Part shown: positions 1 to 52,870 of the stretch, piece by piece
Layout of the letters: the number at the start of each line of letters is the position of its first letter
How positions within the stretch are numbered: the first letter of the stretch is position 1
Made by a program: the position numbers and the translations under genes
Notes under the pieces: model-generated
Database searches by the model: none
What the model was told of the DNA's origin: nothing
Seen by the model: only the letters and a program-made list of their open reading frames with translations
Assembly: GCA_031082225.1 (NCBI GenBank)
Contig: JAVHLG010000027.1
Location: 1-52,870 of the forward strand
From: Desulfovibrionaceae bacterium
Lineage (GTDB): Bacteria > Desulfobacterota > Desulfovibrionia > Desulfovibrionales > Desulfovibrionaceae
Reading direction: 5' to 3'
Length of the DNA: 52,870 bases

Positions 1-1
1 C

Positions 2-1048
2 TTTTTCTCATACGACAAAGAACTCAGTAAAAATGAACTTGCAAGACTCGCCAACGACAACTTCACCATTGACGAAAAAATTCATTTCATTGACACTCTT
101 GAGCAACATGTCTGCGGCATAGATACGAACTTGGATTCGGATACACAACTGAAATTCTCAGCCATCCTTTCTCTTGCCAAGACATATCTTCATTACTATT
201 TTGGCGACAAAGATCGCGCCAGAGCGGAAGCCAAACTGTTGAGCGACAATACTTTTTTGAAGGAAGATTATTCCTGGATGTTCGGGGAACTTTCTGTTGA
301 AGGGTTTCCCGCATATCACTACCGGATAGCACAAGACTTTTTTTCGAACGGTCAAATGGAAAAGGCCTTGGCTGAAAACACCATCGCGATTGAAAATGCT
401 CTATCTGGTACTTTCGGAAGAATCTACACACCCCATATTTTCGATTTACACCATCAACGCTCAAGAATACTGACAGGCCTTGGCAGAATTGAGGATGCAA
501 TATACTCCGAACTCGAGGCTATCGAAACCAATAAAAACTGCTCTTATTTCTATCATGCTCTTGGCAATCTGTACAAACAAAAGGGCGATCTTAAAAATGC
601 AGAAAAAGCCCAATTGGATGCCATTGACCGTGACCCGAACTCTTCCCAGCCATTCTTTCAGCTCAGTATTATTTACAACCAAAAAGGTGAACTCAAAAAG
701 GCTATACAATATGCGAAAGATGCTCTCTCTTTGAATGGTGAAAACCCAAATTATTATCATCACTATGGGAATCTATTGGCGAAGCATGGCGACTATAAAG
801 AGGCTGAGCAGGCTCAGTTGAAAACAATTGAGCTTAATTCTGACATTCCTGGTGCTTATTTTCAACTCAGCACCATCTATAACCAGCAGGGTAATCTCGA
901 AAAGGCTATTTCAAGGGCAAAAGAAGCTCTCGCCTTAAAAGAAAACAACCCTTTCTTTCACCGGCATTTGGGGAATCTGCTAAAGAAGTATGGCGATATT
1001 CAAGGGTCCGAACTCGCTTATGCAAGAGCAGACGAGCTGTCAGCATGA
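2..1048 (+). CDS. TPR-repeat protein, 5'-truncated by the window edge
   Basis: The reading frame is open from the first bases of the window to a TGA stop, so the gene starts outside it; at least 348 residues are present. A TTG at 131 could initiate, but in-frame sequence continues upstream without a stop. The C-terminal 170 residues are five 34-residue TPR-type units that alternate between two kinds: A units (GNL-x2-K-x-GD, then AQL-x2-I) and B units (FQLS-x-IYNQ-x-G, then KAI-x2-AK-x-AL), in the order A-B-A-B-A. TPR arrays are protein-protein interaction scaffolds. No enzymatic domain is visible in the part present, so a function cannot be assigned. The gene is clearly more AT-rich than everything to its right, which suggests horizontal acquisition. 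It converges on hyuB with about 30 bp between the stops. Confidence 0.85.
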   Translation, partial: FFSYDKELSKNELARLANDNFTIDEKIHFIDTLEQHVCGIDTNLDSDTQLKFSAILSLAKTYLHYYFGDKDRARAEAKLLSDNTFLKEDYSWMFGELSVEGFPAYHYRIAQDFFSNGQMEKALAENTIAIENALSGTFGRIYTPHIFDLHHQRSRILTGLGRIEDAIYSELEAIETNKNCSYFYHALGNLYKQKGDLKNAEKAQLDAIDRDPNSSQPFFQLSIIYNQKGELKKAIQYAKDALSLNGENPNYYHHYGNLLAKHGDYKEAEQAQLKTIELNSDIPGAYFQLSTIYNQQGNLEKAISRAKEALALKENNPFFHRHLGNLLKKYGDIQGSELAYARADELSA

Positions 1049-1078
1049 TCTGATTTGATCTTCTGCGACCTTCTTGCT

Positions 1079-2647
1079 TCACAACGCGCCATACCCTCCC
1101 CCGCCCGGCGTCTCCACCCGCAGCCGATCGCCGGGCGCGGCGGTGAAATGGCACTTGCCGGGCAGTTCGCGCTCCGCGCCGCCCGTAATCAGCACATTTC
1201 GCCCCGTGGCCCCGGGCGCGCCGCCCGCCAGCCCATACGGCCCGTGCCGCCGCCGGTCGGACAGCACCGTCACCTCGGTCGGCCCCAAAAATTCCACTTC
1301 CCGCATAAGTCCCTCGCCGCCGCGATGCGCCCCCTCCCCGCCCGAGCCCCGGCGAATCCCATATTCCCGCACCACCAGCGGATAGGCGTATTCCAGCGCC
1401 TCGACCGGGGTATTTAACGTATTGGTCATGTGGCTGTGCACCGCGCTCTCCCCAGGCCCCGCCGCTCCGGCCCCCATGCCCCCGGCCAGGGTTTCATAAT
1501 ACGCGAAGGCCGCGCCGGTACGCGGATCGACTCCCCCCATGGCCACGTTATTCATGGTGCCCTGGGACGCCGCCGGGACGCTCCCCGGCAAGGCCCGGCT
1601 CAGGGCCAGAAACAGCACGTCCACGAGACGTTGCGAGGTCTCCACGTTGCCCCCGGCCACGGCCGCCGGAAACGTGGCGTCCACCACGCTGCCCGGCCGG
1701 GTGACGATACGGACGGGCCGGGAAAGCCCGGCGTTGACCGGCACGCCCCGGGCCACGAGGCAGCGCACGGCGTACAGCACGGCGGACACGGCAATGGCCC
1801 GGGTGGCGTTGACGCAGCCCACGGCCTGGGGGTCTGACGCGCTGAAATCAAAGGTCATCTCATCGCCCCGTACGCTCAGGCGCAGGCGCACGGCGATGTC
1901 GGCCGTGCCCGCGCCGTCGTCGTCGAGCAGATCTTCGGCTGCATAGACGCCGTCCGGCGTCTCGCGGATGGCCGCCCGGGCCAGGGTCTCGGCGTGGTCC
2001 AAAAGCCGCGCCGCCTGATGCGCCGTCTTCTGGCGGCCGAATTTTTCCATCATCTCCGAAAGCCGCCGCACGCCGGTCAGGTTGGCCATGATCTGGGCCG
2101 CGAAGTCGCCCTCGCGCTCCTCGGGGGTGCGCACGTTGGCCAGAAAAAAGTCCATGATCTGCCGGTCAAGCTCACCGCCCCGGACCACGGTCAGGGGAGG
2201 GATGACCACGCCCTCCTGGAAAAGCGAGGTGGAAAGCGGCATGGACCCGGCGGCCATGCCGCCCACGTCGCTGTGATGGGCCCGATTGGCGACGTAGAAG
2301 ACCGGCGCGCCGCCGTCCGCGAAGACCGGGGCCACGAGCGTGATGTCCGGCAGGTGCGTGCCGCCCCGGAAGGGGTCGTTGACCATGACCATGTCGCCGG
2401 GGGCAAAGGTCTTTTCGGCCAACACAGCCGCAACCGACAGGGGCATGGCCCCCAGATGCACGGGGATGTGCGCGGCCTGGGCCACCATGTCCCCGGCGGC
2501 GTCGAACACGGCGCAGGAATAGTCGCGACGTTCCTTGATGTTGGGGGAATAGGCCGTGCGCATGAGCGTCACGCCCATCTCCTCGGCCACGGCGGCGAAA
2601 CGGTTGCGGAACACCTCAAGCACAAGCAGGTCGCGGGCATCGGTCAT
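1079..2647 (-). CDS. hyuB: Hydantoinase B / 5-oxoprolinase-type subunit
   Basis: This 522-residue protein matches the HyuB family, the catalytic partner of HyuA in ATP-dependent opening of hydantoin or 5-oxoproline rings. Family hallmarks include VNDPFRGGTHLPDI near residue 90, NRAHHSDVGG near 122 and a glycine-rich C-terminus (GGEGAHRGGEG, then TPGGGGYG at the very end). Length is normal for a free-standing HyuB. The ATG lies 2 nt after the TGA of hyuA on the same strand, so the two are translationally coupled and probably form one complex. No transporter, racemase or carbamoylase gene is beside them, so the physiological substrate (hydantoin, N-methylhydantoin, oxoproline or other) is open. 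Confidence 0.9.
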   Translation of the reverse strand: MTDARDLLVLEVFRNRFAAVAEEMGVTLMRTAYSPNIKERRDYSCAVFDAAGDMVAQAAHIPVHLGAMPLSVAAVLAEKTFAPGDMVMVNDPFRGGTHLPDITLVAPVFADGGAPVFYVANRAHHSDVGGMAAGSMPLSTSLFQEGVVIPPLTVVRGGELDRQIMDFFLANVRTPEEREGDFAAQIMANLTGVRRLSEMMEKFGRQKTAHQAARLLDHAETLARAAIRETPDGVYAAEDLLDDDGAGTADIAVRLRLSVRGDEMTFDFSASDPQAVGCVNATRAIAVSAVLYAVRCLVARGVPVNAGLSRPVRIVTRPGSVVDATFPAAVAGGNVETSQRLVDVLFLALSRALPGSVPAASQGTMNNVAMGGVDPRTGAAFAYYETLAGGMGAGAAGPGESAVHSHMTNTLNTPVEALEYAYPLVVREYGIRRGSGGEGAHRGGEGLMREVEFLGPTEVTVLSDRRRHGPYGLAGGAPGATGRNVLITGGAERELPGKCHFTAAPGDRLRVETPGGGGYGAL

Positions 2648-2649
2648 GG

Positions 2650-4647
<1,998 letters not shown>

Positions 4648-4684
4648 GCCGCATCCCTCCCCGCGAAGCGCGCCAGAGTGTTTT

Positions 4685-4747
4685 GGAGGGGGGTCCAGGG
4701 GGGAACCCCTTTTTTCAAAAAGGGTTCCTCCCCTGGCCGCCGGAGGC
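4685..4747 (-). repeat. Dispersed palindromic repeat, hairpin variant
   Basis: Read on the minus strand this starts GCCTCCGGCGGCC and continues into inverted arms (AGGAACCC / GGGGTTCC) around an A/T-rich loop, ending in a run of C. The same lead sequence opens the elements at 8504, 8854, 52681 and 52792. It lies in the 338-bp gap between hyuA and the histidine kinase gene. Confidence 0.7.
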
Positions 4748-4754
4748 TCTCCCC

Positions 4755-4788
4755 AAAAAAGCTCGGCCCCCGTGGGATACGGGGGCCG
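4755..4788 (-). terminator. Intrinsic terminator of the kinase/regulator operon
   Basis: On the minus strand a perfect 9-bp stem (CGGCCCCCG / CGGGGGCCG) with a 7-nt loop is followed by AGC and six T residues. It lies about 200 bp downstream of the histidine kinase stop codon and is correctly oriented for that operon. Confidence 0.75.
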
Positions 4789-4985
4789 AAATCAAGGAGG
4801 GAGGAGAAAACCTTGCGGCTTTGGCCCGGTGGTGTGCCCGGGTGGGACGCAAGGCAGAGGGTGCGGCTTCGGGGCTCGGCGTGGCGTGGTTGCCGCACCC
4901 CTCCCCGGCCGGGGGTCAACCGTCCGGGTGATTGTGTCCTACGCCGCGAAGATGAACCAGGAATTGCAGCAGGATGAACGATTTT

Positions 4986-6371
4986 TCATGCCTGGGAGGC
5001 CGCCGCCTCGACCCCGGGAAAGGCCAGGGTCACGCGCAGTCCGGGCTGGGCGTCGGCCAGGGTCAGGGTCGCCCCGTGCAGCTTGGCCACGGCGGCCACC
5101 AGGCTCAGGCCCAGGCCGCTGCCCGGGGCATTGCGGCTCGACTCCAGGCGGTGGAAGCGTTCCAGAACCATGTCCCGGTGCTCGGGCGGCACGCCCGGCC
5201 CCGTATCCCGCACGGTCAGTTCCGGGCCGTCCGCCCCAGGGGCGAGTTCCACCCCCACCTCGCCGCCGGCCGGGGTGTATTTGATGGCGTTATCCACCAG
5301 ATTGGCCAGGGCCTGGGACAAAAGATGCCGGTTTCCGGACACGGTCAGCCCCGGCGTCAGATCCACGCGCAGCCTAAGGCCCTTGTCCTCGGCCAGCGGT
5401 TCGTACAGTTCGACCAGATCTTCGGCCAGGGTGGCCAGATCCAGCACGGCGAACTCCTCGCGGCGGCTGCCGGCCTCGGCCTGGGAGATGGTCAAAATGG
5501 CGTGGAACGCCCCCAGCACCTCGTCGATGTCGGCGATGGTGCGCGCAAGCACCTGCCGGTTGGCGCTGTGTTCCCCGTTTTCCGGCAGGGCCAGCTCCAG
5601 CCGGGCCCGGATGCGGTTTAAGGGCCCGCGCAGATCATGGGCGATGTTGTCGCTGACGTGGCGCACGCCGTCCATGAGGACGCTGATGCGGTCCAGCATG
5701 TCGTTTAAGTTTCCGGTGAGCTGGTCGAACTCGTCGCCCGTGCCTTTGGCCGGGATGCGCCGGGTCAGGTCGCCGCGCATGATCTCCCGGCTGGCCCGGT
5801 TGATGACGTCCAGGCGGCCGAGCATGCCCCGGGTCATGAGCACCGCGCCCAGCCCGCCCAGGGCCACGGTGATCACCAGCCCCCACACCAGGGCGTCCAT
5901 GATCAGGCCCTCCACGGTGTTGCGCTCGGCCACGTCCCGGCCCACCAGCAGATGATGGTTGCCGGGCAGCAGAAAATATTTGAGCCGGGCCGAAAGCCGC
6001 GTCCCGTCGGCCTCCCGAAGCTCCGTATCCGCCCAGCCGTCCCGGACGGCCTCGATGTTCGGCCATTCCTTCAGGTTTCCGGCCAGGGGGGTGAACTTCC
6101 AGTCCGTGAGCAGGTACAGGCCGCCGCCGTTTTTGTCCCGGGCCACGCGGGATTCGATGGCCCGCACCAGCCCGGAAAGGCCCTGCTGGCCGTATTGCTC
6201 CGTCAGGCCCCGGACCTCGGCGTTGATGGTCTCCTCGGTCTGGCGCTCCATGAATCCGGCCGTGGAATGGTAGATGAACCCCAAAAGCACCAGCACCGAG
6301 GCCCCGAACAGGGACATGTACAGGAGCGCCAGCCGAAAGGCCGTGGACCTGACGATGCTACCTGGGATCAC
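4986..6371 (-). CDS. Sensor histidine kinase, HAMP type
   Basis: The chosen GTG start overlaps the last codons of the response regulator by 14 nt and gives 461 residues; an open frame extends further upstream but only as the regulator read in another frame. Order of domains: TM1 near residues 12-32, a periplasmic sensor of about 130 residues, TM2 near 165-185, HAMP (GDLTRRIP), HisKA with the phospho-accepting His in NIAHDLRGPLNRI near residue 245, and a HATPase domain (NLVDNAIKYTP, then DTGPGVPPE and GSGLGLSLV). This is the CusS/PhoQ-like membrane kinase layout. Its partner is the OmpR-type regulator immediately upstream. The periplasmic domain shows no known ligand motif, so the stimulus is unknown. 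Confidence 0.9.
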   Translation of the reverse strand: MIPGSIVRSTAFRLALLYMSLFGASVLVLLGFIYHSTAGFMERQTEETINAEVRGLTEQYGQQGLSGLVRAIESRVARDKNGGGLYLLTDWKFTPLAGNLKEWPNIEAVRDGWADTELREADGTRLSARLKYFLLPGNHHLLVGRDVAERNTVEGLIMDALVWGLVITVALGGLGAVLMTRGMLGRLDVINRASREIMRGDLTRRIPAKGTGDEFDQLTGNLNDMLDRISVLMDGVRHVSDNIAHDLRGPLNRIRARLELALPENGEHSANRQVLARTIADIDEVLGAFHAILTISQAEAGSRREEFAVLDLATLAEDLVELYEPLAEDKGLRLRVDLTPGLTVSGNRHLLSQALANLVDNAIKYTPAGGEVGVELAPGADGPELTVRDTGPGVPPEHRDMVLERFHRLESSRNAPGSGLGLSLVAAVAKLHGATLTLADAQPGLRVTLAFPGVEAAASQA

Positions 6372-7035
6372 GGATGGTGTACCCCGCGCCCCGGATGGTG
6401 TGCAGGAGCGGCTTTTCGAAATCCTTGTCGATCTTGTGGCGCAGTCGGCTGATGTGCACGTCGATGACGTTGGTCTGAGGGTCGAAGGAATAGTCCCAGA
6501 CGTTTTCCAGGAGCATGGTCCGGGTGACCACATGCCCGGCGTGGCGCATGAGATATTCCAGGAGCAAAAATTCCTTGGGCTTGAGATCGATGGGGCGTCC
6601 CGAACGGGCCGCCGTGCGCGACACCAGATCCAGCTCCAGGTCGGCCACGCGAAGCGTGGTCTCGGCCGCCTCGCTCCCGCCCCGGCGCAGGATGGCCTCC
6701 AGCCGGGCCTGGAGTTCGGAAAAGGCGTAGGGTTTGGTCAGGTAGTCGTCGCCCCCGGCCTTCAGGCCCTTGACCCGGTCGTCCACGTCGCCCAGGGCGC
6801 TCAAAATCAGCACCGGGGTCTTGTTCCCGGCGGCGCGCATGGTTTTCACGATGGTCAGGCCGTCCACCCCGGGCAGCATGCGGTCCACCACCATGGCGTC
6901 GTAGGTCTCGGCCGCGATGCGGTACAAGGCCTCCTTGCCGTCGGCCACATGGTCCACGGCATAGCCGCTCTCCCGCAGGCCCTTGGCCATGTAGGCCGCT
7001 GCCTCCAGGTCGTCTTCGACGATGAGGATGCGCAC
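6358..7035 (-). CDS. OmpR-family response regulator
   Basis: The product of about 225 residues has an N-terminal receiver (VRILIVEDD at the start, phospho-acceptor Asp in MVVDRMLPG, Lys in YLTKPYAFSELQARL) and a C-terminal winged helix (DLELDLVSRTAARSG through RGAGYTIRDPR). The GTG start was preferred because GGGGG lies 6 nt upstream and the receiver begins right there; an ATG 30 nt further upstream at 7065 is possible. It is translationally coupled to the kinase gene and divergent from the periplasmic binding-protein gene, across a 160-bp intergenic region likely to hold its operator. Confidence 0.9.
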   Translation of the reverse strand: MRILIVEDDLEAAAYMAKGLRESGYAVDHVADGKEALYRIAAETYDAMVVDRMLPGVDGLTIVKTMRAAGNKTPVLILSALGDVDDRVKGLKAGGDDYLTKPYAFSELQARLEAILRRGGSEAAETTLRVADLELDLVSRTAARSGRPIDLKPKEFLLLEYLMRHAGHVVTRTMLLENVWDYSFDPQTNVIDVHISRLRHKIDKDFEKPLLHTIRGAGYTIRDPR

Positions 7036-7194
7036 CGTTTTTCCCCCATGTTGGCGAACCGACACCCGAACCGTTTCCCGTCCCGACCGTATCCAATGCC
7101 CCGCAAAAAGGAAAGGCAGCCCGGGCTTGGTTTTCTTTTGTCCGGTTTCCGTCTATGGTCGCCACAGAAACGAGAGTCCCCCAAGGAGACGGTC

Positions 7195-8472
7195 ATGCAC
7201 GCCACCCTGCCGCCCGAAACGGGCCATCCCCGCCCTGGCCGCCTCGCGGTCGTTCTTGTGATCCTGGCCCTGGCCATGCTGTGCAGCGCACCAAACGCCA
7301 CGGCCCAGAAGGGCGGCTACACCCTTGGGGCGCTCGTGCCCCTGACCGGCCCCCAGGCGGACAAGGGCCGCATGACCCAGATCGCCCTGGGCCTGGCCGA
7401 GTCCGACATCCGCGACTACCTGGCCTCCTCGGGTTCCGGCGAAACCTTCTCCATCCTTTTCGAAGACACGGGCGGCGATCCGGCCAAGGCCCTGGCCGCC
7501 CTCAAACGGCTGGCCGACAAGGGCGTCCGGATGATCGTCGGCCCGGCCAGCGACGCCGAGACCGCCGCCGTGGAGGAATTCGCCGCCCAAAAAGGCCTCG
7601 TGCTCATAAGCTACGGCAGCGCCGCCCAATACCTAGCCCAAAAAGACGACCTGATCTTTCGCCTGTGCCCCGCCAACACCTATCAGGCCGAGGCCCTGAC
7701 CGCGCTGGTCAAGCAGGAGGGACATACGGTCCTTATCCCCCTGTGGCGCGGCGACACCGAGGGCGACGAACTGACGGTCCACATCAAGGCCCGCTTCAGG
7801 CAGCTTGGCGGCGAGGCCGCAGCCGGGGCGCGCTATAATCCCGACCGCACGGACTACACAGCCATTGTGGACGAACTGGTCAAGGAGACGGAGAACATCC
7901 GGGCCGCCAACCCCAAGGCCAAACCGGCCATCGTGTTTGTGGGCGGAAACGAGGTGGTGACCATCTTCAAGCTCGCCGCCAAGCATCCGGTCCTGGCCGG
8001 ACTTCCCTGGTACGGCAACGACGCTGCGGCCTTAAACGACGACATCGCCAAGGATCCCGACAGCGCGGCCTTCGCCCTGCGCACCCGGTTCACCGCCCCG
8101 CGCTACGGCGAGGGCGGGGCCAACGTCTACACCCAGATCGAACGCCGCATGGCCCGGGAAACGGACCTCTTCCCGGACCCCAAGAGCGTGGCGGCCTACG
8201 ACGCGGCCTGGCTGGCCTTTCTGGCGGCCCAGACCGCCGGCTCCATGGACCCGGCCGCGCTCAAGCGGTTCATCCCGCTTCTGGCCGAACGCACCTACGG
8301 GGTGACGGGCTGGCTGGCCCTCAATGAATACGGCGACCGCCGCGAGGACTGGGACTTCGATTTCTGGGCCCTGGGCAAGGACGGCGACACCTATTTCTGG
8401 GAAAAGATCGCCCGCTACCAGCTCGAACCCGGACTGCCCAAGGAACTGTACCTCGGCTCGCCCAAAAAGTAG
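7195..8472 (+). CDS. Periplasmic substrate-binding protein, branched-chain amino acid (LivJ) type
   Basis: This 425-residue protein starts with an ATG 6 nt after AAGGAG. Residues 1-39 are a signal peptide with hydrophobic core LAVVLVILALAML and a cleavage-like PNATAQ. The mature part starts GGYTLGALVPLTGPQADKG, the usual opening of type-I periplasmic binding folds (LivJ, AmiC). The family binds amino acids, amides or related small molecules. No permease or ATPase gene is adjacent, so it may serve an ABC importer encoded elsewhere or act as a sensor co-receptor; it sits divergently from a two-component pair. Its ligand cannot be read from the sequence. Confidence 0.85.
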   Translation: MHATLPPETGHPRPGRLAVVLVILALAMLCSAPNATAQKGGYTLGALVPLTGPQADKGRMTQIALGLAESDIRDYLASSGSGETFSILFEDTGGDPAKALAALKRLADKGVRMIVGPASDAETAAVEEFAAQKGLVLISYGSAAQYLAQKDDLIFRLCPANTYQAEALTALVKQEGHTVLIPLWRGDTEGDELTVHIKARFRQLGGEAAAGARYNPDRTDYTAIVDELVKETENIRAANPKAKPAIVFVGGNEVVTIFKLAAKHPVLAGLPWYGNDAAALNDDIAKDPDSAAFALRTRFTAPRYGEGGANVYTQIERRMARETDLFPDPKSVAAYDAAWLAFLAAQTAGSMDPAALKRFIPLLAERTYGVTGWLALNEYGDRREDWDFDFWALGKDGDTYFWEKIARYQLEPGLPKELYLGSPKK

Positions 8473-8503
8473 CGGGGCGTGGAGGGGAGGGAGTCGTAAG
8501 AAA

Positions 8504-8556
8504 GCCTCCGGCGGCCAAAGGGGACATGTCCCCTTTGGAAACCCCGGGCGGGGAAG
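8504..8556 (+). repeat. Dispersed palindromic repeat with perfect core
   Basis: GCCTCCGGCGGCC leads into a perfect 24-bp palindrome at 8515-8538 (arms CCAAAGGGGACA / TGTCCCCTTTGG) and then AACCCCGGGCGGGG, a second small inverted repeat. It lies 30 bp past the stop of the binding-protein gene, where it could also act in transcription termination. Confidence 0.8.
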
Positions 8557-8579
8557 CCCAGCCCCCCACATCTCGTTGC

Positions 8580-8710
8580 GGATGACCGCTGCGGCGCACT
8601 TAACGGATGATCGCCCCGGCGCACTTTACGGTTGAGCGCCGCCGCTCGGCACGGATGATCGCCCCGGAGCACTTAACGGTTGAGCGCCGCCGCTCGGCGC
8701 GGATGCCCGC
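8580..8710. repeat. 48-bp tandem repeat array
   Basis: Units beginning GGATGATCGCCCCGG start at 8605 and 8653, with a third partial unit at 8701 and a 25-bp partial unit at 8580. The full units differ at a few positions, and each ends with a small GAGCG/CGCTC hairpin. The region 8473-9070 holds no convincing gene: only this array, two dispersed repeats, a long palindrome and a T-rich hairpin were found. Confidence 0.85.
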
Positions 8711-8853
8711 TTTTTGGCCAGGATGCCCAGGCCGGGCGAGGGGTTTGCGCAGGGCGCGGCAGGCAGGCCCGAGCGAAGCGACGCATGGCCTGACGCCGCG
8801 CCGTGCAGCAGGCCCTGAGCCCGGCTGACCAGCGGACACCCGGGCCAGGAGGA

Positions 8854-8900
8854 TGCCTCCGGCGGTCAACGGGGGCGCGTCTCCCGTGGAAACCCCGGAC
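8854..8900 (+). repeat. Dispersed palindromic repeat, diverged copy
   Basis: GCCTCCGGCGGTC is followed by degenerate arms (AACGGGGGCG / CTCCCGTGG) and AACCCCGGACG. It aligns with the copy at 8504 but has lost perfect symmetry. Confidence 0.65.
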
Positions 8901-8972
8901 GAAAAACCCCTTTCCCGCCGCATCACGACGCTGCGCCCCAACCCGGCCCGCTCTCCCGTCCCATAGCGTCCT

Positions 8973-9006
8973 GTTCTCGAAATCCGCATATGCGGATTTC
9001 GAGAAC
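8973..9006. repeat. 34-bp perfect palindrome
   Basis: The arm GTTCTCGAAATCCGCAT is followed directly by its exact reverse complement with no loop. It lies between the repeat cluster and the 3' end of rnr. It could be a protein-binding site, a cruciform, or a bidirectional transcription stop; the sequence does not say which. Confidence 0.85.
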
Positions 9007-9030
9007 AACACCCTGAACATATTCTTTTTT

Positions 9031-9060
9031 CTTAAAAAAATACTGGCGTATTTTTTTAAG
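9031..9060 (-). terminator. Terminator-like hairpin after rnr
   Basis: A perfect 13-bp A/T-rich stem (CTTAAAAAAATAC with its complement) around a 4-nt loop begins 10 nt past the rnr stop codon. Its T-rich arm allows termination in either direction. A related hairpin occurs at 38815-38842. Confidence 0.65.
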
Positions 9061-9070
9061 GGACGCGACA

Positions 9071-11557
9071 CTACCGCTTCCGTCTCCGGCCCCTGCGGCG
9101 CGACGAACTCGACCGTTTCGGCGCGTCGCCGGACTCGGCGGACTCGCCGGACTCGGCGGCCTTTGCACCCGCCTGTGCGGCCCCAGGCGCAGCACCTGCG
9201 CCAGGCGCCACGGCCGGTTTCTTGGACCGCTTCGACTTGGTTGACTTGGCCTGGTCGCCCGATCCTCCCGAGCCGCCAGACCGGCCAGACCGGCCCGAAC
9301 GCCCCGACTTGGACGACCCGGCCGACCGGGCCTTGCCGCCCTTCCTGCCCCCGGGCTCTCCCATCTCGCCGCCCTCGACCAGCCGCAGGTTGACCTCCAG
9401 CCGGTCGATGCCCACATCCATCAGTTCCACGGTGATGGTCTGCCCCAGCCGGAAGGCCCGCCCCGTGCGCTCGCCCAAAAGCTCCTGGCGCTCGGGGAAA
9501 AACCCATAATAGTCGTCGGTGATGGTGGACAGCCGGACCATGCCCTCGGCCATGACCTCCTTCAACTCCACCCAGAACCCGAAGTCGGCCAGGGATCCGA
9601 TGACCCCGGTGAACTCCTGTCCCACCTTGTCTTCCAAAAACAGCACGGTGATGCGCTTCAAAATCTCGCGCTCGGCCTCCATGGCCACCCGTTCCCGGCG
9701 GCTTAGGTGCTCGGCCGCCTTCTGGAGCTTGACCGGGCTGATCCAGCCCGCACCCTCCCCGGCCAGGGCCTTCTTGATGGCCCGATGCACCACGAGGTCG
9801 GCATAGCGCCGAATCGGCGAGGTGAAATGGCAGTAGCAGACCGAGGCCAGCCCGAAATGCCCTTCGTGGCGCGGGGAATAGGAGGCCTGCATCATGGTGC
9901 GCAGCGCCAGACGGCTGACCAGGAAATCCAGGTCCGTCTCCGCCGCCGCGCGCAGCATCAGGTTCAGGTCTCCCGGGCCGGGCTCGGCCGGAAGGGAGGT
10001 GGCCAGGCTGGTGGTTCCCAAAAGCTTGAACAGGGCCTCAAGCTTGGCCGGATCGGGGTCGGGATGGATGCGGTACAAAAGGGGCGTTCCCTGTTCCGTG
10101 AGGAACCGGGCCACGGCCTCGTTGGCCGCGATCATGAATTCCTCGACGATCTGGTGCCCGAAGTGGCGCACCCGGGGCCGGATGTCCACGGGTTCGCCGT
10201 CGAGATTGAAATGGATTTCCGGCTCGGGCAGGTCGAAGTCCAGGGTGCCGCGCTCCTGGCGCAGGCCGCGCAGCAGCCGGGCCAGCTTCTCGGCCTTTTC
10301 CAGCATGGGCATGACCGGGGCCATGGACGTGCGCGCCTCCTCGTCGCCCAATAAAAGCCCCTTGTTCACCTGGGCATAGGTCAGACGGGCGGCGCTTTGG
10401 ATCACCGCCGTATAGAAGGTGGCTTCGCGGATGATGCCCTTGTCGGAGAATTTCATGTCCGCCACCATGGCCAGCCGGGGCACATGGGGGTTTAAGCTGC
10501 ACAGCCCGTTGGAGAGCCGTTCCGGGAACATGGGCTCCACGGACTGGGGGAAATAGTAGGAGTTGCCGCGTTCCAGGGCCTCCTTGTCCAGGGCCGAGCC
10601 CTCGGGCACGTAGTGGGACACGTCGGCGATGGCCACCCGCAGGCGGTAGCCCCGGGGAATCTTCTCCACGTGCACGGCGTCGTCGAAGTCCCGGGCCTTG
10701 GCCCCGTCGATGGTCACGAAGGGCACGTCGCGCAGGTCGGCGCGTCCGGCGAAATCGGCCTCGCCCGGTTCTTCGGGAAGGTCCGCGGCCTCGGCCAGGG
10801 CGCGCCGGGGGAAGGTCGAGGGCACCTCATGGTTGATCTTGACCAGCTTCTCCTGCACGGCGGCGTCGCGCTGGGGGCCTAATAGGGCCGTGGCCGAGCC
10901 GGAATAGATGCGGTATTCCAGCTTCTCACCGGCCGTGACCGTGATGATGTCCTCCAGGGAGGGTTGCCTGCCTCCGGGCTCGGGCCGGTAATCGGCCATG
11001 AAACTCATGGGCTGGCGGGGGTCCGTGGGGCGGCACAGGAAGAGATCGGTCCCCATGCGTTTGATCACCCGGCACGGAAAGGCGCAGTGGCCCCGTTCCA
11101 GGATGCGGGCCACCCGGCCCTCGTGGTTTTTGCCGGTGCGCTCCCGGGTCACGGCGGCGGCCACCCGGTCGCCGTGCCAGGCGTCGCCCATGTCCCGATG
11201 GGAAATGAAGAGATCCTTGCGGCGCTTGTCGTCGGGGATGACGTAGCCCACCCCGGAACGCGTGATCTCCAGCCGCCCCACCAAAAGCTTCATGCTCTCG
11301 GTCAGACCGTAGGCCCGGTCGATGCGGATCAGCCGCCCCTCCTCCACCAGATCGTCCAGGATGTCGCGTACCTGCTGGCGGCGCATCCGGCCCGCCTGAA
11401 GGCCGTCCACCACCTCGTTGTCCGACAGGGGCCTTTTGCGCTCCCGAAAAAGCCTGATCACTGCCGCCGGGCTGACGTCCATGGCCTGCTCGCGGCCCTG
11501 TCCCGACTCCTCGTCGCGGCGTTTCCCGTCGGAACGGGTTTTCTTTCTTGCGGCCAC
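9071..11557 (-). CDS. rnr: Ribonuclease R, 3'-5' exoribonuclease
   Basis: The 828-residue protein has the RNase R layout: an N-terminal winged-helix segment (residues 30-90, LSDNEVVDGLQAGRMRRQQV), cold-shock OB domains, the RNB catalytic domain with GAKARDFDDAVHVE near residue 287 holding the metal-binding aspartates, and a C-terminal S1 domain (EFTGVIGSLADFGFWVEL). It degrades structured RNA processively in the cytoplasm. The last 110 residues are a low-complexity Ser/Gly/Lys/Arg tail ending in a run of Arg and Lys; basic tails are usual in the family, but the repetitive DNA under this one suggests slippage growth. The stop codon is the TAG of a TAGTGTCGCGTCCC motif also found after the gene ending at 38683. 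Confidence 0.95.
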   Translation of the reverse strand: MAARKKTRSDGKRRDEESGQGREQAMDVSPAAVIRLFRERKRPLSDNEVVDGLQAGRMRRQQVRDILDDLVEEGRLIRIDRAYGLTESMKLLVGRLEITRSGVGYVIPDDKRRKDLFISHRDMGDAWHGDRVAAAVTRERTGKNHEGRVARILERGHCAFPCRVIKRMGTDLFLCRPTDPRQPMSFMADYRPEPGGRQPSLEDIITVTAGEKLEYRIYSGSATALLGPQRDAAVQEKLVKINHEVPSTFPRRALAEAADLPEEPGEADFAGRADLRDVPFVTIDGAKARDFDDAVHVEKIPRGYRLRVAIADVSHYVPEGSALDKEALERGNSYYFPQSVEPMFPERLSNGLCSLNPHVPRLAMVADMKFSDKGIIREATFYTAVIQSAARLTYAQVNKGLLLGDEEARTSMAPVMPMLEKAEKLARLLRGLRQERGTLDFDLPEPEIHFNLDGEPVDIRPRVRHFGHQIVEEFMIAANEAVARFLTEQGTPLLYRIHPDPDPAKLEALFKLLGTTSLATSLPAEPGPGDLNLMLRAAAETDLDFLVSRLALRTMMQASYSPRHEGHFGLASVCYCHFTSPIRRYADLVVHRAIKKALAGEGAGWISPVKLQKAAEHLSRRERVAMEAEREILKRITVLFLEDKVGQEFTGVIGSLADFGFWVELKEVMAEGMVRLSTITDDYYGFFPERQELLGERTGRAFRLGQTITVELMDVGIDRLEVNLRLVEGGEMGEPGGRKGGKARSAGSSKSGRSGRSGRSGGSGGSGDQAKSTKSKRSKKPAVAPGAGAAPGAAQAGAKAAESGESAESGDAPKRSSSSRRRGRRRKR

Positions 11558-11667
11558 CTGGCCTCCTTGCCGGATCGCGCCCGGCGGATTCTCATGGCGG
11601 ACCTGTGCGGCCCGCCGTCGTTTACGGCAACGGTCCCGTGTGCTATGTGCGATGCCCGGAGAAACGC

Positions 11668-12018
11668 ATGCACGACACCGGATGCATCCTTGTGGGTGAA
11701 TTCCAGTTTGGGCCGGAGATCAGTTTCGAACGGTTCGGGGAGCTGGAAGACATCCTCAAAAACGCGGTCACGGATCTGTTAGGCCGCCTCGGCGCGACCC
11801 ATCTGGAACTCGGCTCGTCCGGAGACTTCCTGCGATTCCAAAGCCAGGCCCCGCCCCTTGCCCCCGAAACACTGACCCAGGCCTGCCGCTTCTTCATCCC
11901 GCTTCTTGACGCAGGCGTCAAGGGCCGCATGGTATGCGTCAGAAGCGGCTTCGGAGACGTGACCACGGCCTTTTTCTCACATGGCGGCGTCGACCTGGTT
12001 ACGACGCAGGCCCCGTAA
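11668..12018 (+). CDS. Small protein of unknown function
   Basis: The 116-residue reading frame is read from an ATG preceded by a CCCGGAGAA sequence; the frame is open further upstream. I do not recognise the family. It looks like a soluble single-domain protein (GEFQFGPEISFERFGELEDI, then a hydrophobic FFIPLLDAGVKGRMVCV stretch) without signal peptide or membrane segment. Codon use fits the neighbours. It is divergent from rnr and overlaps the 3' end of the metallopeptidase gene tail to tail by 20 bp. It is probably real because of the composition and upstream site, but no homologue could be checked. Confidence 0.55.
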   Translation: MHDTGCILVGEFQFGPEISFERFGELEDILKNAVTDLLGRLGATHLELGSSGDFLRFQSQAPPLAPETLTQACRFFIPLLDAGVKGRMVCVRSGFGDVTTAFFSHGGVDLVTTQAP

Positions 12019-12880
12019 TCCCCCGCGAAAACCACAGGGGCACGTAGTGTGCGGCATGGCGCAGGGCCGCGTCCAACTCCCGGCAGCCGGGCTCGATGGC
12101 CCGCACGGCGTCCCAAAACCGCGGGGAATGATCCTGATGCCGGGTGTGGCACAGCTCGTGGATGAACACGTAGCGGGCAAGCGTCGGGGGCAAAAAGGCC
12201 AAGTTGACGTTGAGGCTCACCCGCCCCCCGGCCGTGCAGCTTCCCCAGCGGGTGCGCTGCTGGCGCACCCGGGCCGAGACAAAGGGCAACCCCGTCTCCA
12301 GGCTCGCCCGGCGCAGGGCCGAAACCAGAAGCGGCCCGGCCTTGGCCTTGACAAAGGCGCACAGCGCCTGCCGGGCGGACCCCAGGGGCTCGCCGCCCGC
12401 TTCACCTTCGGACAGGGGTCCGGCCAAGGGCCCGGCCAGGGACACGGCCAGCCGCCCGGCCCCCATCTCGCGCACCCGGCAGTCCCGGCCCGCCTCGCGG
12501 GACAGATAATCCACCCGGTATTCCAGGCCGAAGGCCGTCAGGGGGATGCGCCGGGGTAAAAGCACAGGCAAAAGCCCGGGCAACTCCCCCGAGGCCGCAA
12601 GCCTTGCGGCCGCGTCCTCGATCCAGGCCCGCCGCGACTCCACGGCCAGGGGTAAAAGCTCCAGATTGAACCCCGCCGGAACCACGATCTCCAGCCCCCG
12701 GTTCGGCAGCATGCGCAGGATCACGCCCCCGGCCCGGCGGCTTGGGCGCACGGCGACCGGCACGGGCACATCGAGCATGGCCGCAACCAGTCGCGAGGCC
12801 TCTGCCGCGTGCCGCGCCGAGGCCATGGCCCCGATATTTTTTTTGGCCCCCGGGCCACGCCCAGCAGCGGATATGGCCAT
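11999..12880 (-). CDS. YgjP-like (DUF45) metallopeptidase-domain protein
   Basis: This start was chosen because GGGAGG lies 7 nt upstream of the ATG; the longer open frame to 13009 runs through a 13-bp tandem repeat that cannot be maintained in frame. The 293-residue product ends with the YgjP/SprT-like metal site HELCHTRHQDHSPRFW near residue 240, giving the two zinc-binding His and catalytic Glu of HExxH plus the downstream His. RVRQQRTRWGSCTAGGRVSLN before it is the usual family signature. The family is widespread, often near restriction or repair genes, and its substrate is unknown. Confidence 0.85.
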   Translation of the reverse strand: MAISAAGRGPGAKKNIGAMASARHAAEASRLVAAMLDVPVPVAVRPSRRAGGVILRMLPNRGLEIVVPAGFNLELLPLAVESRRAWIEDAAARLAASGELPGLLPVLLPRRIPLTAFGLEYRVDYLSREAGRDCRVREMGAGRLAVSLAGPLAGPLSEGEAGGEPLGSARQALCAFVKAKAGPLLVSALRRASLETGLPFVSARVRQQRTRWGSCTAGGRVSLNVNLAFLPPTLARYVFIHELCHTRHQDHSPRFWDAVRAIEPGCRELDAALRHAAHYVPLWFSRGITGPAS

Positions 12881-12900
12881 GCCCGCCTCCCTGCCCCGGC

Positions 12901-12949
12901 CCCTGGCCCGACGCCCTGGCCCGACGCCCTGGCCCGACGCCCTGGCAAT
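12901..12949. repeat. 13-bp tandem repeat upstream of the DUF45 gene
   Basis: CCCTGGCCCGACG occurs three times head to tail, followed by a partial unit. It lies between the divergent DUF45 and NlpC/P60 genes, just upstream of the metallopeptidase ribosome binding site. Confidence 0.85.
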
Positions 12950-13077
12950 CCATGCCTCACGCCTTCCCCGACGCGCTCCCGGATAGACAACCGGGGCGTC
13001 TTGCGTCAAGAAAAAGCCCAGGCCCGCCCTCTCATGGGCGACGCCGAATCCGCCACCGCCCCAAGGAGCCCGTGCTC

Positions 13078-14427
13078 ATGAACCGTCGGTTGTCCGCCCT
13101 CGTCCTTGTCCTGTTCGCCATCCTGGCCGGATGCGCCCCGAAAACCGCCCCGATCCAACCGACCGCCGCACGCGGCCAGGGCGAGGTGGAGGATCTGCGG
13201 ATCATCCCCCAGAAAACCATGTGGTTTGCCGAAAAAAACTCCCCGGACAGGCCCCTTCTGAACAAGGAACAGGCCGCCCTGCGTCTGGACGAGTTCACGG
13301 CCGCCCACTTCCGGCCCTGGACCCAGGAAAAGGCGGGCTACAGCCTCAAATCCGTTCTGGAACCGTTTGCGCAGTACAAAAAATCCCCGGGCTTCGATGA
13401 GAAAAACCGCCCCCGCGACCCGGCCTGGGCCGCACACGTGGAGCGCGAGGCCGACCTGCGCGGCTTCCCCCGCCTGGCCCGCCGGGCCGTGGCCGTCAAC
13501 AACACCAATATCCGGGCCATGCCCACGGCCGGGGCCCGGTTCAACGATCCGAGCCAGCCCGGCGAGGGCTATCCCTTCGACTACCTGCAGCATTCGGCCG
13601 TGCACCTGGGTACGCCCCTTTTCGTGGCCCACGCCAGCCGCGACGGTTCCTGGCTTTTGGTGGAGACGCCCTACACCTTCGGCTGGATACCGGCCTCGGA
13701 CGCGGCCTTTGTGGATGAAGCCTTCATGGGCGAGTGTATGGCCGCCCCCCTGGCCGCCGTCATCCGGGACAACGTGCCCCTGCCAAACGGCCAGGCAGTG
13801 GACATCGGCTGCGTGCTGCCCCTGGCCGGGACGTCCGGCCCGGGCGCACGCGTGCTGGTTCCCGTACCCGGCCCGGGCGGCATGGCCGCCCTGCGCCAGA
13901 CCACCCTGACGGCCGACGACGCGACCCCCATGCCCCTTGCCCCCACACCGCGCCAGATCGCCCGGGTGGCCGACCGCATGATGGGCCAGACCTACGGCTG
14001 GGGCGGCATCGACGACAAACGCGACTGCTCGTCCATGGTCCGCGACCTGTTTGCGCCCTTCGGCATCTATCTGCCGCGCAATTCCAGCGCCCAGGCCAAG
14101 GCAGGCCCCACCATGTCCCTGGAGGGGCTCACCCCGGCCCAGAAGGAGGACGCCATCCGGTCCCGGGGCGTGCCGTTTGCCACCCTGGTGTGGATGCGCG
14201 GGCACATCATGCTCTATGTCGGCGAATTTCAAGGGAAACCGGCGGTCTACCACAACATCTGGGGCCTGCGCACCCTTGCGGACGACGGCCGCGAGGGACG
14301 GTTGGTCATCGGCCGGGCGGTGATCACCACGCTTCGGGCCGGGGAGGAGGTTCCCGAGATCAAGCCCGAACGGCTGCTCCTCAACCGGGTGCTGGCCCTG
14401 ACCTTCCTGGCCCGGCCGGCATATTGA
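13078..14427 (+). CDS. NlpC/P60 peptidoglycan endopeptidase lipoprotein with SH3 domains
   Basis: The 449-residue protein follows an AAGGAG site by 9 nt. It has a lipoprotein signal peptide with lipobox LAGC at residues 18-21, so it should be anchored in a membrane. The middle carries SH3b domains (AVNNTNIRAMPTAGARFND and SWLLVETPYTFGWIPASDAAF). The C-terminal NlpC/P60 domain has the catalytic Cys in KRDCSSMVRDLF near 317, His in MRGHIMLYVG near 376 and a third polar residue in VYHNIWG near 391. Members cut gamma-D-glutamyl-diamino acid bonds in cell-wall stem peptides, consistent with muropeptide recycling or remodelling. The SH3-SH3-NlpC layout is one I know from Desulfovibrio. Confidence 0.9.
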   Translation: MNRRLSALVLVLFAILAGCAPKTAPIQPTAARGQGEVEDLRIIPQKTMWFAEKNSPDRPLLNKEQAALRLDEFTAAHFRPWTQEKAGYSLKSVLEPFAQYKKSPGFDEKNRPRDPAWAAHVEREADLRGFPRLARRAVAVNNTNIRAMPTAGARFNDPSQPGEGYPFDYLQHSAVHLGTPLFVAHASRDGSWLLVETPYTFGWIPASDAAFVDEAFMGECMAAPLAAVIRDNVPLPNGQAVDIGCVLPLAGTSGPGARVLVPVPGPGGMAALRQTTLTADDATPMPLAPTPRQIARVADRMMGQTYGWGGIDDKRDCSSMVRDLFAPFGIYLPRNSSAQAKAGPTMSLEGLTPAQKEDAIRSRGVPFATLVWMRGHIMLYVGEFQGKPAVYHNIWGLRTLADDGREGRLVIGRAVITTLRAGEEVPEIKPERLLLNRVLALTFLARPAY

Positions 14428-14650
14428 CGACCCGGCCCCGGTTTTCGAACCAAGGCCTTGCACCGCTTTCTTTCCGGCCAGGGGATCCGGGGAACATGAT
14501 TTCCCCCGGGTTCTGCAGCAGCCGCACCTCCTCATGCTGGCGATTTTCGGCCGCCTGGGCCGTCCTCTCGCCCCTCTTCCCCTTTGGGGCGAAAGGGGAT
14601 AGCGTGCCTTCCTTTCCTTTTTCACCCGCAACCCGCACGGAGTCGCCCCC

Positions 14651-15112
14651 ATGCCCTGCCAGCTCGTCAAGCCCCTGCCCGTGCGCGTCAAATACCTTCG
14701 GGACACGGCCACGCCCCCGCACCGGGGCACGGACCACAGCGCCGGGCTGGACCTGGCGGCGGCCCTTTCGGCGGAGGTGGTCATCGCGCCCGGGCAGCGG
14801 GCCGCCATCCCCACCGGACTTTCCATCGAGATCGGCCGACCGGGCATAGCGGGCTTCGTCTTCTCCCGCAGCGGCCTGGGGGCCAAAGACGGCCTGACCG
14901 TGGCCCAGGGCGTGGGGGTCATCGACCCGGACTACCGGGGGGAGATCATGGTCTGGCTGCTCAACACCGCTTCTGAGCCGCGCACGGTGCGCCCTGGCCA
15001 GCGCATGGCGCAGCTTGTGTTTTTGCCCGTTTTCACCGCCGAGATCCTGGCCGCCGACGAGCTGTCGGACACCGGGCGCGGGGCAGGCGGATTCGGGCAT
15101 ACGGGCGAATAA
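14651..15112 (+). CDS. dut: dUTP diphosphatase (dUTPase)
   Basis: The 153-residue protein has all five motifs of trimeric dUTPases in order: AGLDLAA, RSGLGAKDGL, GVGVIDPDYRGEI with the catalytic Asp, PGQRMAQLV, and the C-terminal RGAGGFGHTG arm that closes over the active site. It hydrolyses dUTP to dUMP and pyrophosphate, keeping uracil out of DNA and supplying dTMP synthesis. The length is typical. It is 40 bp upstream of the aminotransferase gene on the same strand and may be cotranscribed with it, though there is no obvious metabolic link. Confidence 0.95.
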   Translation: MPCQLVKPLPVRVKYLRDTATPPHRGTDHSAGLDLAAALSAEVVIAPGQRAAIPTGLSIEIGRPGIAGFVFSRSGLGAKDGLTVAQGVGVIDPDYRGEIMVWLLNTASEPRTVRPGQRMAQLVFLPVFTAEILAADELSDTGRGAGGFGHTGE

Positions 15113-15152
15113 GGGTTCGCCCGATCATCCAACCACAGTGGAGGACATGGCC

Positions 15153-16352
15153 ATGGCTGACGCGTTTTCGGCGCTACGGGCCAGGGATGAGGCAAGCGTG
15201 ATGCGGACCTACGGCCGCTATCCGCTGGCCGTCTCCCGGGCCCAGGGCTCCCGGCTGTTCGATCTGGACGGTCGGGAATACGTGGACCTTCTGGCCGGGA
15301 TTGCGGTGTGCAACCTGGGTCACTGCCATCCCGAGGTGACCGGGGCCATCCGCCGACAGGCCGGGGAGCTGGTGCACGTGAGCAACCTGTTTTATCAGCG
15401 CGAACAGGTTGAGCTGGCCGAACGTCTGCTGGCCACCTGTCACTGCCACAAGGCCTTTTTCTGCAACTCCGGGGCCGAGGCCAACGAAGGGGCCATCAAG
15501 CTGGCCCGGCGCTTCATGCGCGAGGTGCGCGGCCGGGAGGCCTTCGAGATCATCACGATGACCGGCTCGTTCCACGGCCGCACCCTGGCCACGCTGACGG
15601 CCACCGGCCAGGACAAGATCAAGCAGGGGTTTGCGCCGCTGCCCGAGGGGTTCGTCACCGTGCCCTGGGGCGACCTTACGGCCGTGAAAAACGCCATCCG
15701 GCCCGAGACGGCCGGGGTCTTGATCGAGATCATCCAGGGCGAGGGCGGGGTCAATCCCCTGCCCGGGGACTACGTGCGCGGCCTTGAGGCGCTGTGCCGG
15801 GAGCGGGGCATCCTCTTCATGGTGGACGAGATCCAGACCGGCATGTGCCGCACGGGCAGGTTCTGGGCCTTCCAGCACCACGACGCGCGGCCCGATATCT
15901 TCACCTGCGCCAAGGCCCTGGCCAACGGGCTGCCCATGGGGGCGCTTCTGGCCACGGACGAGGTGGCGGCGGGGTTTGTGCCCGGCAGCCACGCCACCAC
16001 GTTTGGCGGTACGCCCCTGGTGTCGGCGGCCGCGTCCACGGTGGTGGAGGTCATGGTGCGGGAGCGGATCGACGACCGGGCCAGGCGCGTGGGCGACTAC
16101 GCCAGGGGGCTTTTTACGGACCTGCGCCAGACGTATCCGGACAAGATCGCAGGCGTGCGCGGCCTGGGGCTGATGATCGGCATCGAGCTGGCCTTTCCGG
16201 GCCAGGCGGTGTGGCAGGAGTTGCTGGACCGGGGGTTCGTCCTGAACCTGACCCAGGACAAGGTGCTGCGGCTTTTGCCGCCTTTGACCATCCCGCGCGA
16301 GGATCTGGCGCTGTTTGCCTCGGCGCTGGGGGCCGTGCTGGGCGAGATGTAG
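15153..16352 (+). CDS. argD: Acetylornithine aminotransferase-type class III aminotransferase
   Basis: The second of two nearby ATGs was chosen because its distance from GGAGG is 8 nt; the first is too close. The 399-residue protein is a PLP-dependent class III aminotransferase of the ArgD/OAT subgroup: GIAVCNLGHCHPEV and HVSNLFY near the start, FFCNSGAEANEGAIKLAR, GSFHGRTLATLTATGQ, VDEIQTGMCRTG, and FTCAKALANGLPMGA with the PLP lysine at residue 254. ArgD converts N-acetylglutamate semialdehyde to N-acetylornithine in arginine synthesis and may also act in lysine synthesis. No other arg gene lies nearby. The gene ends at a strong hairpin terminator. Confidence 0.88.
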   Translation: MADAFSALRARDEASVMRTYGRYPLAVSRAQGSRLFDLDGREYVDLLAGIAVCNLGHCHPEVTGAIRRQAGELVHVSNLFYQREQVELAERLLATCHCHKAFFCNSGAEANEGAIKLARRFMREVRGREAFEIITMTGSFHGRTLATLTATGQDKIKQGFAPLPEGFVTVPWGDLTAVKNAIRPETAGVLIEIIQGEGGVNPLPGDYVRGLEALCRERGILFMVDEIQTGMCRTGRFWAFQHHDARPDIFTCAKALANGLPMGALLATDEVAAGFVPGSHATTFGGTPLVSAAASTVVEVMVRERIDDRARRVGDYARGLFTDLRQTYPDKIAGVRGLGLMIGIELAFPGQAVWQELLDRGFVLNLTQDKVLRLLPPLTIPREDLALFASALGAVLGEM

Positions 16353-16383
16353 GCCTGCCGCAGCCTATAAGGATGAATAACAT

Positions 16384-16424
16384 CGCCCCCGCCCGGGATT
16401 TCCGGGCGGGGGCGGTTTCGTTTT
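16384..16424 (+). terminator. Intrinsic terminator after argD, first copy of a duplicated hairpin
   Basis: A 13-bp perfect stem (CGCCCCCGCCCGG and its complement) with loop GATTT is followed by GGTTTCGTTTT. The stem, loop and following GGTTT recur identically at 17995-18030. Confidence 0.8.
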
Positions 16425-16440
16425 CGCAGCAGGCGGTTTC

Positions 16441-16800
16441 CTACCCCCCCGCCTCCCGTCTGCCCAGGCCCTCGGCCAGAAGCGTCACGGCCAGGGTGTT
16501 CATGGACACGCCCTCGGTCTGCGCCCGGCGGGCCAGCTTGGCATGGAGGCTTTTCGGGGCGCGCAGGCTGAATTTTCCTGAGGCCGCGCCGCCGCTGCCC
16601 GGGGCGGGGACCGGATCGCCGAACTCCCTGGCCGTCTGTATCCAGGACGACAGGGCGTCCATGCCATTGGCGATGGCCTTTTCGGGGGTCGCGCCGTCGC
16701 TGACGCAGCCCGGCAGGTCCGGGAAGGAGATGAACCAGCCCCGGCCGTCTTCCTCGGACAGGATGGTCAGATTGAAGGGGTATTCAGGCAGAGCGGCCAT
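16441..16800 (-). CDS. hicB: HicB-type antitoxin
   Basis: The 119-residue protein has the HicB N-terminal RNase H-like fold (GRGWFISFPDLPGCVSDGATPEKAIANG) that covers the HicA active site, and a C-terminal ribbon-helix-helix (KFSLRAPKSLHAKLARRAQTEGVSMNTLAVTLLAEGL) for DNA binding and autoregulation. Its ATG directly follows the TAA of hicA, so translation is coupled. The toxin-first gene order is usual for hicAB. Confidence 0.9.
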   Translation of the reverse strand: MAALPEYPFNLTILSEEDGRGWFISFPDLPGCVSDGATPEKAIANGMDALSSWIQTAREFGDPVPAPGSGGAASGKFSLRAPKSLHAKLARRAQTEGVSMNTLAVTLLAEGLGRREAGG

Positions 16801-17040
16801 TTATTCACCCTCCTTCACGGCGTCGATCATGGCCAAAAAGAGTTTGATGGAGATGGGCAAGATGGGTCGATGGGCAGGGACGGTGACCTTGGCAGATGAC
16901 GGATGCCGAAAAGTGACATGGCTTGTCCCCTGCTGCCGATAGGCAATCCCCAGGCGGTCGGCGATGGCCTTGAGATCCTCGATCCGCCAATCTCTGGGAT
17001 TCTGTCGCATTCTGGCGAGGTTTTTGTCCGCCGTGCCCAT
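16801..17040 (-). CDS. hicA: HicA-type mRNA interferase toxin
   Basis: The 79-residue protein matches HicA/YcfA: a small double-stranded-RNA-binding fold with WRIEDLKAIADRLG and the active-site His in QQGTSHVTFRHP, followed by VTVPAHRPILP. HicA cleaves mRNAs in a ribosome-independent way and is neutralised by the adjacent HicB. No good ribosome binding site precedes the ATG; a promoter-like TTGACG/TATCAA pair with 17-bp spacing ends about 5 nt upstream, so the transcript may be leaderless. That last point is inference. Confidence 0.88.
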   Translation of the reverse strand: MGTADKNLARMRQNPRDWRIEDLKAIADRLGIAYRQQGTSHVTFRHPSSAKVTVPAHRPILPISIKLFLAMIDAVKEGE

Positions 17041-17136
17041 GCTGTTTTGATACTACCTGCGGTGTCATTCGTCAAGAGAGCGCACGATGACCGAACGCAT
17101 GAGGACTCAGCGCGTTTTGCTCCGGCCCATGCATGG

Positions 17137-17164
17137 TTGACTATGCCCAAAAAAAGCATATCCT
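17137..17164 (+). promoter_or_regulatory. Sigma-70-like promoter of the RelE-like/XRE pair
   Basis: TTGACT and TATCCT are separated by 16 bp in an AT-rich stretch. The expected start of transcription is about 25 nt before the toxin ATG. Confidence 0.45.
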
Positions 17165-17194
17165 CCAGTCATCCGTGCCGGGGAAGGAACACGA

Positions 17195-17500
17195 ATGCCT
17201 TCAGAACACACACCGCAGGCGAGTTGGACTGTCAAACAAAATTCCAAAGCCAGGAAAGGAGAGAACGATTTACCTGGTAAATGCCAAACCATCGCCAAAG
17301 CAGTCAAACGTACTTTGATGAAAACGGGTAAAGCCACTGGTTTTGACAACTATGGTCCAGTGAAACAGCTTGGGAAGAATTTCTATCACTGCCATATCGG
17401 CTCATTCCAAGCGACGTATGTTATGGTCTGGAAGGTTGATAAAAATTCAAAGACGATTACGGTGACATACATTGGAACACATGAGAATGCTCCATACTAA
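17195..17500 (+). CDS. RelE/HigB-like toxin
   Basis: The 101-residue protein starts at an ATG preceded by GGAAGGAA. The second half has the compact RelE/ParE-superfamily pattern (KQLGKNFYHCHIGSFQATYVMVWKVDKN, then ITVTYIGTHENAPY); the terminal GTHENAPY resembles a subgroup of ribosome-associated mRNase toxins next to XRE antitoxins. It precedes the antitoxin, as in higBA. Base composition is much more AT-rich than the flanking chromosome. The assignment is from overall pattern and neighbour; no catalytic residues can be named with certainty. Confidence 0.7.
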   Translation: MPSEHTPQASWTVKQNSKARKGENDLPGKCQTIAKAVKRTLMKTGKATGFDNYGPVKQLGKNFYHCHIGSFQATYVMVWKVDKNSKTITVTYIGTHENAPY

Positions 17501-17568
17501 CGCAATATGACACATACATATTCATCAAAAATTTCGTACCTGCATTTCTACTAATATTGGAGCTTATT

Positions 17569-17898
17569 ATGGAAGCTATGGTTCGCGATAATAAAACGAT
17601 TCCTCTTTGTTTTCTCGTTCCGGTTGCAATAAAGGATACTATCATTGCTGCAATGAAGAAATATGGAGCCATCCCTGAGGATGAGGAAAACCTTGAAACC
17701 ATCGAAGAAATCCCGGCGGGTGAAGCATTGAAGGGATTCCGACTTCACAAGGGATGGACCCAGATGCAGCTTGCAGAAAAGACGGGAATTTCCCAGCGGC
17801 ATATTTCCCAAATGGAAAATAACAAGCTGGCGATTGGGAAGGCAAGGGCGAAGAGGTTCGCAGAGGTTTTTAACGCCGACTACCGGGCTTTTCTGTAG
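17569..17898 (+). CDS. XRE-family antitoxin
   Basis: The ATG at 17569 lies 6 nt after GGAG and was preferred over an in-frame TTG upstream. The 109-residue protein has an N-terminal arm of about 45 residues (toxin-binding in such systems) and a C-terminal Cro/XRE helix-turn-helix: LKGFRLHKGWTQMQLAEKTGISQRHISQMENNKLAIGKARAKRFAEVF. It probably binds its own promoter together with the upstream toxin. AT-rich composition matches the toxin gene. Confidence 0.8.
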   Translation: MEAMVRDNKTIPLCFLVPVAIKDTIIAAMKKYGAIPEDEENLETIEEIPAGEALKGFRLHKGWTQMQLAEKTGISQRHISQMENNKLAIGKARAKRFAEVFNADYRAFL

Positions 17899-17994
17899 AG
17901 TGGAGGGGGTGAAACCTCCTCCGTTTCTTCTTCATAATACCGGCATGGTTCCAAGCCCAACACCCGGCCTGACACTCCCTGAACGACATGCGAA

Positions 17995-18030
17995 CGCCCC
18001 CGCCCGGGATTTCCGGGCGGGGGCGGTTTA
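17995..18030 (+). terminator. Second, identical copy of the duplicated hairpin
   Basis: The stem, loop and following GGTTT are base-for-base the same as at 16384, here 97 bp past the XRE gene and in the same orientation. The two copies bracket the HicAB and RelE-like/XRE modules. Confidence 0.8.
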
Positions 18031-18047
18031 TCTTGAGGAACCGGCTG

Positions 18048-18386
18048 CTAGCCGACCTGCCCGGCCTTGTAGACCTCGACCCCTTCCGTGAGCACCCTGG
18101 CCACGAAATCCGCCGCACCGTGGTGGTCGTACGCATCACGGGAAAAGGGGATGGGCTCCAGGGCCGGGTTGACGCGCCGCCGCAGGCGGAACAGGTCGGT
18201 CATCTCCATGACAGGGTCGTTCCCGAACTCCTCGGAAAAGACCGCCACGTCGATGTCGCTGTCCTTACGGGCCTCGCCCCGGGCCGCCGATCCGAAGACC
18301 ACCACGCTGTGGATTTTGTATTTCGCCACAAGAAGCGCGACGAAGGCCATCACGTCTTTGAGATATCGATCTTTTTCGCCAGCCAT
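18048..18386 (-). CDS. MNT-type minimal nucleotidyltransferase
   Basis: The ATG at 18386 gives 112 residues; an upstream ATG would add 17 unlikely residues. The core VVVFGSAARGEARKDSDIDVAVF is the pol-beta-fold signature GSxxxG plus DxD of MNT proteins, which transfer nucleotides to protein or RNA targets. MNT genes normally pair with a HEPN gene as a toxin-antitoxin system in which MNT AMPylates the HEPN RNase. No HEPN gene is next to this one: downstream lies the duplicated hairpin and upstream the HDAC-family gene. It may be an orphan or a remnant of a broken module. Confidence 0.85.
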   Translation of the reverse strand: MAGEKDRYLKDVMAFVALLVAKYKIHSVVVFGSAARGEARKDSDIDVAVFSEEFGNDPVMEMTDLFRLRRRVNPALEPIPFSRDAYDHHGAADFVARVLTEGVEVYKAGQVG

Positions 18387-18449
18387 AAATGGTCGTTCCG
18401 CATTCCGCTTCCGAAAGAAACAAATCCGTGGCCGCACTGCCGCGCCGTT

Positions 18450-19787
18450 TCAACCTACAGCTACCCCCCCGACCCTCTCGTACCGCTTCCCGGCCCGGTC
18501 GATGAGCCGCGACACCGCATACCGCCCGCTTTTCGCCCCTTCCGTAAAGACCCGCTCCCCCTCGGACCGGCAGCGCGGGCAGGCCCGGATGGGTATCTGC
18601 ACCCCAAGGCAAAGCGGCGTGCGCGACGACTCGGACTCGATCTTGAGCACCCCCGGGCAGTCCGGGCACACCAGCACGCTTTCGGTCTGGTATTCCGTGA
18701 TGTGGTCCGTGTCGTAATAAAGGGTCTTTCGCCGCACGAACCACTCCCCCACCATCTCGCCGCTGCGTTGCCTGGGCGGCGGGTTCTTCACCAGTTTGCG
18801 GATGTCCACGCACTGCCGCCTGATGTAGTCCGTGACCGCCGACCCCTGGCGCACCCGGGACGGCTCGAATCCCGGCTCGCGCACGTGGGAATAATCCAGT
18901 CCGGCCATGGACAGGACAATGCCCAGGTTCACGTAGGGCAGAGCCCCCTGGATGGAATAGCCGCCCTCGAGCACGGCCAGGTCCGCGTCCAAGATCTCCG
19001 TAAGCTTCGCATAGCCCTGGGCGGAAAAGGCCATGTCCGTGATGGGGTCGGAGAAATGGTTGTCCTGCCCGGCGGAGTTGACCACCAGGTCTGGCTTGAA
19101 ATCGTCCAGAAGGGGCCGGATGAGGTGCTCGGCCACGTACAAAAAGCCCTCGTCCGAGGTGCCCGGCGGCAGGGGCACGTTGACCGTGGCCCCCAGCGCC
19201 CCGGGGCCGCCCAGCTCGTGGGCGAAGCCCGTGCCCGGATAGAGGGTGCGGCCATCCTGGTGCAGGGAAATGAAAAGCGTGTCCGGATCGTTCCAGTAGA
19301 TGTCCTGGGTGCCGTCGCCGTGGTGGCAGTCCGTGTCCACGATGGCCACCCGAAGCGGCCCGTATTCCTCGCGCAGCCGCTCGATCATCACCGCTTCGAT
19401 GTTGATGTTGCAAAACCCCCTGGCCCCGTGCACGCACTTCATGGCGTGGTGCCCGGGCGGGCGGACCAGGGCGAAGGCCTTGGCGGCCTTTTTCTCCATG
19501 ACGAGCCGCCCGGCCCGGATGGCCCCCCCGGCGGACACCAGGTGCGAAGGACTGACCACCCCGGAAGTCTCCGGAAAACAGAAATGCACCCGGTCCACGT
19601 CCCCTTCCCCGGCCACCTCGGGCTTGTATTCGCGGATGCCCGGGATGTCGAAGACCCCCTCCTCCTTGAGCTGGTCCAGGGTGTACAGCAGCCGCTCCTG
19701 GCGCTCGGGATGGGTGGGGGAGATGGCCCAGTCGAAGGCCGGAAAGAACACGATGCCCAGTTCGCGGGCCGCTTTCAGCACGGACAC
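18450..19787 (-). CDS. HDAC-family deacetylase with C-terminal zinc ribbon
   Basis: The GTG start has GGGAGGCGG about 7 nt upstream and overlaps the end of the HyuA-like gene by 13 nt. The 445-residue protein carries the zinc deacetylase core: RPPGHHAMK (His113/114), DTDCHHGDGT with zinc ligands Asp153 and His155, the second zinc Asp in SAGQDNHFSDP, and the transition-state Tyr in LEGGYS. Bacterial members (AcuC, acetylpolyamine amidohydrolases) remove acetyl groups from proteins or small amines. Unusually, about 110 residues follow, including CPDC and CPRC pairs 30 residues apart that look like a zinc ribbon. Coupling to an ATP-dependent amidase-like protein is noteworthy; its substrate is unknown. 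Confidence 0.88.
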   Translation of the reverse strand: MSVLKAARELGIVFFPAFDWAISPTHPERQERLLYTLDQLKEEGVFDIPGIREYKPEVAGEGDVDRVHFCFPETSGVVSPSHLVSAGGAIRAGRLVMEKKAAKAFALVRPPGHHAMKCVHGARGFCNINIEAVMIERLREEYGPLRVAIVDTDCHHGDGTQDIYWNDPDTLFISLHQDGRTLYPGTGFAHELGGPGALGATVNVPLPPGTSDEGFLYVAEHLIRPLLDDFKPDLVVNSAGQDNHFSDPITDMAFSAQGYAKLTEILDADLAVLEGGYSIQGALPYVNLGIVLSMAGLDYSHVREPGFEPSRVRQGSAVTDYIRRQCVDIRKLVKNPPPRQRSGEMVGEWFVRRKTLYYDTDHITEYQTESVLVCPDCPGVLKIESESSRTPLCLGVQIPIRACPRCRSEGERVFTEGAKSGRYAVSRLIDRAGKRYERVGGVAVG

Positions 19788-21454
19788 GTGACCGCCTCCC
19801 GATACTGCGGCAAAACGCCCGGCCTGACCTGGCACACCACCCGGATGTTGCGCCCCAGAAAGGTCGAATCGTCCACCATGTTAAACGACGACCGCTCCAC
19901 GGTCTCCACCGGGGCCTCGTCATCCTCCGCCCCGAGATAGCGGACATGCTCCCGCAAAAGCGCCAGGGCGTCGGCCTCGGCCGCCGCCAGATCATAGTCC
20001 CGGCCCACCTCCCGGGACAGCCCCAGACTCGGCACCACCATGCGCCCCCGGGCCGTGTCCGCGAAAAGCTCCACGGAAAAGGTGGGCCGGGCCAGGGCCG
20101 CGCCCACGGCGTTGGCCACGGCGAAATTCTCCGGCACCACCACCTCCTGGGAAAAGGCGTCCTGCAAGAGGGCCGAGAGGGCCAGGGCCGGGCCGCCCAT
20201 GACGTAGACCTTGGCCGGGGCCACTTTGCGGCCCTCGAGCATCTCGTAGATGGTGTAGACCGGGCGGTCGTTGATCTCGCGCACGAACCCGGCCACCTCC
20301 TCGCGGATCTTGTTCACGGCCGCCGCGATGGCGTAGTCGGCCAGGGTCTCGGGGTCCAGGCCCGAGCCCTCGGCCAGGGCGGCCATGCCCGCAAACGAGG
20401 CGGCCACATTGCCGTAGGCGATGACGTTTTGGACGTTTAAGGCGTCCACCAATGTGGGATGCGCCCCGCCGAAGGCCATGGGCGGCCCCAGCCGCTTCGG
20501 TCCCACCGTGACCCCCTGGGGCGTGATCTGGATGGCCGAATCGCCGCCCACGCCGATGGATTTGACCCGCAGGGCCCGCACCAGGGTGGGACGGCCGGAG
20601 ATGGCGATGCCCTCGCGCTCCACCAGGGGGGCCGAACCGGCGAACACGGCCATGTCCGTGGTGGTGCCGCCGATGTCCAGGATCACGGCGTCCTCGCGGA
20701 TGTCGCAGATGGCGATGATGCCCATGACCGAGGCCGCCGGTCCCGACAGGATGGACTGGATGGGCAGGTGCCGGGACATGGACAGGGGCATGGCGCCGCC
20801 GTCGGCCTTGAGCACGTTGATGCGCGGCCGAAGGCCCATGGACAGGACGCTTTGCTGCACGGCGTCGACGAAGCGGTTGTAGAGCCGCCACACGGCGCTG
20901 TTGAAATAGGCGGTGTTGATGCGCCGCCCGAATCCCAGACGGCCCGAGAAGTCGTGGCCCATGGCCACGTAGTCGGCCAGGGGATGCACCAGTTCCTTGA
21001 TGCGGTTTTCATGGTCCGGATTTCGGGTGGAAAATTTGGACACCGCCGCGAACACCGACACACCTGCCTCCCGGCAGGCCGCCATGCCCTGGACCACGGC
21101 GGACTCGTCCAGGGCCCCGGTCTCCTCGCCCCGGTGGTCGATGCAGCCTGCGGCCGTGAAATAGTGGTCCCCCACCCGGTACAAAACCGGATCGATTCCC
21201 GGGCCGCCGGAGACGAACATGCCCACGGGCTCGGTGTCGCCCTCCACGATGGCGTTGGTGGACAGGGTGGTGCTCAGGTTCAGGCGGGAGACGCCCTCGG
21301 GCCCGGCCACGGAGACGATGCTCTCCAGGGCGTCCCTGATGGAGACAAGCAGGTTGTCGTGATCGGTCTTGATCTTGGCCATGGCCACAATGCCCTGGCG
21401 GCCGATCAACACCGCGTCCGTGTGCGTTCCGCCGACGTCGATACCAAGCAGCAT
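19775..21454 (-). CDS. HyuA-like hydantoinase/oxoprolinase-family ATPase without HyuB
   Basis: Starting at an ATG with GGGGGGAGCGC upstream gives 559 residues. MLLGIDVGGTHTDAVLIG at the N-terminus, LSTNAIVEGDTEPVGMFVSGGPG, SILSGPAASVMG and ILDIGGTTTDMAVFAG are the actin-like ATPase motifs of the HyuA/oxoprolinase family. It is about 100 residues shorter than the HyuA at 2650-4647. No hyuB lies next to it; instead its 3' end overlaps the start of an HDAC-family gene. It could act alone, use the HyuB encoded at 1079-2647, or work with the deacetylase. Those are inferences. Confidence 0.85.
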   Translation of the reverse strand: MLLGIDVGGTHTDAVLIGRQGIVAMAKIKTDHDNLLVSIRDALESIVSVAGPEGVSRLNLSTTLSTNAIVEGDTEPVGMFVSGGPGIDPVLYRVGDHYFTAAGCIDHRGEETGALDESAVVQGMAACREAGVSVFAAVSKFSTRNPDHENRIKELVHPLADYVAMGHDFSGRLGFGRRINTAYFNSAVWRLYNRFVDAVQQSVLSMGLRPRINVLKADGGAMPLSMSRHLPIQSILSGPAASVMGIIAICDIREDAVILDIGGTTTDMAVFAGSAPLVEREGIAISGRPTLVRALRVKSIGVGGDSAIQITPQGVTVGPKRLGPPMAFGGAHPTLVDALNVQNVIAYGNVAASFAGMAALAEGSGLDPETLADYAIAAAVNKIREEVAGFVREINDRPVYTIYEMLEGRKVAPAKVYVMGGPALALSALLQDAFSQEVVVPENFAVANAVGAALARPTFSVELFADTARGRMVVPSLGLSREVGRDYDLAAAEADALALLREHVRYLGAEDDEAPVETVERSSFNMVDDSTFLGRNIRVVCQVRPGVLPQYREAVTCPC

Positions 21455-21621
21455 GCGCTCCCCCCGGCTGATGTCCGTCCCGGCCGGGGGACAGGAGAGG
21501 GAAGGCGGGGAGGGCGCGGCCCATGCCCGGCCGTCCCGTGCGACGCGGCCGAAACGGATGCTTTCCAAGTATTCCTAGCAGGAAGCGCGCGCGCCTGTCG
21601 AGGCCGGGACGGCCACGGGCC

Positions 21622-22395
21622 TCAGATCACCCCGGCGGCCATGCCCGCCCCGAGGACAAGGAGCATGATGCCCACCACCAGACGCACCACACCGATGGTC
21701 ATTTTGGGTAGCAGACGCTTGCCGGCGTAGGCCCCGGCAAAGGCCGACAGGGTGGCCCAGAAAAGGAGCCGGGCGTTGCCCCCGAGCATCTCCCAGGTGA
21801 AGAAATCGGCATAGACCCCGAGCCGTGTGGCGTCCACCAGACAGGCCGCCACCACCCCCGTGGCGATGAAGGCCTCCTTGGACAGCCCGGCCCGCAACAA
21901 AAAAACGCTGCGAAAGGCCCCCTGATGCCCGGAAAGCCCCCCGAAAAGCCCGCTTATGGCCCCGCCCAGGGGCAGATAGCGGGGCGGCACGCCCACCTTG
22001 GACAGGACCGGAAGCAGTTCCAGCAGGGCGAAGCCCATGATCAAAAGCCCCAGAAACAGTTTGACGGGAGTGACGCGCACGGCCGCACCGAAGAGGTCAT
22101 AGGCGAAAAGGGCGTCCTGCGTCGCCAGCCAGACCAGAAGGCGCGCCCCGAAAAAGCTCGCGGCCAGGGCCGGCAGCCCGAAACGCAGCACCACGCCGAG
22201 ATCGGCCTTGCGTCCAAAAAGGGCCAGCTTGAAGAGGTTGTTGGCGAAGTGCACCACGGCGGTCAGGGCCACGGCCGCCTCCACGGGAAAAAACACGGCC
22301 ATGACCGGGGTGAGGATGGTGCCCAGGCCGAATCCGGAGAACAGGGTCAGGCCCGAGGCCAAAAGGGCGACCAGGCAGACGGCGGCGGTTTCCAT
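21622..22395 (-). CDS. TSUP (TauE/SafE) family membrane transporter
   Basis: The 257-residue start METAAVCLVALLASG was chosen because AGGA lies 6 nt upstream. About eight hydrophobic segments are visible in two halves, with the family feature GFGLGTILTPVM after TM1 and GGLSGHQGAFRSVFLL in the second half. TSUP proteins export or import sulfite, sulfonates or other small organic anions; a sulfur anion is plausible for a sulfate reducer. It is on the same strand as the HyuA-like and HDAC genes but 170 bp upstream, so cotranscription is possible rather than shown. Confidence 0.88.
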   Translation of the reverse strand: METAAVCLVALLASGLTLFSGFGLGTILTPVMAVFFPVEAAVALTAVVHFANNLFKLALFGRKADLGVVLRFGLPALAASFFGARLLVWLATQDALFAYDLFGAAVRVTPVKLFLGLLIMGFALLELLPVLSKVGVPPRYLPLGGAISGLFGGLSGHQGAFRSVFLLRAGLSKEAFIATGVVAACLVDATRLGVYADFFTWEMLGGNARLLFWATLSAFAGAYAGKRLLPKMTIGVVRLVVGIMLLVLGAGMAAGVI

Positions 22396-22578
22396 GGGAT
22401 ATCCTGACTTGGGAGTGAACGGGACGCCATCCTGCCGCAACAGGGGCCGGTCTGTCATGACGTCCCCATGACGGGGCGCGCCACGCCCTGAAACCGATGC
22501 GTCCGGACCTGGGACGCAACCGCCCGGGAGAACGGTTTTACAGAAAAAACACCGGCGTTTGGGGATTGGAGGGCAATG

Positions 22579-25500
22579 CTAGCGCAGCCGGATGTCGATG
22601 CCCTCCAGGCAGGCCGTAAGATCGGCCAGCAGCCCCTCCAGGAGCGCCCTGTCGCCGTCATGCGCGGCCTGCTCGATGTCCCGGCCCAGGATCTCCATGG
22701 CCGCGACCCCCATGGTGGCCGCCGACCCCTTGAGGCTGTGGCCGCCCCGGCGCACCCCCTCCAGGTCGTCCCGGGCCATGGCCTGCCGCATGGCGGCCAG
22801 CCCCTCCCGGGCGCTTTTCAGAAACACGGGCACCACGGGCCGCAGCCGCTCGTTGACGTAGACCACGCGGCGCGGGTCCGCACCGGCCCCCGCCGGGGAG
22901 GCGTCCGGCGGCGCGGTCACGGCGGGGACGGCCTCCCCGGTGGGCGACGGGGTCGATCCCGTCACCAAGGCGGCCCGGCCGAAACCGCGCCCCGGCAGAT
23001 GGGCGTCGAGCACCTGGAGGAGCCGGGCCTTGCCCACGGGCTTGGTCACGAAATCCGTGCACCCGGCGTCCAGGCACTGCCGACGGTGCTCCTGAAAGGC
23101 GTGGGCGGTTAAGGCGACAATCGGCGCAGGGAGGCGTCCGGTCTGGCGCTCCATGTCCCGGATGGCCCGGGTGGCCGCAAGCCCGTCCATGCCCGGCATC
23201 TCCACGTCCATAAAGATCAGGTCGAAAGCCCGATCCCGGGCAAGCTCCACGGCCTGCAGGCCGTTTTCGGCCACCACGATCTCCACGGGCGTCTCGGCCA
23301 GAAAAAGCCGGATCACGTTGCGGTTGGCCTCGTTGTCTTCGGCCAGAAGGATGGCGGACCGCATTGCGCCCGGACGCGTCCGGGGTGACGGAGGATCAAC
23401 GGACAGGATCGTCCCGGCTGGAAAGGAGGTATCCAGATCCTTGACGGAGGAGGCGTCGGGGCGGCTGTCCCGCGCCGCGACCTCCAGCATGACCGTGAAG
23501 CTGAACGTGCTGCCCCGGCCCTCCTCGGAGGTCACGGTGATGGTCCCCCCCATGAGGTCCACCAGCCTGCGGCAGATGGCCAGGCCAAGGCCCGTGCCGC
23601 CATACTGGCGCGAGGTGGACACGTCGGCCTGGGTGAAGTGGTTGAAGATGTCCCCCAGCATTTTCTGCGGAATGCCGATGCCCGTGTCCGTGATGACGAA
23701 CCGGGCCGGAAAGCTCTCGCCCGGGGAGGGCTCGCCGGACCGGGACGACGCGGCGTCGCGCTCCACGCGCAGGCGCACCTCCCCGCTGATCGTGAATTTC
23801 AGGGCATTGCCCAAAAGGTTCATGAGCACCTGGCGCAGCCTGGCCGGATCCCCGAGTACATGATCCGGCATGTCGTCGGCCATGCTCCAGGAGAAGCCGA
23901 GCCCCTTTCCCGTGGCCCGGAAGGCCGCCAGATCGGCCACCCGGCGCAGCTCCTCGCTCAAGGAAAAGGACACATGCTCCAGTTCGATGCGTCCGGCCTC
24001 AATCTTGGAGAAATCCAGGATGTCGTTGATGATGGCCAAAAGCAACTCTCCCGCCGACTGGAAGGAACCCACATAGCGCCGCTGCCGCTCGTCAAGGCCC
24101 GACTCGGACAAGAGATCGGCCATGCCCATGATGATGTTGATGGGGGTTCTGATTTCGTGGCTCATGCGGGCCAAAAACTCGGATTTGGCCATGGCGGCCT
24201 GCTCGGCGGCGAATTTGGCGTCGCGCAGGCGTTCCTCGGCCGCCTTGCGCTCCTCGATCTCCCGGCGCAGGGCCAGGGTCCGCTCATCCACCATGGCGGT
24301 CAGCTCCAGACGCTTGCACTCCACCCGCGACACCCTGAGCCGGTAAAACAGCCACGCCCCTCCCAGGATCGCCGCCAGCACGGACAGACGGAACCAATAC
24401 GTCTTCCAATACGGCGGCAGCACCCGGATGGCCAGGGACGCCCCGGTGTCGTTCCAGATGCCGTCGTCGTTGGAGGCCCGCATGTGCAGGACGTAGTTCC
24501 CGGGGTCAAGGTTGGTGTAGGTGGCGTCCCGCCGGGTGGAAGGCTTGCTGAAGTCGCGGTCGAAACCTTCGAGCTTGTGCGAGTACTGGTTTTTGCTCGG
24601 ATCGGCGAAGTCCAGGGCCGCATAGGTCACGGTGAATCCCCGGTCCAGGGGAGAGAGCTCGATCTCCCGGACATAATCCACGGCAACGGGCCCGGCATGG
24701 GGATGGTCGGTGATGGAGATGGCGGTGACCGCCACGGGCGGGATGTGGGGATTTTTTCCCACCTCGCCGGGGAGAAATCCGTTGAGCCCCTTGACCCCTC
24801 CGAAAAACATCTCCCCGGTGTAGGGATCGCGGTAGGCCGCGTTCATCCAGAACTCCACGCCCTGGAGGCCGTCCTTGGCCGTGTAGTTGCGAAACTCGGG
24901 CACGTTCGGATCGAAGCGGCTTAAGCCCTTGAAGGTGCTCAGCCACAACACCCCGGACTCGTCGCGCAGGATGGCCTGGATGCCGTCGTTCATGAGCCCG
25001 TCGGCCTTGGTGAAGCGGGTGAAGGTCTCGGTTTTGGGGTTGAAGCGGTTGAGGCCGTTGTCCGTGCCCACCCACAACACGCCCCCGGGCATCTCCACGA
25101 TGGGCGTGACCCGGTCGTTGGACAGGCTGGCGGGATCTTTCGGATCATGCTCCCAATGCCGGAAGGTCTGACTGACCCGGTCGAAGCGGTTTAAGCCCTT
25201 GTTGGTGCCGATCCACAGGGCCCCGTCCGCCGCCTCGATGATGTGCCGCACCCGGTCGTGGCTGATGCTCTGGGGATTACCCGGCTCATGCCGATAGCGG
25301 CGGACCTTCCCCGTGGCTGGATCCAGGCGGTTTAAGCCTCCCTTGCTGGTTCCGATCCACAACATGCCGTCCCGGGTCTCGGCCACGAACCAGACCTTGT
25401 CCTGGGAGAGGCTTTCGGGATCGTCTGGATCGTGGCGAAAATGCCTCCAGGTTCCCAAGGCCTCGTCGTACAGGTTCAGGCCGTTGTCGGCGGTCCCGGC

Positions 25501-26982
25501 CCATATCCTGTCAAAGCGGTCCCGCAGAAGGCTCGTGACCTCGTCCTGGGAGAGACTGCCGGGATCGCCCGGGTCGTGGCGGAAAACGCGCCGCGTGCCC
25601 GCCGTGCGGTCCATGACCGTGATGCCGCCGTCGCGGGTTCCCACCCACAGCCGTCCCCGGGTATCCATGGTCACGGCGCTGACCTCCGAGCCGGAGAGCC
25701 CCCGGGGATCCTCGGATTTGCGGCGATAGAGATCAAAGGCCCGGGTCTTGGGCGAAAGCTTGCTGAGTCCCGCCGTAAGGCTGCCGAACCACAGAATGCC
25801 CGAGGCGTCCTCCACGATGCCCCGGATGTCGTTGCCGCAGATGCTCATGGGGTCCAGGGGATCGTGGACGAACATGGTGAAGGGGTCGCCGGGCTTCGGC
25901 CGGTGGGCCAGACCGGCGTCCGTCCCCACCCACAGCCCGCCCCGGGAGTCGCCAAAGGTCGAGGCCACGGCCCGCCCCGGGAGATGCCGGGCCACACTTC
26001 CGATCCGCAGGTCGATTTCGTAGAGTCCCTGCCACTCCGTCCCGGCATACAGCGTGTCGCCGCCGTGCAGATACAGACTGGCCACCACCGGCGCGGCGGC
26101 AGGAGGTCCGGCGGCGGAACCGGGGTCGGGCCGCCGGGGGTCCAGGGGCAGGGGAGAAAAGGTCTTCGTCGCGGTGTCGAACCGGAAAAGCCCGGCGCTT
26201 GTGCCGACGTACAGCATGCCGCCGGGGCCCGCCGCCAGGGACAGGATCTCGTCGGCAGGCATCTGCTGGCCCGGGGCCGTGGCCTGCCGGTAGGTCGTGA
26301 ACATCTTCCCGACCGGATCGAAGGCGGCCAGCCCCCCGAAGGTACCCACCCACACAAGCCCCGAGGCATCCCGGCACAGGGCGCGGACCTCGTCGTGCGG
26401 CAGGGCGTGCGGATCGCCCGGGGCATGGCGATAGTGCAGGAAACGGCCATGTCTGGCGTCGAAGAAATTCAAGCCCCCGCTTTTGGTGCCCACCCACAGG
26501 GAACCGTCGTGATCCGGCAACACGGCCCGGATGTTGGCGTCGGAAATGGCGTCGGGATTGCCGGGCTCGGCGTAATGCACGCGGTATTCGTAGCCGTCGT
26601 GGCGCACCAGGCCGTCGTAGGTGCCGATCCACAAAAATCCCCGGGTATCGACGGTGATGTTGAGCACCGAGGACTGGGGCAGCCCGTCCTCCACGGTGAC
26701 GTGGTGAAACCTGGGCTGGGCGGCGGCTGGGGGCGGGCAGGCCATGCCCGCCAGAACCAGGGCCAACGCCATGAGAAACGCCGCCACAGCCGACGTCCCG
26801 CCGACGGCGCGGCCTGTCCGGCCGTGTCGACCCGGACATCCGGCCCTTCGCCGGTCAGTGTGGCCTCGCTCTCCCGCCCCTGGACGCACAGCACCTCCGG
26901 CCTTGCCGATCCCGCTCGCCCGCTCGCCCGCCCGGCCGTCTCCCCGTATTCGATACTTACCGGCCAGAGCCTCAAAGCGCAA
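22579..26982 (-). CDS. Giant hybrid sensor histidine kinase with beta-propeller sensor, receiver and HPt
   Basis: The 1467-residue protein has a signal peptide near residues 65-88 (LMALALVLAGMACPPPAAA), so the true start may be further in than the ATG used. Then come about 14 Reg_prop repeats (xxGxLWVGTxxGGLxxxD) forming two predicted periplasmic propellers, a Y_Y_Y domain (EIELSPLDRGFTVTYAALDF), one TM near 862-880, a coiled coil, HisKA with MSHEIRTPINIIMGM near 941, HATPase, a receiver with the Asp in LIFMDVEMPGMDG near 1256 and an HPt with GHSLKGSAATMG near 1415. This resembles Bacteroides-type hybrid systems but ends in HPt rather than a DNA-binding domain, so the phosphate must go to an unlinked regulator. 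The ligand is unknown. Confidence 0.9.
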   Translation of the reverse strand: MRFEALAGKYRIRGDGRAGERASGIGKAGGAVRPGAGERGHTDRRRAGCPGRHGRTGRAVGGTSAVAAFLMALALVLAGMACPPPAAAQPRFHHVTVEDGLPQSSVLNITVDTRGFLWIGTYDGLVRHDGYEYRVHYAEPGNPDAISDANIRAVLPDHDGSLWVGTKSGGLNFFDARHGRFLHYRHAPGDPHALPHDEVRALCRDASGLVWVGTFGGLAAFDPVGKMFTTYRQATAPGQQMPADEILSLAAGPGGMLYVGTSAGLFRFDTATKTFSPLPLDPRRPDPGSAAGPPAAAPVVASLYLHGGDTLYAGTEWQGLYEIDLRIGSVARHLPGRAVASTFGDSRGGLWVGTDAGLAHRPKPGDPFTMFVHDPLDPMSICGNDIRGIVEDASGILWFGSLTAGLSKLSPKTRAFDLYRRKSEDPRGLSGSEVSAVTMDTRGRLWVGTRDGGITVMDRTAGTRRVFRHDPGDPGSLSQDEVTSLLRDRFDRIWAGTADNGLNLYDEALGTWRHFRHDPDDPESLSQDKVWFVAETRDGMLWIGTSKGGLNRLDPATGKVRRYRHEPGNPQSISHDRVRHIIEAADGALWIGTNKGLNRFDRVSQTFRHWEHDPKDPASLSNDRVTPIVEMPGGVLWVGTDNGLNRFNPKTETFTRFTKADGLMNDGIQAILRDESGVLWLSTFKGLSRFDPNVPEFRNYTAKDGLQGVEFWMNAAYRDPYTGEMFFGGVKGLNGFLPGEVGKNPHIPPVAVTAISITDHPHAGPVAVDYVREIELSPLDRGFTVTYAALDFADPSKNQYSHKLEGFDRDFSKPSTRRDATYTNLDPGNYVLHMRASNDDGIWNDTGASLAIRVLPPYWKTYWFRLSVLAAILGGAWLFYRLRVSRVECKRLELTAMVDERTLALRREIEERKAAEERLRDAKFAAEQAAMAKSEFLARMSHEIRTPINIIMGMADLLSESGLDERQRRYVGSFQSAGELLLAIINDILDFSKIEAGRIELEHVSFSLSEELRRVADLAAFRATGKGLGFSWSMADDMPDHVLGDPARLRQVLMNLLGNALKFTISGEVRLRVERDAASSRSGEPSPGESFPARFVITDTGIGIPQKMLGDIFNHFTQADVSTSRQYGGTGLGLAICRRLVDLMGGTITVTSEEGRGSTFSFTVMLEVAARDSRPDASSVKDLDTSFPAGTILSVDPPSPRTRPGAMRSAILLAEDNEANRNVIRLFLAETPVEIVVAENGLQAVELARDRAFDLIFMDVEMPGMDGLAATRAIRDMERQTGRLPAPIVALTAHAFQEHRRQCLDAGCTDFVTKPVGKARLLQVLDAHLPGRGFGRAALVTGSTPSPTGEAVPAVTAPPDASPAGAGADPRRVVYVNERLRPVVPVFLKSAREGLAAMRQAMARDDLEGVRRGGHSLKGSAATMGVAAMEILGRDIEQAAHDGDRALLEGLLADLTACLEGIDIRLR

Positions 26983-27090
26983 CGAATAGTCGATTTTTCA
27001 ACATAGAAACCGATACGGCCCGCCCCCAGGATACGGCCCCGATGCCCGACCCCAGGCGATGCCCGGCGACGCTCCACGCGGGCAGACGCC

Positions 27091-27124
27091 CCGGCCGGGG
27101 GCTACGCAGCGATCCCCCGGCCGG
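27091..27124 (-). terminator. Terminator-like hairpin after the aldolase gene
   Basis: An 11-bp perfect stem (CCGGCCGGGGG / CCCCCGGCCGG) with a 12-nt loop lies about 20 nt past the fba stop. No T run follows, so function as an intrinsic terminator is uncertain. Confidence 0.45.
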
Positions 27125-27144
27125 TCTGGGACAGAACAGGGAAA

Positions 27145-28434
27145 TCAGTCGTCGAAGTCCCCTTCCGCACCCTTGTCCGAGGACAGGGTCTTGGCCCGGG
27201 CGGCGGCCTTCTCCGAGGTCCACGCGGCCGGATCCTCCAGGCGGGCGGCCTTGGGGCCAAGGTCGTAGGTCCCGGCTTTGGCCAACAGGGACCGGCCGAT
27301 GGCCCCGGTGCCCGAGGCGTTGAAGACGTCGGTCAAAAGGCCGTACACGAAGTCCTCCACGGCCTGGGTCATGCGCTCGCGGACCTCGGCGGACTGCCCG
27401 AGGATCTTGTTCTCGAAGACGATGTTGAGCTTTTTGTAATTGCCGCCCTTGATGCCGTGGGCATCGGCATAGGCCTTCATCTCGGCCCACAACTCCTCGG
27501 AGACGCCCTGGCCCGGCACCTTCACCAGGTCGCCTGCGGCGTCCAGCATGGCGTTGCCATAGTCGTTGACCTTGACCCCCCAGGAAATCATCTGCAGGGC
27601 CGTGGCCACGTTGGCCTTGGTGGTGGCGGTCTTGGCCGCGATCTCGCGCAGGCGCTCGGAGGAGTTGCCCGAGGTGCCGTGCTGGGCTCCGGACAGGCCG
27701 TATTTGGCCAGGGCGGCGTGAATGCTGGCGGTCAACTCCACCTGGATGCCCGAGGCGCTGGCCTCGATGCCGTGGGTGGTGCCGTTATTGAGCGCGATCC
27801 AGTCGGGGTGGATGCCGTGGGCGTTTAAGCCCGCGATGAGAAACAGGGCCTCGGCCGGGGTGGACAGGCCCGAGGCGCCCTTGATCTCGCCCACTTCCGT
27901 CTCGTATCCGGCCCAGGCCGGAACATAGGGGGACAGGGCGATGTTGGCCGCCAGGTTCTCGGCGTCGGGCAGATGGGAGGCGTCGATGGCGATGGAGGTG
28001 ACGCCCGCGTCGAACAGGGAGGGGATCTCCACCCGGGCCGGGTCCAGATCCTTTTCGGCCTTGATGCCGTAGTGGTCGGCATGGATGGCCACGGGCACGG
28101 TCAGGCCCAGTTCGTTCATGACCGCGTCGGCCTGGCGGGCCAGGTTCCACAGGCTCACGGGGCAGTAGGCGTTGGCCCCGCCCTCGGACCGGGCGATTTC
28201 CAGGATCACGGCCGCATCGGCGCGTTTGGCGGCCCGAAGCACGCCGCGCAGGGTGATGTGGCTTCTGCAGTTGGCGGCGATGGTCATGGCCCCGCCCTTT
28301 TCCCGCATGGCCCGGTCGATGACCTTGCCGCTGACCAAAAGGGCCTTGGAATTGGGGAAAAGCCTGACGACATTGGGCGGACGGCCGACGGCCAGGGCCT
28401 TTTCGAAATCGGGGGGGCAGGTTGTGTCGGACAT
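27145..28434 (-). CDS. fba: Class II fructose-bisphosphate aldolase-type protein
   Basis: The ATG follows AAGGAG by 6 nt and gives 429 residues. Class II aldolase motifs are visible: VAIHADHYG at residues 116-123 (metal His), IAIDASHLP, ALNNGTTHGIE, and GAQHGTSGNSSERL. The enzyme cleaves or forms fructose 1,6-bisphosphate using zinc in glycolysis and gluconeogenesis. It is longer than the E. coli FbaA type (359 residues), with extra sequence after the barrel. Substrate (fructose- or tagatose-bisphosphate) cannot be separated by eye. It is divergent from the EamA transporter gene, with an AT-rich, promoter-like stretch between them near 28552-28590. Confidence 0.85.
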   Translation of the reverse strand: MSDTTCPPDFEKALAVGRPPNVVRLFPNSKALLVSGKVIDRAMREKGGAMTIAANCRSHITLRGVLRAAKRADAAVILEIARSEGGANAYCPVSLWNLARQADAVMNELGLTVPVAIHADHYGIKAEKDLDPARVEIPSLFDAGVTSIAIDASHLPDAENLAANIALSPYVPAWAGYETEVGEIKGASGLSTPAEALFLIAGLNAHGIHPDWIALNNGTTHGIEASASGIQVELTASIHAALAKYGLSGAQHGTSGNSSERLREIAAKTATTKANVATALQMISWGVKVNDYGNAMLDAAGDLVKVPGQGVSEELWAEMKAYADAHGIKGGNYKKLNIVFENKILGQSAEVRERMTQAVEDFVYGLLTDVFNASGTGAIGRSLLAKAGTYDLGPKAARLEDPAAWTSEKAAARAKTLSSDKGAEGDFDD

Positions 28435-28716
28435 GGGGTTCTCCTTGGCGTCATGAGTTGCATCCGGGCCGTCCGCCGCGAAACGCGACGCACCCCCCGC
28501 ACCAGGGCGGGCAGACGCCGCATCGGGTCGCGCCCGGGTCATTTTTGCACATCAGATGATAAGTTATATTCGAAATGCCGTCTATGTACAGTCCCGGGGC
28601 CTGGACCCCGGGTCATTCCAGCCCGGGACGCCCCCGTGAAATCCTTTTGCCTGCGCAACGGATTCCTGATAGGCAACCCTGCTTCGCGCAACCCGTCCGT
28701 TTCAGGGAGAGATGTC

Positions 28717-29625
28717 ATGGCCGCCGGATATGTGTATGTGCTGTGCGCCGCCGTCCTGTGGGGGCTCATCGGCCCGGCCTCCAAACTGGCCTTCGAGGCG
28801 GGCATGGCCCCCCTTGAGGTGGCCTTCTGGCGCACGGCCCTGGCCTGGGCGCTTTTCGGAACCCATGCCCTGGTCTCCAAAGACCTGCACCTGGACAAAA
28901 AGGACATCCTGCCGGTGGCGGCCTTCGGCATCTGCGGCATCGCCGGACTTTTCGGCTCCTATGTCTATGCCGTGAAGCTGGGCGGCGCGGCCATGGCCTC
29001 GGTCCTTTTATATACGGCCCCGGCCTGGGTGGCGCTCATGTCCTTTTTTCTGCTCAAGGAACGCATGGGGACGTTCAAGGTCGCGGCCGTGGCCGCCACC
29101 ATCCTGGGCGTGGCCGGGATCAGCCTGGGGCCCCGGCTGGCCGGGGACGTGGCGGGCAGCGTGCCGGTGACCGCCGCCTCGGTGCTGGTGGGGCTTTTGG
29201 CCGGGTTCACCTACGCCCTGTATTTCATCTTCGGCAAGCTGTACCTGTCGCGCTACAAGACCCCCACGGTCTTTTTCTACGCCCTGCCCGTCGGGGCCCT
29301 GGCCCTTGTGCCCTTTTTCGAGCTGCGCCTGCCCAGCCTTTCCGGCCTTGCGGCCTGCGCCTTTTTGGCCCTGTGCTCCACCTATGGGGCCTATTCCATC
29401 TACTATGCGGGGCTTAGGCACCTGGAGGCCACCCGGGCGGCGGTGGTGGCCACCATCGAGCCCGTGGTGGCGGCGGGCCTGGCCTGGGTCATGTTCGGCG
29501 AGGTGTTTACGCCCGTGGGCTACGGCGGCAGCGCCCTGATCCTTTTTGGCGTGCTCCTGGCCATCTGGGAGGGCGGACGGCAGACCGTGCGCGTGCCAAA
29601 ATCCCTTCTGCCCAAAAATCCCTGA
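28717..29625 (+). CDS. EamA/DMT-superfamily transporter
   Basis: The ATG follows GGGAGA, giving 302 residues with ten hydrophobic segments arranged as two EamA repeats. Typical features are LWGLIGPASKLAFEAGMAPLEVAFWR in the first helix pair, LYTAPAWVALMSFFLLKERM at the end of repeat 1, and ATIEPVVAAGLAWVMFGE at the end of repeat 2. Members export amino acids or other metabolites by proton exchange. The substrate is not predictable. It is transcribed alone, or weakly linked to flaG, which has its own promoter. Confidence 0.9.
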   Translation: MAAGYVYVLCAAVLWGLIGPASKLAFEAGMAPLEVAFWRTALAWALFGTHALVSKDLHLDKKDILPVAAFGICGIAGLFGSYVYAVKLGGAAMASVLLYTAPAWVALMSFFLLKERMGTFKVAAVAATILGVAGISLGPRLAGDVAGSVPVTAASVLVGLLAGFTYALYFIFGKLYLSRYKTPTVFFYALPVGALALVPFFELRLPSLSGLAACAFLALCSTYGAYSIYYAGLRHLEATRAAVVATIEPVVAAGLAWVMFGEVFTPVGYGGSALILFGVLLAIWEGGRQTVRVPKSLLPKNP

Positions 29626-29707
29626 CCGCACAGGGGCATCCCCCTGCCGCGACGGCGAAAAACCGCTCCACGCCACGCGATCCGGCCCGCGATCGCTGCC
29701 TTGGGAT

Positions 29708-29735
29708 TAAAGAACGACCCTCCCCGGACCGATAA
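29708..29735 (+). promoter_or_regulatory. Sigma-28 (FliA)-like promoter of flaG
   Basis: TAAA and CCGATAA are separated by 17 nt, within one base of the flagellar sigma-28 consensus spacing (TAAAGTTT-N11-GCCGATAA). It lies 60 nt upstream of a flagellar gene. Confidence 0.6.
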
Positions 29736-29794
29736 GACAGGCAAAAGGAGTCGCATCTTGCATCAGTGGACAGGCGACGGCCAAAGGATCGGCC

Positions 29795-30226
29795 ATGATG
29801 GACACCATCATCTATGCACATCTGTCGGACGGCGTTCGGGACATGGGCGGCGCGTCTGCACAATCCGCCCGGGACAACCCGGCGAAGACCCGGTTTTTCA
29901 ATGACCCCAAGGCGGCGGGATCAGCCGCCCAGGCCCAAACCCACCAGGGCGTCGCCGGGGCGTCCTCCGATCCATCCTCCGGCGCCCCGGGCACGGCCGA
30001 AGCGGAACGCATCGCCAGCGCCCTGCGCGACGTGAAAAACCGCATCCGCACCGACGCGACATCCCTGCATCTGCGCGTGGACGACGATTCCGGCGCGGTC
30101 CAGGCCGAAATCGTCGATTCCGCCACGGACAAGGTGATCCGCAAGATCCCGTCCGACGAACTGCTGCGCCTGGCGGCGGCCATCAAGAAGGGAAGTTCGG
30201 CCGCCATCTACGACGGTACGGCGTAA
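29795..30226 (+). CDS. flaG: FlaG-family flagellar protein
   Basis: The 143-residue protein has a variable, disordered Ala/Ser/Pro-rich N-terminal half and the conserved FlaG C-terminal domain: SLHLRVDDDSGAVQAEIVDSATDKVIRKIPSDELLRLAAAI. FlaG influences flagellar filament length and assembly and is usually encoded near flagellin or cap genes; here it stands alone, which is unusual. It has its own sigma-28-like promoter and a clean intrinsic terminator, so it is a single-gene late flagellar transcription unit. The ATG is preceded by AAAGGAT. Confidence 0.85.
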   Translation: MMDTIIYAHLSDGVRDMGGASAQSARDNPAKTRFFNDPKAAGSAAQAQTHQGVAGASSDPSSGAPGTAEAERIASALRDVKNRIRTDATSLHLRVDDDSGAVQAEIVDSATDKVIRKIPSDELLRLAAAIKKGSSAAIYDGTA

Positions 30227-30263
30227 GGGGCGGAAGCGGCGCAGTACGGCCCGGGAAGGGCGG

Positions 30264-30296
30264 CGCGGCCTGCCATGCGGCAGGCGCGGTTTTTTT
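30264..30296 (+). terminator. Intrinsic terminator of flaG
   Basis: A stem GCCTGCC / GGCAGGC with an ATGC loop, extended by flanking CGCG bases, is followed by seven T residues, 38 nt past the flaG stop. Confidence 0.85.
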
Positions 30297-30308
30297 GTTT
30301 TCATGTAG

Positions 30309-30704
30309 TCAATCCATCCAGAACATGTCCACTCCATATAAAGGCAAACAGGCATCCCGGCTGACCAAGGCCGCAGGAAGCGCCATGGCCTGGGTTACGA
30401 GCAGCCGGTCGAACGGATCCCTGTGATGCAACGGTAAAAAAGCGGATGCGATCATCTCGTCCGCTGATGGATCAATCAGAATGGCCCCCGACAATTCGAG
30501 AAAACGATCTTTCCACATGGCAACGTCGACGATTTCCACCCACCCCTTGCGTGCCAACAACGCCAATTCCCAAAAAGACACCGACGAAACGAATACCCCC
30601 CCGCTTCCGGCCAGATCATCCAATTCGGCCCGGAAACCGGCGGACATATTTTCGCCGGTTGACCAGAACACCATGGCATGGGTGTCGAGAAGACAACGTT
30701 TCAC
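30309..30704 (-). CDS. VapC-like PIN-domain toxin
   Basis: The GTG at 30704 overlaps the antitoxin TGA (GTGA) and gives 131 residues; an ATG 15 nt upstream is the alternative. The PIN fold has its acidic residues: Asp in CLLDTHAMVFW, Glu in VSFWELALLARKG, Asp in HHRDPFDRLLVTQA and Asp in LVSRDACLPLYGV. PIN toxins are metal-dependent RNases that often cut tRNA or rRNA. Paired with a Phd/YefM-type antitoxin upstream, the arrangement of vapBC-like modules. Confidence 0.88.
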   Translation of the reverse strand: MKRCLLDTHAMVFWSTGENMSAGFRAELDDLAGSGGVFVSSVSFWELALLARKGWVEIVDVAMWKDRFLELSGAILIDPSADEMIASAFLPLHHRDPFDRLLVTQAMALPAALVSRDACLPLYGVDMFWMD

Positions 30705-30928
30705 GCCAGATCGCCCCACTCGTCGGGCATGGGGGAAAACGCCTCGTCAGCCGGTACCAGGAGTTTCGGCCCAGGAGGCATCTTCGTCCGCCAGTCGGGC
30801 CGCTGCTCTGGGAGAATACGCGCCACGATCTTGCCGCCTTTGGTGACGGTCACGGTTTCTCCCGCGCCCACCTTCTCCAGCAGGGAAAATAGATTTTTCC
30901 GTAGATTGGTCGCCGTGGTTTGGATCAT
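30701..30928 (-). CDS. Phd/YefM-type antitoxin
   Basis: The ATG at 30928 lies 6 nt after GGAG; it gives 75 residues beginning MIQTTATNLRKNLFSLLEKVGAGETVTVTKGGKIVARILPE, the standard Phd/YefM DNA-binding fold. The C-terminal half (GPKLLVPADEAFSPMPDEWGDLA) would wrap the toxin. It overlaps the toxin gene by 4 nt. An inverted repeat covers its promoter, consistent with autorepression by the toxin-antitoxin complex. Confidence 0.88.
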   Translation of the reverse strand: MIQTTATNLRKNLFSLLEKVGAGETVTVTKGGKIVARILPEQRPDWRTKMPPGPKLLVPADEAFSPMPDEWGDLA

Positions 30929-30939
30929 GATTTTCTCCA

Positions 30940-30989
30940 TGTGTACATACCCTTGATATTCAATGTACACATCCACAGGTTTCCGTCAA
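30940..30989 (-). promoter_or_regulatory. Promoter and operator of the Phd/VapC-like module
   Basis: A 9-bp inverted repeat (TGTGTACAT / ATGTACACA, 14 nt apart) occupies 30940-30971. A promoter TTGACG / TACATT with 16-bp spacing on the minus strand has its -10 box (30962-30967) inside one operator arm, so occupancy would block transcription. The operator reaches to 12 nt before the antitoxin ATG. Confidence 0.7.
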
Positions 30990-30994
30990 GACCC

Positions 30995-31024
30995 AAAAAA
31001 AAGCCCGGGAATCGCTCCCCGGGC
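30995..31024 (-). terminator. Intrinsic terminator of gltX
   Basis: On the minus strand GCCCGGG / CCCGGGC with an 8-nt loop is followed by eight T residues, 43 nt past the gltX stop. Confidence 0.9.
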
Positions 31025-31066
31025 CGTCTCTCATTCTTGGTCGCCGGAAGGCCCGGCGACAGCATC

Positions 31067-32470
31067 TTAGAGCGCCAACGCCCGCTCCAGGCGGGCCAGC
31101 ACCCGCTCCCGGCCAAGCACATCCATGGTCTCGAAAAGCCCCGGGCTGGCCGTGGTTCCGGTAATCGCCACCCGGATGGGCTGGGCCAGAAGCTTGAACT
31201 TCACCCCGGCAGCATCCAGATAGCCCTGCACCGCGGCCTCAAGCGACGGCTGGTCAAAGGGCGTCACGGTCTTGAAAAGCTCCCACAGGGCCGCCAGATG
31301 CCCCTTGGCCTCGGAGGTGAAAAACTTCTCCACGGCCTTGTGGTCGTGGGCCAGTTCCCCGTCCGCAACCACGAAGAACACCGCCTTTTCGGCCATCTCC
31401 ACCATGGTCTGGGCCCGGGGCTTCAAAAGCGGCACGATGCGCGCCAGATAGGCCGCATCCTGGCAGGGATGCCCCAGACGTCCCAGAAAGTCCCCGAGCA
31501 TGGCGGCAAGCGCCGCGTCCGGGGTTTCCTTGATGTAGTGGGCGTTGAGCCACAACAGCTTGTCCCGGTCGAAAACCGCCGCCGAGGAGCCCAGGTTGTC
31601 CGTGGAAAAGGCCCGCACCAGTTCGCTGCGGGAAAAGATCTCCTGGTCCCCGTGGGACCAGCCCAGGCGCACCAGACCATTGAGCATGGCCTCGGGCAGA
31701 AAGCCCTCGCGCTCGTATTCCATGACCGAGGTGGCCCCGTGCCGCTTGGAGAGCTTTTTCTTGTCCGGCCCAAGGATCATGGGCACGTGTCCGAAGACCG
31801 GCAGCGGCAGCCCCAGGGCCTGATAGATGAGGATCTGGCGCGGGGTGTTGTTGAGATGGTCGTCGCCCCGGATGATGTGCGTCACCCCCATGGTGGCGTC
31901 GTCCACCACCACGGCCATATTATAGGTCGGCGAACCGTCCGTGCGCCGCAGCACCATGTCGTCGAGTTCGGCGTTGTCAAAGGCCACGTCGCCCTTGACC
32001 AGGTCATGCACCACGGTCGAGCCCGAAAGCGGGGCCTTTAGACGCACCACCATGGCAGGCGCGCCTGGGCCGGGGACCAGCCCCTTCTCGCGGCAGCGGC
32101 CGGAATACTTGGGCTTTTGCCCCCTGGCCCGGGCCGCCTCGCGCATGGCCTCCACCTCGTCCGGGGTGCAGGAGCAATAATAGGCGTGGCCCGAGTCCAA
32201 AAGCCTGTCGATATACTGGTTGTAGAGGTCGAAGCGTCGGCTCTGGTAGACGATCTCCCCGTCGTGGGAAAGACCCAGCCAGGCCATGGAATCCAGGATG
32301 CCCCGGGTGTTCTCCTCGGTGGAGCGGGCCTGGTCCGTGTCCTCGATGCGCAAAAAAAACGAGCCGCCCGTGGCCCGGGCCAGAAGCCAGTTGAAGATGG
32401 CCGTGCGGGCCCCGCCGATATGCAGATGGCCGGTGGGGCTGGGCGCAAATCTGGTGACGATGGTGGTCAT
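31067..32470 (-). CDS. gltX: Glutamyl-tRNA synthetase
   Basis: The 467-residue class I synthetase has the HIGH-type motif in FAPSPTGHLHIGGARTA (residues 8-24) and the KMSKS-type motif in DKKKLSKRHGA near 240. FNWLLARATGGSFFLRIEDTDQARS and the helical C-terminal anticodon-binding domain are also typical. It charges tRNA-Glu and, in bacteria lacking GlnRS, tRNA-Gln; which applies here cannot be told. The NifU-like gene is 53 bp upstream on the same strand. Confidence 0.95.
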   Translation of the reverse strand: MTTIVTRFAPSPTGHLHIGGARTAIFNWLLARATGGSFFLRIEDTDQARSTEENTRGILDSMAWLGLSHDGEIVYQSRRFDLYNQYIDRLLDSGHAYYCSCTPDEVEAMREAARARGQKPKYSGRCREKGLVPGPGAPAMVVRLKAPLSGSTVVHDLVKGDVAFDNAELDDMVLRRTDGSPTYNMAVVVDDATMGVTHIIRGDDHLNNTPRQILIYQALGLPLPVFGHVPMILGPDKKKLSKRHGATSVMEYEREGFLPEAMLNGLVRLGWSHGDQEIFSRSELVRAFSTDNLGSSAAVFDRDKLLWLNAHYIKETPDAALAAMLGDFLGRLGHPCQDAAYLARIVPLLKPRAQTMVEMAEKAVFFVVADGELAHDHKAVEKFFTSEAKGHLAALWELFKTVTPFDQPSLEAAVQGYLDAAGVKFKLLAQPIRVAITGTTASPGLFETMDVLGRERVLARLERALAL

Positions 32471-32523
32471 GGGGATCAGGTGCCCTCTGGAATGTTATGA
32501 AGCCCGGCGACGCATGCCCCGTC

Positions 32524-32745
32524 CTAAACCGCCTCGACGCCCTTGACCCCGGGAACGAGCTTCATGACCACCCGCTCGATGCCGCTTTTAAGCGTCATCT
32601 GGGACATGGGGCAGCCGTGGCAGGCCCCTTTGAGCCGCACCTGGACAATGCCCTGGGGGGTGACGTCCACCAGTTCCACATCGCCGCCGTCGGCCTGAAG
32701 CGTGGGCCGCACCTTGTCGAGCGCCGCCTGGACCTTCTCGCGCAT
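32524..32745 (-). CDS. NifU C-terminal-domain Fe-S scaffold protein
   Basis: This small protein of 73 residues starts at an ATG with AAGGAG upstream, inside a longer open frame. It is a free-standing NifU C-terminal (Nfu) domain: VQAALDKVRPTLQADGGDVELVDV and the cluster-binding CxxC in LKGACHGCPMSQMTLKSGIE. Such proteins bridge a 4Fe-4S cluster between two subunits and hand it to apo-enzymes. It is likely cotranscribed with gltX. Confidence 0.9.
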   Translation of the reverse strand: MREKVQAALDKVRPTLQADGGDVELVDVTPQGIVQVRLKGACHGCPMSQMTLKSGIERVVMKLVPGVKGVEAV

Positions 32746-32965
32746 GTCGTGCTCCTTGATTGTTGGCCGTCCAACCGGTTCTGACGGCCGTTTCGCGGGC
32801 AGGTAATGCCTTTGCCGGACCTTGTCAAACCACGTCCCCCGGGCCTCCCCCACCCCCACGGGTCGTCGGCCGATGCACTCTCCAGGCCCATTTCCCAGCT
32901 CGGGCCTGCCCCGCCCGGACGGGCCGCGGACTTTGATCCGGCCCGTGAACCGCTCGGCAGCCGTC

Positions 32966-33048
32966 TTGTGCAACCGCCGCCGCTGCGTCGCTTGTTGTGC
33001 AACATCTTGCAGAAGAGCATCCGAAAATTGCACATCGACCCTGCACAA
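32966..33048 (+). promoter_or_regulatory. Upstream activator repeats for the sigma-54 promoter
   Basis: TTGTGCAA occurs at 32966-32973 and 32995-33002, the second inside the near-palindrome TGTTGTGCAACA. TTGCACA at 33028 and TGCACAA at 33042 are copies in the opposite orientation. Lying 70 to 155 bp upstream of the expected start, they are placed like enhancer sites for an NtrC-family activator, most simply the ZraR-like protein encoded at 37274-38683. Confidence 0.6.
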
Positions 33049-33095
33049 GTCCCGCGACAAAAAGCCAATATGCTGGAAATACATGATTTCTTCGT

Positions 33096-33110
33096 TGGCA
33101 TGGATGCTGC
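33096..33110 (+). promoter_or_regulatory. Sigma-54 promoter of the ZraP-like gene
   Basis: TGGCATGGATGCTGC matches the -24/-12 form TGGCAC-N5-TTGC with the invariant GG and GC exactly 12 bp apart. The expected transcription start is about 20 nt before the ATG, with AAGGAG between. An NtrC-family sigma-54 activator is encoded in the same cluster. Confidence 0.7.
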
Positions 33111-33141
33111 TTTAGCCTGACAAACGCAAAGGAGTGCGACC

Positions 33142-33594
33142 ATGCGGATACCTCTGAAAACCTTGTTCCTCATCGCGGCCGTCATGTTCTGCGTGGCCAA
33201 CCTGGCCCAGGCCCAGCCTGGCGGGCCGGGAGGACCCGACGGTCCTGGCGGTCCCGGCGGTCCTGATGGTCCCCCGCCGTTCATGATGCCCGGCGTCCCG
33301 CCTGAGAAATGCCAGATCGTGGACCGGATCATGGCGGAAACCGAAACGAAGCTTTTTCCTCTGATCCAGGAGTTGGCGGTGCAACGGGCCAAGCTTGAGG
33401 CCCTGGTGGTGGACGTCAAATCCGATGAAGCCGCCATCGCCGCCCAGATCGAGGAAATCTCCAAGGTGCGCACAGCCTTGGAGAAGGTCAAGGTCGAGGC
33501 CAGACGCAAGGTCATCAAGGAGACCGGCGTCATCCTGCCCCCCGGCGGTCCTTGTGGACACGGCCGCATGGGCCCTCCGGGATTCCCCGGATAA
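33142..33594 (+). CDS. ZraP/Spy-like periplasmic metal-stress protein
   Basis: The 150-residue protein has a signal peptide (LKTLFLIAAVMFCVANLAQAQ) and a mature N-terminus of collagen-like Gly-Gly-Pro/Asp-Gly-Pro triplets (residues 26-46). The middle is a long helical segment (VDRIMAETETKLFPLIQELAVQRAKLEALVVDVKSDE, then QIEEISKVRTALEKVKVEARRKVIKETG) as in ZraP, Spy and CpxP. The C-terminus GPCGHGRMGPPG holds Cys and His that could bind metal. ZraP is a zinc-binding periplasmic chaperone that dampens ZraSR signalling. The sigma-54 promoter and the downstream kinase/activator pair strengthen the assignment. A single Cys at the start of the helical part (PPEKCQIVD) is conserved-looking. Confidence 0.8.
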   Translation: MRIPLKTLFLIAAVMFCVANLAQAQPGGPGGPDGPGGPGGPDGPPPFMMPGVPPEKCQIVDRIMAETETKLFPLIQELAVQRAKLEALVVDVKSDEAAIAAQIEEISKVRTALEKVKVEARRKVIKETGVILPPGGPCGHGRMGPPGFPG

Positions 33595-33622
33595 ACGAAC
33601 ACCACCCCTCCCTCCATGGTGC

Positions 33623-33652
33623 GGGGCTCCGGGACGCCCTCCCCGGAGCCCC
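33623..33652 (+). terminator. Hairpin after the ZraP-like gene
   Basis: An 11-bp perfect stem (GGGGCTCCGGG with its complement) and 8-nt loop lie 28 bp past the stop. No T run follows, so it may stabilise or attenuate rather than terminate. Confidence 0.5.
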
Positions 33653-33677
33653 GTCACGCAGGCCAGGGACCGGCAAA

Positions 33678-33706
33678 TTGTGACCGAACAAAACTCCTGC
33701 TATGCT
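33678..33706 (+). promoter_or_regulatory. Sigma-70-like promoter of the DUF4405-kinase-regulator operon
   Basis: TTGTGA and TATGCT are separated by 17 bp, about 55 nt upstream of the DUF4405 ATG. Confidence 0.5.
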
Positions 33707-33761
33707 CCCCGGACACGTGCGGCGTAAGCCCTGTCCACGCCGCCATCATCCGGAGAACCCC

Positions 33762-35222
33762 ATGCTTCGTAAAATCGTGACCCTGACCCTGGTCCTGACC
33801 TTTTTCTGCATCTTTTTGACCAGCGTGTTCCTGTATCTCTCCCCCTATGCCCGCGTGGCCGCCTGGGCCGACTGGACCATTTTCGGGCTCAACCGGGACC
33901 GCCTGATCGACGTGCACGTGACCATGGGCTTTTTCCTCCTGCTTTTGGGGGCCCTGCACCTGATCCTCGACTGGCGCTCCATCCTGGAGAGCCTGCGCGG
34001 CCAGGACGGGGAGATCGAGGGCCTGAACCGGCCGCTTCTGGCCGCAATGGCCCTGACGCTTTTCGTCTTCGTCGGCACCCTCCTGGGCCTGCCGCCCATG
34101 TCCCAGATCCTCGCCGCCTCCACCGCCATCAAGGACAGCCTGTCCGAGACCTACGGCGAGCCGCCCTACGGGCATGCCGAACTGACCCCCCTGGACGAGT
34201 TCTGCCGCCGCTTCGGCATCGACCTGGAGCGGGCCAAGGCCGCCCTGGCCCAGAAAAACATCCGCCTGACCGCAACCGAACAGACCCTCAAGGACATCGC
34301 CAAAGACAACGGCCTGGCCCCCGGCGGGGTGTACGAGGCCCTCAAGCACGCCTGGGAGGCCTCGCGCACGGTCACCGTGCCCTCCACCAGCGCCCCGGCC
34401 CAGATCCAGCCGTCGCGCCTGCAGACCTCGGTGGTGCTGCCTTCGGACCCGCCCCCGGGCCTGGGCAAGCGCCGCCTGTCGGACATCTGCGAGGAATACG
34501 GCCTGGACCTGTCCCGCATGACCGACAAGCTCAAGGCCGGGGGCATCGATGCCCCGCCCGCCCTGACGCTCAAGGAAATCGCGGATAAAAACGGACTGTT
34601 GCCCATCGACGTCTACGAGGCCCTGCGCTCGGACACCCCCGTCAAGCGCCCGCCCGCCCAGACGCCCCAGGCCCCGGCCCAGACTCCGACCCAGACGACC
34701 CAGGCTCCGGCCCAGACGCCTGCCCAGCCGACCCCCCAGGCCCAGGTTCCCGGGCATGCCCCGGGGCAGGTTCCGGCCCAGACCCCGGCTCAACCCGCTG
34801 CCCAGGTTCCCGGGCACGTCCCGGGGCAGGTTCCGGCCCAGACCCCGCCCCAGGCCCTCGTCCCCGGCCAACTCCCGGGCCAGATTCCGGGGCAAGCGCC
34901 CGGCCTGCTCCCGGGCCAGTATCCGCCCCAGGGCGCGACCCCGTTCCCGGCCCAGACCGGCGTCCTGCCCCAGGAAGCCTGGCAGCCCGGCTACGAACGG
35001 CCCGCCTCGCCCGCCCAGAGCGGATTGGTGGTGCCGCCTCCGGACCTGGACAAGACCATGCTGTCCACCTTCTGCCGGGAGTTCGACCTGCCCCTGACCC
35101 TGGCCGTGGACCGGCTGGCCGCCAAGGGCATCACGGCCTTCGGCGACATGACCTTCCAGGAACTGGCCCTGGAAAACAACGTGACCCCCGACGAGGTCAT
35201 GCGCATCATCCTTACCCCATGA
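33762..35222 (+). CDS. DUF4405-type membrane protein with three C-terminal repeat domains
   Basis: The 486-residue protein follows CGGAGAA. Residues 1-110 hold three hydrophobic helices in a DUF4405/cytochrome b-like pattern, with His residues in DVHVTMGFFLLLLGALHLILDW that could ligate heme. Then come three copies of a roughly 50-residue helical unit, near 142-195 (LDEFCRRFGIDLERAKAALA), 237-287 (LSDICEEYGLDLSRMTDKLK) and 434-484 (LSTFCREFDLPLTLAVDRLA), each ending in a TLKDIA-x3-GL-type segment. Between units two and three is a Pro/Gln/Ala-rich linker of about 140 residues built on PAQTP repeats. Function is unknown; operon position suggests a role in envelope or metal sensing. Confidence 0.75.
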   Translation: MLRKIVTLTLVLTFFCIFLTSVFLYLSPYARVAAWADWTIFGLNRDRLIDVHVTMGFFLLLLGALHLILDWRSILESLRGQDGEIEGLNRPLLAAMALTLFVFVGTLLGLPPMSQILAASTAIKDSLSETYGEPPYGHAELTPLDEFCRRFGIDLERAKAALAQKNIRLTATEQTLKDIAKDNGLAPGGVYEALKHAWEASRTVTVPSTSAPAQIQPSRLQTSVVLPSDPPPGLGKRRLSDICEEYGLDLSRMTDKLKAGGIDAPPALTLKEIADKNGLLPIDVYEALRSDTPVKRPPAQTPQAPAQTPTQTTQAPAQTPAQPTPQAQVPGHAPGQVPAQTPAQPAAQVPGHVPGQVPAQTPPQALVPGQLPGQIPGQAPGLLPGQYPPQGATPFPAQTGVLPQEAWQPGYERPASPAQSGLVVPPPDLDKTMLSTFCREFDLPLTLAVDRLAAKGITAFGDMTFQELALENNVTPDEVMRIILTP

Positions 35223-35253
35223 ACACGCCCCGCGCGGCCAGGACCGCTTCCCC

Positions 35254-37281
35254 ATGAATATCGGCATCCCCCGGGAGGGCCGCCCCCTGCTTCCGGCGGC
35301 CCTGGCCCTGGTCCTTTTGGGAGCGAGCCTGGTGTTTCTCACCTGGCGCAACCTGGAGAGCCAGCGCGAACTCATCGACAACCATGTCCGGCTCTCGGCC
35401 CGGGGCACCCTGCGCGGCATCCAGACCAGCCTGACCAGGGCGATCCTGCGCGCCCGCCCGGACAGCCCCGAGGCCCTCCGGACCCTGGTCGAAGACTATT
35501 TCAAGGAGATGACCTCCATCCACGAGGTGGCGCTTCTGGCCCTGTACGACGAGACCGGGCGCAACATCGTGTTCTCTTCGCCCGGGGGAGTCCCGCCGTT
35601 CAACCTGCCCGCCGACGTGGTGGAGCGCCTGGAAACCGACGGGGAGTGGTTCGTCACCCAGGCCTATGCCGATCTGAGGTTGCTGCTCTTTTTCACCCAG
35701 GCCCGTCCGGAACTGGAACCCGACCCGCGCGGCCCGCTTTTCCCCCTGCCGCCCCCCTTCCCGCCGGGAATGCCGCCTTTTCCCGGGCCTCCCCCCATGC
35801 CCGGCTCTTCGATATTTCCCGGGCCTCCCTCCATGTCGGACGTTCCGCGTTTCCAGACCAAGCCGCCCCTGTCCGATCTGCCCGTCTTCCCGTCGCCGCA
35901 GTCGTCCCTGCTGCCGCCGTTCCCTCCGTTCGGCCTGTTCCCGGGCGCCTTCGCGCCGCGCCCCAGGCCCTACATCCTGCTCGGCCTCAACCTCGAAGAC
36001 TACGAGGGGCCGTATCTGAACGTACGCCGGGCGGCCATCCTCCAGGCCGGATACGTCCTGGCCATGGCCGCCTTCACCCTGATCCTGGTGGTGGCCGCCA
36101 CGCGCCGCCGGGAGCAGGGCCAGCGCCTGACGCGCCTGGAATCCTTCCACTCCAAGCTCCTGGACAACATGCCCGACGGCCTGGTCACCCTGGACGGGGC
36201 CAGCCGGATCACGGCCTTCAACCCCGCCGCCCAGGAACTGCTCTCCCGTCTGACCGGCCGGTCCGCGGACGCCCTCATGGGCGCGGACTGGGAGGAGGTG
36301 GCGGCCGCCGCCTCGCCTTCGGGCCCCATCCCGGCCGATTCCCCGCCCGAGTCCCCGACCGGCCCGATGATCGACGGCCCGGCCCTGTCCGGGGCCACGT
36401 CCCGGGAATCCTGGCGGCTTCTGGAAAAAGAGGGCCTGAGCCTCGAGTTGCGCGGCGTGCCCCTGGCCCCGGCCGACACCGGCGGACCCGGCGCTTCGGG
36501 CGAGCCGCAGTCCGGCCCGGCCAAGCTCATTTTGCTGCGCGACCGCAGCCGCATCCGCCGCCTGGAACACGATCTGGCCGAGGCCACGAAGCTGGCCGCC
36601 ATCGGGCGTCTGGCCGCCGGCGTGGCCCACGAGATACGCAATCCGTTAAGCTCCCTGCGCGGCTTCGCCCAGTTCTTCGCCGCCAAGCTCAAAGGCCGCG
36701 AACCCGAAGAGACCTACGCCCTGACCATGGTCCACGAGGCCGACCGCCTGAACCGCGTGGTGGCCGATCTGCTCTTTTTGTCCAGGCCGCGCCAGCTTTC
36801 CCCCGAACCCGTGGACCTGCCGTCGTTCGCCAGGGAGCTGTCCCAGATCCTGCAGTTCGACATCGAGCACAAACATGCCCTAATCGCCACCGATTTTCCC
36901 GTCGCGACCCTTGTCGCCGACCCAGACGCCCTCAAGCAGGCCCTCATCAACCTCATCCTCAACAGTCTGGCCGCCCTGCCGGAAACCGGCGGAACCATCA
37001 CCCTGGCAAGCGCCCTGTCCGCCCCCGGCCGGGTCACCCTGACCGTCTCCGACGACGGCTGCGGCATCGAACCGGGCGACCTGCAAAAGGTTCTCGAACC
37101 TTTCCACACCACCAAAAAACACGGCTCGGGCCTGGGTCTGGCCATTGTCCATAAAATCATGCGCGATCACGACGGTGCCCTGTCCATTTCCTCCGTACCC
37201 GGCCAGGGGACACGCGTGGAATTGACGTTCCCGGAGAGGACAGGGTCTGGCGCGCACAACCTGGAGCACACGAATGCATGA
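35254..37281 (+). CDS. ZraS/NtrB-like sensor kinase with proline-rich periplasmic insert
   Basis: The 675-residue kinase has TM1 at residues 12-30, a periplasmic domain to about 255, TM2 at 262-285, a PAS domain (LLDNMPDGLVTLDGASRITAFNPAAQELL), HisKA with GVAHEIRNPLSSLRGFAQFF (His near 459) and HATPase (DDGCGIEPGDLQKVLEPFHTTK, GSGLGLAIV). This is the ZraS/AtoS layout. Odd feature: residues 150-235 of the periplasmic domain are extremely rich in Pro, with Pro-Phe-Pro and Pro-Gly-Pro-Pro runs and Met, unlike usual sensor domains. It overlaps the regulator gene by 8 nt and is probably its cognate kinase. Confidence 0.9.
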   Translation: MNIGIPREGRPLLPAALALVLLGASLVFLTWRNLESQRELIDNHVRLSARGTLRGIQTSLTRAILRARPDSPEALRTLVEDYFKEMTSIHEVALLALYDETGRNIVFSSPGGVPPFNLPADVVERLETDGEWFVTQAYADLRLLLFFTQARPELEPDPRGPLFPLPPPFPPGMPPFPGPPPMPGSSIFPGPPSMSDVPRFQTKPPLSDLPVFPSPQSSLLPPFPPFGLFPGAFAPRPRPYILLGLNLEDYEGPYLNVRRAAILQAGYVLAMAAFTLILVVAATRRREQGQRLTRLESFHSKLLDNMPDGLVTLDGASRITAFNPAAQELLSRLTGRSADALMGADWEEVAAAASPSGPIPADSPPESPTGPMIDGPALSGATSRESWRLLEKEGLSLELRGVPLAPADTGGPGASGEPQSGPAKLILLRDRSRIRRLEHDLAEATKLAAIGRLAAGVAHEIRNPLSSLRGFAQFFAAKLKGREPEETYALTMVHEADRLNRVVADLLFLSRPRQLSPEPVDLPSFARELSQILQFDIEHKHALIATDFPVATLVADPDALKQALINLILNSLAALPETGGTITLASALSAPGRVTLTVSDDGCGIEPGDLQKVLEPFHTTKKHGSGLGLAIVHKIMRDHDGALSISSVPGQGTRVELTFPERTGSGAHNLEHTNA

Positions 37282-38683
37282 CGCAGCGGCCCTGAAACGG
37301 GCTTTGGTGGTGGATGACGAACCGGGACACCGGCTCATGGTCCGGGCGGTGCTGTCCGACGCCGGATGGCTGGTGGACGAGGCGGCCAGCGCCGAATTGG
37401 CCCTGGAGCGGCTGCGCCGGGCCAAGTCCGGCGCCCTGCCCGACGTGATCCTCCTGGACATGCGCCTGCCCGGCATGGACGGCATGGAGGCCCTGGAATG
37501 CATCACCCGTCTGGACACCTCCGGGGAGCCTGTGCCGGTGGTGCTGCTCACGGCTTACGGCAGCGTGGGCTCGGCCGTGTCGGCCATGAAGCGCGGGGCC
37601 TTCGACTATCTGACCAAGCCGGCAGACAACGAGGAATTGCTCGCGGTCATGGACAAGGCCCGGGACTACGGCCGACTGCTGCGCGAAAACAAGTCCCTGC
37701 GCCAGCGCATGGGACCGGGCGGGGCGCGGCTCATCGGCGAGAGCCCGTCCATGCGCGCGCTCAAGGAGCTGATCAGCCAGGTGGGGCCGAGCGAGGCCAC
37801 GGTGCTCATCCTGGGCGAGTCGGGCACGGGCAAGGAACTGGCGGCCGAGGCCCTGCACGAGGCCAGCCCCCGGGCGGCCAAGCCCCTGATCCGGGTCAAT
37901 TGCGCGGCCCTGCCCGGCGAGCTGTTGGAGAGCGAGCTGTTCGGCCACGTCAAAGGGGCCTTCACCGGGGCGCTTCGCGACAAGCCCGGCCGGTTCGTCC
38001 TGGCCGACGGGGGCACGCTTTTTTTAGACGAGATCGGCGAGATGCCGCCGAATCTCCAGGCCAAGCTGTTGCGCGTGCTCCAGGACGGCATCGTGGAGCC
38101 CGTGGGCGGGGTGTCGCCCATCCAGGTGGACACCCGCATCATCACCGCCACCAACCGGGATCTGGCGGCCGAGGCCAAAAGCGGCCGGTTCCGCGAGGAT
38201 CTGTATTATCGCCTAAACGTCCTGGAGATGCGCATGCCGCCCCTGCGCGAGCGCCTGGACGACCTGCCCCTTTTGGTGGGCTTTTTGCTGCGCAAGCTGG
38301 GGGAGAAAAACCGCAAGGTGGTGCGCGGGGTGTCCCCGGCCTTTCTGGAACGGCTGTCCCTGTATGCCTGGCCGGGCAACGTGCGCGAACTGGAAAACGT
38401 GCTGGAGCGGGCGCTCATCTTAAGCCGCGCCGACACCCTGGGCCCCGAGATGCTGCCGCCGCACTTCCCCGGCGGCCCTGGCGCGGCGGACGCGGCCCAC
38501 GGTCCTGCCGCGCCCCCGACCTTCCCCGACGGGCCCATGGATTTCGAGGGCGCGGAAAAGGCGGCCATCGAGCGGGCCCTGGGGGTCACCGGCGGCCACC
38601 GGGAGCGCACGGCGGAGGTGCTGGGCATCAGCCGCCGCACCCTGCAATACAAACTGCGCAAGTTCGGGCTGGCCAGACGCTAG
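37274..38683 (+). CDS. ZraR/NtrC-family sigma-54-dependent response regulator
   Basis: The 469-residue protein has a receiver (VVDDEPGHR, phospho-acceptor Asp62 in LLDMRLPGMDG, YLTKPADNEE), a sigma-54-interacting AAA+ domain (Walker A GESGTGKE, ESELFGHVKGAFTGA with the sigma-54-contacting GAFTGA loop near 229, LFLDEIGEMP) and a Fis-type helix-turn-helix (GHRERTAEVLGISRRTLQYKLRKFGL). It should activate sigma-54 promoters; the one upstream of the ZraP-like gene in this cluster is the obvious target. A low-complexity Pro/Ala linker joins AAA+ and HTH. Its stop is the TAG of the TAGTGTCGCGTCCC motif shared with rnr. Confidence 0.92.
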   Translation: MHDAAALKRALVVDDEPGHRLMVRAVLSDAGWLVDEAASAELALERLRRAKSGALPDVILLDMRLPGMDGMEALECITRLDTSGEPVPVVLLTAYGSVGSAVSAMKRGAFDYLTKPADNEELLAVMDKARDYGRLLRENKSLRQRMGPGGARLIGESPSMRALKELISQVGPSEATVLILGESGTGKELAAEALHEASPRAAKPLIRVNCAALPGELLESELFGHVKGAFTGALRDKPGRFVLADGGTLFLDEIGEMPPNLQAKLLRVLQDGIVEPVGGVSPIQVDTRIITATNRDLAAEAKSGRFREDLYYRLNVLEMRMPPLRERLDDLPLLVGFLLRKLGEKNRKVVRGVSPAFLERLSLYAWPGNVRELENVLERALILSRADTLGPEMLPPHFPGGPGAADAAHGPAAPPTFPDGPMDFEGAEKAAIERALGVTGGHRERTAEVLGISRRTLQYKLRKFGLARR

Positions 38684-38842
38684 TGTCGCGTCCCGCACAT
38701 AGCTTGGGAGTATAGTGTGGTCGTGGCTACCAAACAATGGCTTAAAAACACTGCTTTCGGCCAAAAGAAGTACCTGCTTCTTTGTGGAACAGTATACGAG
38801 TTTCTCCTTTCTTGAAAAATATCCCTGTATTTTTTAAGAAAA
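38681..38842 (+). repeat. TAGTGTCGCGTCCC element with A/T hairpin, long copy
   Basis: The 14-bp motif begins at the stop codon of the sigma-54 regulator gene. About 120 bp of AT-rich sequence follows, including a small AAAGAAG/CTTCTTT hairpin, then an A/T-rich hairpin at 38815-38842 (CTTGAAAAATA / TATTTTTTAAG). The same motif and a related hairpin, joined directly, follow rnr (9074-9031, minus strand). This may be an insertion-sequence end or a nonautonomous element. Confidence 0.55.
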
Positions 38843-38961
38843 ATTGATTTCAACATGGTGTTTTCATTCTCCGCGTCCACCAATTCCGAGGACGCGGCGT
38901 CGGCCGTACGCCGAGGCGGGAAGGAAGAATGGGCCACGGCATGGCCAGGCAGGGAGGGACG

Positions 38962-39431
38962 ATGGTCACGACGACGATTCCGGGCCTGGGGGACGTGTCC
39001 CTGGCCCATCTGGTCCTGGACTACAACGGCACCCTGGCCAGGGACGGGGCGCTTCTGCCCGGGGTGGCCGAACGCCTGGCGGCCCTGGCCGCGATCCTGA
39101 CCGTGCACGTGATCACGGCGGACACCTTCGGCACGGTGCGCTTAGCCCTGGCCGGACTCCCGGTGGCGGTCACGGTGCTGCCGCCCGGCCCCGAGGACGC
39201 GGCCAAGCTGGCCTTCGCCCAGTCCCTGGGGCTTTCGGCCACGGCCGCCGTCGGCAACGGCCGCAACGACCGGCTCATGCTCGGGGCCTGCGCCGTGGGT
39301 TTGGCGGTCATCGGCCCGGAGGGGGCCTGCCTGGACGCGGTGCTGGCCGCAGACGCGGTTTTCACCGACATCCGCGACGCCCGGACGTCTTTTCGGCCCC
39401 GGGCCGACTCACGGCCACCCTGCGGGTCTAA
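38962..39431 (+). CDS. HAD-superfamily phosphatase-like gene with apparent 1-nt frameshift
   Basis: The ATG follows GGGAGGGACG. The first 140 residues read as a small soluble P-type-ATPase-like HAD protein: motif I LVLDYNGTLARDG, motif II HVITADTFGTV, motif IV AAVGNGRNDRLML, then AADAVFTDIRDA. Past about 39381 this frame continues 230 residues as meaningless antisense of the PHP gene. In the next frame the expected C-terminus appears at once (DVFSAPGRLTATLRV then TAA at 39431). Adding one base at about 39381 would give DA-x-DVFS and a protein of about 156 residues. The break is a real mutation or a sequencing error; coordinates given are for the repaired gene. Confidence 0.7.
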
Positions 39432-40272
39432 AGCCCTCGCGCCGCCGCGCGAGGTCCGCAAGCAGCCCCTCGGGCACGAACAGCCCTCCCCGCCCGCGAC
39501 CCAGGCGAATCCCCGGCTTGGCCGCGCCGTGAAAATCCGAACCGCCCGTGACGCCCATGTCCAGTTTTTTCGCCAGGGCCAGGTATTCCCGGGTCTGGGC
39601 CTCGCTGTGCTCGCTGTAGCGGGCCTCGATGGCCATAACGCCCATCTCCCGGTATCCGGCCACCAGCCGTTCCAGGGACGCCCCCTTTTCGCGCAGTTGG
39701 TAGGGATGGGCCAGGACCGGAATCGCGCCCTCGGCCCGAAGCAGGCCCACGGCCCGCTCCATGGGCATCTTGGTCTTGGGCGCGTAGGCTGCCCCCCCGG
39801 CCCCGAGATAGCGCTCGAAGGCCTCGCGCAGGGTCTTGACCGCCCCTTTGCGCAACAGGGCGGCGGCGATGTGCGGCCGTCCCACGGCCCCGGCGGCCAG
39901 TTCCAGCACCTCGCCGTAGTCCAGCCCGATCCCCAGCCCGGCCAGCCTGTCCAGGATCAGGCGGTTGCGGTCATGGCGCTTCTCGCGCGCCCTGGCCAGC
40001 ACGGCCCCGAACTCGCCCGGAACCTCGGGCACGAACAGCCCCAGAAGATGCAGGGTCCGCTGCCCGTCCGCCACGGATAGCTCCACCCCGCCCACGACCT
40101 GCACGCCGAATTGACGGCCGGCGGCCATGGCCTCGGGCAGGCCGTCCACGGTGTCATGGTCGGTTATGGCCACGGCGGACAGGCCAGCCTCGGCGGCCAG
40201 CCGCACCAGTTCGCGCGGGGTCACGGTGCCGTCCGAGGCCGTGGTGTGGGTATGCAGATCGATGCCAGGCAT
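39409..40272 (-). CDS. PHP-domain phosphoesterase (YciV/TrpH-like)
   Basis: The 287-residue protein has the PHP metal-site motifs: DLHTHTTASDGTVTP at residues 5-19, AITDHDTVDGLPEA, GVELSV, AHPYQLRE and GGSDFHGAAKPGIRLG. E. coli YciV (RNase AM) is a 5'-3' exonuclease on short RNAs and on pAp-type substrates, and this is the best comparison. The gene is convergent with the HAD gene and overlaps its repaired 3' end by 23 bp. Confidence 0.88.
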   Translation of the reverse strand: MPGIDLHTHTTASDGTVTPRELVRLAAEAGLSAVAITDHDTVDGLPEAMAAGRQFGVQVVGGVELSVADGQRTLHLLGLFVPEVPGEFGAVLARAREKRHDRNRLILDRLAGLGIGLDYGEVLELAAGAVGRPHIAAALLRKGAVKTLREAFERYLGAGGAAYAPKTKMPMERAVGLLRAEGAIPVLAHPYQLREKGASLERLVAGYREMGVMAIEARYSEHSEAQTREYLALAKKLDMGVTGGSDFHGAAKPGIRLGRGRGGLFVPEGLLADLARRREGFRPAGWP

Positions 40273-40453
40273 CCGGACACGCTATCCGGTCCCGGCCGCG
40301 TTGGGAAGCGCGCGCACCCTCTCCGGGGACTTCACCCCTGCGGCCCGCGCCCACGGCCTTGACACCGGCCGCACGGGCACTAGTTTCTTGTCCACTTTGG
40401 CCGTCTGGCCGCAACCTTTGAACCCAATTCAGGGTGGGCAAAGAAGGAGTCCC

Positions 40454-41683
40454 TTGTCCCGCATCGACAACGCGCATGTCGCCACCATCGAACTGTTTCT
40501 GTCCTGGCGCGATGAGGCCGTCCGCCACGAAGAGCGCTACCTGGCCCGCAAGGTCAACCCCTGGCGGGACGTCTTTCCTCCCGGCTTTCGGGAACGGATC
40601 GAGGGTCTGGGCGTGGGCGACGCGGCGTCCTGCGACTACGCCCCGGGCGAGGCTCTCCCGGAGCGCCGCGACGACGCCGTCATCCGCCTGCCCCGCCGCG
40701 CCTTCGCATCCAAAACCGTGGCCGGACGCCGCATCGAACCGCGTCTGAGCCGCTTCTATCCGCGCGGGATGTTCACGGGGCTTGTCGGCGTCTTTCCCCA
40801 GGACGCACGCCCGGCCCGCATCGTGGCCATGGACGCAGACGTCCTGACCCTCGACCTGAACCATCCCCTGGCCGGGAGGCGGCTGACGCTTGCGGCCACG
40901 GTGCGCCACATCGCGCCCAAGGTCTCGGACACGGGCGGGCATCTGTCCTGCTGGCTGGAGGAGATCACCGACTACGGCCCGGGCATGCAGTCGCCCCTGC
41001 CGGGTCTGCCCACGGACTTTTTCTCCGGCGACGCCCTGTCGCGCCCCGACGACGCGCCGGACGCCGCCTTCTATGCCGCCCCGCGCCTGACCGGGCACAT
41101 CGACGCCCAGGCCGACGCCCTGCTGACCGATGGCTACGCCGGATACCTGCGCCCGGGCATGGCCGTCCTGGACCTCATGAGCTCCGTGGCCTCCCACCTG
41201 CCCCTGGAGACGCCTTTCGCGCCGCCAGGGCTGCATGTGACGGGCCTGGGCCTCAACGACCGGGAGATGGCCGCCAACCCGCGTCTGGCCGCGCACGTGG
41301 TGCACGACCTCAATGAAAACCCGGTCCTGCCCTTTCCGGATGCCGCCTTCGACGCCGTCTTCCTCAGTCTGTCCGTGGAATACCTGACCCGGCCCCGGGA
41401 GGTGTTCGCCCAGTGCGCCCGGGTGCTCAAGCCCGGCGGCAGGCTGTGCGTGGGGTTCTCCGACCGCTGGTTTCCGCAGAAGGTCACGGCGGTGTGGCCG
41501 GACCTGCATCCCTTCGAGCGTGTGGGCCTGGTCGCGGCGTGTGCCCGCGACACGGGATCGTTTGCCGATCTGGCCACCACCAGCATCCGCAACTGGTGGC
41601 GGCCCACGGACGACCCGCACATCCGCCAGACCCTAACCAGCGACCCGGTGTTCGTGGTGACCGGGAAACGGACCGGGACATGA
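40454..41683 (+). CDS. FKBP/SlyD-like domain fused to SAM methyltransferase
   Basis: Translation most likely begins at a TTG with AAGGAG 4 nt upstream, giving 409 residues starting SRIDNAHVATIELFLSWRDE. Residues 100-150 carry FKBP-type SlyD signatures: FYPRGMFTGLVGVFPQDARPARI and, at 133-144, the hallmark LDLNHPLAGRRL. Residues 215-409 are a class I methyltransferase: AVLDLMSSVASHLP replaces the usual GxG loop, then GLGLNDREMAANP, VLPFPDAAFDAVFLSLSVEYLTRPREVF, RVLKPGGRLCVGFSDRWFP. The C-terminal half resembles Methyltransf_11 proteins of unknown substrate. The fusion suggests folding-coupled or proline-adjacent modification, which is inference only. Confidence 0.75.
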   Translation: MSRIDNAHVATIELFLSWRDEAVRHEERYLARKVNPWRDVFPPGFRERIEGLGVGDAASCDYAPGEALPERRDDAVIRLPRRAFASKTVAGRRIEPRLSRFYPRGMFTGLVGVFPQDARPARIVAMDADVLTLDLNHPLAGRRLTLAATVRHIAPKVSDTGGHLSCWLEEITDYGPGMQSPLPGLPTDFFSGDALSRPDDAPDAAFYAAPRLTGHIDAQADALLTDGYAGYLRPGMAVLDLMSSVASHLPLETPFAPPGLHVTGLGLNDREMAANPRLAAHVVHDLNENPVLPFPDAAFDAVFLSLSVEYLTRPREVFAQCARVLKPGGRLCVGFSDRWFPQKVTAVWPDLHPFERVGLVAACARDTGSFADLATTSIRNWWRPTDDPHIRQTLTSDPVFVVTGKRTGT

Positions 41684-41824
41684 GCCCTTTGTCCAGCCTG
41701 TCCCGGGCATGATGAAATGACGACAGCCCCCCGGTTTCTTAAAAACCAGGGGGCTGCGCCGCCTGTCCCCTTCGGGAAAAAAACGCGTGAACCGTCCGTG
41801 CGCGGCCCGGCCGGGCCTGCCCGG

Positions 41825-42703
41825 CTATCCCTCCCGGGCCTCCCGGACCACCTCCATCAGGTATTGGCCGTAATCGTTTTTGAGCATGTCCGCGGCCAGA
41901 TGCTCCAGGGTGTCGGCGTCGATGTAGCCCATGCGGTAGGCGATCTCCTCGATGCAGGAGACCTTGACGCCCTGGCGGTCCTGCACCACCTGGACGAAGC
42001 TTGCGGCCTGGTGCAGGGATTCGTGGGTTCCGGTGTCCAGCCAGGCGTAGCCGCGTCCCAGAAACTCCACCTTGAGGTCGCCGCGCCGCAGGTAGGCGTT
42101 GTTGACGTCGGTGATCTCAAGCTCGCCCCGGGGCGAGGGCGCAAGGTTCGCGGCGATGTCCACCACATCGTTGTCGTAGAAATACAGTCCCGTGACGGCG
42201 TATTTGGACTTGGGCCGCTCGGGCTTTTCCTCGATGCTGATGACGTGATGCTTGGCGTCGAACTCCACCACGCCGTAGCGTTTGGGGTCGCGCACCTTGT
42301 AGCCGAAGACGATGCCGCCCTTGACCAGCTTGGCCGAGCGTTGCAGCACGGTGGCCAGACCGTGGCCGTGGAAGATGTTGTCCCCGAGCACAAGGCACAC
42401 GGAGTCGCCGCCGATGAATTCCTGCCCCAGGATGAAGGCCTGGGCCAGCCCCTCGGGGCGCTCCTGCACCTTGTAGGACAGCGACAGGCCGATCTGCGAG
42501 CCGTCGCCGAACATCTCCTGGAAACGCGGCAGGTCCGTGGGCGTGGAGATGATGAGAATGTCCCTGATTCCGGCCAGCATGAGCACGGACAAGGGATAAT
42601 AGATCATGGGCTTGTCGTAGACGGGCAACAGTTGTTTGCTGACCACCCGGGTGATGGGATAGAGTCTGGTGCCGGAGCCGCCGGCCAGGATGATTCCTTT
42701 CAT
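41825..42703 (-). CDS. rmlA: Glucose-1-phosphate thymidylyltransferase
   Basis: The 292-residue protein opens [39 protein letters not shown], the RmlA signature, and contains [19 protein letters not shown] and [20 protein letters not shown]. It makes dTDP-glucose from dTTP and glucose 1-phosphate, the first step to dTDP-rhamnose and other dTDP sugars in surface polysaccharides. The ATG is preceded by GAGGG. rmlB, rmlC and rmlD are not in this window, so it stands apart from the rest of its pathway. Confidence 0.95.
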
Positions 42704-42828
42704 GCGGTGATCCCTCGTTTCAGGTCTGTGGGCCGCCTGGAAAAGACGCGCTGATCGGCGCGGCGGCCGGGCGAATGTAAATGCGCTTGGCGCAACTTGC
42801 AACACGCAAACCACAAAGGCGGACAACC

Positions 42829-43653
42829 ATGGCCATGGCCCAAGCGAACGTCCTGGTGCGCGGCCCCTTCGAGGCGGCGGCCGGGGAAGGCCTTTTGCTG
42901 GTCGATCCCGACTCGGCCACGCTTACCGACCGGACCCTGCGGGGCGTGCCCGAGGGCGACCCGGCCCTTTTACGGGCCAGGGCCGGGACGGTCTACCGGG
43001 ACGGCGGCGGGGAGCCGGCCATCCAGGTGCTGGGCAGCTACTTCTGGCCCGGGGCCACGGGACTGCACCGTCCGGCCCTGTCCTGCCGGGCGCTTCGGCC
43101 CTGCCTGTTCCCGGACGGGGAGACGCGCCTGACCCCGACCCTCTCGGGCATCAGCCTGGCCTGGATCACCTTAAGCGACAAGGGCGCGGCCGGAAAGCGC
43201 CAGGACGCCAGCGGCCCGCTCATCGCCGAAATGCTGCACCAGGCCGGACAGGCGTCCTACGTCCGCGGGCAGATCATCCCCGACGACGCGGCGCTTCTGC
43301 GGGCCCTTCTGACCGACCTGGCCCTGACCCAGGGCTTCGACCTGATCGTGACCACGGGCGGCACAGGGCTTGGGCCGCGCGACGTGACCCCCGAGGCCAC
43401 GCGTGCGGTCCTCGACAAACGCCTGCCCGGCTTCGAGACGGCCATGCTCATGGCCTCCCTGGCCAAGACCCCGCACGGGGCCATCTCCCGGGCCGTGGCC
43501 GGGACGCTCGGGGCCAGCGTCATCGTCAACCTGCCGGGCAGCCCCAAGGCCGTGCGCGAGAACTTCGCGGCGGTTTTGCCCGCCCTGCGCCACGCCCTGG
43601 ACAAGCTGCAGGGGGATACGGCCGACTGCGCCGCCGTGGCGGTGACGCGGTGA
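42829..43653 (+). CDS. MogA/MoaB-type molybdenum cofactor protein with N-terminal extension
   Basis: The ATG is preceded by AAAGGCGGA, with a second ATG 6 nt later; the product is 274 residues. Residues 115-265 are a MogA/MoaB domain: [50 protein letters not shown] near 171-190 (the nucleotide-binding TGGTG), and [14 protein letters not shown]. MogA adenylylates molybdopterin before metal insertion, supplying formate dehydrogenases and other enzymes of the group. The first 115 residues do not match the standard family; they could be a small beta-rich domain. It is divergent from rmlA. Confidence 0.85.
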
Positions 43654-43686
43654 CGCGGTGACGGGGCGGCGGAAAAGAAGAAGGGA

Positions 43687-43730
43687 GCCCTCCGGGGGCC
43701 AAGAGGGGGTGGCCCCTTTGGAAACCCGCA
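43687..43730 (+). repeat. Dispersed palindromic repeat, degenerate copy
   Basis: CCTCCGGGGGCC, then AAGAGGGGG / CCCCTTTGG arms and AAACCCGC. It is recognisable by comparison with the copies at 8504 and 52681. Confidence 0.6.
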
Positions 43731-43813
43731 GACCAGGGGACGACAGACCACTCTCCAGCGAAGGCAAGGCCGTGGGGTGATGGTCGGGCTGTCGCGAAGG
43801 GAAAAAGGGAAGG

Positions 43814-43954
43814 CTAGCCGAAAACCTTCAGCGCCGCGATGACCGCGACGGTGGCGGCGAGCAGAGCGCCCATGCGCACGGTCAGGTCGTGTTTCAGACG
43901 AAGTTCGACTTCCCGCAAGTCCTGCTTGGTGGCGAGTTCCTTGAGGGGTGTCAT
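43814..43954 (-). CDS. Small coiled-coil membrane protein
   Basis: This 46-residue frame begins at an ATG with GGGAG just upstream. MTPLKELATKQDLREVELRLKHDLTVRMGALLAATVAVIAALKVFG combines a short amphipathic coiled coil with one C-terminal TM helix. Very similar small proteins (ATKQDLREL ... LGALMAAGIA type) are common in bacteria with no assigned function, some in phage or plasmid settings. Short length limits confidence, but ribosome binding site and protein pattern agree. Confidence 0.7.
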   Translation of the reverse strand: MTPLKELATKQDLREVELRLKHDLTVRMGALLAATVAVIAALKVFG

Positions 43955-44055
43955 AGGACTCCCTATGCGTATGGGCGCGAGGGAAGTCAAGGGGTTGCGC
44001 CATCGGATCGCCACGCGGTCTTGCTTCGGGCGGTGGGAACGGGTATGTCTCACGC

Positions 44056-47000
44056 ATGGATCAGTATCTTGCCGATTTCCATATCCATTCCCGCTATTCC
44101 CGGGCCACCAGCAAGGCCCTGACCCCGCGTCATCTGGCGGCCTGGGCCCGGTACAAGGGGCTTACGGTGGTGGGCTGCGGCGACTTCACCCACCCCAAAT
44201 GGCTCACCGAGGTGGCCGAGACCCTCGTGCCGGACGGCACAGGGCTCTATCGCCTGAACGAAGGCGAGGATCTGTCCTCGGAAATCCCCTGGCTCGGGGG
44301 CGGGGTCCAGACCAGCCGGGCCCGGTTCATCCTCACGGCGGAGATCAGCTCCATCTACAAACGCGGCGGCAAGGTCCGCAAGGTCCACAACATCGTCTTC
44401 GCCCCCAGCATCGAGGCCGCCAAAAAGCTCAACGCCAAACTGGCCATGGCAGGCAACCTGGAATCCGACGGCAGGCCCATCCTGGGTCTGGACAGCCGCA
44501 ACCTCCTGGAGATGGTCCTGGAGTCCGACCCCCTGGCCTTTCTGGTTCCGGCCCATATCTGGACCCCCTGGTTCTCGCTTTTCGGCTCCAAATCCGGCTT
44601 CGACTCCATTGAAGAGTGTTTCGGAGACCTGTCCCGGGAGATCTTCGCCCTGGAGACGGGGCTGTCGTCCGACCCGGACATGAACCGCCTGCTCTCCGCC
44701 CTGGACCGCTTCCGGCTCATCTCCAACTCCGACGCCCATTCCGGCGAAAAGCTCGGCCGGGAATGCAACATCATAAGCGGCGATCCGTCCTACGAGGGCA
44801 TCTACCGGGCGCTGCGCGGCGAGGGCGTGGGACCGAAATTCCTGGGCACGGTGGAATTTTTCCCCGAGGAGGGCAAATACCACCTGGACGGCCACCGGGA
44901 GTGCGGCGTGGTCATGGAGCCCATGGAGACCAAGTCCCGGGGGGGCCTGTGCCCGGTGTGCGGCAAGCCGTTGACCTGCGGGGTGCTCAACCGGGTGCTG
45001 GAGCTGGCCGACCGCCAGGTTCCGGTGACGCCCGAGGGCATGCCCGGATTCACGTCGCTGATCCCCTTGGACGAGATCGTGGGCGAGACCTTGGGCGTGG
45101 GCCCGAAGACCGGCAAGGTCAAGGCCATGCTGACCCGCATCCACCGCGCCTTCGGCCCGGAACTGGCCGTGCTGCGGCATGTGCCCACGGACGCGCTGGG
45201 CAAATTGTATGCGCCCCTGGGCGAGGCCGTCTCCCGCATGCGGCGGGGGCATGTCACCCGCGAACCGGGATTCGACGGCCAGTACGGCCGCATCCGGGTC
45301 TTTTCCGCCGAGGAGCGCCGCGACCTGGCCAGCGGCGGCCGCGTTCTTCCCGGAACCGCCATCCGGGGAAAAAGGTCGCCCCGGGCGGCCAGGACCGCCG
45401 ACACAGGCCCGGACCCGGGCGGCGACGACCCGGCCCCGGAAGCCATCCCCCATGCCCCGGCCGCCCCTGACCCCGGGCTCATCCTGAATCCCGGGCAGAT
45501 GGCGGCCCTTTGCGCCGCCTCCCGCCATGTGCTGGTCCTGGCCGGGCCGGGCACGGGCAAGACCCACACCCTCACGGCCAAACTGGCCTCCCTGCTGGGA
45601 GTTGCGGCGGTCATCGCCGAAGGCCCCCGGGCCACGCCCGAACCCGTCCCCGGCACAGCCCCGGCCGACGCGGCCGCCCCCCCGGACGCAGACAGGCCTG
45701 ATCCCGCTGCGGCCACGGCCGGACCGACCACGGCCGAACATCGCCAGCCCCCCCCACCCGGCCAGGCCGGAACCCGGGGCGTCGCCGCACCGCTGCGGGC
45801 GGCCCCGGAATCCGTGCTGGCCGTGACCTTCACCCGCCGCGCCGCCGCCGAGATGCGGGATCGCCTGGCGGCCCTGGCCCTGCGCCACGGCCGGGCCAAC
45901 CTGTCCCCGCCGTGCATCGACACCCTGCACGCCGTGGCCTACGCCTTCTGGACCCAGTCCGACGGCCAGGCCCCGGTGCTTTTGTCCGAGGAAGCGGCCA
46001 AGCGCCTTTTCGCCGAGGTCAATCCGGAGTTTCGCGGGGCGCGCCTGTCCGCCGCCTGGCAGGATCTGTCCCTGTCCCGGGAGACCATGTCCCCCCTGCC
46101 CGTCTATCCCGGCAGCGGCGAGGCCGTGGCCGCCGAGAACTACGCCCGGCAGAAGGCCGCCTGGAATCTGGTGGATTTCACCGATCTTCTGGAATTCTGG
46201 CTGGAGAAGATCCGGGTGGGCAGCTTCGTCAGCCCCTTCCGGCACATCCTGGTGGACGAGGTACAGGATCTCTCCCCCCTGCAACTGGCGGTGCTGGAGG
46301 GTCTGGCCCAGTCCCCGGAGGTGTCGGTCTTCGCCATCGGCGACCCCAACCAGTCCATCTACGGCTTCCGGGGGGCCGCGTCGGACATGGCGGGCCGCCT
46401 GGAGCGCCTGTGGCCGGACCTTGTGACCGTCAACCTCACGGACAACTACCGCTCGGCCGCGTCCGTCCTGTCCCTGGCTGCCGGACTGTTCCCCGCCGCG
46501 CCGCAACTATCGCCCAGACGCCGGGAAAACGCCCCGGGGCATGGCGAGATCCAGCTTTTCGCCGCCCCCACGGCCGCCTCCGAGATATCCTGGATCGGGG
46601 AGCGCATCCGCAGGCTCCTGGGCGGGGCCTCCCTGACCCTGACCAGGGATCTCGGCGTCTCGACCTTAAGCCCCGGCGACATCGCGGTGTTGGTGCGGTT
46701 CAAGGCCCTGGCCCCGGCCATCCGGCGCAGCCTGGACCGCCTGGGCATCCCCTGCTCGGTGCCCGAGGCCGACGCCTTTTTCGCCGAGCCGCGCATACGG
46801 CTCCTGCTCGACGCGGCGGCCCGGCTCCTGGGCCTGGCCCCGGGCGAGGACGCCGCCCCCCTGGTTTGTCCGGACCGCATCCTGGCCAAGGGCCCCCTGG
46901 GGCTTTCGGCCTACCTGGGCGACATCCCGCCCTTTGACCGGCTGTTCTGGCAGAGCCCGGCCTTTACGCAACTGTGCCGGGCCTTCGACGCCCATGGCGG

Positions 47001-47427
47001 CTGGGCCGGGCTTTTGTCCTTCGTGAACACCCAAAGCGAGCTGGAACTGGTGGGGCGCATGGCCGAGAAGGTGCGCATCATGACCCTGCACGCGGCCAAG
47101 GGCCTGGAATTTTCCGCCGTGTTCCTGCCCGCCCTGGAGGACGGCGTGCTGCCCTTCGCCGGGACCGGTCTTTTGACCGGAAACGCCCAGGGCGGCCAGG
47201 ACGCGCCCGACGCCGACGAGGAACGGCGGCTTTTCTACGTGGGCCTGACCCGGGCCAGGGACCGGCTTTTTTTGAGCCATGCGGCCAGACGCGAGCTGTT
47301 CGGACGCCTGGTGATGCTCAAGCCGTCGCGATTTTTCGAGGAGTTGGATCTGTCGGGGGTGAAGCGGTCGGCCCTGGTGGCCAGGAAGGTCAGTCAGGAA
47401 AAACAGTTGGGGCTTTTGGCCCCATGA
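44056..47427 (+). CDS. PHP phosphoesterase-UvrD/Rep helicase fusion
   Basis: The 1123-residue protein is bipartite. Residues 1-400 are a PHP-type module (DFHIHSRYSRATSKALT at 7-23, VVGCGDFTHP, ISNSDAHSGEKLGRE) with a zinc knuckle CPVCGKPLTCG near 299. After a Pro/Ala/Asp-rich linker, residues 480-1123 are a superfamily 1A helicase: Walker A AGPGTGKTHTLT near 495, a long acidic low-complexity insert, AVTFTRRAAAEM, motif II VDEVQDLSP near 732, GDPNQSIYGFRGA near 761, TLHAAKGLEF near 1010 and VGLTRARDRLF. Such fusions are known in deltaproteobacteria but uncharacterised. A DNA unwinding enzyme coupled to a phosphoesterase suggests repair. No stop or frameshift breaks the two parts. Confidence 0.9.
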   Translation: MDQYLADFHIHSRYSRATSKALTPRHLAAWARYKGLTVVGCGDFTHPKWLTEVAETLVPDGTGLYRLNEGEDLSSEIPWLGGGVQTSRARFILTAEISSIYKRGGKVRKVHNIVFAPSIEAAKKLNAKLAMAGNLESDGRPILGLDSRNLLEMVLESDPLAFLVPAHIWTPWFSLFGSKSGFDSIEECFGDLSREIFALETGLSSDPDMNRLLSALDRFRLISNSDAHSGEKLGRECNIISGDPSYEGIYRALRGEGVGPKFLGTVEFFPEEGKYHLDGHRECGVVMEPMETKSRGGLCPVCGKPLTCGVLNRVLELADRQVPVTPEGMPGFTSLIPLDEIVGETLGVGPKTGKVKAMLTRIHRAFGPELAVLRHVPTDALGKLYAPLGEAVSRMRRGHVTREPGFDGQYGRIRVFSAEERRDLASGGRVLPGTAIRGKRSPRAARTADTGPDPGGDDPAPEAIPHAPAAPDPGLILNPGQMAALCAASRHVLVLAGPGTGKTHTLTAKLASLLGVAAVIAEGPRATPEPVPGTAPADAAAPPDADRPDPAAATAGPTTAEHRQPPPPGQAGTRGVAAPLRAAPESVLAVTFTRRAAAEMRDRLAALALRHGRANLSPPCIDTLHAVAYAFWTQSDGQAPVLLSEEAAKRLFAEVNPEFRGARLSAAWQDLSLSRETMSPLPVYPGSGEAVAAENYARQKAAWNLVDFTDLLEFWLEKIRVGSFVSPFRHILVDEVQDLSPLQLAVLEGLAQSPEVSVFAIGDPNQSIYGFRGAASDMAGRLERLWPDLVTVNLTDNYRSAASVLSLAAGLFPAAPQLSPRRRENAPGHGEIQLFAAPTAASEISWIGERIRRLLGGASLTLTRDLGVSTLSPGDIAVLVRFKALAPAIRRSLDRLGIPCSVPEADAFFAEPRIRLLLDAAARLLGLAPGEDAAPLVCPDRILAKGPLGLSAYLGDIPPFDRLFWQSPAFTQLCRAFDAHGGWAGLLSFVNTQSELELVGRMAEKVRIMTLHAAKGLEFSAVFLPALEDGVLPFAGTGLLTGNAQGGQDAPDADEERRLFYVGLTRARDRLFLSHAARRELFGRLVMLKPSRFFEELDLSGVKRSALVARKVSQEKQLGLLAP

Positions 47428-47435
47428 GCGGTCTT

Positions 47436-47579
47436 CTACAGGATATGGCGGTAAATCAGGCGTTCGTAGACGCGGCACATTTTATGGGCCGTGGGTCCGG
47501 CCAGCCCCATGTCTTTCAGGCGACAGTACATGTGCAGGGGATTGAAAAAATGCTGCACGGCCATGCGCAAGCGGAACAT
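47436..47579 (-). CDS. Small basic protein, 47 residues
   Basis: Reading the minus strand from an ATG with GAGGGAGG six nt upstream gives MFRLRMAVQHFFNPLHMYCR and continues to YERLIYRHIL before TAG. The protein is basic and helix-rich, with two Cys (CR near 20, CRVYE near 36). I do not recognise a named family. The strong ribosome binding site and clean stop 8 bp past the convergent helicase gene support a real gene. A GCGGTG/CACCGC hairpin lies just upstream of its ribosome binding site. Confidence 0.55.
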   Translation of the reverse strand: MFRLRMAVQHFFNPLHMYCRLKDMGLAGPTAHKMCRVYERLIYRHIL

Positions 47580-47744
47580 GAGACCTCCCTCGCCCCCGGC
47601 GGTGCAAAACACCGCTAAAAAAGGGATAAAACATCATGGCGACGCTGTCCCGAAAGGCCCGGAGCACCCAGGCCGCAGCGGTTGGGATGGTCTAAACCAA
47701 CATACGTGCGAGCACAAGCCGCAACCTGGGAAAAAGCCATTATT

Positions 47745-48539
47745 GTGAAAATACCGAAGGATTCCAAACAAAACGGCCCCTGGCGCACCGCCGCCCCAAG
47801 CTGGGTGGTCCCCGGCACCCCGGCCGAGAACCGGACCTATCTGGGCGACCGCTACGCCGAGATCGGCCTCTATTTCCTGGAAACGAGCGGCTCCCTGGCC
47901 TACGCCCCGGGCGACCTGCCGCCCGGGGGCGACCCGGCGCGCCACCATGTCCATCTGCCCCTGGACCTGCCCTGGGCCGAGGGCGTGCGGGCGGCCTACG
48001 ACGTGACCGCGCGCCTGGCGGCCAAGGTCGCGCATCTCGCCCCCTGGGGCTTCGTGCTGCATCCGCCGCGCCAGCCCGGCCAGTTGGCGGCCTTTGTGGA
48101 GCTGTGGACGGCGGACGGCCGCGACCCGGCGGACATCCTTTTGGAAAACGTGGAGGACGCCGGGCCAGACGCCCTGTGGCCCGTGGCCCGCGAGCTTGGC
48201 ACGGGCCTGTGCCTGGACCTGGGGCACATGCTGGCCTTTGGCCAGACGTCGCTTCTGACCACGCCCGGGGTTTTCGAGCGCACCCGGCTGGCCCATGTCT
48301 ACGCCCCCTACGATCCCGAAAATCCGCGCGACGCGGCCCGCTGGCGGCTTCCCAAAAGGGAGCACCGGCACCGCGCCCTGTCCTGCCTGGACGCCCAGGG
48401 GCGGCAGGCCCTTTTGGCCCTTTTGTCGGGACTTGGCCCGGAGGTGGTGATCATGCACGAGGTCTTTGACGACGCGGCCCTGACCGAGAGCGAGCAGGCC
48501 TTTGCGGCCCTGTGCCGCGAGTGGGGGTTTTGGGCATGA
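47745..48539 (+). CDS. cbiR: CbiR-like cobamide remodelling phosphodiesterase
   Basis: The GTG start gives 264 residues; its ribosome binding site is weak. The protein has the TIM-barrel pattern of the AP-endonuclease-2 superfamily: APSWVVPGTPAENRTYLGDRYAEIGLYFLET, HHVHLPLDLPW, FVLHPPRQPG, ILLENVEDAG, LCLDLGHMLAFG, LAHVYAP and VVIMHEVFDD, with metal-binding His, Glu and Asp at strand ends. CbiR hydrolyses the nucleotide loop of coenzyme B12 and pseudo-B12, allowing scavenged cobamides to be rebuilt with another lower ligand. The next gene, cobU, overlaps it by ATGA and acts on the product, which supports the assignment. Confidence 0.82.
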   Translation: MKIPKDSKQNGPWRTAAPSWVVPGTPAENRTYLGDRYAEIGLYFLETSGSLAYAPGDLPPGGDPARHHVHLPLDLPWAEGVRAAYDVTARLAAKVAHLAPWGFVLHPPRQPGQLAAFVELWTADGRDPADILLENVEDAGPDALWPVARELGTGLCLDLGHMLAFGQTSLLTTPGVFERTRLAHVYAPYDPENPRDAARWRLPKREHRHRALSCLDAQGRQALLALLSGLGPEVVIMHEVFDDAALTESEQAFAALCREWGFWA

Positions 48540-49054
48540 TCCGGCTGATTTTGGGCGGCGACAAGTCCGGGAAATCGGCCCACGCCCTGGGGCTTTTTCT
48601 GGCCGCCGCCGCGCCCCGGCGCATGGCGGCCATGGGCCGGGCCCTGGATTTCGAATTCCGGTCCCAGATCAATGCCCACCGCTGGCAGCGGCCGCCGGAG
48701 ATTCCGGTGACCGAGCCGGGGATCGAGCTTCCCCGGTTTCTGGCCGCACAGCGGCCCCAGGCGGGATCGATCCTGGTGGACAGCCTGGATTTCTGGATGT
48801 TCGCCTGCGCCGGGCAGGGTGTTGCGGACGACAAGGCCCGGGAACTGCTCGACGTCCTTGCGGCCTATGCCGCGCCGGACGCCCCGGAGGCCGTCCTGGT
48901 CTCGGTGGAGGCGGGCCTGGGGCCCCTGGCGGCCGATGCCGCGTCCCGGGCGTTTTTGCGCCGTCTGGCGGCGCTCAACCAGTCCGTGGCCGCCCTGGCC
49001 GGGGACGTCCGCCTGGTGGTGGCCGGGCTGCCGCTGCGGCTCAAGGGGGGCTAA
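48536..49054 (+). CDS. cobU: Adenosylcobinamide kinase / guanylyltransferase
   Basis: The 172-residue protein starts MIRLILGGDKSGKSAHAL with the Walker A loop at residues 7-14, followed by INAHRWQRPPEIPVTEPG (the CobU guanylylation His region) and ILVDSLDFWMFACAG. CobU phosphorylates adenosylcobinamide and transfers GMP to it, forming AdoCbi-GDP for the nucleotide-loop assembly step. Its ATG overlaps the cbiR stop (ATGA). CobS and CobT are not in the window. Confidence 0.88.
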   Translation: MIRLILGGDKSGKSAHALGLFLAAAAPRRMAAMGRALDFEFRSQINAHRWQRPPEIPVTEPGIELPRFLAAQRPQAGSILVDSLDFWMFACAGQGVADDKARELLDVLAAYAAPDAPEAVLVSVEAGLGPLAADAASRAFLRRLAALNQSVAALAGDVRLVVAGLPLRLKGG

Positions 49055-50071
49055 ATGAAGATGAAGACCATCAAGACGCCACGGGCCACGGCCCAGGACA
49101 CGGCGAAGTTGTGCAAGCTCTTCCGGCGCGAGGACCGCTGGCTGATCCTGGTCAACGCCGACCCCGACGCCCTGGGCTCGGCCATGGCGCTCAAGCGTAT
49201 CATGTCCAGGCGCGTGGAGGCGGCGGACATCGCCCGGGTCAACGAGGTTACCCGGCCCGACAACCTGGCCATGATCCGCTTCCTGCGCATCCCCCTGGTC
49301 CGCTTCACCCGGGAGCTGGCCCCAAAATACACCCGCTTCGCCCTGGTGGACTCCCAGCCCCACCACCACCCGGACTTCGCCGGACTGCCCTTCTCCCTGG
49401 TCATCGACCACCACCCGCTCAAACCGGAGGCCCCGGTCACGGCAGACTACGTGGACATCCGGCCAGGACTCGGGGCCACCTGCACCATCCTGGCCGAATA
49501 CCTGCGGGCCATGCGCATCCGGCCGGGCAAACTCCTGGCCACGGCCCTGCTCTACGGCATAAAGACCGACACCCAGAATTTCTCCCGGCCCTTCCAGCAC
49601 GGCGACATCCTGGCCTTTAGCGGCCTGAACAAATACGCCGGGCAGGATCTTCTGCGCCGCATCGTGCACAGTGAATTCCACAAAAGCTGGCTCAAATACT
49701 TCACCCGGGCCTTCCGCAAGATGCGCTTCGTGGGCTCGCGCGGGCTTTTCGTGTTCATGGACCGCCTGGAGAGCCCGGACGTCCTGGTCATCCTGGCCGA
49801 CTTCTTCACCCGGGTGCACGGCCTGTCCTGGGACATGATCTGCGGGGTGTCCGAGGGCAAGGCCGTGGCCGTGTTCCGGGGCGACGGGATATCCGGGGAT
49901 GTGGGCAAGGCGGCCGCCTCGCATTTCGGGGACGTCGGGTCGGCCGGGGGGCACCGGACCATGGCCCGGGCCGAGATCGACCTGGCGAAACTTGCCGGGC
50001 AGAGCCCGGAGGAATTTTTCTGGAAACGCCTGACCGGAAAACGGCTGGCGAAGCCCGGCAAAACCACATGA
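49055..50071 (+). CDS. DHH-family phosphoesterase (NrnA-like)
   Basis: The ATG directly follows the cobU TAA with GGGGGGC as ribosome binding site. The 338-residue protein has DHH motifs: ILVNADPDALGSAMALKRI (aspartates near 36-38), FALVDSQPHHHP, VIDHHPLKP, and a DHHA1 end GGHRTMARAEI. NrnA-type enzymes degrade 2-5-nt RNAs and convert pAp to AMP. The usual second motif is VDSQ rather than DTS or DH, as in many delta-proteobacterial members. Coupled translation with cobU suggests regulation as one unit, although the chemical link is not obvious. Confidence 0.85.
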   Translation: MKMKTIKTPRATAQDTAKLCKLFRREDRWLILVNADPDALGSAMALKRIMSRRVEAADIARVNEVTRPDNLAMIRFLRIPLVRFTRELAPKYTRFALVDSQPHHHPDFAGLPFSLVIDHHPLKPEAPVTADYVDIRPGLGATCTILAEYLRAMRIRPGKLLATALLYGIKTDTQNFSRPFQHGDILAFSGLNKYAGQDLLRRIVHSEFHKSWLKYFTRAFRKMRFVGSRGLFVFMDRLESPDVLVILADFFTRVHGLSWDMICGVSEGKAVAVFRGDGISGDVGKAAASHFGDVGSAGGHRTMARAEIDLAKLAGQSPEEFFWKRLTGKRLAKPGKTT

Positions 50072-50412
50072 ACAGGTGTTTATCTGACGGGCAACATCCC
50101 TGAATCAAAAAGTATTTTTTTTCGTGTTGATCTCGTGTTCATCTCTCACGGACCACGCCGTCCCTGGGGCATGGCCCCTGGTGGAGTCCCCGCGCAGGAC
50201 AAAACCACCCACCGTCGCACCTCGTCCAAGGGCTTCTCCGCGAACGACCATGCGCGACAGGCCGCCCTACCCGGCCACGGCCCGCACCATCCCCCCCAAA
50301 AACACCCCTGTGTTTTTGAATAAAAAACCTTCCGCCGCCCTACCCGGCCACGGCGCGGACCATCCCCCCCAAAAACACCCCTGTGTTTTTGAATAAAAAA
50401 CCTTCCACCGCC
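50072..50412. other. Intergenic region with tandem 73-bp repeats
   Basis: No gene is evident in these 341 bp between the DHH and kinase genes. The first half has no recognisable site beyond an 11-bp direct repeat (CGTGTT-x-ATCT, 50132-50155). The second half is the duplicated terminator listed separately. Confidence 0.6.
50261..50406 (-). terminator. Two tandem 73-bp units, each with a terminator hairpin
   Basis: Units start at 50261 and 50334, and the pattern runs into the kinase 3' end at 50407. Each holds CAAAAACAC / GTGTTTTTG with a 4-nt loop (10-bp class stem, usable in both directions) and a run of A or T beside it. The unit also contains a copy of the last codons and stop of the kinase gene (GCCGTGGCCGG-TAG on the minus strand). 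Confidence 0.8.
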
Positions 50413-51876
50413 CTATCCGGCCACGGCCCGCACCCCGCACGGACACGTGAAATCCCCCGAGGTCACGAACCCCATCTCCAGGTCCGCCATCCAGGCCGCG
50501 GTAAACGTGCGCCGGTCCGCGCTCCACACCCGCCGCACGGCCGGATCAAAGACCGGATCCGCGCAGTGGGCCGCCCCTTTTTTCACCGGCCCAAGCAGGC
50601 TCAAAAGCTCGTCCATGGTCGGCAGCCGCCAGTCGATGCGACCGGCCCACCCCGTCCGGCAAAGTCCCTCCACGTAGGCCTGCGCCCCTGGGTAGCAGAC
50701 CGGGAAAAGCGCCCCGCCCCGCTGCCAGGCCAGTCCCGTGGCCGTGTCGCGCACCGCCCCGTCCCCCAGGTCCGTGAACCGCCCCACGGGCGTCTCCGGG
50801 CAGGCATAGCGCACTGGCCGCCACAGGGGATCCAGCCCGAACCGCTCCCGGGCCGCCTTGAGGGCGATCTTCTCCGGCCTGCGGCGCACATGGTCGCAGG
50901 CCCCGCCTCCACCCGCAGGCCCGACCGCTCTGCCCGCATTCTCCGGTCGGCCTCGCCCGGCCGCATCCGGCCCCTCCGGCCCCTCCGGCCGCTCCGGCCG
51001 CTCCGGCCGCTCCGGCCCCGGCCCCTCGTCCAGCAGGGCGCAGGTCCGGGCCAGACCCGCCTCATAGTCCCGGGAAAGCCCGGCCAGGGCCTCCCGCATG
51101 GCGAACGCGTCCGGAAACCGCCCGGCCGGATCGGGGTGCACGGCCATCTCGAAAAAGGCGTCGAAGGACTCGCCGAATTCGGCGTCAAGGGAGCTTGGGA
51201 CAGGCCGCCGCCCCGCCTCGTCCACGGGCAGATGCCCGGTGAGCATGCGGAAAAGCGTCACCCCGGCGGCGTACAGGTCGGACCTGGCGTCGGCGCACTG
51301 GGGGTCGGCCTCCTGCTCCGGCGGGCAGTAATAGGGCGAGCCCACGTTGAGCCCGCGCGGCGTCTCGAAACGCTCCCCCCTGGCCTTGGACAGCCCGAAG
51401 TCCGTGATCTTCACCACGTCGTCTTCGGTCAAAAGCAGATTGTAGGGCTTGATGTCCCGGTGCACCACCCCGGCGAAGTGCAGCCGGGATAGTCCGGCCA
51501 GAAGCTGGTCCCCCAGGCGAAACGCCCGGCGCGCGGGCAACCGGCGGCAGGGGGCCTCCACCCGGTAGCCCTCGCCCAAAAGCCGCCCCAGGTCGTCGCA
51601 GTGATAGTCCATGACAAAAAAGGGCTGCCCCGCATCCTCGCCGAAATCCCACACGTCAAGCAGGTTGGGATGGCTCACCGACCCCAGAACCGCCGCCTCG
51701 GCCTGGAAACGCTCCCGCAGGGCCTCTGGCCCCCACAGGGCCGCCAGCATCTCCGCCGGCCGAAGCACCTTCACCGCCACCACCCGGCCCGTGACCGGGG
51801 CCAGGGCCTTGTACACCACGCCCATGCCGCCCCGACCCAAAAGCCCCAGTATCCGGTATTTCCCAACAAACCGCAT
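50413..51876 (-). CDS. Ser/Thr protein kinase with C-terminal DUF1566 domain
   Basis: The 487-residue protein has a Hanks-type kinase domain: glycine loop GRGGMGVVYKA at 14-24, catalytic Lys36 in VAVKVL, HRDIKPYN at 139-146, DFG at 159-161 and GSPYYCPPEQ. A low-complexity Arg/Pro/Glu linker (about 288-330, with PERPERPE repeats) leads to a DUF1566 domain (FTDLGDGAVRDTATGLAWQR, DWRLPTMDELLSLLGP, VRAVAG at the end). No TM helix separates kinase and DUF1566, unlike PknB types, so the whole protein appears cytoplasmic. DUF1566 is a lectin-like fold of unknown ligand. The gene follows the metallophosphoesterase gene by 3 nt. Confidence 0.88.
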   Translation of the reverse strand: MRFVGKYRILGLLGRGGMGVVYKALAPVTGRVVAVKVLRPAEMLAALWGPEALRERFQAEAAVLGSVSHPNLLDVWDFGEDAGQPFFVMDYHCDDLGRLLGEGYRVEAPCRRLPARRAFRLGDQLLAGLSRLHFAGVVHRDIKPYNLLLTEDDVVKITDFGLSKARGERFETPRGLNVGSPYYCPPEQEADPQCADARSDLYAAGVTLFRMLTGHLPVDEAGRRPVPSSLDAEFGESFDAFFEMAVHPDPAGRFPDAFAMREALAGLSRDYEAGLARTCALLDEGPGPERPERPERPEGPEGPDAAGRGRPENAGRAVGPAGGGGACDHVRRRPEKIALKAARERFGLDPLWRPVRYACPETPVGRFTDLGDGAVRDTATGLAWQRGGALFPVCYPGAQAYVEGLCRTGWAGRIDWRLPTMDELLSLLGPVKKGAAHCADPVFDPAVRRVWSADRRTFTAAWMADLEMGFVTSGDFTCPCGVRAVAG

Positions 51877-51879
51877 GTC

Positions 51880-52743
51880 TCACCACAGCCTTTTGGCATA
51901 CCGTTCGGGCAGCCCCCGGGACACGATCCGGGCCGCCGCCGCCTTGATGTCGTAGACCACCCGGCGCGCGGCCACCGTGCCCTCCCCCTGGTCAAGGACC
52001 ACGTACTTGGCCCGGTTGTCGCCGTCCCGGGGCTGGCCCACGCTGCCGCAGCACAGGATATACCGTCCGCCCGCTTCCAGGGACAACGCCTCGTCGCCCA
52101 GTTCCAGGCGCGTCAGGCGGCCGCCGGACAGGCACGCCCCCTCCAGCACGTGGGAATGGCCCACAAAACACGCCCGCTCGGCAAAGTCCGCAAAGGCCGC
52201 CGCCAGCTCGTCGTCGTCCCGGGTGATGAAATAGGTCAGGGGGTCGGCCGGGGGCATGCCGTGGACGAATCGCAGATCGCCCAGAACCATGCTCGTCGGC
52301 AAACCGGACAGGTATTCCCGATCCGCATCGGACAAAAGCTCGCAGGTGCGATCAAGGGCCTCACGGCTCTGGATGTGGAAACACCTCTTGCGGCAGTCCG
52401 CATCCAGGGCGCCTTTTTCATGGTTGCCGATGATCGCGGCCATTCCCCGCGCCCGCACCACATCGAGCACCGCGCCGGGATCGCCGCCGTAGCCGATCAT
52501 GTCCCCCAGGGCCACCAGCCGGGGCGGCTCGCCCCACGAGGCGGCCAACGCGTCCAGATCGGCCAAAACCGCCGTGAGGGCCTGAAGATTGGCGTGGATG
52601 TCGGCCAGCACGGCGATGCGCCGGGGAGGGGCCGGAGGAGTGGGAGGCGTGGGAGGGAGGGGAGAGGAGGAAGGGGGAATGCCTCCGGCGGCCAAAGGGG
52701 GTACACCCCCTTTGGAATCCCCGAACGGGGCGGCGGGGGTCAT
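51880..52743 (-). CDS. Metallophosphoesterase with repeat-encoded N-terminus
   Basis: The ATG at 52743 follows GGAGG by 7 nt and gives 287 residues. The catalytic domain begins near residue 41: RIAVLADIHANLQALTAV (DxH), ALGDMIGYGGDP (GDxxxxG), IIGNHE, FVHGMPP and FVGHSHV are the calcineurin-like motifs. This family includes YfcE-type phosphodiesterases and protein phosphatases. Before it lies a Pro-rich leader encoded largely by a dispersed palindromic repeat (52681-52732), atypical for the family. It is cotranscribed with the Ser/Thr kinase, so an antagonistic phosphatase role is plausible but unproven. Confidence 0.85.
   Translation of the reverse strand: MTPAAPFGDSKGGVPPLAAGGIPPSSSPLPPTPPTPPAPPRRIAVLADIHANLQALTAVLADLDALAASWGEPPRLVALGDMIGYGGDPGAVLDVVRARGMAAIIGNHEKGALDADCRKRCFHIQSREALDRTCELLSDADREYLSGLPTSMVLGDLRFVHGMPPADPLTYFITRDDDELAAAFADFAERACFVGHSHVLEGACLSGGRLTRLELGDEALSLEAGGRYILCCGSVGQPRDGDNRAKYVVLDQGEGTVAARRVVYDIKAAAARIVSRGLPERYAKRLW
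52681..52732 (+). repeat. Dispersed palindromic repeat inside the phosphoesterase leader
   Basis: GCCTCCGGCGGCC, then CCAAAGGGGGT / ACCCCCTTTGG arms, then AATCCCCGAACGGGG. Read on the minus strand it encodes most of residues 4-21 of the phosphoesterase. Confidence 0.8.
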
Positions 52744-52791
52744 GGGGTGGCCTCCAGCTGAAGTTGGTGCGGGAGGCGGGGGGCGATAAAT

Positions 52792-52870
52792 GCCTCCGGC
52801 GGCCAAAGGGGCAGGCCCCCTTTGGAAACCCCGGACGGGGCGGCAGGGGTCATGGGGTGGCCTCCAACTG
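52792..52870 (+). repeat. Second repeat copy with duplicated start region
   Basis: The repeat GCCTCCGGCGGCC...AACCCCGGACGGGG is followed by a near-exact copy of the phosphoesterase ATG and GGAGG context, 110 bp upstream of the used one. The duplicated ATG at 52853 (minus strand) opens a frame that differs from the gene. The right window edge cuts the copy. Confidence 0.75.

Follow-up and report, generated by a model that had tools for sequence, protein, structure and literature searches.

Genomic context of the fusion gene

The window analysed here is a 52,870-nucleotide stretch of a Desulfovibrionaceae genome (assembly GCA_031082225.1, contig JAVHLG010000027.1), and on its plus strand it carries an FKBP-methyltransferase fusion gene at positions 40454–41683. 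The frame is open across 409 codons, from a TTG start to a TGA stop, and the 409-residue product has a SlyD/FKBP-type domain (residues ∼6–159; 40469–40930, plus strand) followed by a class I SAM-dependent methyltransferase domain (residues ∼197–409; 41042–41680, plus strand). A Shine-Dalgarno sequence, AAGGAG (40444–40449, plus strand), lies 4 nt 5′ of the TTG. Homologues start at the corresponding position, on ATG, GTG or TTG, behind a Shine-Dalgarno sequence at comparable spacing, and together these features support the TTG start. A 488-aa open reading frame on the minus strand overlaps the gene, but the plus frame is favored because its protein is conserved. A first-pass annotation, made from the sequence alone, had called this an FKBP/SlyD domain fused to a methyltransferase with a TTG start; the reading frame, profile searches, an AlphaFold model, Foldseek and the homologues all bear this out, and the fusion is real, beyond chance.

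The fusion gene stands alone in the window and is flanked on both sides by minus-strand genes, named by reading as a PHP-type gene upstream (39409–40272) and an rfbA-like gene downstream (41825–42826). An inverted repeat, CAGCCCCC...GGGGGCTG, lies 3′ of the stop codon (41724–41756, 17-nt spacer) and is a possible terminator. A promoter and terminator scan gave no promoter-like site and one terminator-like site on the minus strand, neither outcome rising above shuffles; the terminator pattern took loops of 3–8, so the 41724–41756 repeat lay outside its reach.

Distribution of the fusion

Near-full-length matches to the protein are present in 14 of the 39 genomes searched (its own included) at 43–100% identity, a count in which the G027 match starts at residue 41, with its first part in another frame, and from which the pieces in G033 were left out. 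Related loci were then sought with the peptide pattern Wx[DE]LH[EP]FER; 193 candidates were confirmed and 80 loci were kept. By their titles and tree labels these belong to Desulfobacterota, Pseudomonadota, Chlorobiota and Nitrospirota, the majority as metagenome-assembled genomes, so that the survey of taxa proposed in the annotation places homologues in at least four phyla. A sample of 228 genomes from the phylum to which G062 belongs yielded three full-length fusions, two of which had been reached already, and five matches to the methyltransferase only.

Apparent loss of the isomerase pocket in the SlyD-type domain

Residues 136–141 of the fusion protein read NHPLAG, the loop found in SlyD/FKBP prolyl isomerases. 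SlyD matches were weak in a single-sequence search (E 0.005), and a profile of 76 fusions matches Thermus thermophilus SlyD over positions 6–159 at E 1.1e-8. The AlphaFold model of the fusion protein has a mean pLDDT of 95.6 and a pTM of 0.94, the latter suggesting a fixed arrangement of the two domains; residues 1–177 modelled from a single sequence, without an alignment, gave a mean pLDDT of 32, too low to inform. Foldseek returned SlpA as the top match to the full model (4dt4, E 6.2e-10), with SlyD at ranks 4–6. An FKBP fold in residues 1–200 had been set beforehand as the point on which the annotation would stand or fall, and by both profile and structure the fold is there. Contrary to these searches, the Pfam FKBP model matches none of the 76 fusions at E ≤ 0.01.

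The domain thus shares its fold and NHPLAG loop with SlyD and SlpA (FkpB), but differs from them in being joined to a methyltransferase, in escaping the Pfam model, and in its pocket. We take Asp23, Tyr63 and Phe128 of T. thermophilus SlyD to be prolyl-isomerase pocket residues. When these were mapped over the 76 fusions, by profile alignment rather than structural overlay, the Asp23 equivalent is Asp in one fusion, the Tyr63 equivalent is Tyr in one, and the Phe128 equivalent is Phe in two and Tyr in one; at least one of the three is kept in four fusions, and none in the window protein. The equivalent of Tyr13 is Phe in 59 of the 76. Five other residues (R38, D39, R100, P120 and R122) are invariant in all 76 fusions, and H25, W37, Y102, D134 and H137 are nearly so.

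Because the pocket residues are not conserved, whereas certain polar residues peculiar to the domain are invariant (R38, D39, R100, R122), we infer that the FKBP domain has been repurposed; judging from the alignment, it more probably recognizes a substrate than isomerizes prolines. The clear SlyD fold with its NHPLAG loop would also suit an active bifunctional enzyme, in which a SlyD-like isomerase or chaperone unfolds the substrate or turns a proline for the methyltransferase; this we consider highly improbable, as 72 of the 76 fusions keep none of the Asp23, Tyr63 and Phe128 equivalents, although the FKBP domain may still bind as a chaperone without isomerase activity. The lack of conserved pocket residues also weakens the earlier idea that the protein couples folding or proline recognition to methylation, though the domain may bind peptides without isomerizing them.

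A methyltransferase domain with a DLMSS loop

Methyltransf_11 (PF08241) matches the window protein at E 5.5e-12 and matches all 76 fusions. The AlphaFold model, Foldseek and VIA-align agree on a Rossmann-type methyltransferase fold, the best VIA-align match being Hvo_0019 (Z 14.2, 191 residues, rmsd 3.1). The fold matches are class I methyltransferases, with the fiftieth entry still at Z 11.9, and therefore give no substrate; the VIA-align rows are mainly methyltransferases, so the absence of FKBP domains among them carries no meaning. Assignment to UbiE/MenG or another named methyltransferase equivalog was rejected, the best NCBIfam score being 31.5 bits where 327 are required, with none of the 23 listed models reaching its cut-off.

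The segment VLDLMSSVASHLP (residues 238–250) occupies the position at which class I methyltransferases would have their glycine-rich SAM loop, a site that we located by the motif I pattern we take to be E/DxGxGxG. That motif is absent, and LDLMSS (residues 239–244) stands in its place. In the replacement as a whole, LDLMSSVASHLP (residues 239–250; 41168–41203, plus strand), none of the 76 fusions departs from D240, L241, M242 or H248, and DLM is also present in all 18 FKBP-less relatives that were read. On this sequence evidence the DLMSS-type loop is the mark of a wider methyltransferase family; the loop in place of GxG reported in the annotation is real, and what was described there as unusual is the rule in this family. 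The fusions thus share their fold and later motifs with class I methyltransferases such as Methyltransf_11 and UbiE/MenG-like proteins, but have DLM(S/G/A)(S/G)... where those have the glycine-rich loop, and score far too low to reach the cut-off of any of the 23 listed NCBIfam models. Beyond the loop, E271 and N275 are invariant among the 76 fusions and D285 and N287 nearly so; W348, H352 and F354–R356 are invariant by construction, being part of the search pattern.

These residues bear on whether the domain is an enzyme at all. A pseudo-methyltransferase, serving as a structural or sensor protein without SAM binding, would account for the non-canonical loop and for Pfam matches of the window protein that start only after it, at residue 256 or later. 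However, the invariance of D240, E271 and N275 and near-invariance of D285 and N287 are as expected of an enzyme, and SAM- and SAH-bound methyltransferases are among the fold matches, so we give this explanation very little credence. A different rival accepts the enzyme and makes the FKBP domain only a lid, the substrate being a low-molecular-weight thiol, a metalloid, a lipid or a quinone. Small-molecule enzymes are indeed among the nearest methyltransferase profiles and folds (UbiE/MenG, MitM, SpnF and phosphoethanolamine methyltransferases), but class I fold matches are silent on substrate, and peptide N-terminal methyltransferases appear among the VIA-align rows too.

Sister types and phylogeny

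Among the 18 FKBP-less relatives, three are stand-alone methyltransferases (the DLMSS type, ∼210–225 aa) and 15 have a C-terminal extension bearing a CP(Y/H)C pair (∼290–320 aa). By reading, both types share with the fusions the core motifs FY..PR.V.H.D, DLM and GLG.N..E, but no FKBP domain was seen in either. The extension type was found in Desulfobacterota, at loci L106–L116 and L118–L121.

In the tree, one branch (support 97/97) sets 78 fusion rows (the 76 found by pattern plus L104 and L105) apart from the other two types, and another (support 93/91) sets apart the 15 CP(Y/H)C-extension rows; the tree is midpoint rooted, its bootstrap was unsettled, and it contains two long-branch rows. 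Two Chlorobiota rows cluster with Pseudomonadota, as one Nitrospirota row does with Desulfobacterota, which we read as horizontal transfer; the fusion has probably spread in part by this route among bacteria with dissimilatory sulfite reductase. Since a related core has a Cys-pair extension instead of the FKBP domain, the family suggests swappable recognition modules on one methyltransferase core. Such FKBP domains and Cys-pair extensions resemble modules for recognizing proteins, which argues against a small-molecule substrate.

A conserved leader in Desulfovibrionales

The fusion gene is preceded by a gene-specific leader of ∼30 nt, GAACCC-AATTCA-GGGTGGGCAAAGAAGGA (40420–40448, plus strand), that abuts the Shine-Dalgarno sequence. 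In the leader alignment it includes an inverted repeat forming a 4-pair stem (40422–40425 with 40432–40435, plus strand). Allowing up to three mismatches, the leader pattern is present in 8 of the 39 genomes. In the set of 199 genomes from the order it has 22 matches, never more than one per genome and each time before the fusion; the reversed pattern has no match in the same 199 genomes. Twenty-one of the 22 matches are directly upstream of a matched fusion, and the 22nd (G732) is followed by the start of the fusion frame, where the contig ends. The pattern is thus carried by 21 of 59 fusion holders, and reading added six more leaders, two carrying an inserted base (G026, G701) and four short of one A (G844, G812, G800, G814), for at least 27 of 59; this is a lower bound, as the upstream regions of 22 holders were outside the reading. 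The leader is absent from ten holders that were read (G704, G780, G822, G719, G024, G756, G027, G034, G004 and G006). Loci with the leader are L002–L007, L009, L010, L024–L033, L124, L125, L128 and L130–L132.

Across 23 leaders the core is 96% identical, a figure that is partly by construction because the leaders were chosen by a pattern fixing much of the core; the 10 nt upstream are 53% identical and the 50 nt further upstream 26–28%. The stem is ACCC/GGGT in 20 of the 23 and ACTC/GAGT in the other three. This inner stem is 100% paired, and one of its four pairs varies, two of the 17 rows having UA in place of CG; an outer stem (columns 13–17 with 37–41) was 75% paired and was rejected. The covariation signal for both stems jointly is thin, the score being reached by 3 of 500 shuffles and the number of both-side pair changes by 226 of 500. 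Free-energy z-scores of three leaders range from −0.5 to 0.2. An Rfam search of 40200–40520 gave no match on the leader at E ≤ 10, and two lncRNA families matched elsewhere in that interval (E 0.61 and 0.85), far under their gathering scores. These observations would suit either an RNA hairpin or a DNA operator, with the insertions and deletions leaning slightly to RNA. The leader is a candidate RNA switch or operator, a sharply defined putative regulatory element found before one gene only.

Association with dsrA

The genome from which the window comes has dsrA, and so do most of those holding the fusion. For the 80 loci we tested 50 holder genomes, 28 with titles naming no Desulfobacterota group (or no group at all) and 22 others, and a dsrA match was obtained in 47 (42 above the curated cut-off, and 5 partial ones at E 1.1e-48 or better). 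It was not detected in G039, G062 and G064 (0.9 Mb) among these 50, nor in the holders G316 and G418 of the Chromatiales sample and G647 of the Gammaproteobacteria sample described below. In control genomes the dsrA model matches 8 of 14 at E 0.001 and none of the 14 above cut-off.

Two broader samples show the association; all p values are from Fisher tests that ignore shared ancestry. Among 197 Desulfobacterota genomes (completeness floor 90%, dsrA threshold E ≤ 1e-60), 31 have a match to the fusion protein at E ≤ 1e-50, and dsrA is present in 30 of these versus 72 of the 166 others; where the match extends over both domains, the figures are 12/12 versus 90/185 (p 4e-4). The other 19 matches comprise 15 of the extension type, all dsrA-positive, two fusion-like genes with interrupted upstream frames, both dsrA-positive, and two stand-alone methyltransferases, in dsrA-positive G178 and dsrA-negative G194. 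With the extension type dsrA-positive too, the link may belong to the methyltransferase core of both types rather than to FKBP alone.

The second sample holds 274 Gammaproteobacteria and is centred on G050, a chosen holder; its name and that of the Chromatiales sample were inferred from the sample centre, a Thiocapsa. Here dsrA is present in 17 of 18 fusion holders (15 above cut-off) versus 75 of 256 other genomes (p 4e-8), and dsrA is absent from the three genomes with only the methyltransferase, of which one was identified by reading and two from the length of the frame. The 147 Chromatiales genomes show no contrast (36/38 versus 97/109, p 0.52). Of the 92 genomes with dsrA in the Gammaproteobacteria sample, 17 carry the fusion; as most dsrA genomes are without it, it does not belong to the core Dsr factors. 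The fusion thus appears to track dissimilatory sulfur metabolism in an accessory rather than a core capacity.

Gene neighborhoods

The neighborhood was rejected as a guide to function; the neighbors are mostly not sulfur genes. Genes were called with a simple caller of our own, and 150 of 151 selected adjacent ORFs were scanned (the scan took ORFs of 60–900 aa and left out locus L025, which belongs to the genome of L004). The commonest Pfam families among the 150 are LuxR-type HTH (9), HD_3 (6), DUF2867 (6), Rhodanese (4) and MoCF_biosynth (4), and no Dsr family is among the 25 commonest Pfam and NCBIfam families. In wider clusters at the 80 loci, with names given by reading, we found SDR family proteins (15), PAS proteins (12), LolD-type ABC proteins (11), pyridoxamine-oxidase-like proteins (11), lipocalins (9), photolyases (8) and CFA synthases (6). 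The PAS-type gene is the next gene upstream in nine of its 12 loci (L040, L043, L055, L062, L066, L078–L080, L082, L086, L090 and L091). A sulfur-gene neighborhood was observed at one locus, in a Chlorobiota metagenome-assembled genome (L059:7261–13196), where the fusion is followed on one strand by a rhodanese-like gene (so named by reading, with NCBIfam matches of the MoeB/MoeZ kind), a YeiH-like gene, sat, aprB and aprA; the last three score above their cut-offs and the YeiH-like gene below its own.

Some of these neighbors, the lipocalin, photolyase and CFA synthase, read as lipid or stress genes and would suit a small-molecule substrate. There is also a precedent in green sulfur bacteria, where a small thiol is methylated: PMC6282198 describes NmbA (CT1040) of Chlorobaculum as making N-methyl-bacillithiol, the synthase being a stand-alone methyltransferase reported in all Chlorobiaceae genomes and in Bacteroidetes, Acidobacteria and Firmicutes. 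By that description NmbA differs from the fusion in its build and in its spread over taxa. The small-molecule alternative remains strong, even if we hold it possible rather than probable.

A proposed role for the fusion protein

We favor, with a probability of about one half, a SAM-dependent methyltransferase with a dsr-linked accessory role, in which what was once a SlyD-type FKBP domain serves as a fixed module for recognizing or capping the substrate. The FKBP domain, which retains its fold and NHPLAG loop, lacks the isomerase-pocket residues and is marked by invariant polar residues, would present a substrate, most likely a protein or peptide, to the methyltransferase. The latter would bind SAM through its DLM(S/G/A)(S/G) loop and then methylate what is presented, an accessory function in bacteria that possess the dissimilatory sulfite reductase pathway; the substrate may itself be tied to sulfur metabolism. 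In part of the Desulfovibrionales, expression would be controlled through the short leader conserved next to the ribosome-binding site. If this is correct, an FKBP fold has been turned from an enzyme into the recognition part of a methyltransferase, and the resulting protein tracks dissimilatory sulfur metabolism over at least four phyla.

No description of the fusion, its function or the leader was found in the open-access literature, as represented by titles and the starts of abstracts, with few subscription journals among them, and we know of no methylation step in the dissimilatory sulfur pathway. A more specific version, which is quite unlikely as a whole, would have the dead-isomerase FKBP domain grip a segment flanked by proline in some protein of the sulfur pathway while the DLMSS methyltransferase methylates it, with the mini-leader controlling synthesis in Desulfovibrionales. 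A candidate target would be the C-terminal arm of DsrC, which we take to contain both a proline and a lysine.
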